This document shows, piece by piece, positions 1 through 60,405 of a DNA stretch of 60,405 bases. A program made the position numbers and the translations under genes. Source of the DNA: Alphaproteobacteria bacterium. GTDB lineage: Bacteria; Pseudomonadota; Alphaproteobacteria; Geminicoccales; Geminicoccaceae. Below the pieces are notes generated by a model. It was not told where the DNA came from. It did no database searches and saw only the letters and a program-made list of their open reading frames with translations. Position 1 is the first letter of the stretch, and every line of letters starts with the position of its first letter. Location of the stretch: assembly GCA_026982705.1 (NCBI GenBank), contig JALSGP010000022.1, positions 1 to 60,405 on the forward strand. The letters are read 5' to 3'.

Positions 1-800
1 CCCACTTCCGGGCGGGCGCGGTCGAGATCGGTGACCAGCCGGTCGAGCGTGCCCTCCGCCCGCCGCCGTCCGAGGGTGGCGAGCAGCGCTTCCAGTTCGT
101 TCGCCTCCACCAGCGCCCAGAAGGAATCCCCGGCCCGCCAGGCGGGATCGAAGGGCCCTTCGGGGTCGAAATAGGCCTCCCCCATCAGCACCGCGTCCAC
201 CGGCACCAGACGTCCCGCCGGCACCAGGCCCGTCGCGCCGAGGACCTCCTCCAGATCGTCGAGATCGAGATAGCGGGCCCGGATCCGTGCCCGCGCCGCC
301 GGCAGCAGGCGATAGTACCAGTAGCCGCGCTCCAGCTGCGCGTGGGCGCTGGTCCCGATCACCGCCACCCCGCCCGGTCGCAGCACCCGGGCGATCTCGG
401 CGAGTGCCCGCTTCCAGCCGGCGAAGGGATCCCCGGCCTCGCCCGGCAGATGGTGCAGCACCTGGTTGATCAGCACCGCGTCGAAGCTGGCCTCCGGCCA
501 GGGCAGGTCGAGGGCGGAGCCGTGGCGCAGCTCCAGCCGGCCCGCTTCGAGCGCCGCCTCCAGCTTGGCCGCCGCCCGCTCCAGCATCGCCGGCTCCAGA
601 TCGAGGCCGACGAGACGGCCGAGATGGGGCTCCAGGGCGGCCAGATAGTTGCCGGTCCCGCAGCCCACCTCCAGCAGCGTCAGCTCGGCGGGGGGACGTC
701 CGGCGCGGTGGAGATGCCCCAGCACCGCCGCCACTCCCACGGCCCGCCGGGTGCGGTCGTAGTGGGCCGCGGTCTCGGCGTAGCGCTCGTAGCTGCTCAA
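1..800 (-). CDS. Class I SAM-dependent methyltransferase, 3' end cut by window edge
   Basis: The first 266 codons are visible and the frame runs off the left edge without a stop. The start is a TTG at 798-800 giving MSSYERYAETAAHYD. No ATG or GTG fits better, and a purine-rich stretch (GGAACGGAGCGGGG) precedes it. SAM motif I is LLEVGCGTGNYLA, and the later VLINQVLHHL and EIARVLRPGG motifs are typical of the Methyltransf_11/25 families (UbiE-like fold). The opening resembles small-molecule methyltransferases. The substrate cannot be inferred. The gene runs away from the next methyltransferase on the same strand. The family call is secure and the exact start is less so. Confidence 0.8.
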   Translation of the reverse strand, partial: MSSYERYAETAAHYDRTRRAVGVAAVLGHLHRAGRPPAELTLLEVGCGTGNYLAALEPHLGRLVGLDLEPAMLERAAAKLEAALEAGRLELRHGSALDLPWPEASFDAVLINQVLHHLPGEAGDPFAGWKRALAEIARVLRPGGVAVIGTSAHAQLERGYWYYRLLPAARARIRARYLDLDDLEEVLGATGLVPAGRLVPVDAVLMGEAYFDPEGPFDPAWRAGDSFWALVEANELEALLATLGRRRAEGTLDRLVTDLDRARPEV

Positions 801-830
801 GGCCCCGCTCCGTTCCGTTCCCGCACCGCC

Positions 831-1424
831 CTATCGGGCGCGCCTCCCGCCGGCAAGTCCCGCCGGGTGCCACAGCGATCCCTCCAGCACCCGACCGTCC
901 TCCTCGAACACCTCGTAGATCACCGGACGCAGCCGGGGGGCCAGCACCGCCTCCAGCTCCCGGCGGGAGATGCAGTGCTCGCGGCGGGTGCCGTGCCGGC
1001 GGTGATCCTCCTCGCCGAAGGTGCACACCAGCACCGCGCCCGTCGGCGCGAGCACGTCCAGCAGCCGGTGCCACTGTTCCGGCGGGGGCCGGTAGCGGAT
1101 CACCAGCAACAGATCGAAGGGACCGAGGCCGGCGAGGGCGTCCTCCTCGTCGAGATCGGCCCGGCGCACGGCGACCCGCACGCCGGCCGCCCGGGCGCGC
1201 GCCTCCAGGAGGCGCAGGGCCTCGGCCGAGATGTCGAGGGCGGTGACGGCGAATCCCCGGGCGGCGAGGGGGACGGCGTGCCGTCCCGCGCCCGCCGCCA
1301 CGTCCAGCACCCGCCCCGGTGGCAGTGCCGGCAGCAGGCGCAGCAGGAAGGGTTCGGGCGCCGGGAGATCGTGGCTGCGGCGCCGCCAGCGATCCTCCCA
1401 GCGTCGACGGTCGGCCTCGCTCAC
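831..1424 (-). CDS. Small class I SAM methyltransferase (TehB-like)
   Basis: A 197-residue protein from a GTG at 1422-1424 (VSEADRRRWEDRW). SAM motif I is RVLDVAAGAGRHAVPLA, followed by ALDISAEAL and an acidic motif II region, then FDLLLVIRYRPP. This layout matches the short TehB/thiopurine-type methyltransferases with a WEDRW-like opening. The gene lies 13 bp downstream of the GlcG-like gene on the same strand and 30 bp upstream of the edge methyltransferase, so the three may be co-transcribed. The substrate is unknown; tellurite or another small molecule is only a family-level possibility. A longer reading frame upstream would overlap the exported neighbour and is unlikely. Confidence 0.75.
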   Translation of the reverse strand: MSEADRRRWEDRWRRRSHDLPAPEPFLLRLLPALPPGRVLDVAAGAGRHAVPLAARGFAVTALDISAEALRLLEARARAAGVRVAVRRADLDEEDALAGLGPFDLLLVIRYRPPPEQWHRLLDVLAPTGAVLVCTFGEEDHRRHGTRREHCISRRELEAVLAPRLRPVIYEVFEEDGRVLEGSLWHPAGLAGGRRAR

Positions 1425-1437
1425 CCGTGCGCTCCGC

Positions 1438-1941
1438 TCAGAAGGGCAGGCGATCCGCCACCGCCTCGATGCCGGCCCGGGCGCAGGCCGCGTCCTCCTC
1501 GCCGGAGGGACTGCCGGAGACCCCCACCGCGCCCACGATGCGCCCCGCCACCTCGACGGGCACGCCGCCACCCAGCATCAGGGCCCCGGGCACGAAGCGG
1601 GCGCCGGAATCGATGGTGCCGGTCCGGGTCGCCGCCGCCAGAGCGCCGGTGTCGCTACGGAAGCTCACCGCCGTCCAGGCCTTGCGGACCGCGGTCTCCG
1701 GCGTGTGGGGGCCGGCCAGCACGTCGCGCAGCAGCGCCTGGGGGACGCCGAAGCGGTCCACCACCGCCGCCGCCACCTGATAGCCCCTGGCCCGGCAGGC
1801 CGCCACCGCCCCGGCCACGATCCCGTGGGCCAGGTCGGGGTGGAGGGTGCGGAATTCGACGAGCGCCTCCCCGCTCTCACCGGCGGTGGCCGGCAGGGCG
1901 AAGAGGGCGAGCAGAGCGAATGCGGACGCGATTCCGCGCAT
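1438..1941 (-). CDS. Exported GlcG/HbpS-family (DUF336) protein
   Basis: A 167-residue protein starting at ATG 1941 after a strong ribosome site (GGAGGAG, 6 bases upstream). Residues 1-20 (MRGIASAFALLALFALPATA) form a clear signal peptide, so it is probably periplasmic. The rest matches the GlcG/HbpS heme-binding-type fold: AAVVDRFGVPQALLRD, the KAWTAVSFR helix and the FVPGALMLGGGVPV glycine-rich loop. Family members bind heme or other small ligands, or act as redox-sensing accessory proteins; the actual ligand here is unknown. It is the likely first gene of a leftward group with the two methyltransferases. Confidence 0.8.
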   Translation of the reverse strand: MRGIASAFALLALFALPATAGESGEALVEFRTLHPDLAHGIVAGAVAACRARGYQVAAAVVDRFGVPQALLRDVLAGPHTPETAVRKAWTAVSFRSDTGALAAATRTGTIDSGARFVPGALMLGGGVPVEVAGRIVGAVGVSGSPSGEEDAACARAGIEAVADRLPF

Positions 1942-2232
1942 GGCGCTCCTCCTCCGTCCGATCGCGCCCCGGCGCCGGGGCGACGATCGAGGTTCCGGGG
2001 CACGCCTCCGCCGTGACAGGGAAATCCCTGTCCGTCCTTGAACGGGATCAAGCGCTACCCGCGTCGCGGGATGCCGGTCGCGACCCTCGGCCCGGGCGTC
2101 GATCCGCCGCTCGGGGTCCGGTGAGGGTCGGGCGGGTCCGGACGAGGCCGTTAACCGGATGTCAGGAAAGTCGTGCTCTGTTCGGCGCGAACGCGTCCGG
2201 ACGTGGTCGCTCATCCCTGGAGGTTCGCGTCG

Positions 2233-3603
2233 ATGAGGATGTTTCCGCTCCGCTCGGGCAAGGACGAGGAGGTGCTGATCCGCGAGCTCGAGGCCCTGAT
2301 CCGCGGCCAGCTCGACATCGCCGACCGCATCCGCGATGCCGCCACCAGCCGCCTGGTCGGCGAACTCGCCCGCGTCCTGCGGCAGGAGGCGCGCGACCGG
2401 CTCGCCGGTGTCGTGGCCATCGCCGAGGGTTCGCTGAAACTCTCCGTCCTCGCCCTCGAGATGCTCTCCGCCACCCGCGAACAGACGGAGCGCAGCCACG
2501 CCATCGCCGCGGCGGTGGAGCAGATGTCCGCCACCGTGGGCGAGATCGGGCGCCATTCGGACGCGGTGGCGCGGGAGGCGGAACAGGTGCGCGACACCGC
2601 CCGCGAGGGCGCGGAGCGGGCCCATCGGGCGGTGGAGAACGCCCGCAATCTGGTGGAGACGGTGGAGGCGGTCACCCGCCGGGTGGAGTCCCTCTCCGCC
2701 ACCGCCCGCCGCATCGGTGAGATCGTCGGCCGCATCGACGAGATCGCCGAGGAGACCAAGCTGCTCGCCCTCAACGCCAGCATCGAGGCGGCGCGGGCCG
2801 GCGAGGCCGGCCGCAGCTTCGCGGTGGTGGCCGGCGAGGTGCGGGCGCTGGCCCAGAAGACCGCCGAGGCCACCCGCGAGGTGCACGAGCGGATCGGCAA
2901 TTTCGACCGCGAGGTGGCGGCCATCGTCGAGACCCTCGCCGACAGCGAGGAGGTGATGACGGCCACCCGCGCCACCCTGGGCGAGCTGGGCGAGGCCATG
3001 GACCAGGTGCGCGAGCGCATCGAGGCGGTCACCGGCAAGATGGGGGAGATCGCCTCGGCGCTGGCCCAGCAGGGCGAGGCCACCAACGAGATCTCCGCCA
3101 ATGTGGGGGCCATCGCCACGGCGGCGGAGGAGAACCAGGCCAAGGCCCAGGAGCTGGTCGAATCGGCCGAATCCCTGGAGGGAGTCATCAAGAAGGAACT
3201 CGAGATCCTCGCCCGCATGGACTTCGCCGGCAAGGTCGTGCACCTCGCCATCGCCGACCACGTGATGTGGAAGAAGCGCCTCCTCGCCATGGCCAGCGGA
3301 CGGCTGGTGCTGCGGCCGGACGAGCTCACGGATCACCGCTGCTGCCGGCTCGGTCGCTGGTACTACGGGGAGGGGCGGGAGCGCTTCGGCGACCATCCGG
3401 ACTTCCGTGCCCTCGAGGAACCGCACGAACGGGTCCACCGCCACGGCATCGAGGCGGCGAAGCGCTTCCAGGAGGGGGACGTGGACGGCGCCCTCGCCGC
3501 CATCGCCGAGGTGGAGAAGGCCTCGAAGGAGGTGGTGGCCTGCCTCCTGCGCCTCACCGCCCTGTTCGACGAATCCGCATCCGCCGAACGGAAGGCGGCC
3601 TGA
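2233..3603 (+). CDS. Soluble methyl-accepting chemoreceptor with C-terminal zinc-binding CZB domain
   Basis: A 456-residue chemoreceptor without membrane segments, so cytoplasmic. The start is ATG 2233 with TGGAGG nine bases upstream; a GTG further up lacks a site. Coiled-coil signalling helices flank the conserved tip ([17 protein letters not shown], about residues 177-193), which contacts CheA/CheW. From about residue 336 a CZB domain is visible: HLAIADH, then [11 protein letters not shown], then [11 protein letters not shown], supplying the His-Cys-His-His zinc ligands. CZB receptors sense zinc occupancy, hypochlorous acid or redox state. No che gene lies nearby, so it must act on a signalling array encoded elsewhere. 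It is one of four receptors in this window. Confidence 0.92.
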
Positions 3604-4232
3604 CGCCCCCCGGTCCCGTGGTCCGTCTCCCGCGGGCGGCCCCGGGGCCGCCCGCGGCACGTCCGTCGTCCCGATCGGCCGCCGGCACCGCGCGGGCCCT
3701 CGCCCCGGCCGCGCACCGGCGGAGTGAGCCCGGACCGGGGCGTGGCCGCACGGCCGGGATCCGGCCCGGTCTCGTATCGCGCGCCGCTCCGTGCGGGGAG
3801 GGGACGGAAACGCCCCGGGCAGGGGACGGAGACGGCGGGTCCGGATGGGGACGGGGGCGGCCTCCCCCACGGCCCCTCCGCCGGCATCCACCCGGCCCGC
3901 CCCGGCAGCCTCACCCGTGGCGGTGGCACGCGCCGGCCCCGTCCCGCGGCCGTTCCCGTGCGAGGCGCACTTCTCCGATCCCTCGCCCATCGCGTCCGAT
4001 GCCCTCGGATCCGGCCCCGCGCTCCCACCGCCACGGGACGACGTCGACGGGGGCGGCCCGCCACGGATTCGGGACTCCCTCTCCCGGCGGCCGGACTCCC
4101 GCCGCCACCGCCGCGGCCGGTGCCCCGGCCCGCATCCCCGCCCCGTCGGGACCGCGGCGTGCCGGGCGGGGACGGGGTGACTTGAGCGCGGAGCGGCCCT
4201 CTGCGAGGGAGGGACGGCGACGGAGAAGCGGG
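3604..4232. other. Gene-free spacer of about 630 bases
   Basis: Apart from the palindrome at its left end I see no gene. Open frames exist on both strands, but they are Arg/Pro/Gly-rich with no ribosome site and no recognisable motif. The + strand is visibly C-rich. The promoter for the phosphatase must lie in its right half, but no clear -35/-10 pair stands out. Confidence 0.6.
3630..3657. terminator. Perfect 28-bp GC palindrome, probable terminator of the CZB receptor
   Basis: The two 14-base arms, CCGCGGGCGGCCCC and GGGGCCGCCCGCGG, are exact reverse complements. They begin 26 bases after the stop codon. There is no T run after the hairpin, so if it terminates transcription it does so as a GC-hairpin type or with Rho. 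Placement right after a stop supports the terminator reading. Confidence 0.6.
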
Positions 4233-5090
4233 ATGAGGCATGCGGGGGACGCGCGTCGGCTGGAGCTGCCCGCGGCGTGGGCGGGCGTGCTGGTGGTGGG
4301 CGACGTCCACGGCCACGCCGACCGCTTCGCCGCCTTCGCCGAATGGGCGCGGGTGCGCGGGCTCTACCTGATCCAGCTCGGCGATCTGGTGGACCGCGGT
4401 CCCGATACGCCCGGGGCCCTGCGTCTGGCCCGTCTGCTCGGGGAGAGCGGCCGCGGCGAGATCCTCGCCGGCAACCACGAGTTCAAACTCCATCGCATCC
4501 TCACCGGTCGCGCCGTCCGCATCGCCGCCGAACACCGGGAGACCCTCCGCCAGCTGCGGACGGCCCCCGACGGGCGCGCCCTCGAGGACTGGTTCGTGCG
4601 CGCCTTTTCCTCGTTCCCCCTCGTCCTCGGGCTCGGCGGGACGGTGCTGGTCCACGGGGCGCTCGCCCCCGACATGTGCCCGCCGGTGATGCGTTTCGAC
4701 CGCCGCCGGCGCACCCTCGCCCTCTTCGGCGAGGTGACGGGCCGCCGGGCGGACGGTCTGCCCCTGCGCACCTACCGCTGGCTGGACGCCCTGCCGGAGG
4801 GCCTGCTGGTGATCGCCGGCCACGATCCGCTGAGCGGCGAGGTCCTCCATCTGCGCCGGGGACGGCGGGGGGCGCGCCTCCTCCATCTGGACTCCGGCGC
4901 GGGGCAGGGAGGCCCCCTCTCGGCGGCGGTGCTGGACCGCCGGGGACGCCTGTGCCGCACCCTCCAGATCCCGCCCGGGACCACCGTCCCCCGTCCCTGT
5001 CCGGTGGTCCCCTGGCCCGGGGACGATCTCAGCGGGGCGGTCGGGCCGGCGTCACCAGCTCCAGGCGCACGTGCCGCAGATCGAGGGTGA
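4233..5090 (+). CDS. Calcineurin-like metallophosphoesterase (PrpA/serine-threonine phosphatase type)
   Basis: A 285-residue protein from ATG 4233, with GGAG seven bases upstream. The metal-binding signature is complete: GDVHGH (residues about 23-28), GDLVDRGP, then GNHE, with a later HGALAP histidine and GHDPL. This order (GDxHG, GDxxDRG, GNHE, H, GH) defines the PPP-type phosphoesterases such as bacterial PrpA or ApaH. The substrate could be phosphoprotein or dinucleoside polyphosphate and cannot be told from sequence. Its last 62 bases overlap the DUF3553 gene on the other strand. Confidence 0.85.
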   Translation: MRHAGDARRLELPAAWAGVLVVGDVHGHADRFAAFAEWARVRGLYLIQLGDLVDRGPDTPGALRLARLLGESGRGEILAGNHEFKLHRILTGRAVRIAAEHRETLRQLRTAPDGRALEDWFVRAFSSFPLVLGLGGTVLVHGALAPDMCPPVMRFDRRRRTLALFGEVTGRRADGLPLRTYRWLDALPEGLLVIAGHDPLSGEVLHLRRGRRGARLLHLDSGAGQGGPLSAAVLDRRGRLCRTLQIPPGTTVPRPCPVVPWPGDDLSGAVGPASPAPGARAADRG

Positions 5091-5220
5091 GCTTGCCCCG
5101 CTCCTCGAAGTTGACGGTGAGGTGCCAGCCGGCGGCCGACTGGATCTGACCGAGCCCCCAGTCGGGCCGCGCCGGATGGCGCACGAAGGCGCCGGGCACC
5201 AGTCGCGGATCCCGCGTCAT
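5029..5220 (-). CDS. Small DUF3553-type protein
   Basis: A 63-residue protein starting at ATG 5220 after a strong site (AAAGGAGCGGAGGTGAGG). The pattern PGAFVRHPARPDWGLGQIQS followed by VNFEERGKLTL matches the short DUF3553 family, an SH3-like fold also seen as a tail on UvrD/PcrA-like helicases, where it is implicated in RNA polymerase contact. Here it stands alone. Its end is tail-to-tail with the phosphatase gene, and its 3' 62 bases lie antisense to it. Its role is unknown. Confidence 0.75.
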   Translation of the reverse strand: MTRDPRLVPGAFVRHPARPDWGLGQIQSAAGWHLTVNFEERGKLTLDLRHVRLELVTPARPPR

Positions 5221-5385
5221 CCTCACCTCCGCTCCTTTCGTGGAGCATGGAGTCGCCGCCACGACGGCGCAAGTCCCCGCGGGGATGCCGCACCGGCACC
5301 ATCCGATACGCCCCGGACGCGAACCTCCTTGAGCCGACAGAGTTAACGAATCCCTAATCCGGGCGAACGGTCCGGGAGGCCCGTG

Positions 5386-6261
5386 ATGTCCACGGTCGAA
5401 GTGACCCGGCTTCCGACCCGGGACGAAGTCTCTCGACGGACATGGATCGTCTTCTCCGACGAGAACATTCACGCCATACTGGACGACGAGGGTGTCCTCC
5501 TGGCCGAGATGCGGCACCCCGAGGGATGTCGCTTCACGCCGTCGCTCCTCGACTCGGGACTGCGGCTGCACGAGCGGCTGCAGCGCGACGTCGCCGCGGG
5601 CCGTCTCGCCGTCCGCTATCTGGTGTGGGCCTCGGCGCGACCCGATGCGTGGAACTTGGGCGGCGACCTGCGCCGCTTCCTGGCCTGGGTGGAGGCGGGC
5701 GACGCGGCGGCACTGCGCGCCTATGCCCGCACCTGCACCCGCCTCGTCCACGAGACCTGGCGGGCACTCGACCTGCCGCTGCGCACCGTCGCCCTGGTGC
5801 GGGGGCGGGCCTTCGGCGGCGGCTTCGAGGCGGCCCTCGCCTGCGACCTGCTGCTGGCGGAGGCGGACGCCCGCTTCGGCCTGCCCGAGGCCCTCTTCGG
5901 CCTGTTCCCGGGCATGGGGGCCTGGAGTCTGCTGGCCCGCCGCGCCGACCGGGCGTTGGTGCGGCGGCTGGTGGAGGAGGCGGAGACGGTGACGGCCCGC
6001 GAGCTGCACGACCGCGGCCTCGTCCACCGGCTGCTGCCGCCGGGCGGGGCCCTTTCGGGGCTCCGCACCTTCGTGCGGGAACGGGCACTCGTCTTCGCCC
6101 GCGATCTCGCCCTCGACCGGGTGCGGCGACGGGTGGAGGCCCTGACCCGGCACGAGCTGGACGACATCGTGGAGATCTGGGTGGCGCGGGCACTCGCGCT
6201 GGAGCCGGCCATGCGCCGCCGCATGCGCCACTTCGCCCGCTGTCAGGCGCGGGCGCGGTAG
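5386..6261 (+). CDS. rpfF: DSF (diffusible signal factor) synthase, RpfF-type crotonase
   Basis: A 291-residue enoyl-CoA-hydratase-fold protein from ATG 5386, with GGGAGG six bases upstream. It follows Xanthomonas RpfF closely in the order WNLGGDLRRFL, RGRAFGGGFEAALACD, FGLPEALFGLFPGMGAWS and VEIWVARAL. The two catalytic glutamates of RpfF are present 20 residues apart (E148 in GGGFEAAL and E168 in GLPEALF), the spacing of E141/E161 in the Xanthomonas enzyme. By family, it makes cis-2-unsaturated fatty acid signals from acyl-ACP by dehydration and thioester cleavage. No rpfC, rpfG or rpfR sensor lies nearby. The last 19 bases overlap folB on the opposite strand. Confidence 0.9.
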   Translation: MSTVEVTRLPTRDEVSRRTWIVFSDENIHAILDDEGVLLAEMRHPEGCRFTPSLLDSGLRLHERLQRDVAAGRLAVRYLVWASARPDAWNLGGDLRRFLAWVEAGDAAALRAYARTCTRLVHETWRALDLPLRTVALVRGRAFGGGFEAALACDLLLAEADARFGLPEALFGLFPGMGAWSLLARRADRALVRRLVEEAETVTARELHDRGLVHRLLPPGGALSGLRTFVRERALVFARDLALDRVRRRVEALTRHELDDIVEIWVARALALEPAMRRRMRHFARCQARAR

Positions 6262-6629
6262 AGGCTCACCTCCGGCACGCCGCGGCCGGCGTAGATCTCC
6301 GGCTTGCGCACCACCACCCGGCAGGCCTCCACCCGCGGATCGGCGAGACAGAAGGCCACGAGATCCTCGGCCAGCTCCTCCAGGAGCCCGGTGTGGGGTC
6401 GTGCGGGCCACGCCTCCGTCAGATGACGGTGGAGACGGTCGTAGTCGAGACAGGCCGCGAGCCCGCCGCGGCGGTCGCGGGGCGCGCGGCGGTAGAGTTC
6501 CACCTCCACCTCCACCGGCTGCGGCCGACGTCGCTCCTCCTCCCGCACCCCCACCCGCAGCCACAGCCGCACGGCCCGGAGCGCCACGCACTCCCAGTCG
6601 CCGTCGCGCCGCCAGAGGGGAGCGCTCAC
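6243..6629 (-). CDS. folB: Dihydroneopterin aldolase-like protein (FolB)
   Basis: A 128-residue protein from GTG 6627-6629. Conserved FolB features are LRAVRLWLRVGVREEER near the N-terminus, the CLDYDRLHRHL helix, LLEELAEDLVAFCL and VVVRKPEIYA. By family, it cleaves dihydroneopterin in folate synthesis or epimerises it. The start overlaps the repA stop as GTGA, so translation is probably coupled to repA. Housekeeping folate synthesis under a replication-gene operon is unusual. A folK gene lies 14 kb away. The C-terminal end overlaps rpfF by 19 bp. Confidence 0.8.
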   Translation of the reverse strand: MSAPLWRRDGDWECVALRAVRLWLRVGVREEERRRPQPVEVEVELYRRAPRDRRGGLAACLDYDRLHRHLTEAWPARPHTGLLEELAEDLVAFCLADPRVEACRVVVRKPEIYAGRGVPEVSLYRARA

Positions 6630-7543
6630 ACCGGGATCTCCCCGGCATCCGGCGGGGCGAGGATCTCGGGCGGACGCCGGTGGCGCGGCCAGAAGCTCAC
6701 GAGGATGCGCTCGTTGGTGGACCAGCGGCGCGACTCGAAACCGTTCCTCTCGGCGTCCTCCCGATCGGCGGGATCGAAGCTCATGGCGATGTGATAGTCC
6801 GGGAGATCGTCGTCCTCGACGACCTTCTTGAGCTGGGGCTTGAAGAAGCGCGGCTCCAGCACCGAACCGCACTTCTCGATCAGCTTGGGGAGACTGATCA
6901 CCCAGCAGTCCTGATGTCCGCAGTGTTTGCGGGCCAGTTCGTAGAGCCGCCGCTTGAGCCCCATGGAGATGTGGAAGTATTCCTGGTTGATGGTCAGGAC
7001 GCGACGATCCTTGACGATGGCCCGGAACATCCAGTCGTTGAGGGTGATCTCGCACGCCCCCATGATGCGCTTGCCGTTGCGGGTGGTGCGCTCGAGGATG
7101 CGGAAGGTCTCGATCCAGCCGAAGCCGCGCCGCTCGCGCACCTCCCCCGCCTCGATGGTGGTGACGATGGTGGTGGAGCGCAGCCGGTAGAGGGCGTCCA
7201 GGAACAGTTCGTAGGCGCGCTTGCCGGTGCCGCGGCCGGTGACCTTGAGGAAGTTGTGGGCGGAGAAGCGCACCGTGCGATCCACCGGCAGCCCCCGCTC
7301 CAGCCGGTCGTTGATGATGGACGCCACGTAGATGAGCACGTCCTTGTCCCAGATGGTGGCGATGCCGCGCGAACCCGGCCGCACCTCGATGCGCACCTTG
7401 CCGTCGTCGTAGACCAGCGGCCGCATGCGCGGGGCCTTCTGCAGGGAGAAGAAGGGGAACTCCATCAGCGCCCGGTCGTCCTTGAAGGGGGCGTTGACGA
7501 GACTGTCGAGGAAGAGGTCGACCTGCTTCTCCGCCACACTCAC
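6626..7543 (-). CDS. repA: Replication initiator protein A (RPA family, plasmid/chromid type)
   Basis: A 305-residue protein from GTG 7541-7543, with GGGAG eight bases upstream. It carries the RPA-family hallmarks in order: ALMEFPFFSLQKAPR (about 25-39), GIATIWDKDVLIYVAS, SAHNFLKVTGRGTGKRAYE, LRSTTIVTTIEAG, GWIETFRIL, VLTINQEYFHISMGLKRRL and ELARKHCGHQDCW. By family, it binds iterons and opens the origin of alphaproteobacterial plasmids with winged-helix domains. No iterons flank it; the only array in the window lies at 39.2-39.7 kb. It is the middle gene of RHH-repA-folB with 4-base GTGA overlaps at both ends. Confidence 0.92.
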   Translation of the reverse strand: MSVAEKQVDLFLDSLVNAPFKDDRALMEFPFFSLQKAPRMRPLVYDDGKVRIEVRPGSRGIATIWDKDVLIYVASIINDRLERGLPVDRTVRFSAHNFLKVTGRGTGKRAYELFLDALYRLRSTTIVTTIEAGEVRERRGFGWIETFRILERTTRNGKRIMGACEITLNDWMFRAIVKDRRVLTINQEYFHISMGLKRRLYELARKHCGHQDCWVISLPKLIEKCGSVLEPRFFKPQLKKVVEDDDLPDYHIAMSFDPADREDAERNGFESRRWSTNERILVSFWPRHRRPPEILAPPDAGEIPV

Positions 7544-7770
7544 GGTCTCGGCTCCCGTCGCGGACCGGGGGGACGGCGCCGGTCGCGGATCTCCTCGGCG
7601 GGCACGGCGTAGCCGGCCCGGGCCAGGGCCTCGAGCACCAGCGCGCGCACGGTGGTGTCCTCCGCCGCGGTGCGCGCCTTGAGCTGACGGACCACCGAGG
7701 CGGGGAGGGTGAGGGTGAGCTTGCGGTCTCCCGTTTCCATCGCCGTCGCCGTCTCGACCGCGGGCATCAT
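7540..7770 (-). CDS. Ribbon-helix-helix (CopG-like) protein upstream of repA
   Basis: Up to 76 residues. The RHH fold is visible as RKLTLTLPASVVRQLKARTAAEDTTVRALVLEAL: one beta strand followed by two helices, normally a dimeric operator binder. The start may be ATG 7770 or ATG 7740; neither has a strong ribosome site (GGAG lies 14 bases before 7770). The stop overlaps the repA start (GTGA), so it is translated with repA. The position fits a copy-number or auto-repressor of repA, which is inferred. Just upstream, GATCCGTA is directly repeated twice, a possible binding element. Confidence 0.72.
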   Translation of the reverse strand: MMPAVETATAMETGDRKLTLTLPASVVRQLKARTAAEDTTVRALVLEALARAGYAVPAEEIRDRRRPPGPRREPRP

Positions 7771-7927
7771 ACGGATCTACGGATCTCCGTCCAGACGCGC
7801 GAGTCGGGACGAAGGCGGATCGCGCACCGGACGAGGCCTCCTGTCGGATCCCGAAGCGCCGGGACTCCCGCGTTCCCGGGTCTCCTCCGCGCGATCGCCG
7901 AAGGGGTCGCGCCTCCGGTGTCCGCTC

Positions 7928-7957
7928 CTTGAACCCCTCCCGCCGGCTTCCTTTATG
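7928..7957 (+). promoter_or_regulatory. Putative heat-shock sigma factor promoter of hsp20
   Basis: CTTGAA at 7928-7933 and CCTTTATG at 7950-7957 resemble the -35 and -10 of alphaproteobacterial RpoH (sigma-32) promoters, with about 18 bases between CTTG and the -10. It lies 38 bases upstream of a small heat-shock gene, which supports the assignment. Confidence 0.5.
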
Positions 7958-7995
7958 CGGGGAAGGAACGGAAGGCGAACACGAGGAGAGCACCC

Positions 7996-8478
7996 ATGGC
8001 CGACTTCCGCCTGCCCGGTCTGTTCGGGCGCCGCGAGATCGCCGCCGGCGAGGACCCCTTCACCGCCCTCACCCGCGAGATGGACCGGCTGTTCGAGGAG
8101 ATGACCCGCAGTCTCGGACTGCCCCGCACCCCGGCCGGCGAGGTGATGCTGGTGCCGCGGGTCGACGTGAAGGAGACCGACGAGGCCGTGGTGGTGCAGG
8201 CCGAACTGCCCGGCGTCGCCGAGGGTGACGTGGAGGTGGAGTTCACCGACGGGGTCCTCACCATCCGCGGCGAGAAGAAGCAGGAGCGCGAGGAGAAGGA
8301 CAAGGGCTACTACGTGATGGAGCGGCGCTACGGCAGCTTCCTGCGCCGCGTCCCGATCCCCCTCGAGGTGGACGAGGCGCGCATCGAGGCCCGCTTCGAG
8401 CGGGGCGTGCTCACCGTCACCCTGCCCAAGAAGCCCGAGACCCGGCCCAAGCGGATCGAGATCCGGACCACAGGCTGA
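7996..8478 (+). CDS. Hsp20 small heat-shock protein
   Basis: A 160-residue protein from ATG 7996 after GAGGAG. The alpha-crystallin domain spans about residues 50-150: PRVDVKETDEAVVVQAELPG, GVLTIRGEKKQE, the GSFLRRVPIP loop and the closing RFERGVLTVTLPK beta strand that caps the family signature. By family, it forms oligomers that hold unfolding proteins for refolding by DnaK/ClpB. The N-terminal arm with DPFTALTREMDRLFEE is typical of bacterial class A members. It is flanked by a heat-shock-like promoter and a strong terminator, so it is probably a single-gene unit. Confidence 0.95.
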   Translation: MADFRLPGLFGRREIAAGEDPFTALTREMDRLFEEMTRSLGLPRTPAGEVMLVPRVDVKETDEAVVVQAELPGVAEGDVEVEFTDGVLTIRGEKKQEREEKDKGYYVMERRYGSFLRRVPIPLEVDEARIEARFERGVLTVTLPKKPETRPKRIEIRTTG

Positions 8479-8492
8479 GGGCCGCATCCCCC

Positions 8493-8518
8493 GACGCCCC
8501 GCCCGCCGGCGGGGCGTC
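8493..8518 (+). terminator. Hairpin after hsp20
   Basis: GACGCCCCGCC and GGCGGGGCGTC form a perfect 11-bp stem with a CGCC loop, 14 bases after the hsp20 stop. There is no long T run. Confidence 0.7.
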
Positions 8519-8596
8519 CCGCCTCCGGGACCCGCTCCGTTTTGCCGCCCGCGAATCCGCGCGCTATCTGGGCCCGGGGCAGGGCGGACGTGGACC

Positions 8597-9697
8597 GTGG
8601 ACGGATCCTCCGATCGCGCCGCCGGCATGCTGCGGGTGGCGCTCGCCGAGCGGGCGCTGCGCTGCGGACTCGACTGCGCGGTCCGCAGCCCCGGGTGCAC
8701 CGTCCGCGTCCACGCCGCGGAGACGGCACCGGAGGCCGCCCTCCTCGCCCCGGGCGCCCGCCTCGCCCTCACCGGCTGGCGTCTGTCCATGCTGGGCATG
8801 CCGGTGGAGACCGGCGGGACCTACCTCCTCGACCTCGCCCCGGGCCGTTCGGCGGCGGCGGTCCGGGCGCTGGCCGATCCCCTCGCGCGGCCGGACCTGC
8901 CCTGGCCGGCGGTGGTGGCCGACATGCGCCCCGCCGACCGGATCGCCGAGGCGGCGGTGGAACTCTGCAAGATCGCCCGCCTGCTGCCGGCGGCGGTCCT
9001 GTGCGAGGCCGGCACGGCGGCAAGCGACGTGGTGGTGGAGGAGGCGGCGGTCTTCGCCCATCGCCGCTTCGTGGCCGAGAGTCTCGTGCCGGTGGTGACG
9101 GTGGACGTGCCCCTCGACCTCGCGCCGGAAGCCCGCTTCGTCGCCTTCCGCCCGGGCGACGGGGGGCTCGAGCAGTACGCCGTGCTGGTGGGCGATCCCG
9201 CCCGCGGCGACGCCCCCCTCTGCCGGCTGCATTCGGAGTGCTTCACCGGCGATCTCTTCGGCTCCCTCAGGTGCGACTGCGGCCAGCAGCTGCGCGGTGC
9301 CCTCGCCCGCATGCGCGAGGAGGGCGGCGGCGTGCTCCTCTATCTCCGGCAGGAGGGGCGCAACATCGGCCTCGTCAACAAGCTCCGCGCCTACCGCCTG
9401 CAGCGGGCCGGTCTCGACACGGTGGACGCCAATCTCCACCTCGGCTTCGAGCCCGACGCCCGCGACTTCCTCGCCGCCGCCACCATGCTGCGGCGGCTGG
9501 GCTTCTCCCGGGTGCGGCTGCTCACCAACAATCCCGCCAAGGTGGAGGCCCTCGCCGGCCACGGCGTGGAGGTGGTCGAACGCGTCCCCCACCACTTCGC
9601 CGCCAATCCCCACAACCGCTTCTACCTCGAGACCAAGGCCCGCAAGAGCGGCCATCTGATCCGCCTGGAGGCGGGAGATCCCCCGGGGCGGACCTAG
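8597..9697 (+). CDS. ribA: GTP cyclohydrolase II with degenerate RibB-like N-terminal domain
   Basis: A 366-residue protein. The C-terminal half is a full RibA: RLHSECFTGDLFGSLRCDCG holds the zinc cysteines C215, C226 and C228, followed by LYLRQEGRNIGLVNKLRAY, LGFEPDARDF and LLTNNPAK. It converts GTP to the first pyrimidine intermediate of riboflavin synthesis. The first ~180 residues retain only traces of dihydroxybutanone-phosphate synthase (VELCKIARLLPAAVLCE), as in several alphaproteobacterial RibA proteins, so that activity is probably absent. The start at GTG 8597 has no good ribosome site; ATG 8627 is an alternative. Its stop overlaps the next gene's stop by 4 bases. Confidence 0.9.
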   Translation: MDGSSDRAAGMLRVALAERALRCGLDCAVRSPGCTVRVHAAETAPEAALLAPGARLALTGWRLSMLGMPVETGGTYLLDLAPGRSAAAVRALADPLARPDLPWPAVVADMRPADRIAEAAVELCKIARLLPAAVLCEAGTAASDVVVEEAAVFAHRRFVAESLVPVVTVDVPLDLAPEARFVAFRPGDGGLEQYAVLVGDPARGDAPLCRLHSECFTGDLFGSLRCDCGQQLRGALARMREEGGGVLLYLRQEGRNIGLVNKLRAYRLQRAGLDTVDANLHLGFEPDARDFLAAATMLRRLGFSRVRLLTNNPAKVEALAGHGVEVVERVPHHFAANPHNRFYLETKARKSGHLIRLEAGDPPGRT

Positions 9698-10449
9698 CCC
9701 CGTCCCACGAAGGGCATCCCCGTCGCCATCACCGTCATGAAGAGGATCGTCTCCGACAGCGGCAGACTCGCCGCGAACACCACCGCCCGCGCCACCGACT
9801 CGACGCTCATCCGCGGTTCCGGCCGCACCGACCCGTCCGCCTGCAGCACCCCCCTCGCCATGGCCTCCGTCATCTCGGTGGCGGCATTGCCGATGTCGAT
9901 CTGACCGCAGGCGATGTCGAAGGGACGGCCGTCGAGGGCGATCTGTCGGGTGAGGCCGGTGACGGCGTGCTTGGTGACGGTGTAGGGGGCGGCGTGGGGA
10001 CGCGGCGCGTGGGCGGAGACGGAGCCGTTGTTGAGGATGCGCCCGCCCCGCGGCCGCTGCCGCCGCATCAGCGCGAAGGCCGCGCGGGCGCAGTAGAACA
10101 TGCCGTGGAGATTGACCGCCACCGCCCGGTGCCAGTCGTCGAGAGCGATCTCGTCCAGCGGTGCCGGCCGGGTGAAGATGCCGGCGTTGTTGAAGAGGAA
10201 GTCGAGCCGCCCGCAGCGCGCCTCGACGGTGGCGAAGAGGGCACGCACCGCCTCGGCGTCTCCCACGTCGGTGGGCACCACCAGGGCCTCGCCCCCGGCG
10301 GTGCGGATCGCCGCCGCCGTCTCCTCCAGCCGTTCGCGCCGCCGTCCGGCCAGCACCAGCCGCCAGCCGTCGCGGGCGAGGGCCACCGCGCTCGCCCGCC
10401 CCACCCCCGAGCCGGCCCCGGTGACGAGAGCCACGCCGCGCGCCGTCAT
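9694..10449 (-). CDS. Short-chain dehydrogenase/reductase
   Basis: A 251-residue SDR from ATG 10449 with GGAGGG upstream. The cofactor site is VTGAGSGVGRASA (residues about 9-21), then NNAGIF, and the catalytic set is NGSVSAH, YTVTK (Tyr-x3-Lys) and the preceding Asn. The acceptor side IALDGRPFDIACGQIDIGNAATEMT is the usual SDR substrate loop. It reduces or oxidises a small alcohol/carbonyl with NAD(P); the substrate is unknown. It is transcribed toward ribA and tail-overlaps it by 4 bases. Confidence 0.85.
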   Translation of the reverse strand: MTARGVALVTGAGSGVGRASAVALARDGWRLVLAGRRRERLEETAAAIRTAGGEALVVPTDVGDAEAVRALFATVEARCGRLDFLFNNAGIFTRPAPLDEIALDDWHRAVAVNLHGMFYCARAAFALMRRQRPRGGRILNNGSVSAHAPRPHAAPYTVTKHAVTGLTRQIALDGRPFDIACGQIDIGNAATEMTEAMARGVLQADGSVRPEPRMSVESVARAVVFAASLPLSETILFMTVMATGMPFVGRG

Positions 10450-10507
10450 CGCTTTCCCTCCCCCGGATCCCACGCGATGTTAGGTCCGGGGGACACGGAG
10501 GCCAAGG

Positions 10508-11569
10508 ATGCGGAGGGGCGTCGGATCCGGTGGAGGCGGGGCGGCGACGACGGACGATCGCGAGGCCCCGGTCCTCGCCGCCCTCCATGCGGCACGGGCG
10601 GCGGCGGTGCGGACCTTCCACGAACGGCTGCCGGAGATGGGCCGGGCGGCGCGGCTGCGGGCGGTGCACGCGGCCTGCCGTCTCACCGGCTTCCTCCCCG
10701 AGGGGGCGGAGATCCGCACCGTGCGGTGCACGACGGCGGCGGGACCGCTCCTCGTGGTGCTCAACCCCCGCCGTGCCCGCCCCCACGCCGTCCATCCGCT
10801 GCCGCCGCCGCTGCCGCGCCCCCCCTGTCCCCTCTGCGACCTGCCCTGGAATCAGCTCTGGCTGGAGCTGGAACTGGCCGGCGTCCGCTGGCGGGCCGCG
10901 CCCTCGCCCGCGCCCTATCTGCCGGTGCCCCAGTGGACGGTGGCCACCGCCGTCCACCGCCCCCAGGAGCCGGCCGACGGGGACGAGGCCCACGCCCTCT
11001 TCGCCGCCATGACCGGCCTCCTGGAACGGGTGCCGGGGCTGCTGCTCGGCTGGAACGGGGTCGGGGCCGGCGCCTCGCTGCCGGCCCACCGTCACTTCCA
11101 CGCCCTCGACCGAGCGGCCGCGCGCCTCCTCCCCCGGCCCGGAGGGGAGGATGCCGCCGTCCTCGCCTTCGCGGGCCCGGCGGCGGCGGTGGCCGAGGGA
11201 CTCGCCCGCGCCCTCCTCGCCTGGCGCGCGGAGGCGGGGGAGGTCGCCACCGCCAATGCGGCGCTGTGGACGGAGGGAGGGCGGATCCATGCCCGCTTCG
11301 TGCGCCGCGACCGCCGCCGCGAGCGACTGCCGGCCCTCTCCGAAGTGCGCGCCGGATTCCTGGAGGCGGCCTTCCACACCGTGATCCTCCGCACGCCGGA
11401 CTCCATCGCCGCCTTCGAGAGGGGCCGGCTCGGGGCGGAAGAGCTGGCCGCCTCCCTCACGGCCCTCCGTCCCGATCCCGGCGGAGACGGTCGCGGAGAC
11501 CGGCACACCTGCACGTGCGCCGCGGACCACGCTCCGGAAACGGGAGACGAGAGGCGACAGGACGTGTGA
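10508..11569 (+). CDS. HIT/GalT-like DUF4922 protein (putative phosphorylase)
   Basis: A 353-residue protein from ATG 10508 with GGAGG six bases upstream. It contains CPLCDLPWNQ (about residue 107), typical of the DUF4922 group, and LPAHRHFHAL (about 192), a histidine-rich motif like the catalytic triad of HIT, galactose-1-phosphate uridylyltransferase and Ap4A phosphorylase enzymes. By superfamily it may transfer or phosphorolyse a nucleotidyl group; the substrate is unknown. The last 40 or so residues (PDPGGDGRGD onward) are low complexity. It stands alone between the SDR and the EAL gene. Confidence 0.6.
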   Translation: MRRGVGSGGGGAATTDDREAPVLAALHAARAAAVRTFHERLPEMGRAARLRAVHAACRLTGFLPEGAEIRTVRCTTAAGPLLVVLNPRRARPHAVHPLPPPLPRPPCPLCDLPWNQLWLELELAGVRWRAAPSPAPYLPVPQWTVATAVHRPQEPADGDEAHALFAAMTGLLERVPGLLLGWNGVGAGASLPAHRHFHALDRAAARLLPRPGGEDAAVLAFAGPAAAVAEGLARALLAWRAEAGEVATANAALWTEGGRIHARFVRRDRRRERLPALSEVRAGFLEAAFHTVILRTPDSIAAFERGRLGAEELAASLTALRPDPGGDGRGDRHTCTCAADHAPETGDERRQDV

Positions 11570-11714
11570 CGGCGGCGACCGCATCATTCCGCTGGCTCGG
11601 AATCTCCCCGGCGGGGCACATATTCCGGGGCTCCGGTCGTCACGGTCCTGCAGTGCGTTCATCGTTTCTTCATCCCCGTCCGCCAGAAGGGAGGCGCCCG
11701 GGTGGAGAGCGAGG

Positions 11715-13403
11715 ATGTCGCACGGCGCGAGGGAGACACCGGCACGACGGACTCGCGTGGGGGCGGACGGATCCGACGTGGCCGAACTGTTCGCCCGCTG
11801 GCGGGCGGGTCGCTGGTCGGGGCGGGCGATGCGGCGGGCGGTGGCCCGTGCGCTGCGCGACGGCCGGCCGATGGAACGCTGGATCGCCGTCTGCGGCGAG
11901 GCCCTCGACCGCCTGCTGCGGGCACGGCGGGTCGACCCGGAGATCCGGACCCTCGTCGCCCGCGCCTTCACCGAACTCGCCACCGGCTTCGACCTCGCGG
12001 CCCGGGTGCGACGGCGCGGCGGGAGGCGGAACGTCGAGAGCGGCGGGATCCTCGATCCGGTGACGGGGCTGCCCCTGCTCCACGTCCTCGTCGAGGAGGC
12101 GCTGCCGCGGCTGCTGCTGCGCCACGCCCGCTCGGGACGCCGGATCGCCGCCCTCGACGTGGACGTGGTGGCGCTCGGCGCCATCAATGCCGAACACGGT
12201 CGGCGGGTGGGGGATGCGGTGCTGCGGGAGGTGGCGGCACGGCTGCGCCGGGTGATCCGGGCGGGTGATCCGCTGGCGCGCGGTCTGGGTGATCGGATCC
12301 TCTGCATCGTCACCGGCATCGAGGAGGAGGCGACGGCCGCGCGGGTGGCCCGGCGCATCCTGCGGGCGATGGCGGAGCCCGTCGTGGTGGACGGACGGGT
12401 GCTGCGGGTGGGGGTCCACGTCGGTGTCGCCCTCCACCCCGACCACGCCGAGGGGGCGGAGGACCTCCTCGCCTGCGCCGAACTCGCCCTGCGGGAGGCG
12501 AAACGGGAGGGTGGGCGCGGAGTCCACCTCTACGCGCCGGCCACCGCGGCGGCGGCGCGCCGGCACTACCGGCTGGTGGGCGAGCTGCGCGAGGCCCTCG
12601 CCGAGGATCGTTTCGTCCTCCACTTCCAGCCCCAGGTGGACCTCCTCACCGGAAGGGTGGTGGGGCTCGAGGCGCTCGTGCGCTGGCGCCATCCCGAACG
12701 CGGTCTCGTCCCGCCGCTCGACTTCCTGCCGGCGCTGGAGGCCGCCGGCCTCGCCGTTCCCCTCGGCGAGCGGGTCCTGATCGAGGCCTGCCGCACCCTG
12801 CGCCGTCTCGACCATCGTCGCCTGCCGCCCCTCCGGGTCGCCGTCAACCTCGGCCCCGCCATGGTCCGCCATCCGGATCTCGCGCGCTTCGTGCTGGACC
12901 TCCTGGCCCGGGAGGGACTGCCTCCCGAACGGCTGGAGCTGGAGATCACCGAGAACGTGCTGCTGGACGAGCGGAGCGAGATGGTGCGCGAGTGGATCGA
13001 CGTGCTGGGGGCCCGCGGCATCCGCATCGCCCTCGACGATTTCGGAACCGGCTATGCCTCCCTCGTCCACCTCAAGCGCTTCCCGGTCCACCGGGTGAAG
13101 ATCGACCGTTCCTTCGTGCGCGACATCGAGCGCGATCCCTCCGACTGCGCCATCATTCGCGCCATCCTCGGCCTCGCTTCCGGCCTCGGCCTCGAGGTGG
13201 TGGCGGAAGGGGTGGAGACGGAGACCCAGCGCCGCTTCCTGCAGACCCACGGCTGCCGACTGGCCCAGGGCTATCTCTTCGCGCCGCCCCTTGAGGAGGG
13301 GGAACTCGTGGCCTTCCTGCGCACGCGGCCGTGCGTGGACGGCCGCATCGCGCGTCCCGCGGCGCTCCTCCCCCGGGGAGTCGGTGCACGACCGGGCCCC
13401 TAG
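11715..13403 (+). CDS. Cyclic-di-GMP phosphodiesterase: degenerate GGDEF plus intact EAL
   Basis: A 562-residue protein from ATG 11715. A GGDEF domain covers about residues 115-280, but the signature is replaced by GLGDRI (about 189-194), so cyclase activity is unlikely. The EAL domain (about 295-545) keeps EALVRW, NLGPAMV, LEITEN, DDFGTGYASL, KIDRSFV and EGVET, the metal and general-base set of active phosphodiesterases. The N-terminal ~110 residues show no known sensor or membrane segment. It should hydrolyse cyclic-di-GMP and favour motility over attachment. The stop tail-overlaps the GntR gene by 4 bases. Confidence 0.9.
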   Translation: MSHGARETPARRTRVGADGSDVAELFARWRAGRWSGRAMRRAVARALRDGRPMERWIAVCGEALDRLLRARRVDPEIRTLVARAFTELATGFDLAARVRRRGGRRNVESGGILDPVTGLPLLHVLVEEALPRLLLRHARSGRRIAALDVDVVALGAINAEHGRRVGDAVLREVAARLRRVIRAGDPLARGLGDRILCIVTGIEEEATAARVARRILRAMAEPVVVDGRVLRVGVHVGVALHPDHAEGAEDLLACAELALREAKREGGRGVHLYAPATAAAARRHYRLVGELREALAEDRFVLHFQPQVDLLTGRVVGLEALVRWRHPERGLVPPLDFLPALEAAGLAVPLGERVLIEACRTLRRLDHRRLPPLRVAVNLGPAMVRHPDLARFVLDLLAREGLPPERLELEITENVLLDERSEMVREWIDVLGARGIRIALDDFGTGYASLVHLKRFPVHRVKIDRSFVRDIERDPSDCAIIRAILGLASGLGLEVVAEGVETETQRRFLQTHGCRLAQGYLFAPPLEEGELVAFLRTRPCVDGRIARPAALLPRGVGARPGP

Positions 13404-14167
13404 GGACGGGGTCGATCCGCTTCCCGCCGGGCGGCGGCGAGGGCCGCCAGCTTGTGGTCGAGATGCTCGGCGAGGAGCTCGCCCAGGGCCTCGCCCTCGC
13501 GGGCGAGGAAGAGTTCGAGGATGCGCTCGTGCTCGGCCACCGCCTCGGCCCAGCGATGGGGGTCGAGATTGGCCATGAAGCGATACCGACGGATGCGGGC
13601 GTTGAGACGGCCGTAGGTCTCGCAGAGCACCGGATTGCCGGTGGCCCGCACCAGCCCGAGATGGACCGCCTGATTGGCGGCGAAATAGGCCTCGAGCTGT
13701 CGCCGGCGCCAGGCCGCCATCATCTCGCGATGGGCCCGGCACACCGCCGCCACCTCCTCCGCCCCCGCCCGCGCGACGGCAAGAGTCCCCACCAGTCTCT
13801 CCAGCGCCCGCATCACCTCCACCGTGCGGGCGAGTTCGTCGAGCCGCAGCGGCGCGACGCGGGCGCCTCGGTGCGGTTCGATCTCCACCAGACCTTCGCG
13901 GGCCAGCAGCTTGAGGGCCTCGCGTACCGGCGTGCGCGAGACGCCGAGCCGGCGCGCCAGGGCCACCTCGGCGAGATGCCGGCCGGGTGGCAGGGCTCCG
14001 GTGACGATCATCTCACGCAGCCGGTCGGCGGCGATCTCCGTACGGGATCGGCGGACGGTCTCCCCGGCATCCTGCGGACGTGCCACGGGCGGCTCTCCCC
14101 GGCGCGACGGGCCGATGGTCCCCCGGAAGGGAACGTCGTGGTCGGAACGGGCGGGGACAAGGGACAT
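13400..14167 (-). CDS. GntR-family regulator with FCD domain
   Basis: A 255-residue protein from ATG 14167; an upstream GTG at 14248 would add 27 doubtful residues. The winged helix is at about 40-105: AADRLREMIVTGALPPG, EVALARRLGVSRTPVREAL, LAREGLVEIEPHRGARV. The C-terminal FCD effector domain (about 115-245) has ALERLVGTLAV, FHxLV-like AVHLGLVRATGNP and AEHERILELF, with the His residues used for metal/acid binding in FadR-type regulators. The regulated genes are unknown; the nearby PcaD gene suggests an organic-acid or aromatic pathway but this is only inferred. It is 183 bp downstream of an orphan ParA gene. Confidence 0.85.
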   Translation of the reverse strand: MSLVPARSDHDVPFRGTIGPSRRGEPPVARPQDAGETVRRSRTEIAADRLREMIVTGALPPGRHLAEVALARRLGVSRTPVREALKLLAREGLVEIEPHRGARVAPLRLDELARTVEVMRALERLVGTLAVARAGAEEVAAVCRAHREMMAAWRRRQLEAYFAANQAVHLGLVRATGNPVLCETYGRLNARIRRYRFMANLDPHRWAEAVAEHERILELFLAREGEALGELLAEHLDHKLAALAAARREADRPRP

Positions 14168-14350
14168 CCCGTCCCCTTCGTCCGTCGCCCGCCGCCCGCG
14201 CACCTCCTCCCCGCTCCGGAGGGGGATCCCCACCGTGGACGATCGCACCGTCCGACCGTCCGCCCCACCCGGGGGATCCGCCCGCCTCCGGAGGTCCGGG
14301 TCGGACGGCGTGTCGGAGCCCGAGGACGATCACCTCGGCGGAGCCCTCCC

Positions 14351-15049
14351 TCACCCGCCGGGGTGCAGGCGCAGGCTTTCGGGGAGCATGGCGAGCCGGG
14401 CCTCCACCCGCTCCAGCAGGCGGCGGATGTCCCGGGTGGCGCGGGAGAAGCGACGCATCCCCCCCACCCAGTCGGCCCCGGTGAAGCCCCCGGGGAACAG
14501 GGCATGGCGACGGACGGGCGGGGCCATGTCCTCGCCCAGATCGCGCAGCCGAGCGAGGGCGCGGCGGACTTCGAGGAATCCCCCCTCCACCCGGTTGGGG
14601 ACCACCAAAGCGTGGGGCCCCCGATCCTCCCGCTGCAGTCGGGTGCGTCGCACCAGTCGGAGGGTCCGCCGGGTGGCCTCCACGTCGATGGCGTCGAGGG
14701 TGGTGGGGACCACCACCAGATCGGCGAACAGCAGCGCCGCACCGGTGAGCTCGCCCAGCACCGCCGGCAGATCCACCACCACCCGGGCCCGGCGCCCCCG
14801 CACCCGCCGCACCGCCCACATCCAGTTGTGGACGCTGCCGTCGCCCACCTCGCTCGGGATGGCGAGCACCTCCACGGGCAGGCGGCGGCGGGCCGCCCAG
14901 AGGGTGGCGCTGCGTTGGGGATCGGCATCCACCAGAGCGGTGGCGTGGCCGGCCACCACGGCGAGGGCACAGGCGAGATTGACGGCGAGCGTGGTCTTGC
15001 CCACGCCCCCCTTGAGATTGGCCACCACCACGAAGCGGGTCGGCTCCAC
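14351..15049 (-). CDS. Orphan ParA/MinD-family ATPase
   Basis: About 232 residues from GTG 15047-15049. The deviant Walker A motif NLKGGVGKTTLAVNLACA is near the N-terminus, followed by ALVDADPQRSATLW (Walker A') and VVVDLPAVLG (Walker B), then LVVVPTTLDAIDVEATRRT. No ParB or DNA-binding partner lies next to it. Members outside partition systems position chemoreceptor arrays, polysaccharide machinery or other cargo. The window holds four chemoreceptors, but a link is speculative. The start is uncertain because GAGGAG lies very close to the GTG. Confidence 0.82.
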   Translation of the reverse strand: MEPTRFVVVANLKGGVGKTTLAVNLACALAVVAGHATALVDADPQRSATLWAARRRLPVEVLAIPSEVGDGSVHNWMWAVRRVRGRRARVVVDLPAVLGELTGAALLFADLVVVPTTLDAIDVEATRRTLRLVRRTRLQREDRGPHALVVPNRVEGGFLEVRRALARLRDLGEDMAPPVRRHALFPGGFTGADWVGGMRRFSRATRDIRRLLERVEARLAMLPESLRLHPGG

Positions 15050-15401
15050 GCTCCTCGATCCCCCGCCGGCGTCCCTTCCCTCCGTGACGGCAGTGGCCGG
15101 CGGCGGGGACGGTCCCGTCCCTCGGGCACCCTCGGGTATACGCGGGGACGGATCCGCGGCGACGTCGCCCCGCATCGCCGCGGGAGGCGGGGGCCGTGTT
15201 CCGGCCGTTCGGACCCTCGACACCGGCGGTCTCCCGGCGATCCGCCGGGATCCTGGCAGACGAAGGTTGACGAACCGTTGCGGGCGATACCGGGCCGCAC
15301 CGCCCTTCCGATCCCGCGTGCGGATCGGATCCGGCCGGGACTTGCCAGCGGAAGGCCGGTCGGCCATCACCGACGGAGACGGAACGGGGAGAGGGGACGC
15401 G
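15050..15401. other. Divergent spacer of about 350 bases
   Basis: It separates the leftward ParA gene and the rightward PcaD gene. I see no gene or strong hairpin. The sequence is GC-rich throughout, with no clear -35/-10 pair. Promoters of both flanking genes should lie here. Confidence 0.5.
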
Positions 15402-16223
15402 ATGCCCCAGGTGTTCGTCGAGGGCACGGTGCGCCACGTGGACGAGAGGAGCGTGTCCGTCTTCTACCGGCTGGAAGGAGAGGAAGGCGCGCCGGTGCTG
15501 ATGTTCGCCAATTCCCTCGGCACCGACATGGACCTGTGGGACGAGCAGGTCCCGGAATTCGCCGCCACCCTGCGGGTGCTGCGCTACGACATGCGCGGTC
15601 ACGGCCGCTCGCCGGAGGTCCCGGGCGAGTACACCGTCGCCGAGCTCGCCGCCGACGCCCTGCGGGTGCTGGATGCTCTCGGCATCGAGCGGGTCCATTT
15701 CTGCGGCCTCTCCCTGGGCGGCATGGTGGGGCAGTATCTGGGGGCCCATCACCCCGACCGTCTGGCCTCCCTCACCCTCTGCGCCACCGCCTGCCGCATC
15801 GGCACCCGCGAGGTGTGGGACGAGCGCATCGCCCTCGTGCTGGGGCGGGACACCACGGCGGTGGTGGACCTGGTGATCCCCAACTGGTTCACCGAGCGCT
15901 TCCGCCAGGCGGAGCCGCGCAGGGTGGAGGCGATCCGCGAGATGCTGCTGAACGCGCGTCCCCTCGGCTACGCCGGCTGCTGTGCGGCGGTGCGGGACGC
16001 CGATCTCTGCGGGGACCTCGCCCGCATCGCCGTCCCCACCTTCTGCATCGCCGGCCGCCACGATCCGGTGACTCCTCCCGAGCGGCTGGAGGAGATCCGG
16101 GAACGGGTGCGGGATCCGCGCGGTCTCGCGGTGCTGGAGGCGGCCCATCTCGTCAACGTGGAGGCGCGCGCGGCCTTCAACGACGCCCTCGGCCGCTTCC
16201 TCGCCGAGGTGGGAGCGCTCTGA
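15402..16223 (+). CDS. pcaD: 3-Oxoadipate enol-lactonase-like alpha/beta hydrolase
   Basis: A 273-residue protein from ATG 15402 with GAGAGGGGA upstream. It matches PcaD-type hydrolases: FANSLGTDMDLWDEQ, YDMRGHGRSPEVPG, the nucleophile elbow GLSLGGM with S104, AGRHDPVTPPERLE (acid) and AAHLVN (catalytic His). PcaD hydrolyses the enol-lactone in the beta-ketoadipate pathway for protocatechuate breakdown. No other pca gene is in the window, so a different ester or lactone substrate is possible. It is convergent with panB, 9 bases apart. Confidence 0.75.
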   Translation: MPQVFVEGTVRHVDERSVSVFYRLEGEEGAPVLMFANSLGTDMDLWDEQVPEFAATLRVLRYDMRGHGRSPEVPGEYTVAELAADALRVLDALGIERVHFCGLSLGGMVGQYLGAHHPDRLASLTLCATACRIGTREVWDERIALVLGRDTTAVVDLVIPNWFTERFRQAEPRRVEAIREMLLNARPLGYAGCCAAVRDADLCGDLARIAVPTFCIAGRHDPVTPPERLEEIRERVRDPRGLAVLEAAHLVNVEARAAFNDALGRFLAEVGAL

Positions 16224-16232
16224 GCCCTCCGC

Positions 16233-17048
16233 TCAGTAGCTCTCCGCCGCGCCCGGAAAGCGCCCCGCCGCGACGGCCTCCACATAGGCCCGCACCGCCG
16301 CCTCGGCGGAGGCGGCGGGGGCGAGGAAGTCGCGCACGAAGCGCGGGCGCGGCGGCGGCGTGAGCCCCAGGAGATCGTAGGCCACCAGCACCTGACCGTG
16401 GGTGGCGGCCCCGGCGCCGATGCCGATGGTCACGATCTCCACCTCCGTCGTGACGCGGGCGGCGAGCGCGCGGGGGATGCACTCCAGCACCAGGAGCGCC
16501 GCCCCGGCCTCGGCCAGCCGCCGTGCCTCGGCGAGAAGGCGGGCGGCATCTTCCGGCGCCCGCCCCTGCACGCGATAGCCGCCGAATTCGTGGACGGCCT
16601 GGGGTGTGAGCCCGAGATGGGCGCAGACGGGCACGTGGCGGGCGGTGAGGAAGGCCACCGTCTCCGCCACCCAGGGCGCCCCGCCCTCGATCTTCACCAT
16701 CTGGGCGCCGGCCTCCAGCAGCCGCGCGGCGGCGGCGAAGGCGGTGGCGGGGGATCCCTCGAAACTGCCGAAGGGGAGATCGGCCAGGAGGAAGGCCTCG
16801 CGGCTGCCGCGGGCCACGCAGCGGGTGTGGTAGACCATCTCCTCCAGGGTGACGGGAAGGGTGGTCTCCCGCCCCTGCACCGTGTTGGCGAGGGAGTCCC
16901 CCACCAGCAGCGCGTGGACGCCGCCCCGTTCGGCGAGGGCGGCGAAGGTGGCGTCGGAGACGGCGAGCATGGCGATCCGCTCGCCGGCCGCCGCCATCCG
17001 CTGCAGATCGGCGAGGGTGCGACGGCGCACGGGTGTGGCCCGGCTCAC
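16233..17048 (-). CDS. panB: 3-Methyl-2-oxobutanoate hydroxymethyltransferase
   Basis: A 271-residue protein from GTG 17046-17048 with GGAGGG seven bases upstream. It carries the PanB series MLAVSDATFAAL, LLVGDSLANTVQG, VTLEEMVYHT, LADLPFGSF, MVKIEGG, VCAHLGLTPQAV and LVLECIP. The enzyme adds a hydroxymethyl group from methylenetetrahydrofolate to 2-ketoisovalerate for pantothenate. The usual AYD(Y/F) of the first motif is VSD here, but the metal-binding Asp is kept. No panC or panE is adjacent. It ties to folate supply from folB/folK. Confidence 0.9.
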   Translation of the reverse strand: MSRATPVRRRTLADLQRMAAAGERIAMLAVSDATFAALAERGGVHALLVGDSLANTVQGRETTLPVTLEEMVYHTRCVARGSREAFLLADLPFGSFEGSPATAFAAAARLLEAGAQMVKIEGGAPWVAETVAFLTARHVPVCAHLGLTPQAVHEFGGYRVQGRAPEDAARLLAEARRLAEAGAALLVLECIPRALAARVTTEVEIVTIGIGAGAATHGQVLVAYDLLGLTPPPRPRFVRDFLAPAASAEAAVRAYVEAVAAGRFPGAAESY

Positions 17049-17123
17049 GGACGGTCCCTCCGGCAGCCGTCCCCATCATGCTGCACCGCAGCACGATGGC
17101 AAGGGGCCGTCCGCGGAGTCCCG

Positions 17124-18488
17124 TCACCCCACCTTCGGCAGGGCCTCGAGGGCGCGGCGCAGGGCCTCCTCGTCGCAGGGGAGATCGCGGAGCTGGCCGG
17201 CGAAATAGTCGGCGTAGGCCTGCATGTCGAAATGGCCGTGGCCGGAGAGATTGAAGAGGATCACGCGCGCCTCGCCCTTCTCCCGGGCATCCAGGGCCTC
17301 GTCGATGGCGGCCCGCACCGCGTGGGTGGACTCCGGCGCCGGCACGATCCCCTCGCAGCGGGCGAAGGTGACGCCGGCCTCGAAACAGGCGAGCTGGCCG
17401 TAGGCTCGGGCCTCGATCAGCCCGAGTTCGAGGGCGCGGCTCACGAGGGGAGCCATGCCGTGGTAGCGCAGCCCGCCGGCGTGCACCGGCGGCGGCACGA
17501 AACCCGAGCCCAGCGTGTGCATCCTGAGGAGCGGGGTGGTGCCGGCGGTATCGCCGAAGTCGTAGGCGTAGGTGCCGCGGGTGAGGGTGGGGCAGGCGGC
17601 GGGCTCGGCGGCCACCACCCGCACCCGGCGGCCGCCCCGGAGCCGCTCGCCGAGGAAGGGGAAGACGAGGCCGGCGAAGTTGGACCCGCCGCCCACGCAG
17701 CCCACCAGCACGTCCACCTCCTCGTCGGCGAGCTTCATCTGCTCCATGGCCTCGAGCCCGAGCACCGTCTGATGGAGCAGCACGTGGTTGAGGACCGAGC
17801 CCAGGGCGTATTTCACGTCCGGGTTCTTCGCCGCCACCTCCACCGCCTCGGAGATGGCGATGCCGAGGGAGCCGGGATGGTCCGGATCCTCGGCCAGGAA
17901 GCGGCGGCCCGCCTCGGTGCGGTCGGAGGGGCTCGGCACGCAGCGGGCGCCGTAGGTCTCCATCAGCGCCCGGCGGTAGGGTTTCTGCGCGTAGCTCACC
18001 CGCACCATGTAGACCTCCACCTCGAGGTCGAACATGGCGCCGGCGAAGGCCAGCGAGCTGCCCCACTGGCCCGCCCCGGTCTCCGTCACCAGCCGGCGCA
18101 CGCCCTCGGCCCGGTTGTAGAAGGCCTGGGCGACGGCGGTGTTGGGCTTGTGGGAGCCGGGCGGGCTCACGCCCTCGTACTTGTAGTAGATCCGCGCCGG
18201 GGTGCGGAGGTGGCGTTCGAGATTGCGGGCCCGGCAGAGGGGTGTGGGACGCCACAGCCGGTAGACGTCCAGCACGTCGCCCGGCACGTCGATCCAGCGT
18301 CGGGTGGAGACCTCCTGCTCGATCAGCGCCTCCGGGAAGAGGGGGGCCAGGGCGTCGGGACCGACGGGTTCGCCGGTGGCCGGGTTCAGCGGTGGGGGCG
18401 GCGGCTCCGGCAGATCGGCGGCGAGATTGTACCAGGCGGTCGGGATGTCGTCCTCGCCGAGCAGGATCTTGATGCGCGCCTCGTCCAT
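17124..18488 (-). CDS. trpB: Tryptophan synthase beta chain 2-like protein (TrpB2)
   Basis: A 454-residue PLP enzyme from ATG 18488. Features of the TrpB2 group are the long N-terminal extension ([11 protein letters not shown]), [22 protein letters not shown] with the PLP lysine, [23 protein letters not shown] for the cofactor phosphate and [10 protein letters not shown] at the end. TrpB2 joins serine with indole and often works without TrpA. No trpA lies nearby, which fits this group. It has its own leader of about 160 bases shared with the tRNA promoter region on the other strand. Confidence 0.93.
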
Positions 18489-18571
18489 GGCTCCCTTCCC
18501 CCCGATCGGTGCGTCCCCGCGTTAGCACCGGCACACGGCGGGGAAAAGCGTGGAGGACGCATCCCACCCCC

Positions 18572-18600
18572 TTGATCCGCGCGCGGGAATCCTACGTATA
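18572..18600 (+). promoter_or_regulatory. Putative promoter of tRNA-fMet
   Basis: TTGATC at 18572-18577 and TACGTATA at 18593-18600 lie about 50 bases before the tRNA with a 15-17-base spacer, giving a plausible housekeeping -35/-10 pair. Confidence 0.45.
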
Positions 18601-18651
18601 GGGGCGCGGGACGGGAATGCGGCCGGTGGGTCGCCCCCGGACCGGATCCGA

Positions 18652-18728
<77 letters not shown>

Positions 18729-18734
18729 GCACCG

Positions 18735-18758
18735 GGCCCTCACCGGAAGGTGAGGGCC
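18735..18758 (+). terminator. Terminator after tRNA-fMet
   Basis: GGCCCTCACC and GGTGAGGGCC form a 10-bp stem with a GGAA tetraloop, followed by GTTCCTTCTCC. It is 6 bases after the CCA end. Confidence 0.75.
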
Positions 18759-18779
18759 GTTCCTTCTCCGGCGTACCCC

Positions 18780-19772
18780 TCAGAGCCCGGCCGCGGCGGG
18801 ATAGCGGATGCGGTGGGCCAGCACCCCGCGGCCGCCCCGTACCAGATCGGGAAGCAGCCGTGGCAGCTCCTCGAAGGGACTCTCGCCGGTGAAGACCAGG
18901 TCCAGCAGCGGATCGGCGAGGAGTTCCAGGGCCTTGGCGAGACGGCGCCGGGGCGTCCAGCGGGGGCGGGACGGCGGTCCCAGGGGGATCGTGCGCGCGG
19001 CCACCAGTTCCAGCCGCCGACCACAGAAATGCCGGCCCAGCGGCAGCGGCACCACGCCACCGGCATAGCGGGAGACCTCCACCACCCGTGCCTCCTCACC
19101 GGCCCAGGAAAGGGCGCGCACGAGGGCTTCCGGCGCCCCGCTGGCATGCACCACCAGATCGGCCTCGCCCTCCACCTCCTCCGGCAGCCGGAAGGGGAGG
19201 CCCAGGGCCTCGGCGATGCGGCGGCGGTCGGGATCGATGTCCACCAGCACCGGCTCGGTTCCGGGAAGCCGGCGCACCAGCCAGGCGCAGAGGGTCCCCA
19301 CCAGCCCCGCGCCCACCACCAGCACCCGGTCCCCCGGCAGGGGACGTCCCGCCCACAGCGCGCCCAGCGCCGTCTCCATGGCCGCCGCCAGCACCGCCCG
19401 CGCCGGCGGGACCTCGGGTGGCAGCGACACCACCGCCGTAGCCGGCACCACATAGTGGGTCTGGTGGGGATAGGGGCAGAAGACCGTCCGTCCCACGAGA
19501 CCGTCCGGCCCGCTCAGGACCCGTCCCACACTGGCGAAGCCGTACTTGACCGGAAAGGGGAAGGATCCCTCCTGGAAGGGGACGCGGAAGCCGTCGGCCT
19601 CCCCGGGCCCCACCTCACCGGCGCAGACCGGCCCCTCGGCGCCCCGGTGCACCGCCGAGTAGAGGGCCTCCACCAGGACCCGTCCGTCGTCCGGCGTGGG
19701 CAGCGCCTCGCCGCGGAGCTCGCCCGCGAAGGGGCCGGTGATCCAGAAGGCCCGCGCCCGCCGCACCCGCAT
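18780..19772 (-). CDS. MDR-family dehydrogenase (zinc-type alcohol dehydrogenase-like)
   Basis: A 330-residue protein from ATG 19772 with GGAG eight bases upstream. The GroES-like N-terminal part (VLVEALYSAVHRGAEG, FPVKYGFASVGRV) and the Rossmann motif VLVVGAGLVGTLCAWL mark the medium-chain dehydrogenase family. The classical structural-zinc cysteine cluster is absent, and the catalytic ligands are also not obvious, which sets it apart from true alcohol dehydrogenases and nearer to the BchC/reductase-like branches. The substrate is unknown. It is divergent from folK. Confidence 0.72.
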   Translation of the reverse strand: MRVRRARAFWITGPFAGELRGEALPTPDDGRVLVEALYSAVHRGAEGPVCAGEVGPGEADGFRVPFQEGSFPFPVKYGFASVGRVLSGPDGLVGRTVFCPYPHQTHYVVPATAVVSLPPEVPPARAVLAAAMETALGALWAGRPLPGDRVLVVGAGLVGTLCAWLVRRLPGTEPVLVDIDPDRRRIAEALGLPFRLPEEVEGEADLVVHASGAPEALVRALSWAGEEARVVEVSRYAGGVVPLPLGRHFCGRRLELVAARTIPLGPPSRPRWTPRRRLAKALELLADPLLDLVFTGESPFEELPRLLPDLVRGGRGVLAHRIRYPAAAGL

Positions 19773-20075
19773 GCCGCACTCTCCACCCGCCGCGCTCCTT
19801 GTGCCGCGTGGTTTCCACGAAGGGAAGGGCGGAGACGGCCCGATGTTCCGGAATCGGAATTATGGAGAATCGAACGTGCCGTGGGAGGTGCGGAACGGAA
19901 GGGGCACGGACGGTGGAAAGGAAGGACAGCCGGGACAAGTGGGAGCCCGTCGGGTCGACGGCGGTCGCGGATCCCGTGCTTCCCGCGCTTTCCGCGCCCG
20001 ATCCACCGGCTTGCCGACAGGGAAGTCCACCACGCTGTGGAAAACGCCGGATCCCGCACCGGAGGGACGGAGACG
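19773..20075. other. Divergent spacer between the dehydrogenase and folK
   Basis: About 300 bases with no convincing gene. A slightly AT-richer patch (GGAATCGGAATTATGGAGAATCG, around 19850) could hold a promoter. Open frames here lack ribosome sites or motifs. Confidence 0.45.
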
Positions 20076-20612
20076 ATGCGCCCACGACGCCTGGTGGTCG
20101 CCCTCGGCGCCAATCTCGGGCCCCGCGAGGCCACCTTCGCCGCCGCCCTCGCCGCCCTCGCCGCCGAGGTGGGGCCGATCCGCGCCCGCTCGCGCTGGAT
20201 CGAGACGGACCCCCTGGTCCCCCCGGGAGACGATCCCGCCCGTCATCCCCGCTATCTGAACGGCGCGGTGCTGCTCGTCTCCCGCCTCGATCCCGCCGCC
20301 GTCCTCGCCCGTCTGCTCGCCATCGAACGGCGTCTCGGCCGCGACCGACGGCGCGAACACGGGCGCTGGCAGCCGCGCCCCATCGACCTCGACCTGCTGC
20401 TGATGGAGGATCTGGTGCGGGATGCCCCCGATCCCGTCCTCCCCCATCCCCGGCTGCACGAACGTCGCTTCGTGCTGGAACCCCTCGTCGAGATCTGGCC
20501 CGACTGGCGTCATCCCCGTCTCGGTCTCACCGCCCGCGAGCTGCTGGCGCGCCTTCGAACCCGAGCGTTTCCACTTGGACGCCCCCCGCTTTCGGGCTAT
20601 GCGGAGGAATGA
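20076..20612 (+). CDS. folK: HPPK, 6-hydroxymethyl-dihydropterin pyrophosphokinase
   Basis: A 178-residue protein from ATG 20076. HPPK motifs are clear: VALGANLGPREATF at the N-terminus, SRWIETDPLVPPGD, YLNGAVLLVSRLDP, the signature RPIDLDLLLMED with the magnesium-binding aspartates, and LPHPRLHERRFVLEPL. It transfers pyrophosphate from ATP to the pterin in folate synthesis. The folB-like gene is 14 kb away rather than adjacent. The downstream glycosyltransferase starts 30 bases after its stop on the same strand. Confidence 0.93.
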   Translation: MRPRRLVVALGANLGPREATFAAALAALAAEVGPIRARSRWIETDPLVPPGDDPARHPRYLNGAVLLVSRLDPAAVLARLLAIERRLGRDRRREHGRWQPRPIDLDLLLMEDLVRDAPDPVLPHPRLHERRFVLEPLVEIWPDWRHPRLGLTARELLARLRTRAFPLGRPPLSGYAEE

Positions 20613-20642
20613 TCGGCCATCCGCCCGGAGGGAGGACGTGGC

Positions 20643-21722
20643 ATGCGCGCATCCGGCACGACCGTGGTGATGGTGGTGCCCGAGCCGGCGGGCGCGCTCG
20701 GCGGCCATCTCGTCTACGACCGCCGGCTGGCGGCGGAACTGGAGGGGCGCGGATTCGCCGTGCGCCTCCACGAGGCGCGGGGATCCTTCCCCTTCCCCGC
20801 CGAGGCGGCGGTGCGGGCGCTGGCCGCCGCCCTCGACGTCCTGCCGGCGGGAGCCACGGTGATCCTCGACAACCGGATCGGCGGCGCCGTGCCGGAACTG
20901 GTGGCCTCCCTCGCCCCGCGCCTGCGCACGGTGCTGCTGGTCCACCATCCCCTCGCCCTCGAGTACGGGCTGCTGCCGGAGGAGAGCCGCACCCTCCGCG
21001 TGCGCGAGCGCACCGCCCTCGCCCACGCCGCCGCCGTCCTCGTACCCTCCCGTACGGTCCGGGACGTGCTGGTGCGGGACTACGGCGTGCCCCCCTACCG
21101 TCTGACGGTGGCGGAGCCCGGCATCGAGCCGGGACCGGTGGCCCGGGGATCGGACGGGGGACCGGTGCGGCTGCTGTCGCTGGCGGCGGTCACCGCCCGC
21201 AAGGACCACCTCACCCTCGTGCGCGCCCTCGCCCATCTCGTGGATCTGCCGTGGGAACTCGACATCGTCGGCAGTCTCGACCACGACCCGCTTTCCGTGC
21301 GGCGCCTGCGCGAGGCGATCCGCACCTTCGGGCTGGAGGCACGGGTGCGGCTCCACGGCGAGCGCACCGGCGCCGCCCGCGAGCCCTTCTTCGCCCGTGC
21401 CCATCTCTTCGTCTCCGCCTCCCGCTACGAGGGTTTCGGCATGGCCCTGCTGGAGGCGATCGCCCGCGGTCTGCCGGTGGTGGCCTGTCGCGGCGGGGCG
21501 GTGGAGGAAGTGCTGCCGCCCGGTGCCGCCCTGCTGGTGCCCGCCGGCAGTCCGGCCGCCCTCGCCGAGGCCCTGGCGCGGGCGATCCGGGATCCCGGGC
21601 TGCGCCGGGAGCTGCGGGCGGCGGCCCTCGCCGCCCGCGACCGCCTGCCCCGCTGGGACGAGACGGTGGAGACGGTGATCCGCCGGCTGTTCGCGGCCCC
21701 GCCGCTGGCCGCCGGCGGCTGA
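20643..21722 (+). CDS. Family 4-type glycosyltransferase
   Basis: A 359-residue GT-B protein from ATG 20643 after GGAGGA. The donor-binding half has LSLAAVTARKDHLTLVRAL and the E-x7-E motif in SRYEGFGMALLEAIARGLPVVA, then GGAVEEVLPPGAALLVP. The acceptor half starts with PEPAGALGGHLVYDRRLA, the usual glycine-rich loop. It moves a sugar from a nucleotide donor to an unknown acceptor, probably a surface or lipid-linked glycan. No membrane segment is seen, so cytoplasmic. Confidence 0.88.
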   Translation: MRASGTTVVMVVPEPAGALGGHLVYDRRLAAELEGRGFAVRLHEARGSFPFPAEAAVRALAAALDVLPAGATVILDNRIGGAVPELVASLAPRLRTVLLVHHPLALEYGLLPEESRTLRVRERTALAHAAAVLVPSRTVRDVLVRDYGVPPYRLTVAEPGIEPGPVARGSDGGPVRLLSLAAVTARKDHLTLVRALAHLVDLPWELDIVGSLDHDPLSVRRLREAIRTFGLEARVRLHGERTGAAREPFFARAHLFVSASRYEGFGMALLEAIARGLPVVACRGGAVEEVLPPGAALLVPAGSPAALAEALARAIRDPGLRRELRAAALAARDRLPRWDETVETVIRRLFAAPPLAAGG

Positions 21723-21789
21723 GGACTGGACCGGCGGGGCGATCCGCGGCATGGCGGGCGTGGAGAACGTGGAAGGGGGAGGTGTCGCC

Positions 21790-22923
21790 GTGAGGATCCG
21801 CGCCGCCGTGCTCGACGAGATGGGGCGGCCGCGCCCCTACACCGATTCGCGACCGCTGCGCATCGCCGAGGTGGAGCTCGACCCGCCGGGCCCGGGAGAG
21901 GTGCTGATCGAGGTCCGGGCCGCCGGCGTCTGTCATTCGGACCTCTCAGTGGTGGACGGCAACCGCCCCCGTCCCCTGCCCATGGTGCTGGGTCACGAGG
22001 CGGCGGCGGTGGTGCGCGAGCCCGGTCCCGGTGTCGACGATCTCGCACCCGGCGATCACGTGGTGGTGGTGTTCGTGCCCGCCTGCGGGACCTGTCCGGC
22101 CTGCGCCGAGGGGCGTCCCGCCCTGTGCGCGCGGGCGGCGGAGGCCAACACCGCCGGTACGCTCCTCTCCGGTGCCCGCCGGCTCCACGAGAACGGACGC
22201 CCCCTCCATCACATGGTGGGCTGCTCCGTCTTCGCCGAATACGCCGTGGTCTCCCGCCGCTCGCTGGTGCCGGTGGATCCCGATCTCCCCTTCCCCCACG
22301 CCGCCCTCTTCGGCTGCGCGGTCCTCACCGGCGTGGGGGCGGTGCTCAATACCGCCGGCGTGCGACCGGGCCAGACGGTGGCGGTGGTGGGGCTCGGCGG
22401 CGTCGGCCTCAACGCCCTCCTGGGCGCGGTGCTGGCGGGGGCGCGGCGGCTGGTGGCGGTGGATCCGGTGGCCGAGAAGCGCGCCCTCGCCCGCGAGCTC
22501 GGGGCCACCCTCACCGTCGACCCGCGGGAGGCGGACGCGGTGGCCCGGGTGCGCGCCCACACCGACGGCGGCGTGGACGCCGCCATCGAGGCGGTGGGCA
22601 GCGTGCCGGCGCTGGAATTCGCCTGGGAGATCACCCGCCGGGGTGGCGTCACCGTCTCCGCCGGCCTCGCCCATCCCGACCATCGCCTCTCCCTCCCCCC
22701 GGTGCGCCTCGTGGGCGAGGAGCGGACCCTCCGCGGCAGCTACATGGGCAGTTGCGTGCCGGTGCGCGACATTCCCCGCTATGTGGAGCTGTTCCGCCGC
22801 GGCCGGCTGCCCGTCGACCGGCTGGTGGCCGAGTGCCTGCCGCTGGAGGAGATCAACACCGCGCTGGAGCGGCTCGCCGCCGGCACCACCCTGCGCCAGA
22901 TCGTCCTGCCCCACGGGGCGTGA
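21790..22923 (+). CDS. Zinc-dependent alcohol dehydrogenase
   Basis: A 377-residue MDR enzyme starting at GTG 21790, chosen over ATG 21751 because GGAGGTG lies five bases upstream. The catalytic zinc ligands are in AAGVCHSDLSV and LGHEAAAVV; the structural zinc cluster is CGTCPACAEGRPALC. The NAD fold is VAVVGLGGVGLNALLG. It resembles class III/benzyl-type alcohol dehydrogenases. Next to xoxFGJ and an NsrR-like regulator it could work in alcohol, formaldehyde or S-nitrosothiol metabolism, but the substrate cannot be read. It is convergent with the nsrR-like gene (22 bases apart). Confidence 0.85.
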   Translation: MRIRAAVLDEMGRPRPYTDSRPLRIAEVELDPPGPGEVLIEVRAAGVCHSDLSVVDGNRPRPLPMVLGHEAAAVVREPGPGVDDLAPGDHVVVVFVPACGTCPACAEGRPALCARAAEANTAGTLLSGARRLHENGRPLHHMVGCSVFAEYAVVSRRSLVPVDPDLPFPHAALFGCAVLTGVGAVLNTAGVRPGQTVAVVGLGGVGLNALLGAVLAGARRLVAVDPVAEKRALARELGATLTVDPREADAVARVRAHTDGGVDAAIEAVGSVPALEFAWEITRRGGVTVSAGLAHPDHRLSLPPVRLVGEERTLRGSYMGSCVPVRDIPRYVELFRRGRLPVDRLVAECLPLEEINTALERLAAGTTLRQIVLPHGA

Positions 22924-22945
22924 GCGGACGAGGCCGATGGTGCCG

Positions 22946-23422
22946 TCAGCGGCCGCGCGCCTTCGACGCGGTCGTCGCCGGCGCCCCTTCCGTGGACAGA
23001 CCGAGGGCCGCTCTCAGTTCCGCCGCCGGGGCGGCGAGATCGGCCAGGGTCCAGCGGTCCAGACTCGCGAGGAAGGCCGCCCGCGCTTCCAGGAGGGCGG
23101 TGCGGAAGCCGCACACCTCGCGGATGCGGCAGTCGCTCCCGTCCTCGAAACACGCCGCCAGATGGAGGTCCGGCTCCAGCCGTCGCACCAGTTCGCCGAG
23201 GCGGATGGTGGACGGATCGCGGGCGAGCTCGAGGCCGCCGCCCTTGCCGCGGGTGGTGCGCACGAGGCCGGCACGGGCGAGATCGTGGGCGATCTTGGTG
23301 AGATGATGGCGGGAGATGCCCCAGATGCGGGCCACCTCGCTCACCGTCCACCGCCGCCGGGGCGTCGCGGCGAGATGGAGCAGCAGGCGCAGGGCATAGT
23401 CGGTATAGTAGGTGAGCCGCAT
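22946..23422 (-). CDS. nsrR: Rrf2-family regulator, NsrR-like nitric-oxide sensor
   Basis: A 158-residue protein from ATG 23422 with GGAGGT upstream. The winged helix opens MRLTYYTDYALRLLLHLA and continues SEVARIWGISRHHLTKIAHDL, the typical NsrR start. Three cysteines, C91, C98 and C104, in the AACFEDGSDCRIREVCGF region correspond to the iron-sulfur ligands of NsrR (C91/C96/C102 in E. coli), though the first spacing is one or two residues longer. It should bind a [4Fe-4S] or [2Fe-2S] cluster and derepress its targets on NO. Its own position 78 bases after xoxJ suggests it may be read with that operon. Confidence 0.82.
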   Translation of the reverse strand: MRLTYYTDYALRLLLHLAATPRRRWTVSEVARIWGISRHHLTKIAHDLARAGLVRTTRGKGGGLELARDPSTIRLGELVRRLEPDLHLAACFEDGSDCRIREVCGFRTALLEARAAFLASLDRWTLADLAAPAAELRAALGLSTEGAPATTASKARGR

Positions 23423-23500
23423 GGCAACCTCCGGCGGACCGCCCCGCCTCTCCGCGGGCCCGGGGGTCTCCCGATCCCGCCGCGGCACCGTCTCCCGGCA

Positions 23501-24373
23501 TCACCGCCGGCACGCGCGGGCGTAGCCCAGTCGTACGCACTCCCGCGTCCCGAGGTCGCTCCGGCGCCCCACCCGCCGGGGTGCCCGGAAGTGCGGCGGT
23601 CGGAAGTCGATGCCGTAGCGCGCATAGAGGGCCGCCAGCTCGCCCGAGACCAGCAGGTCCTCCAGGATGTCGTCGACGGCGCGACGCAGGAAACGGTCCG
23701 AACGCCGCATGCCCACCGCCAGATTCCAGGAGAGCTCGTCGTCGCCGGCGAAGGGATCGAGCACGGCGAGGTCGAGATCCGGACGATGGTGGCGGAACCA
23801 GCCGAGCGTGATGGGCGTGACCGCGGCGGCGTCGATCTCGCCCGCCGCCACCGCCTCCATCATCTCGTCCTCGAAGCCGAAGGGGACGGTGACGAATCCC
23901 GCCCGCTCCAGCCGGCGGTGGGCGAGGGAACCGATCAGGACGCCGACGCGCAGCGTGCGCGGCAGGGCCTCCAGTCCGCGTCCGGCATGTTCGGGAGGCA
24001 CCGCCAGCACCACGCCGCTGCGGAAGTAGGGGCGGGAGACCCGCAACCGCGGTTCGGCGGCGGCGAGGGCCTCGCGATCGACGATGACGTCCATCACCAG
24101 ATCACAGTCGGCATAGCGGATCTGCCAGCGGGTCACCACCCAGTCGACGGCGAGGTCCACGCCGAGGCCCCGGGCGATGCGCTCGGCCAGTTCCACCTGC
24201 AGTCCCCGCACCGGCCCCCGGCGCTTGGCGAAGGGCAGGGCGTCGGGATGGGCGCAGAGCTCGATCACCCCGCGTCGCCGGATGTCCTCCAGCGGTCGTG
24301 CCACCGCGGACGACGGCGGCGGGAGGGTCGCCAGCACGGCGAGGACGAGGGCGGCGGAGAGCGCGCCGATCAC
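23501..24373 (-). CDS. xoxJ: XoxJ/MxaJ-like periplasmic protein
   Basis: A 290-residue protein from GTG 24371-24373 overlapping the cytochrome stop as GTGA. It begins with a signal peptide (IGALSAALVLAVLATLPPPSSAVA). The fold is that of type 2 periplasmic binding proteins: GVIELCAHPDALPFA, VDWVVTRWQIRYADCDLVMD, SRPYFRSGVVLAV and ELSWNLAVGMRRSD. This pattern matches XoxJ, thought to help deliver or activate the lanthanide alcohol dehydrogenase. The order xoxF-xoxG-xoxJ is the canonical one and strengthens the call. Confidence 0.85.
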   Translation of the reverse strand: MIGALSAALVLAVLATLPPPSSAVARPLEDIRRRGVIELCAHPDALPFAKRRGPVRGLQVELAERIARGLGVDLAVDWVVTRWQIRYADCDLVMDVIVDREALAAAEPRLRVSRPYFRSGVVLAVPPEHAGRGLEALPRTLRVGVLIGSLAHRRLERAGFVTVPFGFEDEMMEAVAAGEIDAAAVTPITLGWFRHHRPDLDLAVLDPFAGDDELSWNLAVGMRRSDRFLRRAVDDILEDLLVSGELAALYARYGIDFRPPHFRAPRRVGRRSDLGTRECVRLGYARACRR

Positions 24374-24696
24374 CCCTGCCCTCCCCCCGTCCGGGTGGCC
24401 GGTGGACAGGGACCGAGGGCGCGGATGTAGGCGACGATCTCGTCGACGGCGGCATCGTCCAGCCAGCCGAAGGCCGGCATGCGTCCGGGCTTGCCCCGCT
24501 TGATGCGGTTCGCGAGGAAGGCGTCGCTGCGGGTGGTGCACATGAGCCGCGGCCCCTTGCCGGCCTTGCGTCCGCCCGCCTCGTGGCAGAAGCCGCAGAC
24601 GTTGAGGAAGAGCTGTTCGGGATCGATGTGACCGGCCGCCGCCGATCCGGTGGTGGAGAGAAGGATCGTCACCGCGAGGATCGATGCCGTGCGCAT
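24370..24696 (-). CDS. xoxG: Small c-type cytochrome, XoxG-like electron acceptor
   Basis: A 108-residue protein from ATG 24696 after GGGAGAGG. It has a signal peptide (about 1-21), one heme site C34-G-F-C37-H38, and a likely axial methionine M73 in GRMPAFGW. By position it takes electrons from the XoxF product and passes them to the respiratory chain. It is shorter than most XoxG proteins (usually about 150-200 residues), so it may be a minimal form. It is 71 bases after xoxF, and a GC hairpin lies in that gap. Confidence 0.82.
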   Translation of the reverse strand: MRTASILAVTILLSTTGSAAAGHIDPEQLFLNVCGFCHEAGGRKAGKGPRLMCTTRSDAFLANRIKRGKPGRMPAFGWLDDAAVDEIVAYIRALGPCPPATRTGGGQG

Positions 24697-24713
24697 GCGC
24701 CTCTCCCGGGGCG

Positions 24714-24739
24714 GGAGCGGGGGCCGAGGCCCCCGCTCC
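24714..24739 (-). terminator. GC hairpin between xoxF and xoxG
   Basis: GGAGCGGGGGCC and GGCCCCCGCTCC are exact complements separated by only GA, so the real loop must be wider. It lies between the xoxF stop and the xoxG start and could lower readthrough or protect the xoxF transcript end. Confidence 0.55.
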
Positions 24740-24767
24740 GTCCGTGACGACGGGTTCCCCCGCGATC

Positions 24768-26477
24768 TCATTTCTCGGGCAGGGTGAAGGTCACGAGCCA
24801 GCCCTGGTCGTTGGCCATGCTCTCGTACGGTTCGCCCCAGAGATCGGGGAACAGATCGCCCACCAGCGATCCCCAGCCCACCGCCACGGTGATGTACTGC
24901 TTGCCGTCGACGGCATAGCTGATGATGCCGCCGTTGTGACCGAGGCCGTTGTTGTGGGTCCACAGCAGCGCGCCGGTGCGGGCGTCGTAGGCGCGCAGCA
25001 CGCCGCGCGGATCCGGCACGAACAGCAGATTGCCGCCGGTGGACAGGAGGCTCGCCAGCGGCGGTTCGGGGAAGTCGATCCGCCAGGCGAGTTCACCCGT
25101 GATGGGATCGCGGGCGTCCACGTGACCGTAGGCGCGACCGCCCTTGGGATGGGCCATGGTGAAGTTGGCGCCGATGTTGAGCTGGGCCATGGGTTCGAGA
25201 ATGGGCTGGGTCTTGACGATCTCGAGGTCCATGCACCATTCGTTGCCGACCTTGTAGTAGAGACCCGTCTTGGGATTGTAGGTTCCGGAGTTCCACGAGA
25301 TACCGCCCGCGATGGCCGGACAGAGATTCTCGTGCTTGCCTTCGCGCATGTCGCGGCGGCCGACGAGGTTCCCCTTCTCGTCCACGCCCTCGATGAAGTT
25401 GATATGATCCACCAGTCGCCAGGCACGGATGAAATTCAGCATCTCGTCATAGACGTAGACGAATCCGCCCTTGTTGGGATGGACGATGTAGACCTTGCCG
25501 TCGCGCTCGATGCGGACGAACTCGCCCACGGCACTGTCGAAATCCCATGCGTCGTGAGGGAGCTCCTGGAAGTAGGTGATCAGTTCTCCGGTATCGGGAT
25601 CGAGCCCGATCACCGAGCTGGTGTAGAGATTGGTGCCCGGCCGGGGTCCTTCCGTCATCCAGTCCGGTCCGGCCCAGTCGTAGAGCGGTGCCGGATTGCC
25701 GGTCCCCCAGTAGACGATGTCCCGGTCCGGATTGTAGGTGCCGGGCATCCAGCCGCCACCGCCGCCCGTGCGCCAGGACTCGCGGCCCCAGGTCTTCTTG
25801 GCCTCCTCGGTGCCGGCCACCGTGTAGAAGCGCCACACCTCCCTGCCGGTGGCGGCGTCGACGCCGAAGATGGGGCCCCGCCACGGCCACTCGCCGCCCT
25901 GGGCGCCGATGATGACCTTGTCCTTGACCACCAGCGGGGCACCGGTGAAGCCGACGGTGAGCTTTTCCGAATCGATCAGCTTGGTGTCCCATACCGGTGT
26001 GCCGGTCTCCATGTCGAGGGCGATGAGCCGTCCGTCGACGGTTCCGACGAACACCTTGCCGTGGCCGAGGGCGACACCGCGATTGTAGGGAGAGTGGGTC
26101 TGCTGGGCGATCAGATCCTCGTTGAGCTCGGGGAAGTAGGACCAGATCACCTCGCCGGTGGCGGCATCCAGTGCGAAGACACGGCTGTAGGAACCGGAAT
26201 AGTACATCACTCCGTCCGCCACCAGGGGCGTCGACTGCAGCCCCCGGGTGGCGCGTCCCGGCGTGTGCATCCAGGCGACCTTGAGGTCCCGAACGTTCTC
26301 GGTGTTGATCTGGTCGAGCGGACTGTAGCGCCAGCTCTTGTAGCTGCGGTTGTAGGTGAGCCAGTTGTTGGGATCCTTGTCGGCGTTCTCGATCCGGGTG
26401 GGATCGAGGGCCGTCGCCGGCATCGCCAGCATCGGACCCGCAAGCACGGCGCCCGCGAGAAGCAGAGAGCGTCTCAT
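24768..26477 (-). CDS. xoxF: PQQ-dependent, probably lanthanide-dependent alcohol/methanol dehydrogenase
   Basis: A 569-residue protein from ATG 26477 (GGGAGG eight bases upstream) with a signal peptide to about residue 24. It is a beta-propeller quinoprotein with repeated tryptophan docking motifs such as LDAATGEVIW and LDMETGTPVW. Metal-site residues E196 (GGEWPWRG), N261 (GTGNPAPL) and the catalytic D312 are present, and D314 follows in WDFDS: the extra D-x-D aspartate marks lanthanide enzymes. The adjacent cysteine pair found in most methanol dehydrogenases (ACCD-type motif before NRG) is replaced by IAQQTHSPYNRG. First gene of xoxFGJ. It oxidises methanol or other short alcohols. Confidence 0.9.
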   Translation of the reverse strand: MRRSLLLAGAVLAGPMLAMPATALDPTRIENADKDPNNWLTYNRSYKSWRYSPLDQINTENVRDLKVAWMHTPGRATRGLQSTPLVADGVMYYSGSYSRVFALDAATGEVIWSYFPELNEDLIAQQTHSPYNRGVALGHGKVFVGTVDGRLIALDMETGTPVWDTKLIDSEKLTVGFTGAPLVVKDKVIIGAQGGEWPWRGPIFGVDAATGREVWRFYTVAGTEEAKKTWGRESWRTGGGGGWMPGTYNPDRDIVYWGTGNPAPLYDWAGPDWMTEGPRPGTNLYTSSVIGLDPDTGELITYFQELPHDAWDFDSAVGEFVRIERDGKVYIVHPNKGGFVYVYDEMLNFIRAWRLVDHINFIEGVDEKGNLVGRRDMREGKHENLCPAIAGGISWNSGTYNPKTGLYYKVGNEWCMDLEIVKTQPILEPMAQLNIGANFTMAHPKGGRAYGHVDARDPITGELAWRIDFPEPPLASLLSTGGNLLFVPDPRGVLRAYDARTGALLWTHNNGLGHNGGIISYAVDGKQYITVAVGWGSLVGDLFPDLWGEPYESMANDQGWLVTFTLPEK

Positions 26478-26605
26478 GCGGAAAGCCTCCCCTCCGTTGC
26501 CGTGGTGCCGCGGCCCTCGCCGCGGCCGCGGCCACCCGCACGATCGCGCGGATGGCGCGCGCCTCCCCTCGATCATCGAGGCTACCACATCCTTCCGGCG
26601 AGGAA

Positions 26606-26647
26606 AAGCGGAGGGGCGGCGCGGATTCCGGCGCCGCCCCTCCGCTT
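26606..26647 (-). terminator. Strong terminator after the 26.7-28.8 kb chemoreceptor
   Basis: On the minus strand a 17-bp stem (AAGCGGAGGGGCGGCGC / GCGCCGCCCCTCCGCTT) with an 8-base loop is followed by TTCC. It lies 12 bases after the chemoreceptor stop and separates it from xoxF. Confidence 0.85.
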
Positions 26648-26659
26648 CCCGATCCGCCC

Positions 26660-28771
26660 TCAGGCGGCGCGCAGGGCCGCCACCACCTCGCGGACGCGAT
26701 CGCGCAGCTCGCGGGCGCGCGCGCTCACCTCGCCGGCCAGGGCACGCACCGAGCCCGCCGCCCGGGCCGCACCCTCGGCATTGGTGCCGATGTCGCGGAT
26801 GGTCGCGAGCTGCTCCTCCACCGCCGCCGCCACGGTCCCGCTCATGTCGCGGAGGTCGCGGGTGACGGTCCGTACCGTGTCCACCGCCTCCACCGTGCGC
26901 CCGCTGGTCTCGCGGATGGCGCGGATGCGGCCGGTGATGGTGTCGGTGGCCCGGGCCGTCTGTTCCGCCAGCGATTTGACCTCGCTCGCCACCACCGCGA
27001 AACCGCGGCCGGCCTCGCCGGCCCGTGCCGCCTCGATGGTGGCGTTGAGGGCCAGCAGATGGGTCCGCTCGGCGATGTCGGCGATCAGCGTCACCACCTC
27101 GTCGATCTCGGCGATGGTGGCGTCGAGTTCGCGCATCATGGCCACCGAACGTTCACCGCCTTCCGCCGCCGTGGCGCCGATGTGCCGCGCCCGCTCCATC
27201 TCCTCGGCGATCTGACGGGACGCCTTCTCCAGCTCCTGGCAGGCGATGGCCACCTCGTCCACGCGTCCGGCGTCGTCCCCTTTCTCGTCGCGGCGCGAGA
27301 GCTCGCGGGCCCGTTCGCCCAGCTCCGCCGCCATGCCGGCGAAGGCGTCGGCGAGTCTCCCCACCTCCTGCTCCAAACGGGCGGCGATCTCGGCGCGGGC
27401 CCGCCGTTTCTCCTCCTCGGCCCGGGCCTCGGCCGCCCGCCGCTCCGCTTCCAGGGCGCGGGCCTCGGCGGTGCGATCGCGGAAGGTGGCGAGGGCCCGC
27501 CCCATGTCGGCCAGCTCGTCCCGGCCGCGGGCGGGAATGTCCACCTCCAGCCGCCCCTCCGCCACCGCCACGGTGGCGGCGTGGAGGGCGGCGAGACGAC
27601 GCGCCAGGGAACGGCGGACATAGAACCAGCCGAGATTGCCGGCCACCGCCAGGGTCAGCACCACCGCGCCCACCAGGAGCCACAGCCCCTGCCGGGCATG
27701 GTCGGTGCTGGCGACGAGCGTCTCCTCCAGCCGACGGCGGGCTTCGGCCGTCCGCCGCTCCACCACGGCCACCACCTCGCGGGCCAGCTCTTCGGCCCGC
27801 CGCGCCTCCTCGGCGAGGGTCGCCCGCCGCTGCAGGAGGGCCCGCTTGAGGGCGGGAATGCCCTCTTCCCCCGTGCCGGCGGCCATCAGCGCCCGGACGT
27901 CCGCCTCGATCGTTCCGCGGATCTCGCCGGGCAGTCCCGCGAGGCCCTGTTCCACCGTCTCGCGTACGGCCTGGAGCCGCTCCTCCAGGGGGCCGAGGAG
28001 CGCCGGATCCTCGACGGCGGCGATGGCGTCCAGCAGATTGCGCAGACGATCCAACCCGTTGGTCAGTCGCACCAACGAGGCGAGAGCCTCGTACCGCCCG
28101 GAGAGATCTCCCAGGACGGGATCGGTCCGCTCTCCGGGTTCGGGCAAGGTGCCGGTCCGGAGGATGCGCGCCATCTCACTCAGGTGCTCGTCCGCCTCGT
28201 CGAGGGCGAGGACGAAGTCGAACTCGGCGGAATCCAGGGGATCGGCCAGGAGGTCGCGCAGATTCTCCTGGCGCGCGCGCATGGCCTCGATCGCTTCCCG
28301 CAGCCGCGCGCGCGTCCCGAGATGGGCCCGTTTGTGGGCGGTGAGACTCCGGAACAGCGCGTCGAGGGCGCCCGTGGTCCCGGCGAAGGCCTCGCGCTCG
28401 GCACGGGGCAAGCCGTCGAGGAGTCCCGCCAGCCGCCGGCGCCGCGTCTCGTAGTCCTCCACCAGAGAGTCGACCCGCGCCCGTCGCTCCGCCGTCACCA
28501 GCACCGGCGCGAGGGCCGCCAGTTCGCGGACCCGGCGTCCGGCCTCCACGAGCTCCAGTGTTCGCGGAACCGTCTCGCGTCCAAGGGTGGCGAGGGCCCG
28601 ATCCAGGGTGGCGAAGACGTAGAGGCCCGCGGCGCCGGTCAGGGCCGCCAGCAGGAACACCGCGAGGAAGGCGAGCTGGAGACGGGCGGTGACCCCGAGG
28701 CGCCGCCGCCCGTCGGCGCCGCCGTCCCGCCGGTCCCCGCGGGGCGCGAACATGGGGCGTCGCGCGAACAC
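26660..28771 (-). CDS. Membrane methyl-accepting chemotaxis protein with large periplasmic helical domain
   Basis: A 703-residue receptor from GTG 28769-28771 with GAGGAGG seven bases upstream. TM1 is at about 31-53 and TM2 at about 360-384, enclosing a ~300-residue helical periplasmic domain. HAMP follows, then signalling helices with the tip [20 protein letters not shown] at about 572-591. The gene lies 12 bases after a binding-protein gene, so the receptor may read the loaded binding protein as in Tar/Tsr-type systems. No che genes are nearby. Confidence 0.93.
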
Positions 28772-28783
28772 GGCCCCGCCTCC

Positions 28784-29950
28784 TCAGCCCGCCGCCCGGA
28801 GCAGGGGGCGTACGCCGCCGCGGCCGTCGAGCTCGGTCAGGAACACCAGATCCATGCCCTGATTGTCGCCGGCACCGTAGGTGAGGGTCACTCCGCCCAG
28901 ATCGAAGGGGCCGCCTTCGTAGATGGCCTTCAGGAAGCGTGCGCGATCGAGCGCCCGCCCCGCCCGCCGCAGGGCCTCCACCACCAGTCGCCCGGCCATG
29001 TAGCCCTCGAGGGACACGAAGCCGGGCTCGCCCCCGTCGAAGCGGGCGAGCGCCCGGTGATAGGCGGCCACCAGGGGCACCGAGGTGTCTTCCGGGAAGG
29101 GGACCACCTGACTCACGACCACGCCCTTCCCCGCCGCGCCCAGGGCCTCCGTCAGCGCCCGCGTGCCCACGAAGGAGACGTTGGCGAACTCCGCCTCGAG
29201 GCCGATGCGGCGGGCGAGGCGGATGAATTCGGCGCAGGGGGCATAGGCGCCGATCATGATCACCGCCTGCGGCCGGCTGCGGCGGACGGCGACGAGACCG
29301 CGCTTGACCCGCAGCGTGTTGCGCTCGTAGGTCCCCTCGCCGGCGATGCTCGTGCCGCGGCGCTCGAGCGCCCGCCGCACCCCTTCGCGGCCGGCGCGGC
29401 CGTAGGAATCGTCCTGATAGAAGACGGCGATCCGCGTATACCCTTTGCCGCGGACGAAATGATCCACCAGCGTCTCGGTCTCCTGGAAGTAGGAAGCGCG
29501 CACGTTCACCACCTCGCGGCGGAACGGTTCCCGCAGCAGCTGGGCGCCGGTGAAGGGGGCCAGGAACGGCACGCCCGCCTCCACCGCGAGGGGCACGACG
29601 GCCTTGGACGTGGGAGTCCCCACCTCGCCCACGAGGGCGAAGACCCCGTCCCTCTCGATCAGTCGGCGGGTGTTGGCGATGGCCTTCTCCGGCTCGTAGC
29701 CGTCGTCGTAACTCACCAGCTCGAGACGTCGACCGTGCACGCCGCCCTCGGCGTTGGCCTCGGCGAAGGCGAGCTCGAGGCCCGCCTTCATGCCCCTCCC
29801 GAGGGCCCGCGCCGGCCCCTCGAGGGCACAGGACTGACCGAAGAGCACGCGGGCATCGTCGACCCCCGGCACGCCGGCCCGCGCCGGCAGGACGGTGGTC
29901 AGAACCGTGGCGGTGGACGCGAGGAGGAAATGGCGGCGGTGGAGTCGCAT
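28784..29950 (-). CDS. Periplasmic branched-chain-amino-acid-type binding protein
   Basis: A 388-residue protein from ATG 29950 with GGAGGT upstream. The leader MRLHRRHFLLASTATVLTTV carries a twin-arginine-like motif. The fold is the type 1 LivJ family: ARVLFGQSCALEGPARALG, the ELAFAEANAEGGVHGRRLEL region, FALVGEVGTPTSKAVVPLA and FYQDDSYGRAGREGV. No ABC permease or ATPase gene is linked; instead the next gene, 12 bases on, is a chemoreceptor, suggesting a sensory rather than transport role. The ligand is not known; small amides and amino acids are typical of the family. Confidence 0.88.
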   Translation of the reverse strand: MRLHRRHFLLASTATVLTTVLPARAGVPGVDDARVLFGQSCALEGPARALGRGMKAGLELAFAEANAEGGVHGRRLELVSYDDGYEPEKAIANTRRLIERDGVFALVGEVGTPTSKAVVPLAVEAGVPFLAPFTGAQLLREPFRREVVNVRASYFQETETLVDHFVRGKGYTRIAVFYQDDSYGRAGREGVRRALERRGTSIAGEGTYERNTLRVKRGLVAVRRSRPQAVIMIGAYAPCAEFIRLARRIGLEAEFANVSFVGTRALTEALGAAGKGVVVSQVVPFPEDTSVPLVAAYHRALARFDGGEPGFVSLEGYMAGRLVVEALRRAGRALDRARFLKAIYEGGPFDLGGVTLTYGAGDNQGMDLVFLTELDGRGGVRPLLRAAG

Positions 29951-30097
29951 GACGACCTCCGTCGAGGGTTCGGCCGTCACCAGAGTGACAGCCGAATCCC
30001 AACATCCGGTTAACGCATGATCCGCCCCGCCGGCCGCGTTCCGATGGTCTCGCCGTTCTCCCCGCCTATGTTGGAGGCGATCCGCGGGAGGGAGTCG

Positions 30098-30865
30098 ATG
30101 CCACGCACACGGTGGGTTGCGATCCTGACGGTCTGGCTGGCGACCGTCCCCGTCGTCGCGACGGCGGGCGAACCCTTCGACGCCGCCGAGGAGACCCGCA
30201 TCCGCGAACTGGTGCGCGAGACGCTGCGGGAGAATCCGGAGATCGTGCTGGAAGCGCTGCAGATCCTGCGGGAGCGGCAGCGGCGCGCCGAGGCGGAGGC
30301 GCGCCGGCAGGCGGTGGTGGATCAGCGCGAGCGGCTGCTGGCCGATCCCGATTCCCCGGTGGGAGGCAATCCGAAGGGCGACGTGACCATCGTCGAGTTC
30401 TTCGACTATCGCTGTCCCTACTGCCGGGCGGCCTTCCCCATGGTGCGCGAGCTCCTCGAGCGCGACGGCAACGTCCGTTTCGTCTACAAGGAATGGCCCA
30501 TCCTCGGCCCCGACTCCGACTTCGCCGCCCGCATCGCCCTCGCCGTCCACCGCACCGCCCCCGATCGCTACGAGGCCTTCCACGCCCGTATGTACGAGAG
30601 CGAGCGGGTGGACCGCGAGACGGTCCTCGCGGTGGTGGCGGAGCTCGGGCTCGATCCGGTGGAGATCGAACGGCGCGCCCTGGAGGATCCGGCCATCGAG
30701 GCGGAGATCCGGGAGGTGGCGGAGCTGGCCGACAGCCTCGGCATCTCCGGGACTCCCGCCTTCGTGGTGGGGGACCATCTGATCCCGGGACTGCCCGAGG
30801 CGGGAATGCTGGAACGGCTGGTGGAGACGGTGCGTCGACGGCGTACGGGAGGAGAGGAAGGATGA
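30098..30865 (+). CDS. DsbA-family thiol-disulfide oxidoreductase
   Basis: A 255-residue protein from ATG 30098 with GGAGGGAG upstream. A signal peptide (about 1-23) leads to an N-terminal helical segment and a thioredoxin-fold domain with active site C106-P-Y-C109 in FFDYRCPYCRAAF. The cis-proline loop is SGTPAFVVG. This layout matches the BdbD/Com1-like group. It likely oxidises or isomerises cysteines of exported proteins. It overlaps the DUF411 gene by 4 bases (ATGA), so they are co-translated. Confidence 0.92.
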   Translation: MPRTRWVAILTVWLATVPVVATAGEPFDAAEETRIRELVRETLRENPEIVLEALQILRERQRRAEAEARRQAVVDQRERLLADPDSPVGGNPKGDVTIVEFFDYRCPYCRAAFPMVRELLERDGNVRFVYKEWPILGPDSDFAARIALAVHRTAPDRYEAFHARMYESERVDRETVLAVVAELGLDPVEIERRALEDPAIEAEIREVAELADSLGISGTPAFVVGDHLIPGLPEAGMLERLVETVRRRRTGGEEG

Positions 30866-31329
30866 TCCGGATCACGCGACGGATCCTGCTGACGGCGGGC
30901 CTGCCGGTGCTGGTCGGGCTCGCGGGTACGGGACGGACGGCGCCGTCCGAAGTGGTCCTCTACAAGAATCCCTGGTGCGGCTGCTGCGAGGGGTGGGCGC
31001 GCCACATGGAGGCGGCCGGCTTCACCGTCCGGCGCGAGAACGTGGAGGATCTCGCCCCGGTCAAGCGCATGGCCGGCGTCCCCGCCCCCCTCGAGGCCTG
31101 CCACACCGCCCTGGTGGACGGCTATGTGGTGGAGGGGCACGTCCCGGCGGCGGCGGTGCGGCGGCTGCTGGAGGCGCGACCCGACGCCCTCGGCATCGCC
31201 GCCCCGGGGATGCCGCCGGGCTCGCCCGGCATGCCGGCGCCGGAGCCCGCCACCTACACCGTCTATCTCTTCCGCACCGGCGGGGTTTCCCCCTTCGCCC
31301 GCTTCCGCGGGACGGTGCCGCTGGACTGA
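30862..31329 (+). CDS. DUF411 metal-binding protein
   Basis: A 155-residue protein from ATG 30862 overlapping the DsbA stop. It has a signal peptide (about 1-26), and the DUF411 cysteine motif is KNPWCGCCEGWARHM (C39, C41, C42) followed by MAGVPAPLEACHTALVDGYVVEGHVPA. DUF411 proteins are linked to copper and are often exported. Pairing with a disulfide oxidoreductase suggests metal and thiol handling in the periplasm. The 3' end overlaps the ion-channel gene on the other strand by 67 bases. Confidence 0.87.
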   Translation: MIRITRRILLTAGLPVLVGLAGTGRTAPSEVVLYKNPWCGCCEGWARHMEAAGFTVRRENVEDLAPVKRMAGVPAPLEACHTALVDGYVVEGHVPAAAVRRLLEARPDALGIAAPGMPPGSPGMPAPEPATYTVYLFRTGGVSPFARFRGTVPLD

Positions 31330-32282
31330 TCCGGGGCGGGATCCGCCGGACCGCGCTCCGTCCGCGGATCCGGGTCCCGCACGGAGCGGCACCGGCGCAG
31401 GACCTCCACCAGATCCGCCGCCGCGCTCTCGGCCGGGAGGCCGAGTTCCAGCCGGATCTCCTCCAGCCGCTCCGCCTCCTCGGGGGTGAGGCGACCGTCG
31501 GCGAGCGCCAGCTCCAGCAGCCGGCGGTAGGCGCGACGGCGCACCCGCAGCTGTTCGACGAAGCCGGCGGCGAGGATGGCGGTGGGGATGGAGAAGAGCG
31601 CGATGCCCAAGAGGCTCGTGAGTCCGGCGAACAGACGCCCGCCGGTGGTGACGGGGACCACGTCGCCATAGCCCACGGTGGTGACCGTCACCACCGCCCA
31701 CCACAGCGCCCGGGCCACGGTCCCGAAGTGTTCGGGCTGCACCTCGGCCTCGAACAGATGGATGCCGGTGGCGGCCAGCACCAGCACCACCAGCACCAGG
31801 GTGAAGGCGGCGAAGAGCGCCTCCGCTTCGGCCCGCAGCACCCGCGTCAGCAGCTCCAGCGAGCCGGCGAAATGGGTGAGGGCCAGCACCCGCAGCAGAC
31901 GAAGGATGCGCAGGCTGCGCAGGTCCACGCCGAACAGCCACAGCACGCCCGGCAGGATCGCCAGCAGATCCACGAGGGCTCCCGGCGTGAGGGCGTAGCG
32001 CAGCCGCGGGAAGCGACGGCCGGCGAAGCGCGGGTCCTCCACGCACACCCACAGCCGCAGCGCGTATTCGCCGGCGAAGAGGACCGTCACCAGCCCCTCC
32101 ACCAGCGGCACCCACATCACGGCGGCATGGCCGTCGCCGTAGGTCTCTTCCACCATCACCCCGAGGACGGCGGCGAGGGTGACCCCCACCAGCAGCATCC
32201 GGGCCAGTCGTTCGCCCGCCCGCAGCACCGGCCAGGGTGCCTCCAGGGCACGATGGATGCGAAAGCGCAGACGTCCGTTCAC
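31263..32282 (-). CDS. Voltage-gated-type potassium channel protein
   Basis: A 339-residue protein from GTG 32280-32282 with GGGGGAG upstream. There are six membrane segments, and the voltage-sensor helix is LRSLRILRLLRVLAL with Arg at every third position (R122, R125, R128, R131). The pore filter is TVGYGD at 202-207. The cytoplasmic tail (about 235-339) is helical, then low complexity, and its last ~20 residues lie antisense to the DUF411 gene. It conducts potassium; gating by voltage is likely from the S4-type helix. Confidence 0.92.
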   Translation of the reverse strand: MNGRLRFRIHRALEAPWPVLRAGERLARMLLVGVTLAAVLGVMVEETYGDGHAAVMWVPLVEGLVTVLFAGEYALRLWVCVEDPRFAGRRFPRLRYALTPGALVDLLAILPGVLWLFGVDLRSLRILRLLRVLALTHFAGSLELLTRVLRAEAEALFAAFTLVLVVLVLAATGIHLFEAEVQPEHFGTVARALWWAVVTVTTVGYGDVVPVTTGGRLFAGLTSLLGIALFSIPTAILAAGFVEQLRVRRRAYRRLLELALADGRLTPEEAERLEEIRLELGLPAESAAADLVEVLRRCRSVRDPDPRTERGPADPAPDQSSGTVPRKRAKGETPPVRKR

Positions 32283-32386
32283 CGTCGCTCCCCCGCTCCC
32301 CGCCCCGCCCCTTGTGCGCACGGCGGGGCATCCCATCTGGCACGGCCGTGATCCCACATCCACGGACGACGGGAAACGGTCCGCCC

Positions 32387-32929
32387 ATGTTCACCGGCCT
32401 CGAGAGTCTGCTGTGGCGTGCCCGCCTCTTCGTGCTGGCGGCGGTGGTCGCCAGTCTGGTGATGACGTCGGCGCTGCTGGCGGTGGCCCTCGCCGACACC
32501 TGGGTGCTGGTGCGCGAGGCCTGGCACTACGTGGCCGGATCCGGCACCGGCGCGGCCGAGGAGGTGCGCGGTCTGGTGGTGGCCCACGCCGTGCGCGCCA
32601 TCGACGGCTTCCTGCTGGCCACCGTCACCTTCCTCTTCGGGATCGGTCTCTACGATCTCTTCGTCCGCCGCATCCGCGCCATCCGCGAGGACGGCCGCCA
32701 TTCACGCGTGCTCGAGATCCGCAGCCTCGATCAGCTCAAGTCCAAGCTCGGCAAGGTGCTGGTGCTGATCCTGGTGGTGAAGCTGTTCGAGCAGACCCTC
32801 GCGCTCCGCATCGGCGCCGCCCTGGACGTGCTGGTGATCGGTGCCGGCGTGCTGCTGATGGCCGTGGCCCTCTATGTCTCCCACGCCGAGGGCAAGCGTT
32901 CCTTCACCCATCACGCCGAGGAGGAATGA
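32387..32929 (+). CDS. YqhA-family (UPF0114) membrane protein
   Basis: A 180-residue protein from ATG 32387 with a weak upstream site (GGGAAA). There are three or four membrane segments: about 11-33, 68-90, 124-143 and 145-166. Conserved YqhA motifs are LLATVTFLFGIGLYDLFV and SLDQLKSKLGKVLVLILVVKLFE. The family has no settled role. It ends in a terminator shared with the peroxiredoxin gene. Confidence 0.85.
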   Translation: MFTGLESLLWRARLFVLAAVVASLVMTSALLAVALADTWVLVREAWHYVAGSGTGAAEEVRGLVVAHAVRAIDGFLLATVTFLFGIGLYDLFVRRIRAIREDGRHSRVLEIRSLDQLKSKLGKVLVLILVVKLFEQTLALRIGAALDVLVIGAGVLLMAVALYVSHAEGKRSFTHHAEEE

Positions 32930-32931
32930 CG

Positions 32932-32955
32932 GCGGGCGCCCGATCGGGCGCCCGC
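32932..32955. terminator. Bidirectional terminator between yqhA and peroxiredoxin
   Basis: GCGGGCGCCCGA and TCGGGCGCCCGC are perfect complements with TT after the + strand arm. It lies between two convergent stops. Confidence 0.75.
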
Positions 32956-32985
32956 TTCCGGACTTCCCGCCGGCGGTGCGGTCGC

Positions 32986-33588
32986 TCAGGACCCGAGCGC
33001 CTCGGCCACGTGGCCGGCGATGGCGATGTCGGGCCGCAGCACCCGGGCGCCGGGCTTCCAACCCGCCGGACAGGCGGCGCCGGGATGGGCGCGCACGTAC
33101 TGGAAGGCCTCGAGCTGGCGCAGCGTCTCCTCGGCGTTGCGTCCCACGTCGTACCAGGTCACCTCCATGGCCCGCAGATGACCGTCGGGATCCACGACGA
33201 AGGTGCCCCGCAGGGCGGTGCCGTCCTCCTCGTTGTAGATGCCGAGCCGGCGGGCGAGAGCGCCGGTGTGATCTGCGGCGAGGGGAAAGGTCACGTCCCG
33301 CAGCAGCTTCTCCGTCTCCAGCCACGCCTTGTGGGTGAAGACGGTGTCGGTGGACACCCCCACCAGCTCGGCGCCGAGCTCGCGGAAGCGGGCGTAGAGA
33401 CGGCCGTAGTCGGCCAGTTCGGTGGGACAGACGAAGGTGAAGTCGGCCGGATAGTAGACCATCACCACCCATTTCCCGGCCTCGATCAGCGATCGCAGCC
33501 CCAGCGTCCCATCCCGCTTCTCCGCCGGGAAATAGGTGGGCAGCTCGAAGTCGGGAAACCGGTCGCCGACACGCACCATCTCGCTCAT
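32986..33588 (-). CDS. Typical 2-Cys peroxiredoxin (AhpC-like)
   Basis: A 200-residue protein from ATG 33588. The peroxidatic cysteine is C54 in DFTFVCPTELADYG and the resolving one C173 in GAACPAGWKPG. RGTFVVDPDGHLRA and the C-terminal fold match AhpC1-type enzymes. It reduces hydrogen peroxide and organic peroxides with a thiol donor. No AhpD or AhpF is adjacent, so reduction must come from another system. Its own promoter is expected in the ~145-base gap before the next gene. Confidence 0.92.
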   Translation of the reverse strand: MSEMVRVGDRFPDFELPTYFPAEKRDGTLGLRSLIEAGKWVVMVYYPADFTFVCPTELADYGRLYARFRELGAELVGVSTDTVFTHKAWLETEKLLRDVTFPLAADHTGALARRLGIYNEEDGTALRGTFVVDPDGHLRAMEVTWYDVGRNAEETLRQLEAFQYVRAHPGAACPAGWKPGARVLRPDIAIAGHVAEALGS

Positions 33589-33733
33589 TCCGTCTTCGTC
33601 CCTCGTTGCGGTCTTCGCGCGAATCGTCCGCTCCGACGGCCTCCCCGTCGGCGCTCCCCATCTGCGGGGACTTTCCGGCGGACACAAGTCCGGTCACCCG
33701 TGGCGGGTGGTCGCGGATTGGAACCGTTCCACT

Positions 33734-35026
33734 TCAATCCCCCACCACCCGCGGCGAGCCGAGCCGACGGCATCGTCCCCGCGTGTCCAGCACCAGCGGT
33801 GCCAGCTCCACCAGCCGCGCCCAGTCGACGGCGTCGTGGTCGGTCACCACCACCGCCGCGTCGAGCGCGCCGAGCCGGTCCGGATCCAGCGGCACCGACC
33901 GGATGCCGGCGAGTTCGGGATATCCCCGGGTCCGCGGGATCTCCGGCACGTGCGGATCGTGGTAGCACACCCGCGCCCCCCGCGCCGCGAGTCGCCGCCA
34001 GATGGCGAAGGCGGGACTCTCGCGCACGTCGTCCACGTCGCGCTTGTAGGCCACCCCCACCAGCAGCACCCGGGCGCCGTTGAGCCCTCTCGCGAAACGC
34101 CGGTCCATCTCCTCGGCGAGGCGCCCCACCACATAGTCCGGCATCATGGCGTTGATCTCGCCGGCGAGCTCGACGAAGCGGGCGGACATGTCGAAGGCCC
34201 GCGCCCGCCAGGCGAGATAGAAGGGATCGACGGGGATGCAGTGACCGCCGAGCCCGGGGCCGGGCCAGAAGGGCACGAAACCGAAGGGCTTGGTCGCCGC
34301 CGCCTCGATCACCTCGAAGACGTCGAGCCCCATCTTCCGGCACAGCATCTTGAACTCGTTGACGAGGGCGATGTTGACCGCCCGGAAGACGTTCTCGAAG
34401 ATCTTGGCCGCCTCCGCCACCTCCGGCGAGGAGACGGGGATCACCCGCCCCACGAAGCGCCGGTAGAGGGCCGTCGCCCGCCGCGTGGCCGCCTCGCCGT
34501 CGCCCCCCACCAGTCTGGGAATGCGGGCGGTGGTGAAGTCCGGATTGCCCGGATCCTCCCGCTCCGGGCTGTAGGCGAGGTGGAAGTCCGCGCCCGAGCG
34601 CAGCCCCGTGGCCTCGAGGATCGGTTTCACCACCTCGCGGGTGGTGCCGGGATAGGTGGTGGACTCCAGCACCACCAGCTGGCCCCGGCGCAGCCGGGCG
34701 GCGACGGCCCGGGCCGTGGCCTCGACGAAGGAGAGATCGGGCTCGCGGTGCCGGCCCAGTGGCGTGGGCACGCAGATCAGCACCGCGTCCACCGCGCGCA
34801 GCCGGTCGAAGTCGGTGGAGGGGACGAGGAGGCCCGATGCCACCGCCTTCCGGATCCGGGCGCCGTCGATGTGGCGCAGAGGACTCTCACCGCGGGCGAG
34901 CCGCGGGATCTTGGTCGCGTCCGCGTCCAGCCCCACCACCTCGAGCCCGGCCTCGCAGGCGGCCAGCGCCAGCGGCAGTCCCACGTAGCCGAGGCCGATG
35001 ACGGCGATGCGGCGGTCCTCCCCCAT
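33734..35026 (-). CDS. UDP-N-acetylhexosamine 6-dehydrogenase (WbpA/WecC type)
   Basis: A 430-residue protein from ATG 35026 with GGAGAGGAG upstream. The Rossmann start is IAVIGLGYVGLPLALA, followed by ICVPTPLGRHREPD, ESTTYPGTTREV and YSPEREDPGN. The catalytic cysteine is C263 in PGPGLGGHCIPVDPFY, and the FGFVPFWPGPG run is typical of UDP-GlcNAc dehydrogenases. It oxidises the C6 of a UDP-amino sugar to a uronic acid for capsule, O-antigen or exopolysaccharide. It stands next to three sulfotransferases, suggesting a sulfated acidic polysaccharide. Confidence 0.9.
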   Translation of the reverse strand: MGEDRRIAVIGLGYVGLPLALAACEAGLEVVGLDADATKIPRLARGESPLRHIDGARIRKAVASGLLVPSTDFDRLRAVDAVLICVPTPLGRHREPDLSFVEATARAVAARLRRGQLVVLESTTYPGTTREVVKPILEATGLRSGADFHLAYSPEREDPGNPDFTTARIPRLVGGDGEAATRRATALYRRFVGRVIPVSSPEVAEAAKIFENVFRAVNIALVNEFKMLCRKMGLDVFEVIEAAATKPFGFVPFWPGPGLGGHCIPVDPFYLAWRARAFDMSARFVELAGEINAMMPDYVVGRLAEEMDRRFARGLNGARVLLVGVAYKRDVDDVRESPAFAIWRRLAARGARVCYHDPHVPEIPRTRGYPELAGIRSVPLDPDRLGALDAAVVVTDHDAVDWARLVELAPLVLDTRGRCRRLGSPRVVGD

Positions 35027-35105
35027 CTCCTCTCCTCCGAGGGACTTGCCGAGGCCGCGGGCCGGTGCAAGTCGGCGGCGGGATCCCGGACGGGCTTCGC
35101 GATCC

Positions 35106-35966
35106 GTGGACCTCGCCTTCGCGCTGCACGAAACCCGTCGCGCGATCAAGACCGTCGTACGCCTGCTGGCGAGCGACGTGATCGTGCTGTCGCCGGCCAA
35201 GAGCGGCCGCACCTGGCTGCGGGTGATGATCTCCCACTACTGGCATCTCACTCGCGGCGTGCCGGCCGACCGGCTGGTGCGCTTCGACAATTTCCACCGC
35301 CTCGACCCGCACATCCCCGTCGTCCATTTCACCCATCTCTTCAACGAACCGCCGCCGGTGCGGTGGACGGTGGCCCGGGCGGCGCGCCATCCCCGCCGGC
35401 GGCTGGTGCTGCTGGTGCGCGACCCCCGCGACGTGGCCGTCTCCCACTACTACCACCTGCGTCACCGCGCCCGGGAGCGGGACCTGCGCCGCTACGGACT
35501 CACCCGCACCCGCCTCGCCCGCCCCCTCCCGGAGTTCCTGCGCGATCCCGACTTCGGCCTGCCGGCCCAGATCGCCCGCACGCGGGCGATGCTGCGCATC
35601 CACGACCGGGCCGCCCGCGCCCATCTGGTGCGCTACGAGGACCTGCGGCGCGACCCCGCCGCCGGCCTCGCCCGCCTGCTCGCCTTCCTCGGCGAGGCGC
35701 CGGTGGACGCGGCGGCGGTGGCGGGGGCGGTGGCCTTCGCCGCCTTCGACCATCTGCGGCGACTGGAGGCGGCGGGCTTCTTCCGGGACGAGGTGTTGCG
35801 CCCGGGCGATCCCCGCGATCCCGAGAGTTTCAAGGTGCGGCGGGGCCGGAGCGGATCCTGGCGGCGGGAGTTGCCGGCCGAGCTGGTGGCGTGGATGGAC
35901 CGGCTGGTGGCGGAAGGGCTGGACGGGCGGCTGGGCTACGGCGGGATCGCCGGGGAGGCGAGCTGA
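35106..35966 (+). CDS. PAPS-dependent sulfotransferase 1
   Basis: A 286-residue protein from GTG 35106 (weak upstream site). The PAPS-binding motifs are clear: SPAKSGRTWLRVMI near residues 30-43 for the 5' phosphosulfate loop, and VLLVRDPRDVAVSHYY for the 3' phosphate. DNFHRLDPHIPVVHFTH is a catalytic-region match to bacterial Sulfotransfer_1 proteins. It moves sulfate from PAPS to a hydroxyl or amine, most likely sugar or lipid. It is divergent from the UDP-sugar dehydrogenase, and its stop overlaps the next gene by one base (TGATG). Confidence 0.88.
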   Translation: MDLAFALHETRRAIKTVVRLLASDVIVLSPAKSGRTWLRVMISHYWHLTRGVPADRLVRFDNFHRLDPHIPVVHFTHLFNEPPPVRWTVARAARHPRRRLVLLVRDPRDVAVSHYYHLRHRARERDLRRYGLTRTRLARPLPEFLRDPDFGLPAQIARTRAMLRIHDRAARAHLVRYEDLRRDPAAGLARLLAFLGEAPVDAAAVAGAVAFAAFDHLRRLEAAGFFRDEVLRPGDPRDPESFKVRRGRSGSWRRELPAELVAWMDRLVAEGLDGRLGYGGIAGEAS

Positions 35967-36877
35967 TGCCACCGGTCCTCCTCCATCCGGGTTTCGTCAA
36001 GACCGCCACCACCAGCCTCCAGCGCAATCTGCTGGCCGCCCATCCCGCCATCCTCCACCTCGGTCGCCCCGCTCCCGACGCCGGGCTGGAGCGGGCCATC
36101 CACGCCATCGCCCACGACGACTCCACCGTCTACGACGAGGCGGCGGTGCGACGGGTGCTGGAGGACGCCCTCGCCGCCGCCGGGCGCCATCGCGTCGTCA
36201 CCCTCTCCAACGAGAACTTCGCCCTCTACGAGGCCACCGACCGGCGGGTGGTGGCGGAGCGGCTGGCCCGCCTGTTCCCGCGGGCGCGGGTGCTCTTCAC
36301 CATCCGCCGCCAGGACGAACTCCTGGGCGCCTGGTATCTCCAGAAGCTGGAGAAGTACCTCAAGGGCGGCCACTTCGTCCCCTTCCCCACCTGGGTGGCC
36401 ATGAAGGCCCGGGAGCCGCACAAGTCCATCTTCTCCGACCTCGACTTCTGGCCGGTGGTGCGCACCTACGTGGAACTGTTCGGCCGCGACCGCGTCCACG
36501 TCCTCCCCTTCGAGCGGCTGCGCGAGGATCCCGCCGGCTTCGCCGGCGAACTGGCGGGGCTGCTCGCCCTTCCCGCCGACGAGGTGCGGGCCGCCCTCGG
36601 CCGGCGCGTGCGCAATCCCACCCTCACCCGCGAATACCGGGCGGTGATGCGGGTGGTGGGAAGGCTGCTCACGCCCTGGCTCGCTCGCAAGATCGGCAAC
36701 CGCCTGGTCCACCTGCCGGGACGGCGGCTGCGGGTGACGGTGGACGAGGCCACCCGTCGCCGGATCCATCGGTGCTGCGCGGCGGGTAACGCCGCCCTCG
36801 CCCGCACCTTCGGCCTCGATCTCGCCCGTTACGGCTATCCGCTGCCCGAAGACGGATCCGTCTCCTCGGCCCGATAG
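35966..36877 (+). CDS. Sulfotransferase-family protein 2
   Basis: A 303-residue protein from ATG 35966 coupled to the previous gene. HPGFVKTATTSLQRNLL is the phosphosulfate loop, and VLFTIRRQDELLGAWYLQK is the 3' phosphate region. It differs from its two neighbours (Sulfotransfer_3/related group) and so probably has its own acceptor. The end overlaps the third sulfotransferase by 43 bases on the opposite strand. Confidence 0.8.
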   Translation: MPPVLLHPGFVKTATTSLQRNLLAAHPAILHLGRPAPDAGLERAIHAIAHDDSTVYDEAAVRRVLEDALAAAGRHRVVTLSNENFALYEATDRRVVAERLARLFPRARVLFTIRRQDELLGAWYLQKLEKYLKGGHFVPFPTWVAMKAREPHKSIFSDLDFWPVVRTYVELFGRDRVHVLPFERLREDPAGFAGELAGLLALPADEVRAALGRRVRNPTLTREYRAVMRVVGRLLTPWLARKIGNRLVHLPGRRLRVTVDEATRRRIHRCCAAGNAALARTFGLDLARYGYPLPEDGSVSSAR

Positions 36878-37761
36878 CCGAAGCCCGGCGGCATGCGGCG
36901 GGCGATCTCCGCTTCCATCCAGGCGATGTCCCCGGCGCGGAGATGGTCGCGGAAGCCACCGATGCGCCCCTCCCGCACCTTGAGGGCGGCGGGATCGTCC
37001 CCGCCGGCCGAGAAGCGGCGGCTGCGACCGGTGGCGAGTTCGCCGCGCCGCTCGCGCTCGCGCATGCGGGAGAACTCCGTCTCCGCCACCGCCCGCGCCA
37101 CCGCTCCCGCATCCACCGGCGTCTCGCCCAGATGGATCAGCACCCGGGTGAAGACGCCGGCGGGATCGCGCCGCAGGTCCTCGTAGCGCACGCGGAGCGC
37201 CCGCGGCAGACGCGGCAGCCGTTCGGCCCAGCGTTCGTAGAAGGCGAGGATGCGGGGGAGCCCCCATTCGGGATGGCGGAGGAAGCCGGAGAGATCGGCG
37301 AGGGCCGGATCGTCCTTGCCGAGGATACGGCGCTTCGCCGGATCCGTCCGTCGCCGGGTCTGGAAGAAGGCGGAGACCACCACGTCGCGGGGATCGCGGG
37401 TGAGCAGCACGAGGGGACGGGCGGCGTAGAGGGCCTCGAGCCGCGCCGGGCCCAGCCAGTCCACCGGATAGTTGTCGTGGGTGAAGAGAATCCGCGGGAC
37501 GGTGGGATCGAGACGGTGATAGTCGTCGAAGCCGAGCAGCGCCTCGGTCGCGAGCCCACGGGCGGTGCGCCAGTACCAGGACAGCAGCGCCCGCAGCCAG
37601 GTCCGGCCGCTCTTGGGATGGGAGACCACCACCGCATCGGCGCGCACCAGCTTGCGGCTCTCGGCCAGGCCGCGGACGCGGCGGTCGATGCCGCGGCGCA
37701 GCGGCAGCGGCAGCGGCGCGATCAGCGCATAGAGCAGTCTCCGAGCCGGTTTGGTGGCCAC
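36835..37761 (-). CDS. PAPS-dependent sulfotransferase 3
   Basis: A 308-residue protein from GTG 37759-37761 with GGGGAG upstream. VVVSHPKSGRTWLRALLSWY (about 44-63) is the phosphosulfate loop and LVLLTRDPRDVVVSAFFQ the 3' phosphate site. It is visibly related to sulfotransferase 1 in LGFDDYHRLDPTVPRILFTHD and in the end KVREGRIGGFRDHL, so these two may be paralogues. Three such genes in 2.7 kb suggest a dedicated sulfation pathway. It reads away from the nearby origin region. Confidence 0.88.
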   Translation of the reverse strand: MATKPARRLLYALIAPLPLPLRRGIDRRVRGLAESRKLVRADAVVVSHPKSGRTWLRALLSWYWRTARGLATEALLGFDDYHRLDPTVPRILFTHDNYPVDWLGPARLEALYAARPLVLLTRDPRDVVVSAFFQTRRRTDPAKRRILGKDDPALADLSGFLRHPEWGLPRILAFYERWAERLPRLPRALRVRYEDLRRDPAGVFTRVLIHLGETPVDAGAVARAVAETEFSRMRERERRGELATGRSRRFSAGGDDPAALKVREGRIGGFRDHLRAGDIAWMEAEIARRMPPGFGYRAEETDPSSGSG

Positions 37762-37937
37762 CGTCCGCTCCCCGGACCCGGGGCGCAGATGGCACGGTGC
37801 GGACGCCGGCACAATCCCGACGGCGGAGGGTTCCGGGGGCGGAGCGGATCCGGCCGGCCGAACGGCGCGCACGCCGCGTGTCCCGTCGCGGTCTCCGCCA
37901 CACCCGTCGCCACCCCCCTCTCCCGCCGCTGTCGGCG

Positions 37938-37956
37938 GACTCGGTACATCGTTCAC
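37938..37956 (+). repeat. Solitary iteron copy
   Basis: GACTCGGTACATCGTTCAC matches the 19-base unit of the array at 39.2-39.7 kb, with N of GANTC being C. It lies alone in a 250-base spacer about 1.3 kb from the array. It may be a titration or handcuffing site for RepA. Confidence 0.85.
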
Positions 37957-38014
37957 ATCCCCCGCCGGCAACGGATCGGGGCGTCCCGGAGCGGCGGGGG
38001 ATCCGGGCTCCGGC

Positions 38015-39130
38015 TCACGCCGCCCGCGACCTCGTTCCCTCTCCGGCGAGGAGGCCATCGAGGGCGGCGCAGGCGGTCCGGACGCCGTCGGCGATCCGCC
38101 GTAGCCCGCAGCCCCCCTCGCCTTCTTCTGCGCCTTCGAGTACACCCTCCAGTTCGCGGGCGGCCCGGGCCATGCCTTGGAGACGTTCGGAGAGATCCCG
38201 CACCACGGCGTGCTGCTGTTCCACGGCGCTGGCGATGGCCGCGGTGGCCCCCTCGGACTCGACGAGGGAGGCGGTGATGATCGCGGCCCGATCACAGGCG
38301 TCGCGCACGCCGGCCTCGATGCCGCGGGCGGCCTCGCCGATCTCGGCGGCGATCTCGTCCACCCGATGGGCGAGGGCCTTCACCTCCTGGGCCACCACGG
38401 CGAATCCCCGTCCGGCCTCGCCGGCCCGGGCCGCCTCGATGGTGGCGTTGAGGGCGAGGATCTTGGTGCGCTCGGTCACCTCCCGGATGGTCTCGACGAA
38501 ACGGCCGATGCGCGCGGTGGCCTCGCGGGTGCGCCGGATCGCCTCCGAGGTGTGCTCCATCTCCGCCACGGCCCGGCGGGCGATCTCCGCCGAGGTGGTG
38601 GCATTGCGGCCGATCTCGGCGATGGAGGCGGAAAGCTGCTCCACCGCCGAGGCCATGGTGGCGGTGTTGTCGGCGGCCTCGCCCGAGGCCCGCACCACCG
38701 CCTCCATGGCGGCCCGGAACTGCCGGAGATCGCGCGCGAGATCCGCGCGGATCCGGGCGAGAACGTCACGCCAGCGGGCCAGGGTGGACCCGGCGGCCGC
38801 CGTCCGTGGGGACGTCTCCCCTCCCGGAGTCTCCGGGGTCCCGGGATCTCCCGCAGGCCATGTGGGCCCGTGACGGGGCGAGGTGACCGTCTCCGGCGAA
38901 TTCGCGCGGGCCCGCTGCCCGGAGGACCCGCTCCGGGGCCGGAGATGCCGCACGGCCACGATGCTCGCGCCCGTGGTGGTCAGCGCGACGAGGAGGGCCG
39001 CGGGCGCGAGGGGATGGCTCCAGCCGGCGGCGAGAGCGACCATGACCGCGAGCGTGCCGGTGCCCGTCGCCACCGCCGCGGGGAGCACGACGGGCGCACG
39101 GCGTGGAGGAGTGGGGAGGATGGTGATCAC
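38015..39130 (-). CDS. Membrane-anchored chemoreceptor lacking a sensory domain
   Basis: About 371 residues from GTG 39128-39130 with GGGAG seven bases upstream. An ATG at 39163 has no site, and still longer frames read through iterons. Two membrane helices lie close together (about 13-35 and 41-60) with only ~5 residues between, so there is no periplasmic sensor. Signalling helices follow, with the tip [19 protein letters not shown] at about 225-243. It may respond to membrane or cytoplasmic cues, or act as a partner in a mixed array. The upstream end lies close to the origin. Confidence 0.88.
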
Positions 39131-39214
39131 GGCCTGTCTCCCGCTTTGCCCGGACGCACGCATGCACCCGCATAAGCGGGAGGGCTTAACGAGTCGTGAA
39201 GGCGAGCGAGGCGC

Positions 39215-39688
39215 GATTCGGTACATCGTTCACGCGCCGCGCCGGAGGGACGCGCCGGCGGACGTTCCTCCGGCCCCCTCCCCCCATCCTTCCGGTCGCG
39301 GGATTCGGTACATCGTTCACGCCGCCCGCCGCCGGAGACGGATTCGGTACATCGTCCACACCCCGGAGGACTCCGGGATCCGCGCCGCGAACGCCGCGCC
39401 ATCCGTACCCGCCGCGGACTCGACACATCGTTCACGGGGGTCGGCACGCGGAGGGGCGGACTCGGTACATCGTTCACACCCCGCCCGCCGGAGGCCGCGC
39501 GGTCCGGTCCATCGCCCATGCCGCCCGGCGGGGACTCGGTACATCGTTCACATCGAGGGCGCGGGAGTTATCCACAGCCCCCCCCGGCGGGAGGCGGCGG
39601 CGATTCGGTACATCGTTCACGAAAGTTCGGTACATCGTTCACGCCTCGATTCGGTACATCGTTCACGAAGATTCGGTACATCGTTCAC
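39215..39688 (+). repeat. Iteron array, ten copies of GANTCGGTACATCGTTCAC
   Basis: Copies start at 39215, 39302, 39341, 39417, 39459, 39533, 39602, 39624, 39648 and 39670. All are in one orientation. Nine of the ten begin with GANTC (GATTC or GACTC); the copy at 39624 has AGTTC. The 39341 copy ends GTCCAC and the 39417 copy reads CGACACATCG. A weaker relative lies at 39501-39519. The last four copies are spaced 22, 24 and 22 bases, close to two helical turns, so bound proteins would lie on one face. Confidence 0.95.
39568..39576 (+). promoter_or_regulatory. Perfect DnaA box in the origin
   Basis: TTATCCACA matches the consensus DnaA box exactly and lies between iteron copies six and seven. 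A second likely box, TGTGGACAA on the + strand (one mismatch when read on the other strand), is at 39790-39798 beyond the AT-rich repeats. Confidence 0.85.
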
Positions 39689-39733
39689 GCTTTCGCCCCT
39701 CAACCCGTTGAAAGACAAGGACAAATCGCGTCC

Positions 39734-39770
39734 TCTAACGTTCTAACGTAAAGAATCTAACGTTCTAACG
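39734..39770 (+). repeat. AT-richer tandem repeat, candidate DNA unwinding element
   Basis: TCTAACG occurs four times, at 39734, 39742, 39756 and 39764, forming a 22-base tandem TCTAACGTTCTAACG plus spacer. It lies directly after the iterons, where replication origins usually open. The 22-base period equals the spacing of the last iterons. Confidence 0.75.
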
Positions 39771-39815
39771 GAGCCGCGCCCGCGCCGCCTGTGGACAACT
39801 CGCCGTGGCACCCCG

Positions 39816-40697
39816 TCATTTCGCCGGTGGAGTCGCCCGGAGTCCCTCCAGGAGGAGGGCCTCGACGGTCCCGTCCACCGGCGGCTCCACGCCGCCCCAG
39901 TGCCGGAACCCCGGCACCGCCTGCCAGATCAGCATGCCGAGGCCGTCCACCACCGGATGACCCCGTTTCCGCGCCCGTCGCAGGAGATCCGTCTCCGAGG
40001 GCACGTAGACCACCTCCGCCACCACCGCCCTTCGGGGCAGGGAGTCGAGGGGGAGTTCGAGGGACGGCATGCCGTGCATGCCGAGACTCGTGGTCTGCAC
40101 CAGCAACGCGGCCCCCGTCAAAGCCTCGCCGCGCGCCGTCCAGTCCACCGCCGAGAGACGCGCCGTCGGGAAATGGGGCGCGAGATCGGCGATCAGGCGT
40201 TCGGCCCGCGGGCGCGTGCGGTTGACGATCCTCACCTCTCCGACACCCGCCTCCAACAGGGCCGCCACCACCGCCCGCGCCGCGCCGCCGGCGCCCAGGA
40301 CCACGGTGGGACCCGCTTCGGGACGCCAGCCGGGAACCCGCCGCCGGAGATGGGCGAGGAAGCCGAAGCCGTCGGTGTTGAGACCGGTGAGGGAGCCGTC
40401 GGCCTCCACCCGTACGGTGTTGACCGCCCCGCACACCTCGGCCGCGCGATCACGTCGGTCCACTGCCCGGAAGGCTCGCTCCTTGTGGGGAATGGTGACG
40501 TTGAAGCCGCGGAAGCCCAGGGCCGGCAGCAGCCGCAGCGTCTCGTCGAAGACCTCGGCCGGGACCCGGAGGGCCAGATAGACGCCGTCGATGCCGAGGC
40601 GCGCGAACCAGTGGTTGTGGAGGAGGGGCGAGAGGGAATGGACGACGGGATCGCCCAGCACGGCGGCGAGACGGGCACGGGCGGTGGGAGGGGACAC
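39816..40697 (-). CDS. aroE: Shikimate dehydrogenase
   Basis: A 293-residue protein from GTG 40695-40697 with GGAG seven bases upstream. Substrate-binding HSLSPLLHNHWF and FRGFNVTIPHKE (Lys base), NTDGFGFL, the NADP motif VVLGAGGAARAVVAA, NRT and GLGMLIWQA are all present. It reduces 3-dehydroshikimate in aromatic amino-acid synthesis. It runs toward the origin region, and its start faces parA across a 160-base spacer. Its presence beside the origin is evidence of housekeeping content on this replicon. Confidence 0.95.
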   Translation of the reverse strand: MSPPTARARLAAVLGDPVVHSLSPLLHNHWFARLGIDGVYLALRVPAEVFDETLRLLPALGFRGFNVTIPHKERAFRAVDRRDRAAEVCGAVNTVRVEADGSLTGLNTDGFGFLAHLRRRVPGWRPEAGPTVVLGAGGAARAVVAALLEAGVGEVRIVNRTRPRAERLIADLAPHFPTARLSAVDWTARGEALTGAALLVQTTSLGMHGMPSLELPLDSLPRRAVVAEVVYVPSETDLLRRARKRGHPVVDGLGMLIWQAVPGFRHWGGVEPPVDGTVEALLLEGLRATPPAK

Positions 40698-40770
40698 GCT
40701 GATTCTCCGGGAGGGCTCGCGACCGATGCGGAAGAAACCAGAGGGGCCGGGCCGAGTCGAGAGGGCATGA

Positions 40771-40836
40771 TTGAACGCGGATACGGTTATACTTGTTCAA
40801 ATTGACGCAGGTATTGTGGTACACGGGGATCCGTGT
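40771..40836. promoter_or_regulatory. Operator/promoter region upstream of parA
   Basis: The spacer between aroE and parA holds an inverted repeat TTGAAC...GTTCAA (40771-40776 and 40795-40800), a TATACT that could be a -10, and a perfect 16-base palindrome ACACGG-GGAT-CCGTGT at 40821-40836, just before the parA start. Partition operons are normally auto-repressed at such sites, and the palindrome could also be the centromere (parS). Confidence 0.6.
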
Positions 40837-40854
40837 TAGGACGGGGGCGGATCC

Positions 40855-41532
40855 GTGGGAGCCCGCGTCGTGCAGGTGGTGAGCCTGGTCACCCAGAAGG
40901 GCGGCAGCGGCAAGACCACCCTCGCCGTCAATCTGGCGGTGGCCGCCATCCGGACCGGCCGGCGCACCCTCGTCCTCGACCTCGACCCCCAGGGGACCGC
41001 CGAGGCCTGGTACCAGGACCGGGAGAGCGACGAACCCCGCCTCGTCCGGCTGGAGGCGGCCGATCTCCCCCGCGCCCTCGACCTCGCCCGGCGCCAGCAC
41101 TTCGCCCTCGCCTTCGTGGACACTCCCGGGCGCGACGCACCGGCCGTCGCCACCGCCATCCGCCACAGCGACTTCTGCCTGGTTCCCTGCCGTCCCACAC
41201 CGCCGGACATGAAGGCGCAGCCGGCCACCGTCGCCACCATCCGCCGCCTCGCACGGCCCTTCGCCTTCGTCCTCACCCAGACGCCGCCGCGCGGCTTCCG
41301 CATCCGCGAAGCCCAGCAGGGGCTCGCCGTCCTCGGCCCGGTGGCGCCGGTGCCGGTGGTGGCCCGCAGCGTCTATCAGGACGCCCAGGGCGCCGGGCTC
41401 GGCGTCGTCGAATACGAACCGGCCGGAAAGGCGGCGGAGGAGATCGGCCGGCTGTGGGACTGGCTCCGCCGCAGACTCGAGAGGATCGCCCATGACGCGC
41501 AAGCGCACCTCGCTCGACGCCCTGCTCCGTGA
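40855..41532 (+). CDS. parA: Partition ATPase ParA
   Basis: A 225-residue protein starting at GTG 40855; the upstream site is weak, and a GTG at 40867 is an alternative. The deviant Walker A is TQKGGSGKTTLAVNLAVAA, with LVLDLDPQGTAEAWYQDR (Walker A') and ALAFVDTPGRDAP (Walker B). It is the short type Ib-like ParA without an N-terminal helix-turn-helix, usually paired with a small RHH centromere protein, which lies immediately downstream and overlaps by 41 bases. Location about 1.1 kb from the iteron array supports replicon segregation. Confidence 0.9.
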   Translation: MGARVVQVVSLVTQKGGSGKTTLAVNLAVAAIRTGRRTLVLDLDPQGTAEAWYQDRESDEPRLVRLEAADLPRALDLARRQHFALAFVDTPGRDAPAVATAIRHSDFCLVPCRPTPPDMKAQPATVATIRRLARPFAFVLTQTPPRGFRIREAQQGLAVLGPVAPVPVVARSVYQDAQGAGLGVVEYEPAGKAAEEIGRLWDWLRRRLERIAHDAQAHLARRPAP

Positions 41533-41782
41533 GGAACTCCCACCCGCGCCGGCGGCGCCGCGCGCGGAGGAACGCCCGCGGCGGCGGCCCCACGTGCGCC
41601 AGCAGACCGTCTATCTTCCCCTTCCCGTCTACGAACAGCTGCGCCGGCTCGCCTTCGAGGAGCGGGTGAAGATGCACGCCCTGCTGATGGAGGGGCTGGA
41701 CCGGGTGTTCGCCGATCGGGGACTCCCCTCCATCGCCGAGCTGCGGGCGCGGGAGGAGGAGATGACGGCCTCTCGCCGATAG
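41492..41782 (+). CDS. RHH-type centromere-binding partner of ParA
   Basis: A 96-residue protein from ATG 41492 overlapping parA by 41 bases. A basic, Pro-rich N-terminal arm leads to an RHH core, QQTVYLPLPVYEQLRRLAF then MHALLMEGLDRVF, the beta-alpha-alpha form of small ParB/ParG-like proteins. It most likely binds the parA operator/centromere and stimulates ParA. The C-terminal end is acidic. Confidence 0.8.
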   Translation: MTRKRTSLDALLREELPPAPAAPRAEERPRRRPHVRQQTVYLPLPVYEQLRRLAFEERVKMHALLMEGLDRVFADRGLPSIAELRAREEEMTASRR

Positions 41783-41796
41783 GTCGAAAAAATGAC

Positions 41797-41824
41797 TTGA
41801 TCTTTCATCCTGTGCGTTTATAGA
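41797..41824 (+). promoter_or_regulatory. Putative promoter upstream of pgi
   Basis: TTGATC (41797-41802) and TATAGA (41819-41824) with a 16-base spacer lie in an AT-richer patch after the partition genes and 217 bases before pgi. No other gene is seen in the 258-base gap. Confidence 0.5.
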
Positions 41825-42040
41825 CGCCTCGAAGGGGTGTCGCGCCGGGCGGGCCTGCGTCGTGGTCGAACGCCTCCCGGAAGACACCCGGTCTTCGAGC
41901 CTCCCTTCTCCCTGTCGCGAGCGGCGGCCGGCCGGCCGACACCCCTTCCCTCCCCTCGCCTTCCGGACACACCGCTCGACGGCCCCTTGTCCCCGCCGGG
42001 GATCGCCCCTTTCTCGGAGAGGGTCCGCAGGGGAAGGGTC

Positions 42041-43729
42041 ATGACGGGAGACGGACGACTGGAGGAGGCCTGGCGACGGGTGGAGGCGGAGGGGGAGCGG
42101 CTGCGGCGGGTGCATCTGCGGACCCTCCTCACCGACGATCCCGGCCGGTTCCGCCGTTTCCACCGGTGTTTCGCCGACCGGCTGCTGGTGGACGTGGCCA
42201 AGCAGCGCATCGACGGGCGGGCCTGGGCGGCGCTGCGGGAGCTGGCGCGGGCGGCGGACACGGAGGCGGCCATCGCCCGTCTCTTCGCCGGGGCCCACGT
42301 CAATGTGACGGAGGACCGGGCCGCCCTGCACATGGCCCTGCGGGCGCGGCCGGAGGACCGTTTCACGGTGGACGGGGAGGATGCGACGGCGGCGGTGTGG
42401 GCGGTGCGCCGGCGCATGGAGGCCTTCGTCGAGGGCGTGCGGACGGGCGTGATCCGCGGCCATACCGGCGCGCACTTCACGGACGTGGTCCATCTCGGGA
42501 TCGGCGGCTCGGAACTGGGGCCGCGGGCGGTGTACCGGGCGCTGGCGCCGCTGGGTGGCGACGGCCCCGTCGTCCACTTCGTCTCCAACGTGGATCCCCA
42601 GGCGCTGGCGGCGGTGCTGGAGGGCCTGGATCCGGCCCGCACGCTGGTGGTGGTGGTCTCCAAGACCTTCACCACCCAGGAGACCATGGCCAATGCCCGC
42701 GCCGCCCGCGCGTGGCTGGTGGCGCGGCTGGGGGAAGCGGCGGTGGCGGATCACTTCCTCGCCGTGTCCACCGCCACGGCACGGGTCCGGGCGTTCGGCA
42801 TCCCGGAGGCGCGCAGCTTCGGCTTCGCCGAATGGGTGGGTGGGCGCTTCAGCCTGTGGGGACCGGTGGGGATCCCCATCGCCCTGCGCTACGGGACGGC
42901 GGTCTACGGCGAGCTCCTCGAGGGCGCGCGGGCGATGGACCGGCACGTGCGCGGGACGCCGGTGGAGGACAATCTCGCGGTGTGGCTGGCGCTGGTGGAA
43001 GTGTGGAACCGCAACGTGCTGGGCTGCACGAGCCGGGTGGTGGTCCCCTACGACGCCTCGCTGGCGGAGCTGGTCCTTCACCTCCAGCAGCTGGAGATGG
43101 AGAGCAACGGCAAGTCGGTGACGGTGGAGGGCCGGCCGGTGACGCGGGCGACGGTGCCGGTGGTGTGGGGGTCGCCCGGCACCGACGGTCAGCACGCCTA
43201 TTTCCAGATGCTCCATCAGGGAACCGACCTGGTGCCGGTGGAATTTCTGGTGGCGGCGGAGAGCCGGTGTGGCGACGGGGAACGCCATCGGATGCTGGTG
43301 GCCCACGCCCTGGCCCAGGCGGAAGCCCTCGCCTTCGGCCGCGAGGAGGCGGAGGTGGTGGCGGAGATGGAACGGGCGGGCGCCGATCCGGCGGAGATCG
43401 CCCGCCTCGCCCCGCATCGGCGCATGGCCGGCAACCGTCCCTCCACCACCATCCTCGTGCGGCGATGGGACCCGTGGACGCTGGGGACCCTGCTGGCGCT
43501 CTACGAACACAAGGTGTTCGTGCTGGGCCAGCTGTGGCGGACCTGCAGCTTCGACCAGTTCGGGGTGGAGCTGGGGAAGCGTCTGGCGGCGCGGTTGGTG
43601 GAGGAACTGGTGGAGGGCCCGGTGGAAGGGGCCCACGACTCCTCGACGGAGGGTCTGCTGCGGACGGTGCGCGCCTGGCGTGGGGAGAACGGGGAGACGG
43701 TTGGACGCGGAGACGCGGATCCGCGGTGA
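42041..43729 (+). CDS. pgi: Glucose-6-phosphate isomerase
   Basis: A 562-residue protein from ATG 42041 with AGGGGAAGGG upstream. The conserved series is VVHLGIGGSELGPRAVY, VVVSKTFTTQETMANA, MESNGKSVT and GSPGTDGQHAYFQMLHQGTD with the catalytic Glu/His, and a long C-terminal helix region with ALYEHKVFVLG. It interconverts glucose-6-P and fructose-6-P. Its substrate feeds pgm and the sugar-nucleotide enzymes in the window. Downstream it reads into the long gene-free tract. Confidence 0.95.
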   Translation: MTGDGRLEEAWRRVEAEGERLRRVHLRTLLTDDPGRFRRFHRCFADRLLVDVAKQRIDGRAWAALRELARAADTEAAIARLFAGAHVNVTEDRAALHMALRARPEDRFTVDGEDATAAVWAVRRRMEAFVEGVRTGVIRGHTGAHFTDVVHLGIGGSELGPRAVYRALAPLGGDGPVVHFVSNVDPQALAAVLEGLDPARTLVVVVSKTFTTQETMANARAARAWLVARLGEAAVADHFLAVSTATARVRAFGIPEARSFGFAEWVGGRFSLWGPVGIPIALRYGTAVYGELLEGARAMDRHVRGTPVEDNLAVWLALVEVWNRNVLGCTSRVVVPYDASLAELVLHLQQLEMESNGKSVTVEGRPVTRATVPVVWGSPGTDGQHAYFQMLHQGTDLVPVEFLVAAESRCGDGERHRMLVAHALAQAEALAFGREEAEVVAEMERAGADPAEIARLAPHRRMAGNRPSTTILVRRWDPWTLGTLLALYEHKVFVLGQLWRTCSFDQFGVELGKRLAARLVEELVEGPVEGAHDSSTEGLLRTVRAWRGENGETVGRGDADPR

Positions 43730-46105
43730 CGGGGCCGAACCCGGTCGCGAGCGCGCGAAGAAAGTGCCGGGGGCGGCATGGACCCCTCCCCTCCCCGGCA
43801 TTTCCGGAAACGGCGGATCGGATGCGGTCCGAGCCGACGGCGGAACTCCTGGCCCGACGTCATGATCTGGCAGGACAGGGCGGTCCGTCGAGGGTCCGCT
43901 TCCGGAATGCGGGAGTCGGCGCCGGGGCCGAGCCGTCCCGCATCCGGGTTCCGTGAGCGAATGGGCTCGACCGGAACACGGTTCGAGAAGACAGATGCCG
44001 TGGATCCGTCCCCGCGGGGACGAGGGGATCCGCGGGTACGCGGAAACGCGTCGTGGAGCCTCCGGGATCCGCGAAAGGAACGGGACCCCGGTGGGGCAGC
44101 GTGCAGCGGCTGGATCCGGTGTGCCGGTGGGCGCGTCTCGGGCGCGGCGGGGTGGTCCCGTCCGGAGGCCCGGCGAGGCGAGGTCGGACGGCGATGCGAG
44201 GGGACGCCGCGATCCCAGGGAAGAGAACCGTCGTCGGCCCGGAATCCGGAGGCGGGAGCCCGACGCGCACGGAGGAGGCGGTTCGGAAGGGGTGGGGACG
44301 GGAAGGGAAGGCGTGGAGACCGGTGTGATCGGAACGGTGCCCTTGGGTCCGGACGGTGCGGATGCCGGAATCCGGACTGCGCGGACATGGGGCAGGTGGT
44401 ATACACGTATACCCGGGACCTGTGTTCAGCGTACCCGCGGATACGCCTGTCTTTCAGAGGAAGGTTGGAGAGGGCGAACCGTCGTGCGACGGGGCGGTCG
44501 CGGGAGCGCGGGGTGGAGCTCCGCGGCGGACCACGGGTGGAGATGCGACATGGGCAAGGAGGGACCTCGAGGGGCCACCGGGCCGCCCGGCCGGTGGGCA
44601 CGGGATCCGTCGACGTCGGGGATCGGGGCGGAACCTCGGGATCCCGGTCCCGCGATGGGCGAAGGCGGGGACGCCGCCCGTCGCGATCGCGCCGACGCCG
44701 CGCGGACCGGGTCCGGAAGGGAGCGGCGATCCCACCTGCGGGACGCAGATCCAGTGCCCGTGTCCCGCTGGTCCGAAGGCGCGGCGGACGATGTCCGCGC
44801 CCCGGAGGGCGTCGCATCACGTTCCGCCACTGGGAGGGATGTGCCGGAAAGGGAAAGTGGGTGTCCGGACGGTCGTGGATCCCGTCGGCGGGCCTGCCGC
44901 GTGGGTCCGGATCCACGTTTTCGGGTGAAGCGCGGAAGGTATCGGCGGCCGCGGCGTTCGACGGCGAATCCAACCCCCGTGGGCGAGACATCCAGACTTC
45001 CCGCGCGGTCCGGGCTCTCCATTCGGGGGAGTCGCGGGCGGTGCGGAGAGGAACGCGGCGCCGTCGCTTCCGGCCGGGCATGGGCCGTAGAGGGAACACG
45101 CGGCATGGGGACCCGGTCGCCCGACGCCATGCACATCCTCCCGGATCTTCAGGCCGGAGGATCGGGGCGGCCCGCGTCCGCTGCGACGTCTCGCTGGAAC
45201 CGGGATCCGTCTCCCGGTGGGGTCAGCGGTGAGGGCCCCGCGTAGGCGTCGGAGTCCGGCGGGACTCCGAGGGTCTCCGGGCATCCCCGGATCGCGGATC
45301 GCAGCGTCGGCCAGGTGCGGGCGGCAGAGGCCTCCGGTGCCTTCACCGGCGGCCTCCTCCGCCCCGGGGAGCCGGCAGCCCCTGCTGGATCGGGAGCGCG
45401 GGCGAGCCCTGTGATTCAAAGACATTGCGGAATGCCGTCGATTCACCGAACGCGCCGCGGCGCGCCATGCATCGGGATCCGGCGCCAGCCGGCGGCACGA
45501 CACGGGATCGGCACGGGAGTTGGAGTGCGACGAGGGAGGCGGTGGCATGCGCGCCGCATCGGCGGGAGCGGCTTCCAGGGTCGGCGGGAAGCCCGGGTCG
45601 GGGGAGATCGGATGCGCGCCGTTCCGCGGGCCCGGACGGGACGACGAGGGGAAGGGACCGCCGGGCGTGGAGGGGGCCCGTGCGGTCATCGGAAAAGGAC
45701 CGGGAGAAGGGACTCGGAGGTCGGATCCCCGGGTCGTGGGGCAGGGCGATCCCCGAGGTGCCGCGCGGCGGAAGGGCGACCGTGCGCCAGGACGGGGAAC
45801 GGGCGTGGATCGCGCCCGCGTGGCACGCCCCGCAGCATGCAGCCTGTACGCGGAACCTTGGTTGAGCCGAAAATGGGACCATCGGATCACCGTATCCGCG
45901 TCTCGCCACTCCGTCCCGTGGACCGCGGCGGGCCCTTCTGACGTCGCTCGGTCCATACGCCACCGACGGGCCATGCGACCGGTACCGGTCGGTGCACCGG
46001 CCACGCCCCCGCACCGTCCATCCACTCGGATGTCGCGGCCTCCGCGTTTCCCGCCGCCGGATCCCTTCCGGCTCGCTCTGTCCCCGCGCGGACTCGCCGG
46101 GCCGC
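43730..46105. other. Gene-free, G-rich tract of about 2.4 kb
   Basis: No frame in this tract has a ribosome site plus a recognisable domain; the long frames are Arg/Gly/Pro-rich composition shadows. The + strand is visibly G-rich throughout, and GGATCC-like words recur often. One structured element stands out: the palindrome GGTATAC-AC-GTATACC at 44399-44414. It could be a decayed gene region, a long 3' region of pgi, or a non-coding functional tract. Confidence 0.6.
44399..44414. repeat. 16-base palindrome in the gene-free tract
   Basis: GGTATAC and GTATACC are exact complements around AC. It is AT-rich compared with its surroundings and has the size of a transcription-factor operator, but no gene start lies near. 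Confidence 0.55.
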
Positions 46106-46134
46106 TTGTCGTGGTCACCGTATATGAATATAAT
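46106..46134 (+). promoter_or_regulatory. Strong sigma-70 promoter of the small lipoprotein
   Basis: TTGTCG (46106-46111), exactly 17 bases, then TATAAT (46129-46134), a perfect -10. The predicted start of RNA is near 46141, so the ATG at 46140 is excluded and the ATG at 46164 is used. Confidence 0.85.
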
Positions 46135-46163
46135 CCTAGATGCTCGCAGCCCGGAGTCCGACC

Positions 46164-46433
46164 ATGTCCCGCGTACTCTTCCTTCTCCCCCTGTTCGCCA
46201 CCCTCACCGCCTGTGCCCAGGTGCAGCAAGCGGGGCTCGCCCTCGTGGAGAAGCGCCGGCAGATGAACGACATGGAAGCGCGCGCCATCATGGCCGCCAC
46301 CTGCGACATCGCACTCGGCGCCTATTTCCGCGAGCTCTCCGACATCGAGCGTCAGTACGCGGCCCTCGTCTGCGGTGGCCAGTTCCCGCGGGGCATCCCG
46401 ACCCCGGTCACCGCGGCGCCACCGGCCCCCTGA
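46164..46433 (+). CDS. Small outer-membrane-type lipoprotein
   Basis: An 89-residue protein from ATG 46164 with GGAG seven bases upstream. The signal peptide MSRVLFLLPLFATLTACAQV ends in a lipobox (LTAC, lipidated Cys at residue 17). The mature part is helical (GLALVEKRRQMNDMEARAIM, then ELSDIERQYAALVCGG) with two more cysteines, and ends Pro-rich. I recognise no family. It is the only gene in about 5.2 kb and has the best promoter in the window. Its + strand orientation puts it alone between the G-rich and C-rich tracts. Confidence 0.75.
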   Translation: MSRVLFLLPLFATLTACAQVQQAGLALVEKRRQMNDMEARAIMAATCDIALGAYFRELSDIERQYAALVCGGQFPRGIPTPVTAAPPAP

Positions 46434-48971
46434 GGCGGGGAGGGCAGGGGAGGAGGATTCGCTCGTCGGGTCCATCCGCCCGTCGCCACCGAGGATCCGA
46501 ACCCGACATCCTCCGGAGGCGCGCGTCCACCTCCGGCGAGGCCCGCGCCTCTTTCCGGATCGATCACGGAACCGGCGTGCGCGACGGCGCCGTCCCCGGT
46601 CCGGGATCCTCGCCCGGGGGCGGACCACCCCACGGGCGCCGCATACCCCTTCGCACGAACGCGATCCGGCGTCGTCCGACGGAGCCCGGCGGCCACGCCA
46701 GCGGCCCGTTCCGCCGGAGCCGGGAGCCCCGATCCCCGCGCTCCGGTCCATCCCCCGGGTGGTGCGAGAGGGGACGGTGTCGGGCGGTCTCCCGATCGCT
46801 CGTCACCCGGGGCCACGGCCCGATGACGGCGGTGGTGGGTGCCACGTCCGTAGCGACGGCTTGCACGGTATCGTCGTGCGCCCGGCACGGAAACGATGTC
46901 GCCCCTCCCGGGGCCGGGCTTTCGTCGCCGGCGCACGAGGCCCGGCCACACCGACCTCGCCATCGGTCCACTCCACCGCCCGCAGCGGACGTCCGCGATC
47001 GACCGCCGGGGAGTCCGAATGCGTAACCGCGTATCATGTTACACAGTCCTAACCGTATAGGCTTACACACTCACCGTTGTGTAAATTGAGCGGGATCGGA
47101 ACCCGCCGTCCCTCTGGAGGCCGACGAGGCTCCCGCCGCTCCGGGAAACCGTCCATCGGTCGGCGACTCCGGTTTTTTGTCGTTCGGTTATCGTCGTAAT
47201 CTATCAATTACCGAGTGAGATCGCCATGGTCGACATAATTTAATTGATAATTTCAAATATCATTAACAATTGTGAAACGCAAGATAAAAATATACTTCCT
47301 TACGGATGGTTCGGCCGAGCGCGGCATGGACCCCGCACGATCGACGCGCGCCGCGGCGGCCGGGACCGGAATCCGCCTCCGCACGAACGAAGGTGCATTC
47401 CGTCCCTGACACCCCCGGACCCACCCGGTCGCACCCGTCGCGGACCTCCCCGTCCCCGCCGTGCCCCCATCCGGCCGGTCCTGGGTCCGTCGTTTCCGGA
47501 TCGTCGCCACCCCATTCCCCTACGATCGGCGGTTCCGTGACGACCGGTCGCGATGCGTGCCGGAGGGCGCCCCGGGTCCGGCCTCCGGCGCCGGGATCGG
47601 GGCCCTCGCGACCGATCCGCGGGGCTCGGGAGCGCATGTCCCGCACCCGCACCTCCCCCGTGACCCGCCGGGATCCGGGGTCGATCTCTCACTCCAGGTC
47701 CCGACCGCGCCCCGACCCCGCGTCCTCGCCCGGCCACCTCTCGTCCGACGGCCATCCTCGCGCCCATGGCCGCGATCGCCGCGCCTCGGGCATCGGCACG
47801 CCATCCCCGGTCTCGCACTCCTGCCGCGTGAACTTCCCATCCGGTGTCGACTGCGGCCCGGCGGTGGGTCCCTCTTTTCCTCCGATCGTCGGGGGCCCCC
47901 CGATTCGCCTCCTCGCGGGACCCGCCCCGCGACGTCCCCGGATCGACATGCCCCCGGGGCGCCGCCGGAGGACCACCCGCACGGTCGCGCGGCTCCGGCT
48001 CCCGCACGCCGCGGGTGGGGAAGGGAGAGAACACCGGATCACCAGGCGTGCGCGGGCCCGGCGCTCTGCCGATCCGGACGGTCTCCGGGGGCCGCCCCAC
48101 CGCCTCCCGTCCCTCCCGGATTCCGGGTCGTGTTCCGCCGGCCCGGTCCCGCGAGGCTCCCACCGCCTGGGGCCTCCGATGATCCCGCACCGACCTTCGG
48201 CACGCGTCCGCCCCGATCTCCGCGGGAGGCTGGGTGCCGGGCCCGCCGCCCGGCGGCCGGCGTCTCCGCCGACCGCCCCCGGCGGTGCGCTGCCCCGTGG
48301 CCGCCGGCGGTCCACCGCGCGCACGTCCCGTCCGCCGGCAAGGTCCCGTCTCCGCTCTGCCCTCGCGAGTCCCGGATCCGTCCCGGCCCGCCACGGCTCC
48401 CCTCGTCCCCCAACCCGGACCTTCGTCCGCCCCGGACGGGGGACCGGCATCGACCCACCCCGCGGCTCATACCCGCCGCCGCTCCCAGGGCGTCCGCATC
48501 GGGATCCGGAGAAGACCCGCGAAATGGCGCCGCCTCGCGGCCCGCGCGGTCCCGAAGGCGGTCGTCCGGCCCGTCGTGCCCGGGCCGCGGTCGACCGTGC
48601 CGCCGGTGTGTCTCCACCAGCGGCCGCCGGACCGCACCGGGCGTCCGTGAGGGCGACTCCGACACCGGGCGGTCCACCGTCTCCTCCCGCACCGGCCCGC
48701 GGAGGCATGCACCGGCGGAGGCTCCACCAGCCGGTTGCCCGGATGTGGCCGCTCCCGGCCGGTCGTCGGGGCGGCCGGCGGCGGGAGCGGCCGGGACGAC
48801 GGCGGTGCCGGCGACGAGCATCGCGGGAGACGACGGAGGATCGCCGGACATGTCCCCGGCGGGAACCGCTCCGTCCACCGCCCCCTTTCCGGATCCGTCC
48901 CGCCGTCGAGGGCGGTGTGCTCGCGTCGGGATCCGCCATCGGGCCGGGCAGCCGTGCTCTCCGGGTCCGCC
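46434..48971. other. Gene-free tract of about 2.5 kb with an AT-rich island
   Basis: No frame has motif, ribosome site or sensible composition. Apart from the island at 47.03-47.31 kb the + strand is visibly C-rich, the mirror of the tract on the other side of the lipoprotein gene. The frame starting near 47244 opens AT-rich but soon turns into low-complexity Arg/Pro sequence. Confidence 0.6.
47026..47310. promoter_or_regulatory. AT-rich island with inverted and direct repeats, no gene attached
   Basis: The first part has TTACACA at 47039 and 47063 (24 bases apart) and the inverse TGTGTAA at 47078. The second part has the exact inverted pair TATCAATTA (47202-47210) and TAATTGATA (47241-47249). 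About 100 bases around 47.2-47.3 kb are extremely AT-rich against a very GC-rich background. It could be a centromere, a second origin, a protein-binding silencing nucleus or an RNA promoter. I see no gene start it clearly serves. Confidence 0.6.
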
Positions 48972-50825
48972 TCAGGCCACCTGCCGCACCTCGGTGCCGA
49001 ACTGGCGCACCCGCTCCGCCAGCTCCGCCGCCGCCCGGGTACAGCGCTCGGTGGTGCGGTGCATCGCCTCGGCCCGCTCGCCCGTGGTCTCGAGGGCCCC
49101 GCGGATGTGGCCCACCCGCCGGTCCACGTCCTCCACCCCCGAGGCACCCTCCTGGGCACTGCGCGCCACCTCCGCCACCGTCGCCGACTGCTGTTCGGCG
49201 GCGGCGGCGATGGCGGCGGCGATCCGCTCCAACTCCCCGATGGCCTCGCGGATGTGACTGCCGGAGGCCACGGCATCCCCCGCCGCCTCCTGCACCGCCC
49301 GGATGCGGGCGTCGATCTCCTCGGTGGCCTGGGCGGTCTGCCGGGCCAGGTTCTTGACCTCGCTCGCCACCACGGTGAAGCCGCGTCCGGCCTCGCCGGC
49401 CCGCGCCGCCTCGATGGTGGCGTTGAGGGCCAGCAGGTGGGTCTGCTCGGCGATGTCGGCGATGGTGCGCACGATGGCGCCGATGTCGGCCGCCGTCTCC
49501 TCCAGCCGCCGCATCACCGTGCCCGTCTCCCGCGCCTTGTCGCCGATCTCGCGGCTCATCTCGCTGGCGCGGGCGATCTGACTCGCCACCTCGCGCGAGG
49601 ACTGGGAGAGCTGTTCGGCCGCCGCCGCCACCGCCTGCACATGGGCGCTGATCTGCTGGACGAAGCGGGCCGCCTCATCGCCCTCCGCCCGCGAGCGGCC
49701 CGCATCCTCGCGCATGGCCTCGGCCGCCCGGTCGAGATCGCGGACGAGGGCGCTCACGCCCTCGACGAGGCTGCCCACCTCCCGCTCGAAGCGGCCGGCG
49801 ATCTCCTCGGCGAGCCGCCGCCGCTCGCGCTCCGCCTCCGCGCGCGCCTCCTCCTCGGCCCGCCGCATGCGCCGGATCTCGCGGAAGCCCTGCAGCATCA
49901 CGGCCGTCGCCAGGGCGAAGAGGAGCAGGAGACCGCCACCGAGGCCGACGGTGAGCATCAGGCTGCCGCGGGCCACGCCCTCCGCCCGCGCCCGGGCGCG
50001 GGCATCCAGCTCCGTGACGATGTCACGCAACCGCTGGCGGAACGCCTCCACCCGCTCCAGATAGCCGCGGGGATCGCGTCCCTCGGTGCTGAAGGTGCGC
50101 GCGGTGGCCTCCAGCACCGCCCGCCAGCTCTCGAGCTCGGCGGTGGCGGGGTCGGCCGTCAGGGAGTCGAGGCGGGAGCGCAGCGCCTCCGGCAGGTCCT
50201 CGCGCACCTCCCGCAGCGCCGTGCGTCCACGCGAGATGGCGCGGATGTAGCGGTCGTAGGCCTCGGGATCGAAGGTGCCGTTGCGCAGGAGCGCGAGCCC
50301 GAAGGCCTCCTCGCGGAAGAGCTGGTTCTGGAGCTCGGCCAGCAGGGCCAGTGCCGAGAGCTCGCGCCGCAGCGCCGGATCCGGCAGATCGAGCGTCCGG
50401 CGGTCGACCGCCCGGGCGAGACCCGCCACGGCGTCGAAATAGGACTTCTCCACCTCGGGCCGGGCGATCTGCCCCATGTCGATCTCGCCCCGCACCATGG
50501 CGAGGGCGGAGATGCGGTTGATCAGTTCCCGGAATTCCGAGCCGAGCCCCGCGAGATCGAGGGCGTCCACCCGCTGCCGCGCCGCGTCCACCGGGCCGCG
50601 CCAGTCCTTGCCGCCGCCGCTGAGCCAGGCGATGCTCTCGCGCCCCTCCACGGCGAGGGTCTCGGCGACGCGCTCGGCGGCCTCGAAGCGTTCCAGGAAA
50701 TCCGGCAGACCCGCCACCCGCCGCCAGGCCTCGTACTTCTCCCACATCAGCCAGGCGGCCACCACCACCAGCCCCAGGACGGGGAGCAGGATCATGGTCA
50801 GGATGCGGCGCTCCAGCGTGGACAC
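48972..50825 (-). CDS. Membrane chemoreceptor with NIT-like periplasmic domain
   Basis: A 617-residue protein from GTG 50823-50825 with GGAGGT upstream. TM1 is at about 10-28, a helical periplasmic domain at 29-285 with the features of nitrate/nitrite-sensing (NIT) domains ([21 protein letters not shown], then [10 protein letters not shown] and a second four-helix part), TM2 at about 288-312, a short HAMP, then a long signalling coil with the tip [20 protein letters not shown] at 464-483. It senses a periplasmic small molecule, possibly nitrate or nitrite. It is divergent from the next reductase gene. Confidence 0.9.
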
Positions 50826-50918
50826 GGCGACCTCCGACGGCTCGGCCGCCCCGTTCCTAGTGCCGAATTCCCAAGGAACGGTTAAGCTGCCGCCGGGACG
50901 GCGGGGGAGGGGCCCGGG

Positions 50919-51962
50919 ATGGGCGGAAACGCGCATATGAAACGTATCGTCCTGCGGCGGCGGCCGGTGGGCGAGCCGGCGCCGGCGGACTTCGCGCTGG
51001 AGGAACTGCCGCGGCCGCGGCCCGGGGCCGGCGAGGTGCTGGTGCGCACCCTGTGGTTGTCCATCGACCCCTACATGCGCGGACGGCTGTCGGACGCGCC
51101 CTCCTACACCGCGCCCGTCGGGCTCGGCGAGCCGATCCACGGCGAGTGCGCCGGCGTGGTGCTGGAGAGCCGGGCCGAGGGGTTCGCCCCGGGCGACCGG
51201 GTGGTGGGGATGGGGGGCTGGCAGGACCATTTCGTGCTGCCGGCCGCGCGCCTGCGGCGGGTGGCGGAGCGGGATCTGCCCCTCTCCTTCCAGCTGGGCG
51301 TGCTGGGCATGCCGGGGCACACCGCCTATGCCGCCCTCTTCGGCGTCGCCCGCCCCGAGCCCGGCGAGACGGTGCTGGTGCCGGCGGCGGCCGGTGCGGT
51401 GGGGGCCGTGGCGGGACAGCTCGCCCGCGAACACGGCTGTCGGGTGGTGGGAGTGGCGGGCGGTCCCGACAAATGCCGCTACGTGGTGGAGGAACTGGGC
51501 TTCGACGCCTGCGTCGACCGCCGCGCGCCCGACTTCGCCGCCCGCCTGCGGGCGGCCTGTCCCGAGGGGGTCGACGTCTATCTCGAGCTGGTGGGCGGCG
51601 AGGTGTCGTGGACCGCCCTCGAACTCTGCAACCTCCACGCCCGCATCCCGGTGGTGGGCGGGATCGCCTGGTACAATCTGGCGGCACCGCCCGAGGGTCC
51701 CGACCGGGTGCCGCGGCTGATGCGCACCGTCCTGGTGCGGCGGCTGCGGCTCGAGGGCTTCCTGGTGTGGGACTGGGACCATCTCGAACGGCCCTTCCGC
51801 ACCCGCGTGGGCGGGCTGCTCCGGGCCGGCCGGCTCAGGTACCGCGAGCACGTCTACGAGGGGTTGGAGCGGGCGCCGCGGGCCCTGATCGATCTCCTGG
51901 CGGGGCGCACCTTCGGCAAGGTGCTGGTGCGGGTGCATCCGGAGCCCGCGGCGGACGCCTGA
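50919..51962 (+). CDS. NADP-dependent oxidoreductase of the CurA/leukotriene B4 reductase family
   Basis: A 347-residue zinc-free MDR enzyme from ATG 50919 with GGGGGAGG upstream; ATG 50937 is an alternative. [13 protein letters not shown] and [10 protein letters not shown] are typical of CurA/YncB/PTGR1 enzymes. The nucleotide motif is [18 protein letters not shown] followed by [20 protein letters not shown]. It reduces activated double bonds of enones. The last 128 bases lie antisense to the next gene, the largest overlap here. Confidence 0.87.
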
Positions 51963-53166
51963 GATCGAACACCGCCCGGCCGGGCGGGGGATCGTCGCGG
52001 GCGAGGAGCCAGAGGGCGTCGTCGGGGACCGCCGAAGACGGACACCAGAGGCCGGCGAGGTCGGCGGCGAGCCGGGCCGGGTCGAGGTCGGGGTCGGAGA
52101 GGGTGAGGCGATAGCCGGCCGCCCGCAGCCGGCGGGCCAGCTCCGGCCAGGGACTGCCGCGGAGATCGCCGGTGCCGGGTTTGAAGGCGAGGCCGTGGAG
52201 GTGGAGGCGGGCGGGCGGTGGCCGCAGGGTGCGGATGCGCGCCTCGAGCCACGCGAGATGCCGGCGGTTGCTGGGCGCGACCGCGGCCAGCAGCGGCAGC
52301 TCCACCGCCCGCGTGCCGGCGATGGCGAGCAGGGCCGCGAGGTCCTTGCCGAGGCAGGGCCCCCCGAAGGGCTCGCCCGGGCGCAGATAGGCCTCGGAGA
52401 GGTTGAGCCGGCGATCGGCGAGGAACAGCTCCGCCAGCCGCCCGGCGTCCACGGCGAGGGCGTGGGCGAGGCGCCCCAGTTCGTTGGCGAAGGCCACCTT
52501 GGTGGCGTGCCAGGCGTTGTCCACCAGCTTCAGGGTCTCGGCCAGCCGGAGCGGGACCGTGCGCGGCATCACCCCCAGGGGAGCGAAGAGATCGGCGAGG
52601 AGGCCGCCGGCGCCGGGCACGCGCTCGCCCACCACCAGCCGGTCCGGATCGCCGAAGTCGGCGAGCGCCTGCCCCTCGCGCAGGAACTCCGGCAGATGGA
52701 CGAACTCCCAGGAGCTGCCCGGAGGCGTGCCGGCGGCCTCGGCGAGGAGGGGGATCAGCACCTCTTCGGAGGTGCCGGGCGGCACGGTGCTGCGCACCGC
52801 CACCAGCAGCGGCCGCCGCCGGTCCGTACCGCGCAGCGCCCGGCCGACGGCGGCGAGGGCGTCGGTGAGGGAGGCGAGGTCGAGACCCGCCTCCGCCGGC
52901 GGCGTACCCACGCACACCAGCACCAGATCGAGCTCCTCCGGACGGTCGAACCGGGCGGCGGGCGTCAGCCGTCCCGCCGCCCGCGCCGCCGCCACCAGTT
53001 CGCCGAGACCGGGTTCGGGGAAGGGACTGCGACCGGACGCCACCGCCGCCCGCACCGCCGGGTCCCGGTCCACCGCGCGCACGCGATGGCCGGCATCCGC
53101 CAGCACGGCGGCGCTCACCAGTCCCACCCGTCCCAGTCCGACGACGGCGAGGGCGAGCCGTCGCAC
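51835..53166 (-). CDS. GDP-mannose 6-dehydrogenase-like nucleotide-sugar dehydrogenase
   Basis: About 443 residues from GTG 53164-53166 with GGGAGG eight bases upstream. The NAD motif is [16 protein letters not shown]. AlgD/UDP-sugar dehydrogenase motifs follow: [54 protein letters not shown] and the catalytic-cysteine motif [12 protein letters not shown], then [12 protein letters not shown]. It oxidises a GDP- or UDP-sugar to the uronic acid for polysaccharide. The last ~40 residues are low-complexity Pro/Ala/Arg sequence covering the antisense overlap with the reductase, so the true end may be a run-on extension. Confidence 0.83.
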
Positions 53167-53381
53167 CGGCGATGCCTCCCACGGCTCCGCGCTCCGCCTG
53201 ACCCATCCCTCGGCTCCTGTCCAGACCGGGGGGGCCGGGGATGACCATCCGGGTACGCCGTGGAGTTGACCATCCATGTGCCCATGGAAAGCTACAAAGA
53301 GATATTCTCAATTCTTGATCGAAAACATTCTTGTGATCTGATCTTTCTGATAAATTAGTGCGAAACGACCTGAGAATCATG

Positions 53382-53410
53382 TTGACATTTCCGAGAAATC
53401 ATTGGAGTAT
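53382..53410 (+). promoter_or_regulatory. Putative promoter of the hfa operon
   Basis: A perfect -35, TTGACA (53382-53387), with GAGTAT 17 bases on, in an AT-rich leader of about 170 bases (53,270-53,440) unlike the flanking GC-rich genes. Confidence 0.5.
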
Positions 53411-53445
53411 CCTACTTGGATAATCGTTCCGTTCGGGAGAATCGC

Positions 53446-53838
53446 GTGACGATCCGCTTCGCCCCCTGGATGCTGCTGGGCACGATCCTCCTCGTGCCGC
53501 CGGCCGCCGCCGGCTTCCGCGAACAGACTCCCTGGCGCTTCCGCTCGGCATCGGAGACCCAGGTGCGGCTCAATCTGGAGGTGCGGCGGTTGGAGCTGCG
53601 TGGTGGCGCCCGCGACGGCGGCGGCACCGCCGTCACCCTGGGGGGCGCCGCCCTGGCGGCGGGGGTCGGCGGCGGCCGGAGCCAGTCCGGTTCCAGTGCC
53701 CTCAACGCCGTCTCCGCCGCGCCCACCTACAACGTCACCGTGGAGGGCAGCGACAACCGCATCACCGTCGACGGCTATCTCAACCTCTCCACCGACCAGC
53801 AGGCGGACCGGGCCCGCTCGCGCATCCTCAACCGCTGA
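53446..53838 (+). CDS. hfaA: Holdfast-anchor protein HfaA-like
   Basis: A 130-residue exported protein from GTG 53446 with GGGAGA five bases upstream; a TTG at 53416 is less likely. A signal peptide (TIRFAPWMLLGTILLVPPAAA) leads to a Gly-rich middle and SGSSALNAVSAAPTYNVTVEG, then SDNRITVDGYLNLSTD. The SALN...NVTVxGSxN...V pattern is like HfaA of Caulobacter, a small amyloid-like subunit. It is followed by hfaB-like and curlin-like genes in the canonical hfaA-B-D order, which supports the call. Homology is weak at sequence level. Confidence 0.68.
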   Translation: MTIRFAPWMLLGTILLVPPAAAGFREQTPWRFRSASETQVRLNLEVRRLELRGGARDGGGTAVTLGGAALAAGVGGGRSQSGSSALNAVSAAPTYNVTVEGSDNRITVDGYLNLSTDQQADRARSRILNR

Positions 53839-53850
53839 GGGGACCGACCG

Positions 53851-54909
53851 ATGCGCCGCGCCGTCCTGTCCGCCCCGCTGTTCGTGCTCCTCGTCGCCGC
53901 CTGCACGGGACCGCCGCCGGGGGAGGCGCCGCGGGCTCCCCTGCGCGGTCCGGTGCCGGTGCGCGGCACCACCCCGCTGGATCCGGCCCTGGCCTGTCTG
54001 CGCACGCGGATGCCGGAGGGGGTGGATCTGCGCTTCGCCGTCTGGCGGATCCCCGATCGCACCGGCGTCACCGACTACGACGGCCCCGGCAGATACGTCC
54101 CCCAGGCCGCCGAACTGATGCTGACCACGGCCCTGGCCCGCACCGGCGTGCGGCTGGTCAACCGCACGGGGGTGGCGGTGAGCGAATGGGAGCTGAAACA
54201 GGCGCTGGAGAAGCGGCTGGGTGAGGGAGAGCCGGTGACGGTGGGCGAGAGGCGTTATCCCTTCCGTCCCGTCCGCATGGGGCAGCTGCTGGGTTCCACC
54301 CACACCGTCTTCGGGGCCGTCACCGAGCTCGACTTCGACATCCTCTCGGGTGGCGTGGAGGCCTCGGTGGGCGGTCTCGGGGCGCGCGCCCGCAGCTACT
54401 ACGTCGCCCTCGGCGTCGACATCGTGGTGGCGGACACGCGGACCACCGAGATCGTGTGGGCGCGTTCCTACCGCAAGCAGATCTGGGGGCGGGAGGTGGA
54501 GGCGGGGCTGTTCCGCTTCTTCGACGTCAATCCGGGCGGCAACGGCGGCGGCGTCGGCGGGATCGGCGCGGAGCTGTTCGACATCCGCTTGGGGCGTCGG
54601 GAGAACGAGCCGGTCCACGCCGGTCTGCGCTGGCTGCTGGCCCAGGCGGCCTACGACATCGTGCGCGACTTCACCGGCGCGGGCACCGCCTGCGACGCCC
54701 ACGTCCCCGCGCCCAGCCGCAGCCCGCCCCTGCGGGTGGTGGCGACGGGAACGGTGGAGGACGTGCTGGACGAAGGGACGAAGGCACCGGCGGCGGACGA
54801 GGCGTTCGCTCCCGGCGCCGCGGAACCCCCCGGTCCGCCGGTACGGCGGCTGCCGGGTGGTCGCATCGTTCCCGCCGACGGGAACGGTGCCGGGAACGGC
54901 GGCTCGTGA
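53851..54909 (+). CDS. hfaB: CsgG/HfaB-like outer-membrane secretion lipoprotein
   Basis: A 352-residue protein from ATG 53851, 12 bases after hfaA. The leader MRRAVLSAPLFVLLVAAC gives a lipobox with the lipid cysteine at residue 18. The CsgG domain is visible as LRFAVWRIPDRTGVTDYDGPG, MLTTALARTGVRLVNRTG, HTVFGAVTELDFDILSGG, YVALGVDIVVADTRTTEIVW and SYRKQIWGREVEAGLFRFF. CsgG/HfaB proteins form a pore for export of amyloid subunits. The C-terminal ~80 residues are Pro/Gly-rich. A hairpin spans its stop codon. Confidence 0.88.
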   Translation: MRRAVLSAPLFVLLVAACTGPPPGEAPRAPLRGPVPVRGTTPLDPALACLRTRMPEGVDLRFAVWRIPDRTGVTDYDGPGRYVPQAAELMLTTALARTGVRLVNRTGVAVSEWELKQALEKRLGEGEPVTVGERRYPFRPVRMGQLLGSTHTVFGAVTELDFDILSGGVEASVGGLGARARSYYVALGVDIVVADTRTTEIVWARSYRKQIWGREVEAGLFRFFDVNPGGNGGGVGGIGAELFDIRLGRRENEPVHAGLRWLLAQAAYDIVRDFTGAGTACDAHVPAPSRSPPLRVVATGTVEDVLDEGTKAPAADEAFAPGAAEPPGPPVRRLPGGRIVPADGNGAGNGGS

Positions 54910-54918
54910 GGAGCCGCC
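54898..54918 (+). terminator. Hairpin overlapping the hfaB stop codon
   Basis: GGCGGCTC and GAGCCGCC form an 8-bp stem, with the TGA stop of hfaB in the loop. It may act as a partial terminator or processing signal so that the curlin-like gene downstream is expressed at a different level. Confidence 0.6.
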
Positions 54919-54946
54919 GGCCGTTCAACCGACGGAGTGTCGAACC

Positions 54947-55807
54947 ATGAAGCGTCTTCTCGCGACCACCGCGGTGGGCCTGTTCCTCGCCGCCGGACCG
55001 GCCCTGGCCGACCACGACGTCTGGACCATCCTCCAGGACTTCGACATCACGAGCGGCGTGCCCGGGGATCAGAACGTCATCAACGAACTCACCGGTCTCG
55101 ACGTCGGCGTGACCCAGAGCGGGTCGAATCTGGCCAACAGCGCCGATCTCGTCGATCCCGGTGCGGAGACCGGGACCACGGGCGATTCCTACATGGTGGA
55201 CCAGATCTTCGACGAGGACCAGTCCGTCGCCAACACCGTCACGGCGGCCGGTCACGTCACCGCCGATCAGTCCGGCGTCGGCATCGTCAATCTCGCCCAG
55301 ATCGCCGATGCCCACGGCGGCACCACCGACGGCGACACCTACGACATCGACCAGCTGGCCTCCTCCGATCCCGGCGCCGAGGCGGGCAGCCAGACGGTGA
55401 CCAACACCGTCGGCGGCGGGGCCACCGGCATCGGCGGTTCGAACCAGAGCGGCACCGTCCAGGTCAACGCCCTCACCATCACCGACTCCGCGGGCGGAAC
55501 GAGCACCGCCGGCGTCTACACGGTGAACCAGCAGGTGGCCACGGTGGACGACTTCGATCAGTTCGTGAACAACAACGCCACCGCCGGCACCGTCGACGGT
55601 CTCGTCCAGACCGGCACCACCAAGGCCAATCTCCTCACCCTCGGTCTCACCGGTCAGAGCGGAGGGGCGACGGCCACCGTCACCCAGAACACGTCCGAGG
55701 GCTTCGATCAGTCCGTCCGCAACGTCGCCACGGCGACCGGTTCGGCCATCGACGTCACCCAGAGCGGATCCAACGCCGCCAATGTGATCACCGCCACCAC
55801 CCAGTGA
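54947..55807 (+). CDS. Exported curlin-like repeat protein (HfaD-like adhesin)
   Basis: A 286-residue protein from ATG 54947, 37 bases after hfaB. It has a signal peptide to about residue 21 and a mature protein of about 4.5 repeats of ~54 residues. Each holds a curlin-type motif Q-S/T-G-x4-N (VTQSGSNLANSADL at 55, ADQSGVGIVNLAQI at 106, SNQSGTVQVNALTI at 165, LVQTGTTKANLLTL at 219, VTQSGSNAANVITA at 270) plus a second YxVxQ...DQxVxN motif between. Such repeats form beta-solenoid amyloid fibres. With hfaA/hfaB it is likely an exported, surface-anchored fibre for attachment. Confidence 0.82.
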   Translation: MKRLLATTAVGLFLAAGPALADHDVWTILQDFDITSGVPGDQNVINELTGLDVGVTQSGSNLANSADLVDPGAETGTTGDSYMVDQIFDEDQSVANTVTAAGHVTADQSGVGIVNLAQIADAHGGTTDGDTYDIDQLASSDPGAEAGSQTVTNTVGGGATGIGGSNQSGTVQVNALTITDSAGGTSTAGVYTVNQQVATVDDFDQFVNNNATAGTVDGLVQTGTTKANLLTLGLTGQSGGATATVTQNTSEGFDQSVRNVATATGSAIDVTQSGSNAANVITATTQ

Positions 55808-55835
55808 GGTGGGGGACGGTCCGCCGCGGGCGGAC

Positions 55836-55859
55836 GGGGCGGCCTCCGGGCCGCCCCTT
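55836..55859 (+). terminator. Terminator after the curlin-like gene
   Basis: GGGGCGGCC and GGCCGCCCC form a perfect 9-bp stem with a TCCG tetraloop followed by TT, 28 bases after the stop. A smaller hairpin precedes it. Confidence 0.75.
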
Positions 55860-55929
55860 GCCCGCGCTTGTGCCGGGAGCGGCGCGTCCCCACCTGTGGT
55901 CCGGAGTGCGGACCGTCGGAGGGGAAGGC

Positions 55930-56379
55930 ATGATCGTGCCCGGCGCCACCCACATCGAGCGGCTGTTCCGCGAGGTCGCCGGTCTGGATCTGGACAAGAG
56001 CGACCTCGCCCGCGTGCGCGCCTTCGTGGACGGCATCGTCTACGACATGCTGGTGAGCGCCGTCGCCCGGGCGCGGGCCAACGGTCGCGACATCGTCCAG
56101 CCGCAGGACCTGCCGGTGGGCAAGGGTCTGCAGGAGCGCATCCACGAGTTCCGCGGCTACCGGGTGGCGGTGGAGCTGGAGCCGCTGCTGAGGAGCCTCG
56201 AGAGGCTGCCGCCGCTGGAGCTGGACTATGCGGTGGAGGTGGAGGAATTCCTGCCGGAACTGATCGGCGGCCTCACCGTCGCCCTCGCCCGGACGTTCAC
56301 GGTGATCGAGCCGGACCTCCGCAATCCGCGGACGGAGCACTGGGAGCGGGCGGAGCGACTGTTCCGGCTGATCCTGTGA
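55930..56379 (+). CDS. DUF1931 histone-fold protein
   Basis: A 149-residue protein from ATG 55930 with GGAGGGGAAGG upstream. The whole protein follows the DUF1931 family, whose Thermus and Aquifex structures show two histone folds in one chain: HIERLFREVAGLDLDKSDL, FVDGIVYDMLVSAVARARANGRD, PVGKGLQERIHEFRGY, LPPLELDYAVEVEEFLPEL and NPRTEHWERAERLF. It is a pseudo-dimer of histone folds; DNA binding has not been settled. It is a separate unit after the curlin terminator. Confidence 0.88.
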   Translation: MIVPGATHIERLFREVAGLDLDKSDLARVRAFVDGIVYDMLVSAVARARANGRDIVQPQDLPVGKGLQERIHEFRGYRVAVELEPLLRSLERLPPLELDYAVEVEEFLPELIGGLTVALARTFTVIEPDLRNPRTEHWERAERLFRLIL

Positions 56380-56395
56380 AACCGGGGGATCCGCC

Positions 56396-57592
56396 TCAGG
56401 AAGGCGACGTCTCCGCATCCGTCTCCTCCGCCGCCAGCACCGCCATGGCCGCCGGCAGGCCGGATCCGCGCAGGGGCACGCCGCAGGCCCCGAGTCCCGT
56501 CTCGATGCCGGCCAGGAGACCGAGGAGGGTCACGCCGTCCAGATCGCCGAGATGGCCGATGCGCAGCACCCGCCCGGCCAGCCGGCCGAGCCCGCCGCCG
56601 AGGGCGATGTCGTGGCGGGCGCGCAGATGCGCCCGCACCGCCTCGGCATCGTGTCCGGGCGGCAGGCGCACGGCGGTGAGGGCCGCCGAATGGGCGCGGG
56701 GATCGCGGCACTGCACCTCGAGGCCCCAGGCCGCCACCGCCGCCCGGGTGGCGGCGGCGAGACGGGCGTGGCGGGCGAACACCCGCTCCAGCCCCTCCTC
56801 CTCCAGGAGGCGCAGCGCCTCCTCCAGGGCGAAGAGCATGGCGGTGGCGGGCGTGTAGGGGAACAGCCCCTCGGCGTTGGCCTCGATCATCCGCTCCCAG
56901 TCGAAATAGCCCCGCGGCAGCCGGGCGTGGCGCCGCCGCGCCGCCCGGGCGCGCGGACCCACCGCGAGGAAGGCGAGGCCCGGCGGCAGCATCAGCCCCT
57001 TCTGCACCGCCCCCACCGTCACGTCCACGCCCCATTCGTCGTGGGCGTAGGGGGCGATGGCGAGGGAGGAGATCACGTCCACCATCAGCAGCGCCGGATG
57101 CCCCACCCGATCGAGGGCCGCCCGCACCGCCCGCACGTCGCTCGTCACCCCCGTGGAGGTCTCGTTGTGGAGCAGACAGACCGCGCGGATGCGTCCCTCC
57201 CGGTCGGCGGCGAGGGCGCGGGCGATGCGCTCGGGATCGGCGGGGGTGCGCCAGTCGCCCTCGAGGATCACCGGCTCCAGGTGGCATTCGCGGGCGAGGG
57301 CCGCCCAGGCCAGGGCGAAGTGGCCGGTCTCCGGCACCAGGATGCGGTCGCCGGGTGCCAGGGTGTTGACCAGGGCCGCCTGCCAGCCGCCGGTGCCGGA
57401 GGCCGGATAGAGCACCACCGGATGGCGGGTGCCGAGGAGCCGCTGCAGGCCCGCCAGCACCCGGCGGGTGAGGGCGCGGCCGGCGGGGCCCCGGTGGTCC
57501 ACCAGCGGACGGAGGAAGGCCCGGCGGATGCGCTCGGGCACCGGCGTGGGACCCGGGATCCGCAGATGACGGGATCCGGCATCGCGCGACAA
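56396..57592 (-). CDS. Class V PLP aminotransferase, serine-glyoxylate type
   Basis: A 398-residue protein from TTG 57590-57592, selected because GGGAGGG sits six bases upstream; ATG at 57724 and GTG at 57613 lack a comparable site. It shows HLRIPGPTPVPERIRRAF, PASGTGGWQAALVNTL, HNETSTGVTSDVRAVRA, VDVISSLAIAPYAHDEWGVD and AVQKGLMLPPGLAF with the PLP lysine. It should transaminate glyoxylate or hydroxypyruvate with serine or alanine. In methylotrophs this is a serine-cycle step and fits xoxF in this window, although the two are 30 kb apart. Confidence 0.87.
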   Translation of the reverse strand: MSRDAGSRHLRIPGPTPVPERIRRAFLRPLVDHRGPAGRALTRRVLAGLQRLLGTRHPVVLYPASGTGGWQAALVNTLAPGDRILVPETGHFALAWAALARECHLEPVILEGDWRTPADPERIARALAADREGRIRAVCLLHNETSTGVTSDVRAVRAALDRVGHPALLMVDVISSLAIAPYAHDEWGVDVTVGAVQKGLMLPPGLAFLAVGPRARAARRRHARLPRGYFDWERMIEANAEGLFPYTPATAMLFALEEALRLLEEEGLERVFARHARLAAATRAAVAAWGLEVQCRDPRAHSAALTAVRLPPGHDAEAVRAHLRARHDIALGGGLGRLAGRVLRIGHLGDLDGVTLLGLLAGIETGLGACGVPLRGSGLPAAMAVLAAEETDAETSPS

Positions 57593-57813
57593 GCTGCGCC
57601 CTCCCGCGATCACGGCCGCACCACCCTTCCCGGCGGGTGCCGCGATCCGCGGAAGGGCGCACGCAGCCTCCCCCGACGAAGACGCACGGATTGCATGCAA
57701 TCCGCGTCCGGCACCATGCCCCACTCCCCTCCGGCGATCAAGCCCCGCCTTGCCGGCCGTCGCCCGTCCGCCTAAGCGGGGAGGGAAGAAGGGCCTCCGC
57801 GGAGGATCCGCGC

Positions 57814-59445
57814 ATGGAGATCCGCACCGTCGCCACCGTCCCCTGGGACGACCAGAGGCCCGGCACCTCCGGGCTGCGGAAGAAGACCCGCGTCTTCGCC
57901 GGACGCCCCCACTATGTGGAGAACTTCGTGCAGTCGGTGCTGGACGTGGTGGGAGAGGTGGCGGGCGCCACCTTCGTGCTGGGCGGCGACGGCCGCCACT
58001 TCGCGGACGAGGCGCTGCGCCGCACCCTCGCGGTGCTGGTGGGCAACCGCGCGGGGCGAGTGATCGTGGGGGAGCGGGGCCTCTTCTCCACCCCCGCCGT
58101 CTCCTGCGTGATCCGCCGCCGCGGCGCCCGCGGCGGCTTCGTCCTCACCGCCTCCCACAATCCCGGCGGTCCCGACGGCGATTTCGGCATCAAGTACAAT
58201 GTCGGGAACGGCGGTCCCGCGCCCGAATCCCTGACCCGCCGCATCCACGCCCGCACCCGCGAGATCCGCCGCTATTTCCTCGCCGAACTCCCGCCGGATC
58301 TCGATCTCGCCCGCCGCGGCACGCGGCGGGTGGGGGAGACGGTGGTGGAGGTGGTGGACCCGGTCGCCGACTACGCCGAGATGCTGGAGGGGCTGTTCGA
58401 CTTCGCCGCCATCCGCCGCCTCCTCGAGGGCGGCTTCCGCATGGCCTTCGACGCCCTCCACGGCGTCACCGGTCCCTATGCCCGCCATGTCCTCGAAGCG
58501 CGGCTGGGGGCACCTCCGGGCACCGTGCGCCGCGGCGATCCGCGGCCCGATTTCGGCGGTCTCCACCCCGATCCCAATCCGACCCGGTGCCGCGAACTGG
58601 TGCGCGAGGTGGTGGAGGAGGGACGGCTCGACTTCGCCGCCGCCTGCGACGGTGACGGCGACCGCGCCATGATCCTCGGCCGCGGCATCTTCGTCTCGCC
58701 CTGTGACGGCATCGCCGTCCTCGCCGACCGCGCCGATCTCGCCCCGGGCTATCGCGGGCGGATCCGCGGCGTCGCCCGCTCCATGCCCACCTCCCGCGCC
58801 CTCGACCGGGTGGCGGCGGCGCGGGGCTGGGACCTGTACGAGACCCCCACCGGCTGGAAGTTCTTCGGGAGTCTGCTGGATGCCGGCCGCATCCAGATCT
58901 GCGGCGAGGAGAGCTTCGGCATCGGTTCCGATCACCTGCGCGAGAAGGACGGACTGTGGGCGGTGCTGTTCTGGCTGCAGATCCTCGCCGCCGGTGGCGG
59001 GGACGTGGCCGGCGTGCTGCGGGCCCACTGGCGGCGCTACGGCCGCGACTGGTTCACCCGCCACGACTACGAGGGGGTGGACCCGGCGGCGGCGACGGCG
59101 CTCGTGGAGGAGCTGCGCGGGCGCCTGTCCGGGCTCCCGGGGACGGTGTGGGGCGGCGTGCGGCTGGTGCGGGCGGAGGACTTCGCCTATCGCGATCCCG
59201 TCACCGGCGAGGAGGCGGTGCACCAGGGGCTGCGCTTCCTCTTCGCCGACGACTCCCGCATCACCCTCCGGCTCTCCGGGACCGGCACCGAGGGGGCGAC
59301 CCTGCGGGTCTATCTGGAACGCCACGGTCGCGAGGATCTCGACCGTCCGCCGGCGACGGCGCTGGCGGCGGTGGCGGCCCGCGCCCGCGCGCTGGTGGAG
59401 CCGCGGCGGCGCTTCGGTCGCGATGCGCCCGACGTGGTCACCTGA
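57814..59445 (+). CDS. pgm: Phosphoglucomutase (alpha-D-glucose phosphate specific)
   Basis: A 543-residue protein from ATG 57814 with GGAGG upstream. It opens QRPGTSGLRKKTRVF and has the catalytic serine in LTASHNPGGPDGDFGIKYN (about residue 114), the magnesium loop AACDGDGDRAMI, GEESFGIGSDHLREKDG and phosphate-binding RLSGTGTEGATLRVY. It interconverts glucose-1-P and glucose-6-P and feeds UDP-sugar synthesis, with pgi at 42 kb. It is the last complete gene of the window. Confidence 0.95.
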   Translation: MEIRTVATVPWDDQRPGTSGLRKKTRVFAGRPHYVENFVQSVLDVVGEVAGATFVLGGDGRHFADEALRRTLAVLVGNRAGRVIVGERGLFSTPAVSCVIRRRGARGGFVLTASHNPGGPDGDFGIKYNVGNGGPAPESLTRRIHARTREIRRYFLAELPPDLDLARRGTRRVGETVVEVVDPVADYAEMLEGLFDFAAIRRLLEGGFRMAFDALHGVTGPYARHVLEARLGAPPGTVRRGDPRPDFGGLHPDPNPTRCRELVREVVEEGRLDFAAACDGDGDRAMILGRGIFVSPCDGIAVLADRADLAPGYRGRIRGVARSMPTSRALDRVAAARGWDLYETPTGWKFFGSLLDAGRIQICGEESFGIGSDHLREKDGLWAVLFWLQILAAGGGDVAGVLRAHWRRYGRDWFTRHDYEGVDPAAATALVEELRGRLSGLPGTVWGGVRLVRAEDFAYRDPVTGEEAVHQGLRFLFADDSRITLRLSGTGTEGATLRVYLERHGREDLDRPPATALAAVAARARALVEPRRRFGRDAPDVVT

Positions 59446-59499
59446 GGGCCGCCGCCGCGGCGACCGGGCAGCCCGGCCCTCTGCATATCCGATCCTCTA

Positions 59500-59513
59500 C
59501 ATATCATGATATG
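59500..59513. repeat. 14-base palindrome upstream of the last gene
   Basis: CATATCATGATATG is a perfect palindrome in an AT-richer patch about 70 bases before the glycosyltransferase start. A nearby partial copy, GCATATCC at 59483-59490, suggests a small regulator site. Confidence 0.5.
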
Positions 59514-59582
59514 AATGACGCCGCTCGTCGGTCCCGGCGGGGCATGGTAGTTACGGGAATGCAGGGGCACAGGGAGGAAGAC

Positions 59583-60405
59583 GTGTCGGAGGCGGAGGAT
59601 CCCCTCGACCTCTCGGTGGTGGTCCCCCTCTACAACGAGGAGGACAATGTGGAGCCGCTGCACGCGGCGGTGGCGGAGGTGCTGCGGGACCTGCCGCTCC
59701 GCGCCGAGCTGCTGCTGGTGGACGACGGCAGCACCGATGCTACCTTCACTCGGGCCCGTCGGCTGCCGCGCGATCCCCGCCTGCCGGTGCGCATCGTCCG
59801 CCTCCGCCGCAACTGCGGCCAGACCGCCGCCATGGCCGCCGGCATCCGCCTCGCCCGCGGGCGGGTGATCGTCACCATGGACGGCGATCTCCAGAACGAT
59901 CCGCGGGACATCCCGCGGCTCCTCGCGAAGCTGGAGGAGGGACACGATCTGGTGGTGGGCTGGCGACGGGACCGCAAGGACCACTGGTCGCGGGTGCTGC
60001 CCTCGCGCGTCGCCAACCGGCTCATCGGCTGGGTGACGGGTGTTCCCGTGCGCGACAACGGCTGCTCCCTCAAGGCCTATCGCGCCGATCTCATCCGCCG
60101 CATTCCCCTCTATGCGGAGATGCACCGTTTCATCCCGGCCATGGCCTCGCTGGCCGCCCCCCGCATCGCCGAGATCGAGGTGCGCCACCACCCCCGTCGC
60201 TTCGGCCGCAGCAAGTACGGCTTCTCGCGCATCTACAAGGTGCTGCTGGACCTGCTGGCGATCCGCGCCATCCTCGACTTCGCCCGCCGGCCGCTGCTCT
60301 GGCTCGGCGGACTCGCCCTCGCCGCCTTCACCGTCGCCCTGCCCCTGGCCTTCCTCGCCCTCGACGGCCTCACCGGCGACGGGCGGCCGAGCGTGGTGTG
60401 GAGCG
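59583..60405 (+). CDS. Family 2 glycosyltransferase (DPM/GtrB/ArnC type), 3' end cut by window edge
   Basis: The first 274 residues are visible. GTG 59583 is preferred with GGGAGG five bases upstream; in-frame ATG 59559 is an alternative. DLSVVVPLYNEEDNVEPL, LLVDDGSTDAT, NCGQTAAMAAGI, MDGDLQNDPRDIP, DNGCSLKAYRAD and FGRSKYGFSRIYKVLLDLL are typical of dolichyl/undecaprenyl-phosphate mannosyl- or glucosyltransferases and ArnC. Membrane segments begin near residue 236 (PLLWLGGLALAAFTVALPLA). It transfers a sugar to a lipid carrier on the inner face of the membrane. Confidence 0.88.
   Translation, partial: MSEAEDPLDLSVVVPLYNEEDNVEPLHAAVAEVLRDLPLRAELLLVDDGSTDATFTRARRLPRDPRLPVRIVRLRRNCGQTAAMAAGIRLARGRVIVTMDGDLQNDPRDIPRLLAKLEEGHDLVVGWRRDRKDHWSRVLPSRVANRLIGWVTGVPVRDNGCSLKAYRADLIRRIPLYAEMHRFIPAMASLAAPRIAEIEVRHHPRRFGRSKYGFSRIYKVLLDLLAIRAILDFARRPLLWLGGLALAAFTVALPLAFLALDGLTGDGRPSVVWS

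Follow-up and report, generated by a model that had tools for sequence, protein, structure and literature searches.

Which secretion system is encoded by three closely spaced genes in a genome of the Geminicoccaceae? A first-pass annotation had described them as an amyloid-like attachment operon composed of hfaA, hfaB and a curlin gene. The question is whether the locus belongs with curli or with hfaABD, the holdfast-anchor operon of Caulobacter. We analysed the locus within the window, which is the whole DNA stretch of 60,405 nucleotides. We retain the assignment to a secretion operon of the hfaA-hfaB type whose third protein is repetitive. For the third gene, a positional and structural counterpart of hfaD is a better reading than a curlin gene. 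Our main reading, to which we assign a probability of roughly 0.7, is that the operon encodes a surface attachment complex and is of the hfaABD type, though far diverged, with an HfaD analogue as its third protein. By analogy, the encoded pore and the two secreted proteins probably attach the cell to surfaces.

Gene order and surroundings of the operon

The description as a short operon of three genes holds. The three open reading frames were confirmed on the forward strand at 53446-55807 with intervening gaps of 12 nt and 37 nt (Table 1), and all three products have signal-peptide-like N-termini. A codon-usage gene caller, whose training set included HfaA and HfaB, selects exactly these three frames. 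An order of the hfaA-hfaB-hfaD type with tight spacing is present here and in related loci. The block is intact in genomes G002, G005 and G018 and, as far as the contig end, in G001; the genes flanking it vary between at least some of these four.

Table 1. Positions of the operon features in the window
Feature	Position	Strand	Details
AT-rich leader, presumed promoter region	53278-53445	+	GC 0.40 (0.377 for 53278-53415) vs 0.73 in the window
Small secreted protein in the HfaA position, 130 aa	53446-53838	+	GTG start; in-frame TTG at 53416 possible
HfaB/CsgG-family outer-membrane lipoprotein pore, 352 aa	53851-54909	+	NF037935, PF03783 and PDB CsgG matches
Hairpin with 9-bp stem spanning the hfaB stop codon	54898-54921	+	CGGCGGCTC-GTGAG-GAGCCGCCG; RNA fold
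Secreted repeat protein in the HfaD position, 286 aa	54947-55807	+	ATG start; signal peptide about 1-21; five units
GC-rich hairpin region 3' of the third gene, possible transcript end	55814-55905	+	RNA fold

The AT-rich leader and the hairpin at the hfaB stop, both noted at first pass, were likewise recovered. The low GC content of the leader (0.377 over 53278-53415) is matched by only 0.1% of the 138-bp windows, and AT-rich leaders also lie 5' of hfaA in the four loci with the closest HfaB relatives (L037-L040). A sigma-70 promoter scan of the leader found no consensus. Two other AT-rich stretches (GC under 0.48) are located at 47130-47360 and 39620-39770. The hairpin at the hfaB stop has no T-tract; L039 has a comparable stem and L038 a different one, and the stems in L037 and L040 are weak. 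As only some relatives carry a comparable stem, we give this hairpin little weight. The segment 55800-55905 folds with -68 kcal/mol, and strong hairpins likewise follow the third gene in L037, L039 and L040; an intrinsic terminator scan gave no match in the hairpin region at 55814-55905.

Directly 3' of the operon is a DUF1931 (PF09123) gene (55930-56379), presumably coding for a histone-fold-like protein, with a homologue at the same place in L037. The window further encodes, at 48972-50825, a chemoreceptor that contains a NIT domain, which senses nitrate/nitrite.

Among polysaccharide genes, a profile search of the genome detected one for Poly_export and two each for Wzz and Bac_transf, which lie on separate contigs and none of which is close to the operon; no hfs cluster was identified in the genome, and no hfsDAB-like cluster near the locus. 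The window itself carries a UDP-sugar dehydrogenase gene (51835-53277) that points away from the operon leader and, downstream of the operon, a phosphoglucomutase gene (57814-59445). Both enzymes could provide the cell with sugar nucleotides. In L037 the operon has similar genes on its flanks, which were not seen in L024/L040. Further away, a nucleotide-sugar dehydrogenase gene (33734-35026, reverse strand) lies beside three genes of the sulfotransferase family (35106-35966, 35966-36877 and 36835-37761), the middle one scoring below the Pfam cut-off. The gene content of this group (33734-37761) suggests a sulfated surface glycan.

The HfaB pore and the small secreted protein

The second gene had been assigned to a CsgG/HfaB pore, and the family models agree. 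Its best family match is NCBIfam NF037935 (holdfast_HfaB), which is covered over nearly its full length with an E value of 6.2e-42 and 143.6 bits, below the equivalog cut-off of 300. Pfam CsgG (PF03783) is matched with 34.7 bits, above its cut-off of 20.8, and the PDB relatives are E. coli CsgG (E 2e-8). Its lipobox cysteine, C18, is conserved without exception in nine homologues. HfaB is the only CsgG-family gene found in the 2.66-Mb genome.

Relatives of HfaB were found in 492 stretches of the genome_contigs collection, and the 80 kept are mostly from Alphaproteobacteria. The closest four (L037-L040) have 56-76% identity and the remaining ones at most 37%. The window HfaB and these four contain about 14 extra Gly-rich residues between the motifs FRFF and NEP, which are absent from the other loci tested. 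The spacing of the two motifs is 35-36 residues in four of the five HfaBs and about 33, counted by eye, in L040. In comparison, it is 21-22 residues in 66 of 71 pattern-matched proteins, with one exception of 28. From the alignment to CsgG, we take the insert to be in the second predicted transmembrane hairpin, where it would enlarge the outside loop. The five proteins also have in common a C-terminal tail of the RLPxGR[IV]xP type, likewise lacking in the other loci tested. In the window HfaB this tail is Pro/Ala-rich and ends with RLPGGRIVP; in L040 it is degenerate (NGRITP).

Some relatives are arranged differently. An alphaproteobacterium (G045; loci L033, L034 and L035) has five HfaB paralogues, of which at least two are followed by a repeat-type protein of 350-380 aa and then a small HfaA-like gene. 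Outside the Alphaproteobacteria, a Halomonas HfaB relative (L097) has a 1907-aa repeat protein encoded downstream, and another relative (L093) is found in a MAG labelled as Deltaproteobacteria. These two were perhaps acquired through gene transfer.

The small protein encoded upstream of hfaB consists of a signal peptide, a conserved N-terminus (GFREQ-x2-WQFRSP), a Gly/Ser linker and a C-terminal motif (V-x-V-x-G-x2-N-x-[VI]-x-[VI]-D-G-[YF]-L-N-L). Homologues occupy the same position in four of four related loci. None of the NCBIfam and Pfam models, including HfaA (NF037934), matches the window protein, and NF037934 does not match the homologues either. With hhalign, the window protein aligns with the HfaA-position proteins of L041 and L042 at 96% (N-terminus, signal peptide included), and these align with HfaA of the Caulobacterales at 85% (C-terminal motif); the direct profile comparison between the window protein and Caulobacterales HfaA was not significant. 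As no family model matches, the designation HfaA-like, given at first pass, now rests on position and on this two-step profile chain. The small protein is hence regarded as an HfaA counterpart, not as a proven HfaA.

The repeat protein

The third protein had been described as alternating two curlin-type motifs in periods of about 54 residues. The periodicity is clear: the protein contains five units of 50-59 residues (spacing 56/50/59/52), and its best self-alignment scores 213 compared with 71±13 (maximum 106) for 60 shuffled sequences. When twenty units from four species were aligned, their consensus was D-x-h-x-[IV]-x-Q ... Q-x-V-x-N-x-[AV]-x-A ... Q-S-G-T-N-x-A-N-h. The two alternating motifs are thus borne out, and a unit may be viewed as a pair of curlin-like arches. 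The likeness to curlin is at the level of the motif: the second arch has the form Q-S-G-x4-N, whereas the curlin kernel is Q-x-G-x2-N (PMC10192328), and the Pfam model Curlin_rpt (PF07012) matches neither the repeat protein nor any other protein of the genome. The term curlin-type is thus too strong for the family assignment.

The distribution of the protein is narrow. Of 60 relatives searched, 5 have it, its homologues being confined to four related genomes; in a sample of 385 genomes from the class, the window's own was the only one with it. An HMM built from the repeat units matches only five close proteins and no HfaD.

For the fold, an AlphaFold2 model was calculated from four sequences; the five models ranged from pLDDT 36 to 81, and the one used reached pLDDT 80.8 and pTM 0.77. 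It is all-beta, with 15 strands in five units and strand lengths of 8-10-18, 8-10-18, 8-10-15, 8-11-15 and 8-11-15 residues. A repetitive all-beta fold is thereby predicted. A Foldseek search with this model returned nothing at E ≤ 0.001 and low TM-scores, with the FapC amyloid first at 0.03. VIA-align ranks the CsgA fibril of E. coli first (Z 10.5, rmsd 8.8, 110/111 residues aligned). Since solenoids often give middling Z scores, we call the likeness of the modelled fold to CsgA suggestive. From the strand pattern together with the fold matches, we read the protein as a predicted beta-solenoid, and the check by structure prediction that had been proposed for this claim came out in its favour.

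The same note had proposed a distinct solenoid on account of the doubled unit. We modelled a Caulobacter HfaD (L048) from an alignment of eight HfaD-type proteins (pLDDT 87.8, pTM 0.84). Its units of 46-53 residues have a strand rhythm of 9-9-18 in the first units, and its best VIA-align row is CsgA of P. korlensis (Z 15.5, rmsd 8.6, 194 aligned); Foldseek again gave nothing at E ≤ 0.001 and low TM-scores. The solenoid itself is predicted as proposed, but its doubled unit is not without precedent, since the strand rhythm of the Caulobacter HfaD model is the same.

The gene order points to HfaD as well. A small protein, HfaB and a repetitive secreted protein recur in this order across the Alphaproteobacteria (80 loci), and the third is often a recognised HfaD. 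Our search for the third gene used start-codon and composition filters that missed HfaD in about half of the loci, and for this reason we give no frequency. Nine third-gene proteins from other loci were compared with the HfaD cut-off of 100 bits: five scored above it, one reached 94.7, one 27.5, and two had no match. In the window, the HfaD family model (NF037936) matches neither the repeat protein nor another protein of the genome. Hhalign comparisons of the repeat protein with HfaD gave 8% and 2%, with the N-terminal signal peptide region alone aligned. Together with the unit HMM, this gives no sequence basis for assigning the protein to HfaD. The repeat protein resembles HfaD in position and predicted architecture and cannot be filed as HfaD. 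We read it as an HfaD analogue.

We do not file the operon as curli, as CsgE (PF10627), CsgF (PF10614) and Pfam curlin repeats are all absent from the genome. In a rival reading, the HfaA-like protein may act as a nucleator from which the repeat protein polymerises head to tail outside the cell into a curli-like amyloid, with no role in holding a polysaccharide. The CsgG-family pore, the predicted solenoid with its curlin-like arches and CsgA as best structural match are consistent with this. A degenerate curlin class with repeats longer than 23 residues has been published (PMC10192328), and in C. crescentus HfaA forms multimers that resist SDS and heat (PMC6707917). The absence of the csg accessory proteins argues against it, yet about half of the alphaproteobacterial genera with curli lack csgE and csgF (PMC3521004). 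The spacing Q-S-G-x4-N, which is unlike that of curlin, and the operon partners, which are hfa and not csg genes, count further against it. We consider this amyloid a serious possibility, with the odds somewhat against it.

Proposed mechanism and comparison with known systems

For the preferred hfaABD-type reading, the precedent is C. crescentus. There, HfaB is required for the surface placement of HfaA and HfaD, deletion of any one of hfaA, hfaB and hfaD leads to shedding of the holdfast, and SDS-resistant HfaA multimers depend on HfaD (PMC6707917). By analogy, HfaB would here export the small protein and the repeat protein. Made as a lipoprotein, HfaB would likely oligomerise in the outer membrane into a pore like that of CsgG. 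The HfaA-like and repeat proteins would cross the inner membrane by Sec, pass through HfaB in unfolded form and remain on the cell surface. The repeat protein may then fold outside into a rigid solenoid of five units with two curlin-like beta-arches each. Together with the HfaA-like protein it would form an adhesive or anchoring patch, which would probably hold an exopolysaccharide as in Caulobacter.

A different possible role for the small protein is that of a CsgF-type plug, whose N-terminal WQFR[SN]P would line the HfaB channel and whose single C-terminal repeat would nucleate the solenoid. The short motif [WF]QFR[SND]P resembles FQFRNP, which is the part of CsgF lining the CsgG channel (PMC7304575). 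The profile score of 13.2 was equalled by 3 of 200 column-shuffled controls and is at most suggestive; in an alignment by eye, the CsgF-contacting residues Phe206 and Phe208 of CsgG (PMC7304575) appear to match FRFF of HfaB. The alignment, however, spans just 7 columns, PF10614 matches neither the window protein nor its homologues, and alphaproteobacterial CsgFs mostly share NPSFGG instead of QFR. No CsgF chain is among the PDB matches: the whole HfaA profile retrieved almost only antibody chains with Gly-rich linkers, and its N-terminus nothing relevant. We regard such a plug as unlikely. It is similarly improbable that the repeat protein acts on its own, as a solenoid adhesin or S-layer-like surface protein that HfaB exports and that neither polymerises nor anchors a polysaccharide: solenoid folds are common to many non-polymerising adhesins and lyases in the VIA-align rows and the net charge of about -29 may disfavour stacking, but HfaA and HfaB co-occur with the repeat protein in five of five genomes, and the dependence of HfaA multimers on HfaD in C. 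crescentus (PMC6707917) argues against it as well.

The five-genome clade may have a co-diverged variant for secretion and attachment, in which a pore with enlarged extracellular hairpin loops and a conserved C-terminal tail of the RLPxGR type goes with a small protein, whose CsgF-like N-terminus would line the pore and which has one curlin-like repeat, and with a doubled-arch solenoid. We hold this doubtful. If it is true, HfaA-type proteins would serve both as plug and as nucleator, HfaD proteins in general would be solenoids related to curli, and holdfast anchoring would be connected with amyloid export.

Little is understood so far of how a holdfast is attached to the outer membrane of the bacterium. 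The operon is divergent and compact, and CsgA-like repeat folds are predicted both for its third protein and for a Caulobacter HfaD. It thus offers structural hypotheses, namely that HfaD is a curli-like solenoid and that the pore of HfaB may hold HfaA. A further suggestion is that proteins in the HfaD position may diverge beyond the reach of sequence models. The new elements are the third-protein family of the clade, the matching HfaB variant and the putative curli-like repeat architecture of an HfaD, for which our search of the literature available without subscription found no earlier statement among the results listed.

Two features are shared with curli: a lipoprotein pore of the CsgG family, and a secreted protein whose arches are rich in Q and N and for which a repetitive beta fold is predicted, with CsgA as the best match. 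The locus differs in having no CsgE, CsgF or curlin-repeat protein, and its repeat unit is doubled to 50-59 residues with a Q-S-G-x4-N arc.

Marinimicrococcus flavescens (L041, G014) belongs to the same family, the Geminicoccaceae, and has the same gene order and a similar HfaA N-terminus (the 96% alignment above). Its third gene, in contrast, codes for a 611-aa AIGNS-repeat protein with a weak HfaD match (1.9e-6), and its HfaB is without the hairpin insert. Two such HfaD-like AIGNS-repeat genes (611 and 620 aa) stand in tandem after hfaB (L027:7377-11284, reverse-complement coordinates; the first is L041:7855-9690).

From hfaABD of C. crescentus, the locus differs in having five units instead of the approximately eight of HfaD, no match to the HfaA and HfaD models, and an HfaB with the extra hairpin insert and C-terminal tail. 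In common are the order of small secreted protein, HfaB pore and repetitive secreted protein, the homology of HfaB, and a predicted all-beta third protein with two-motif units, where the early rhythm is 9-9-18 in HfaD and 8-10-18 here. We read the operon as a far-diverged form of the holdfast-anchor operon already known from Caulobacter, and not as a new kind of system.
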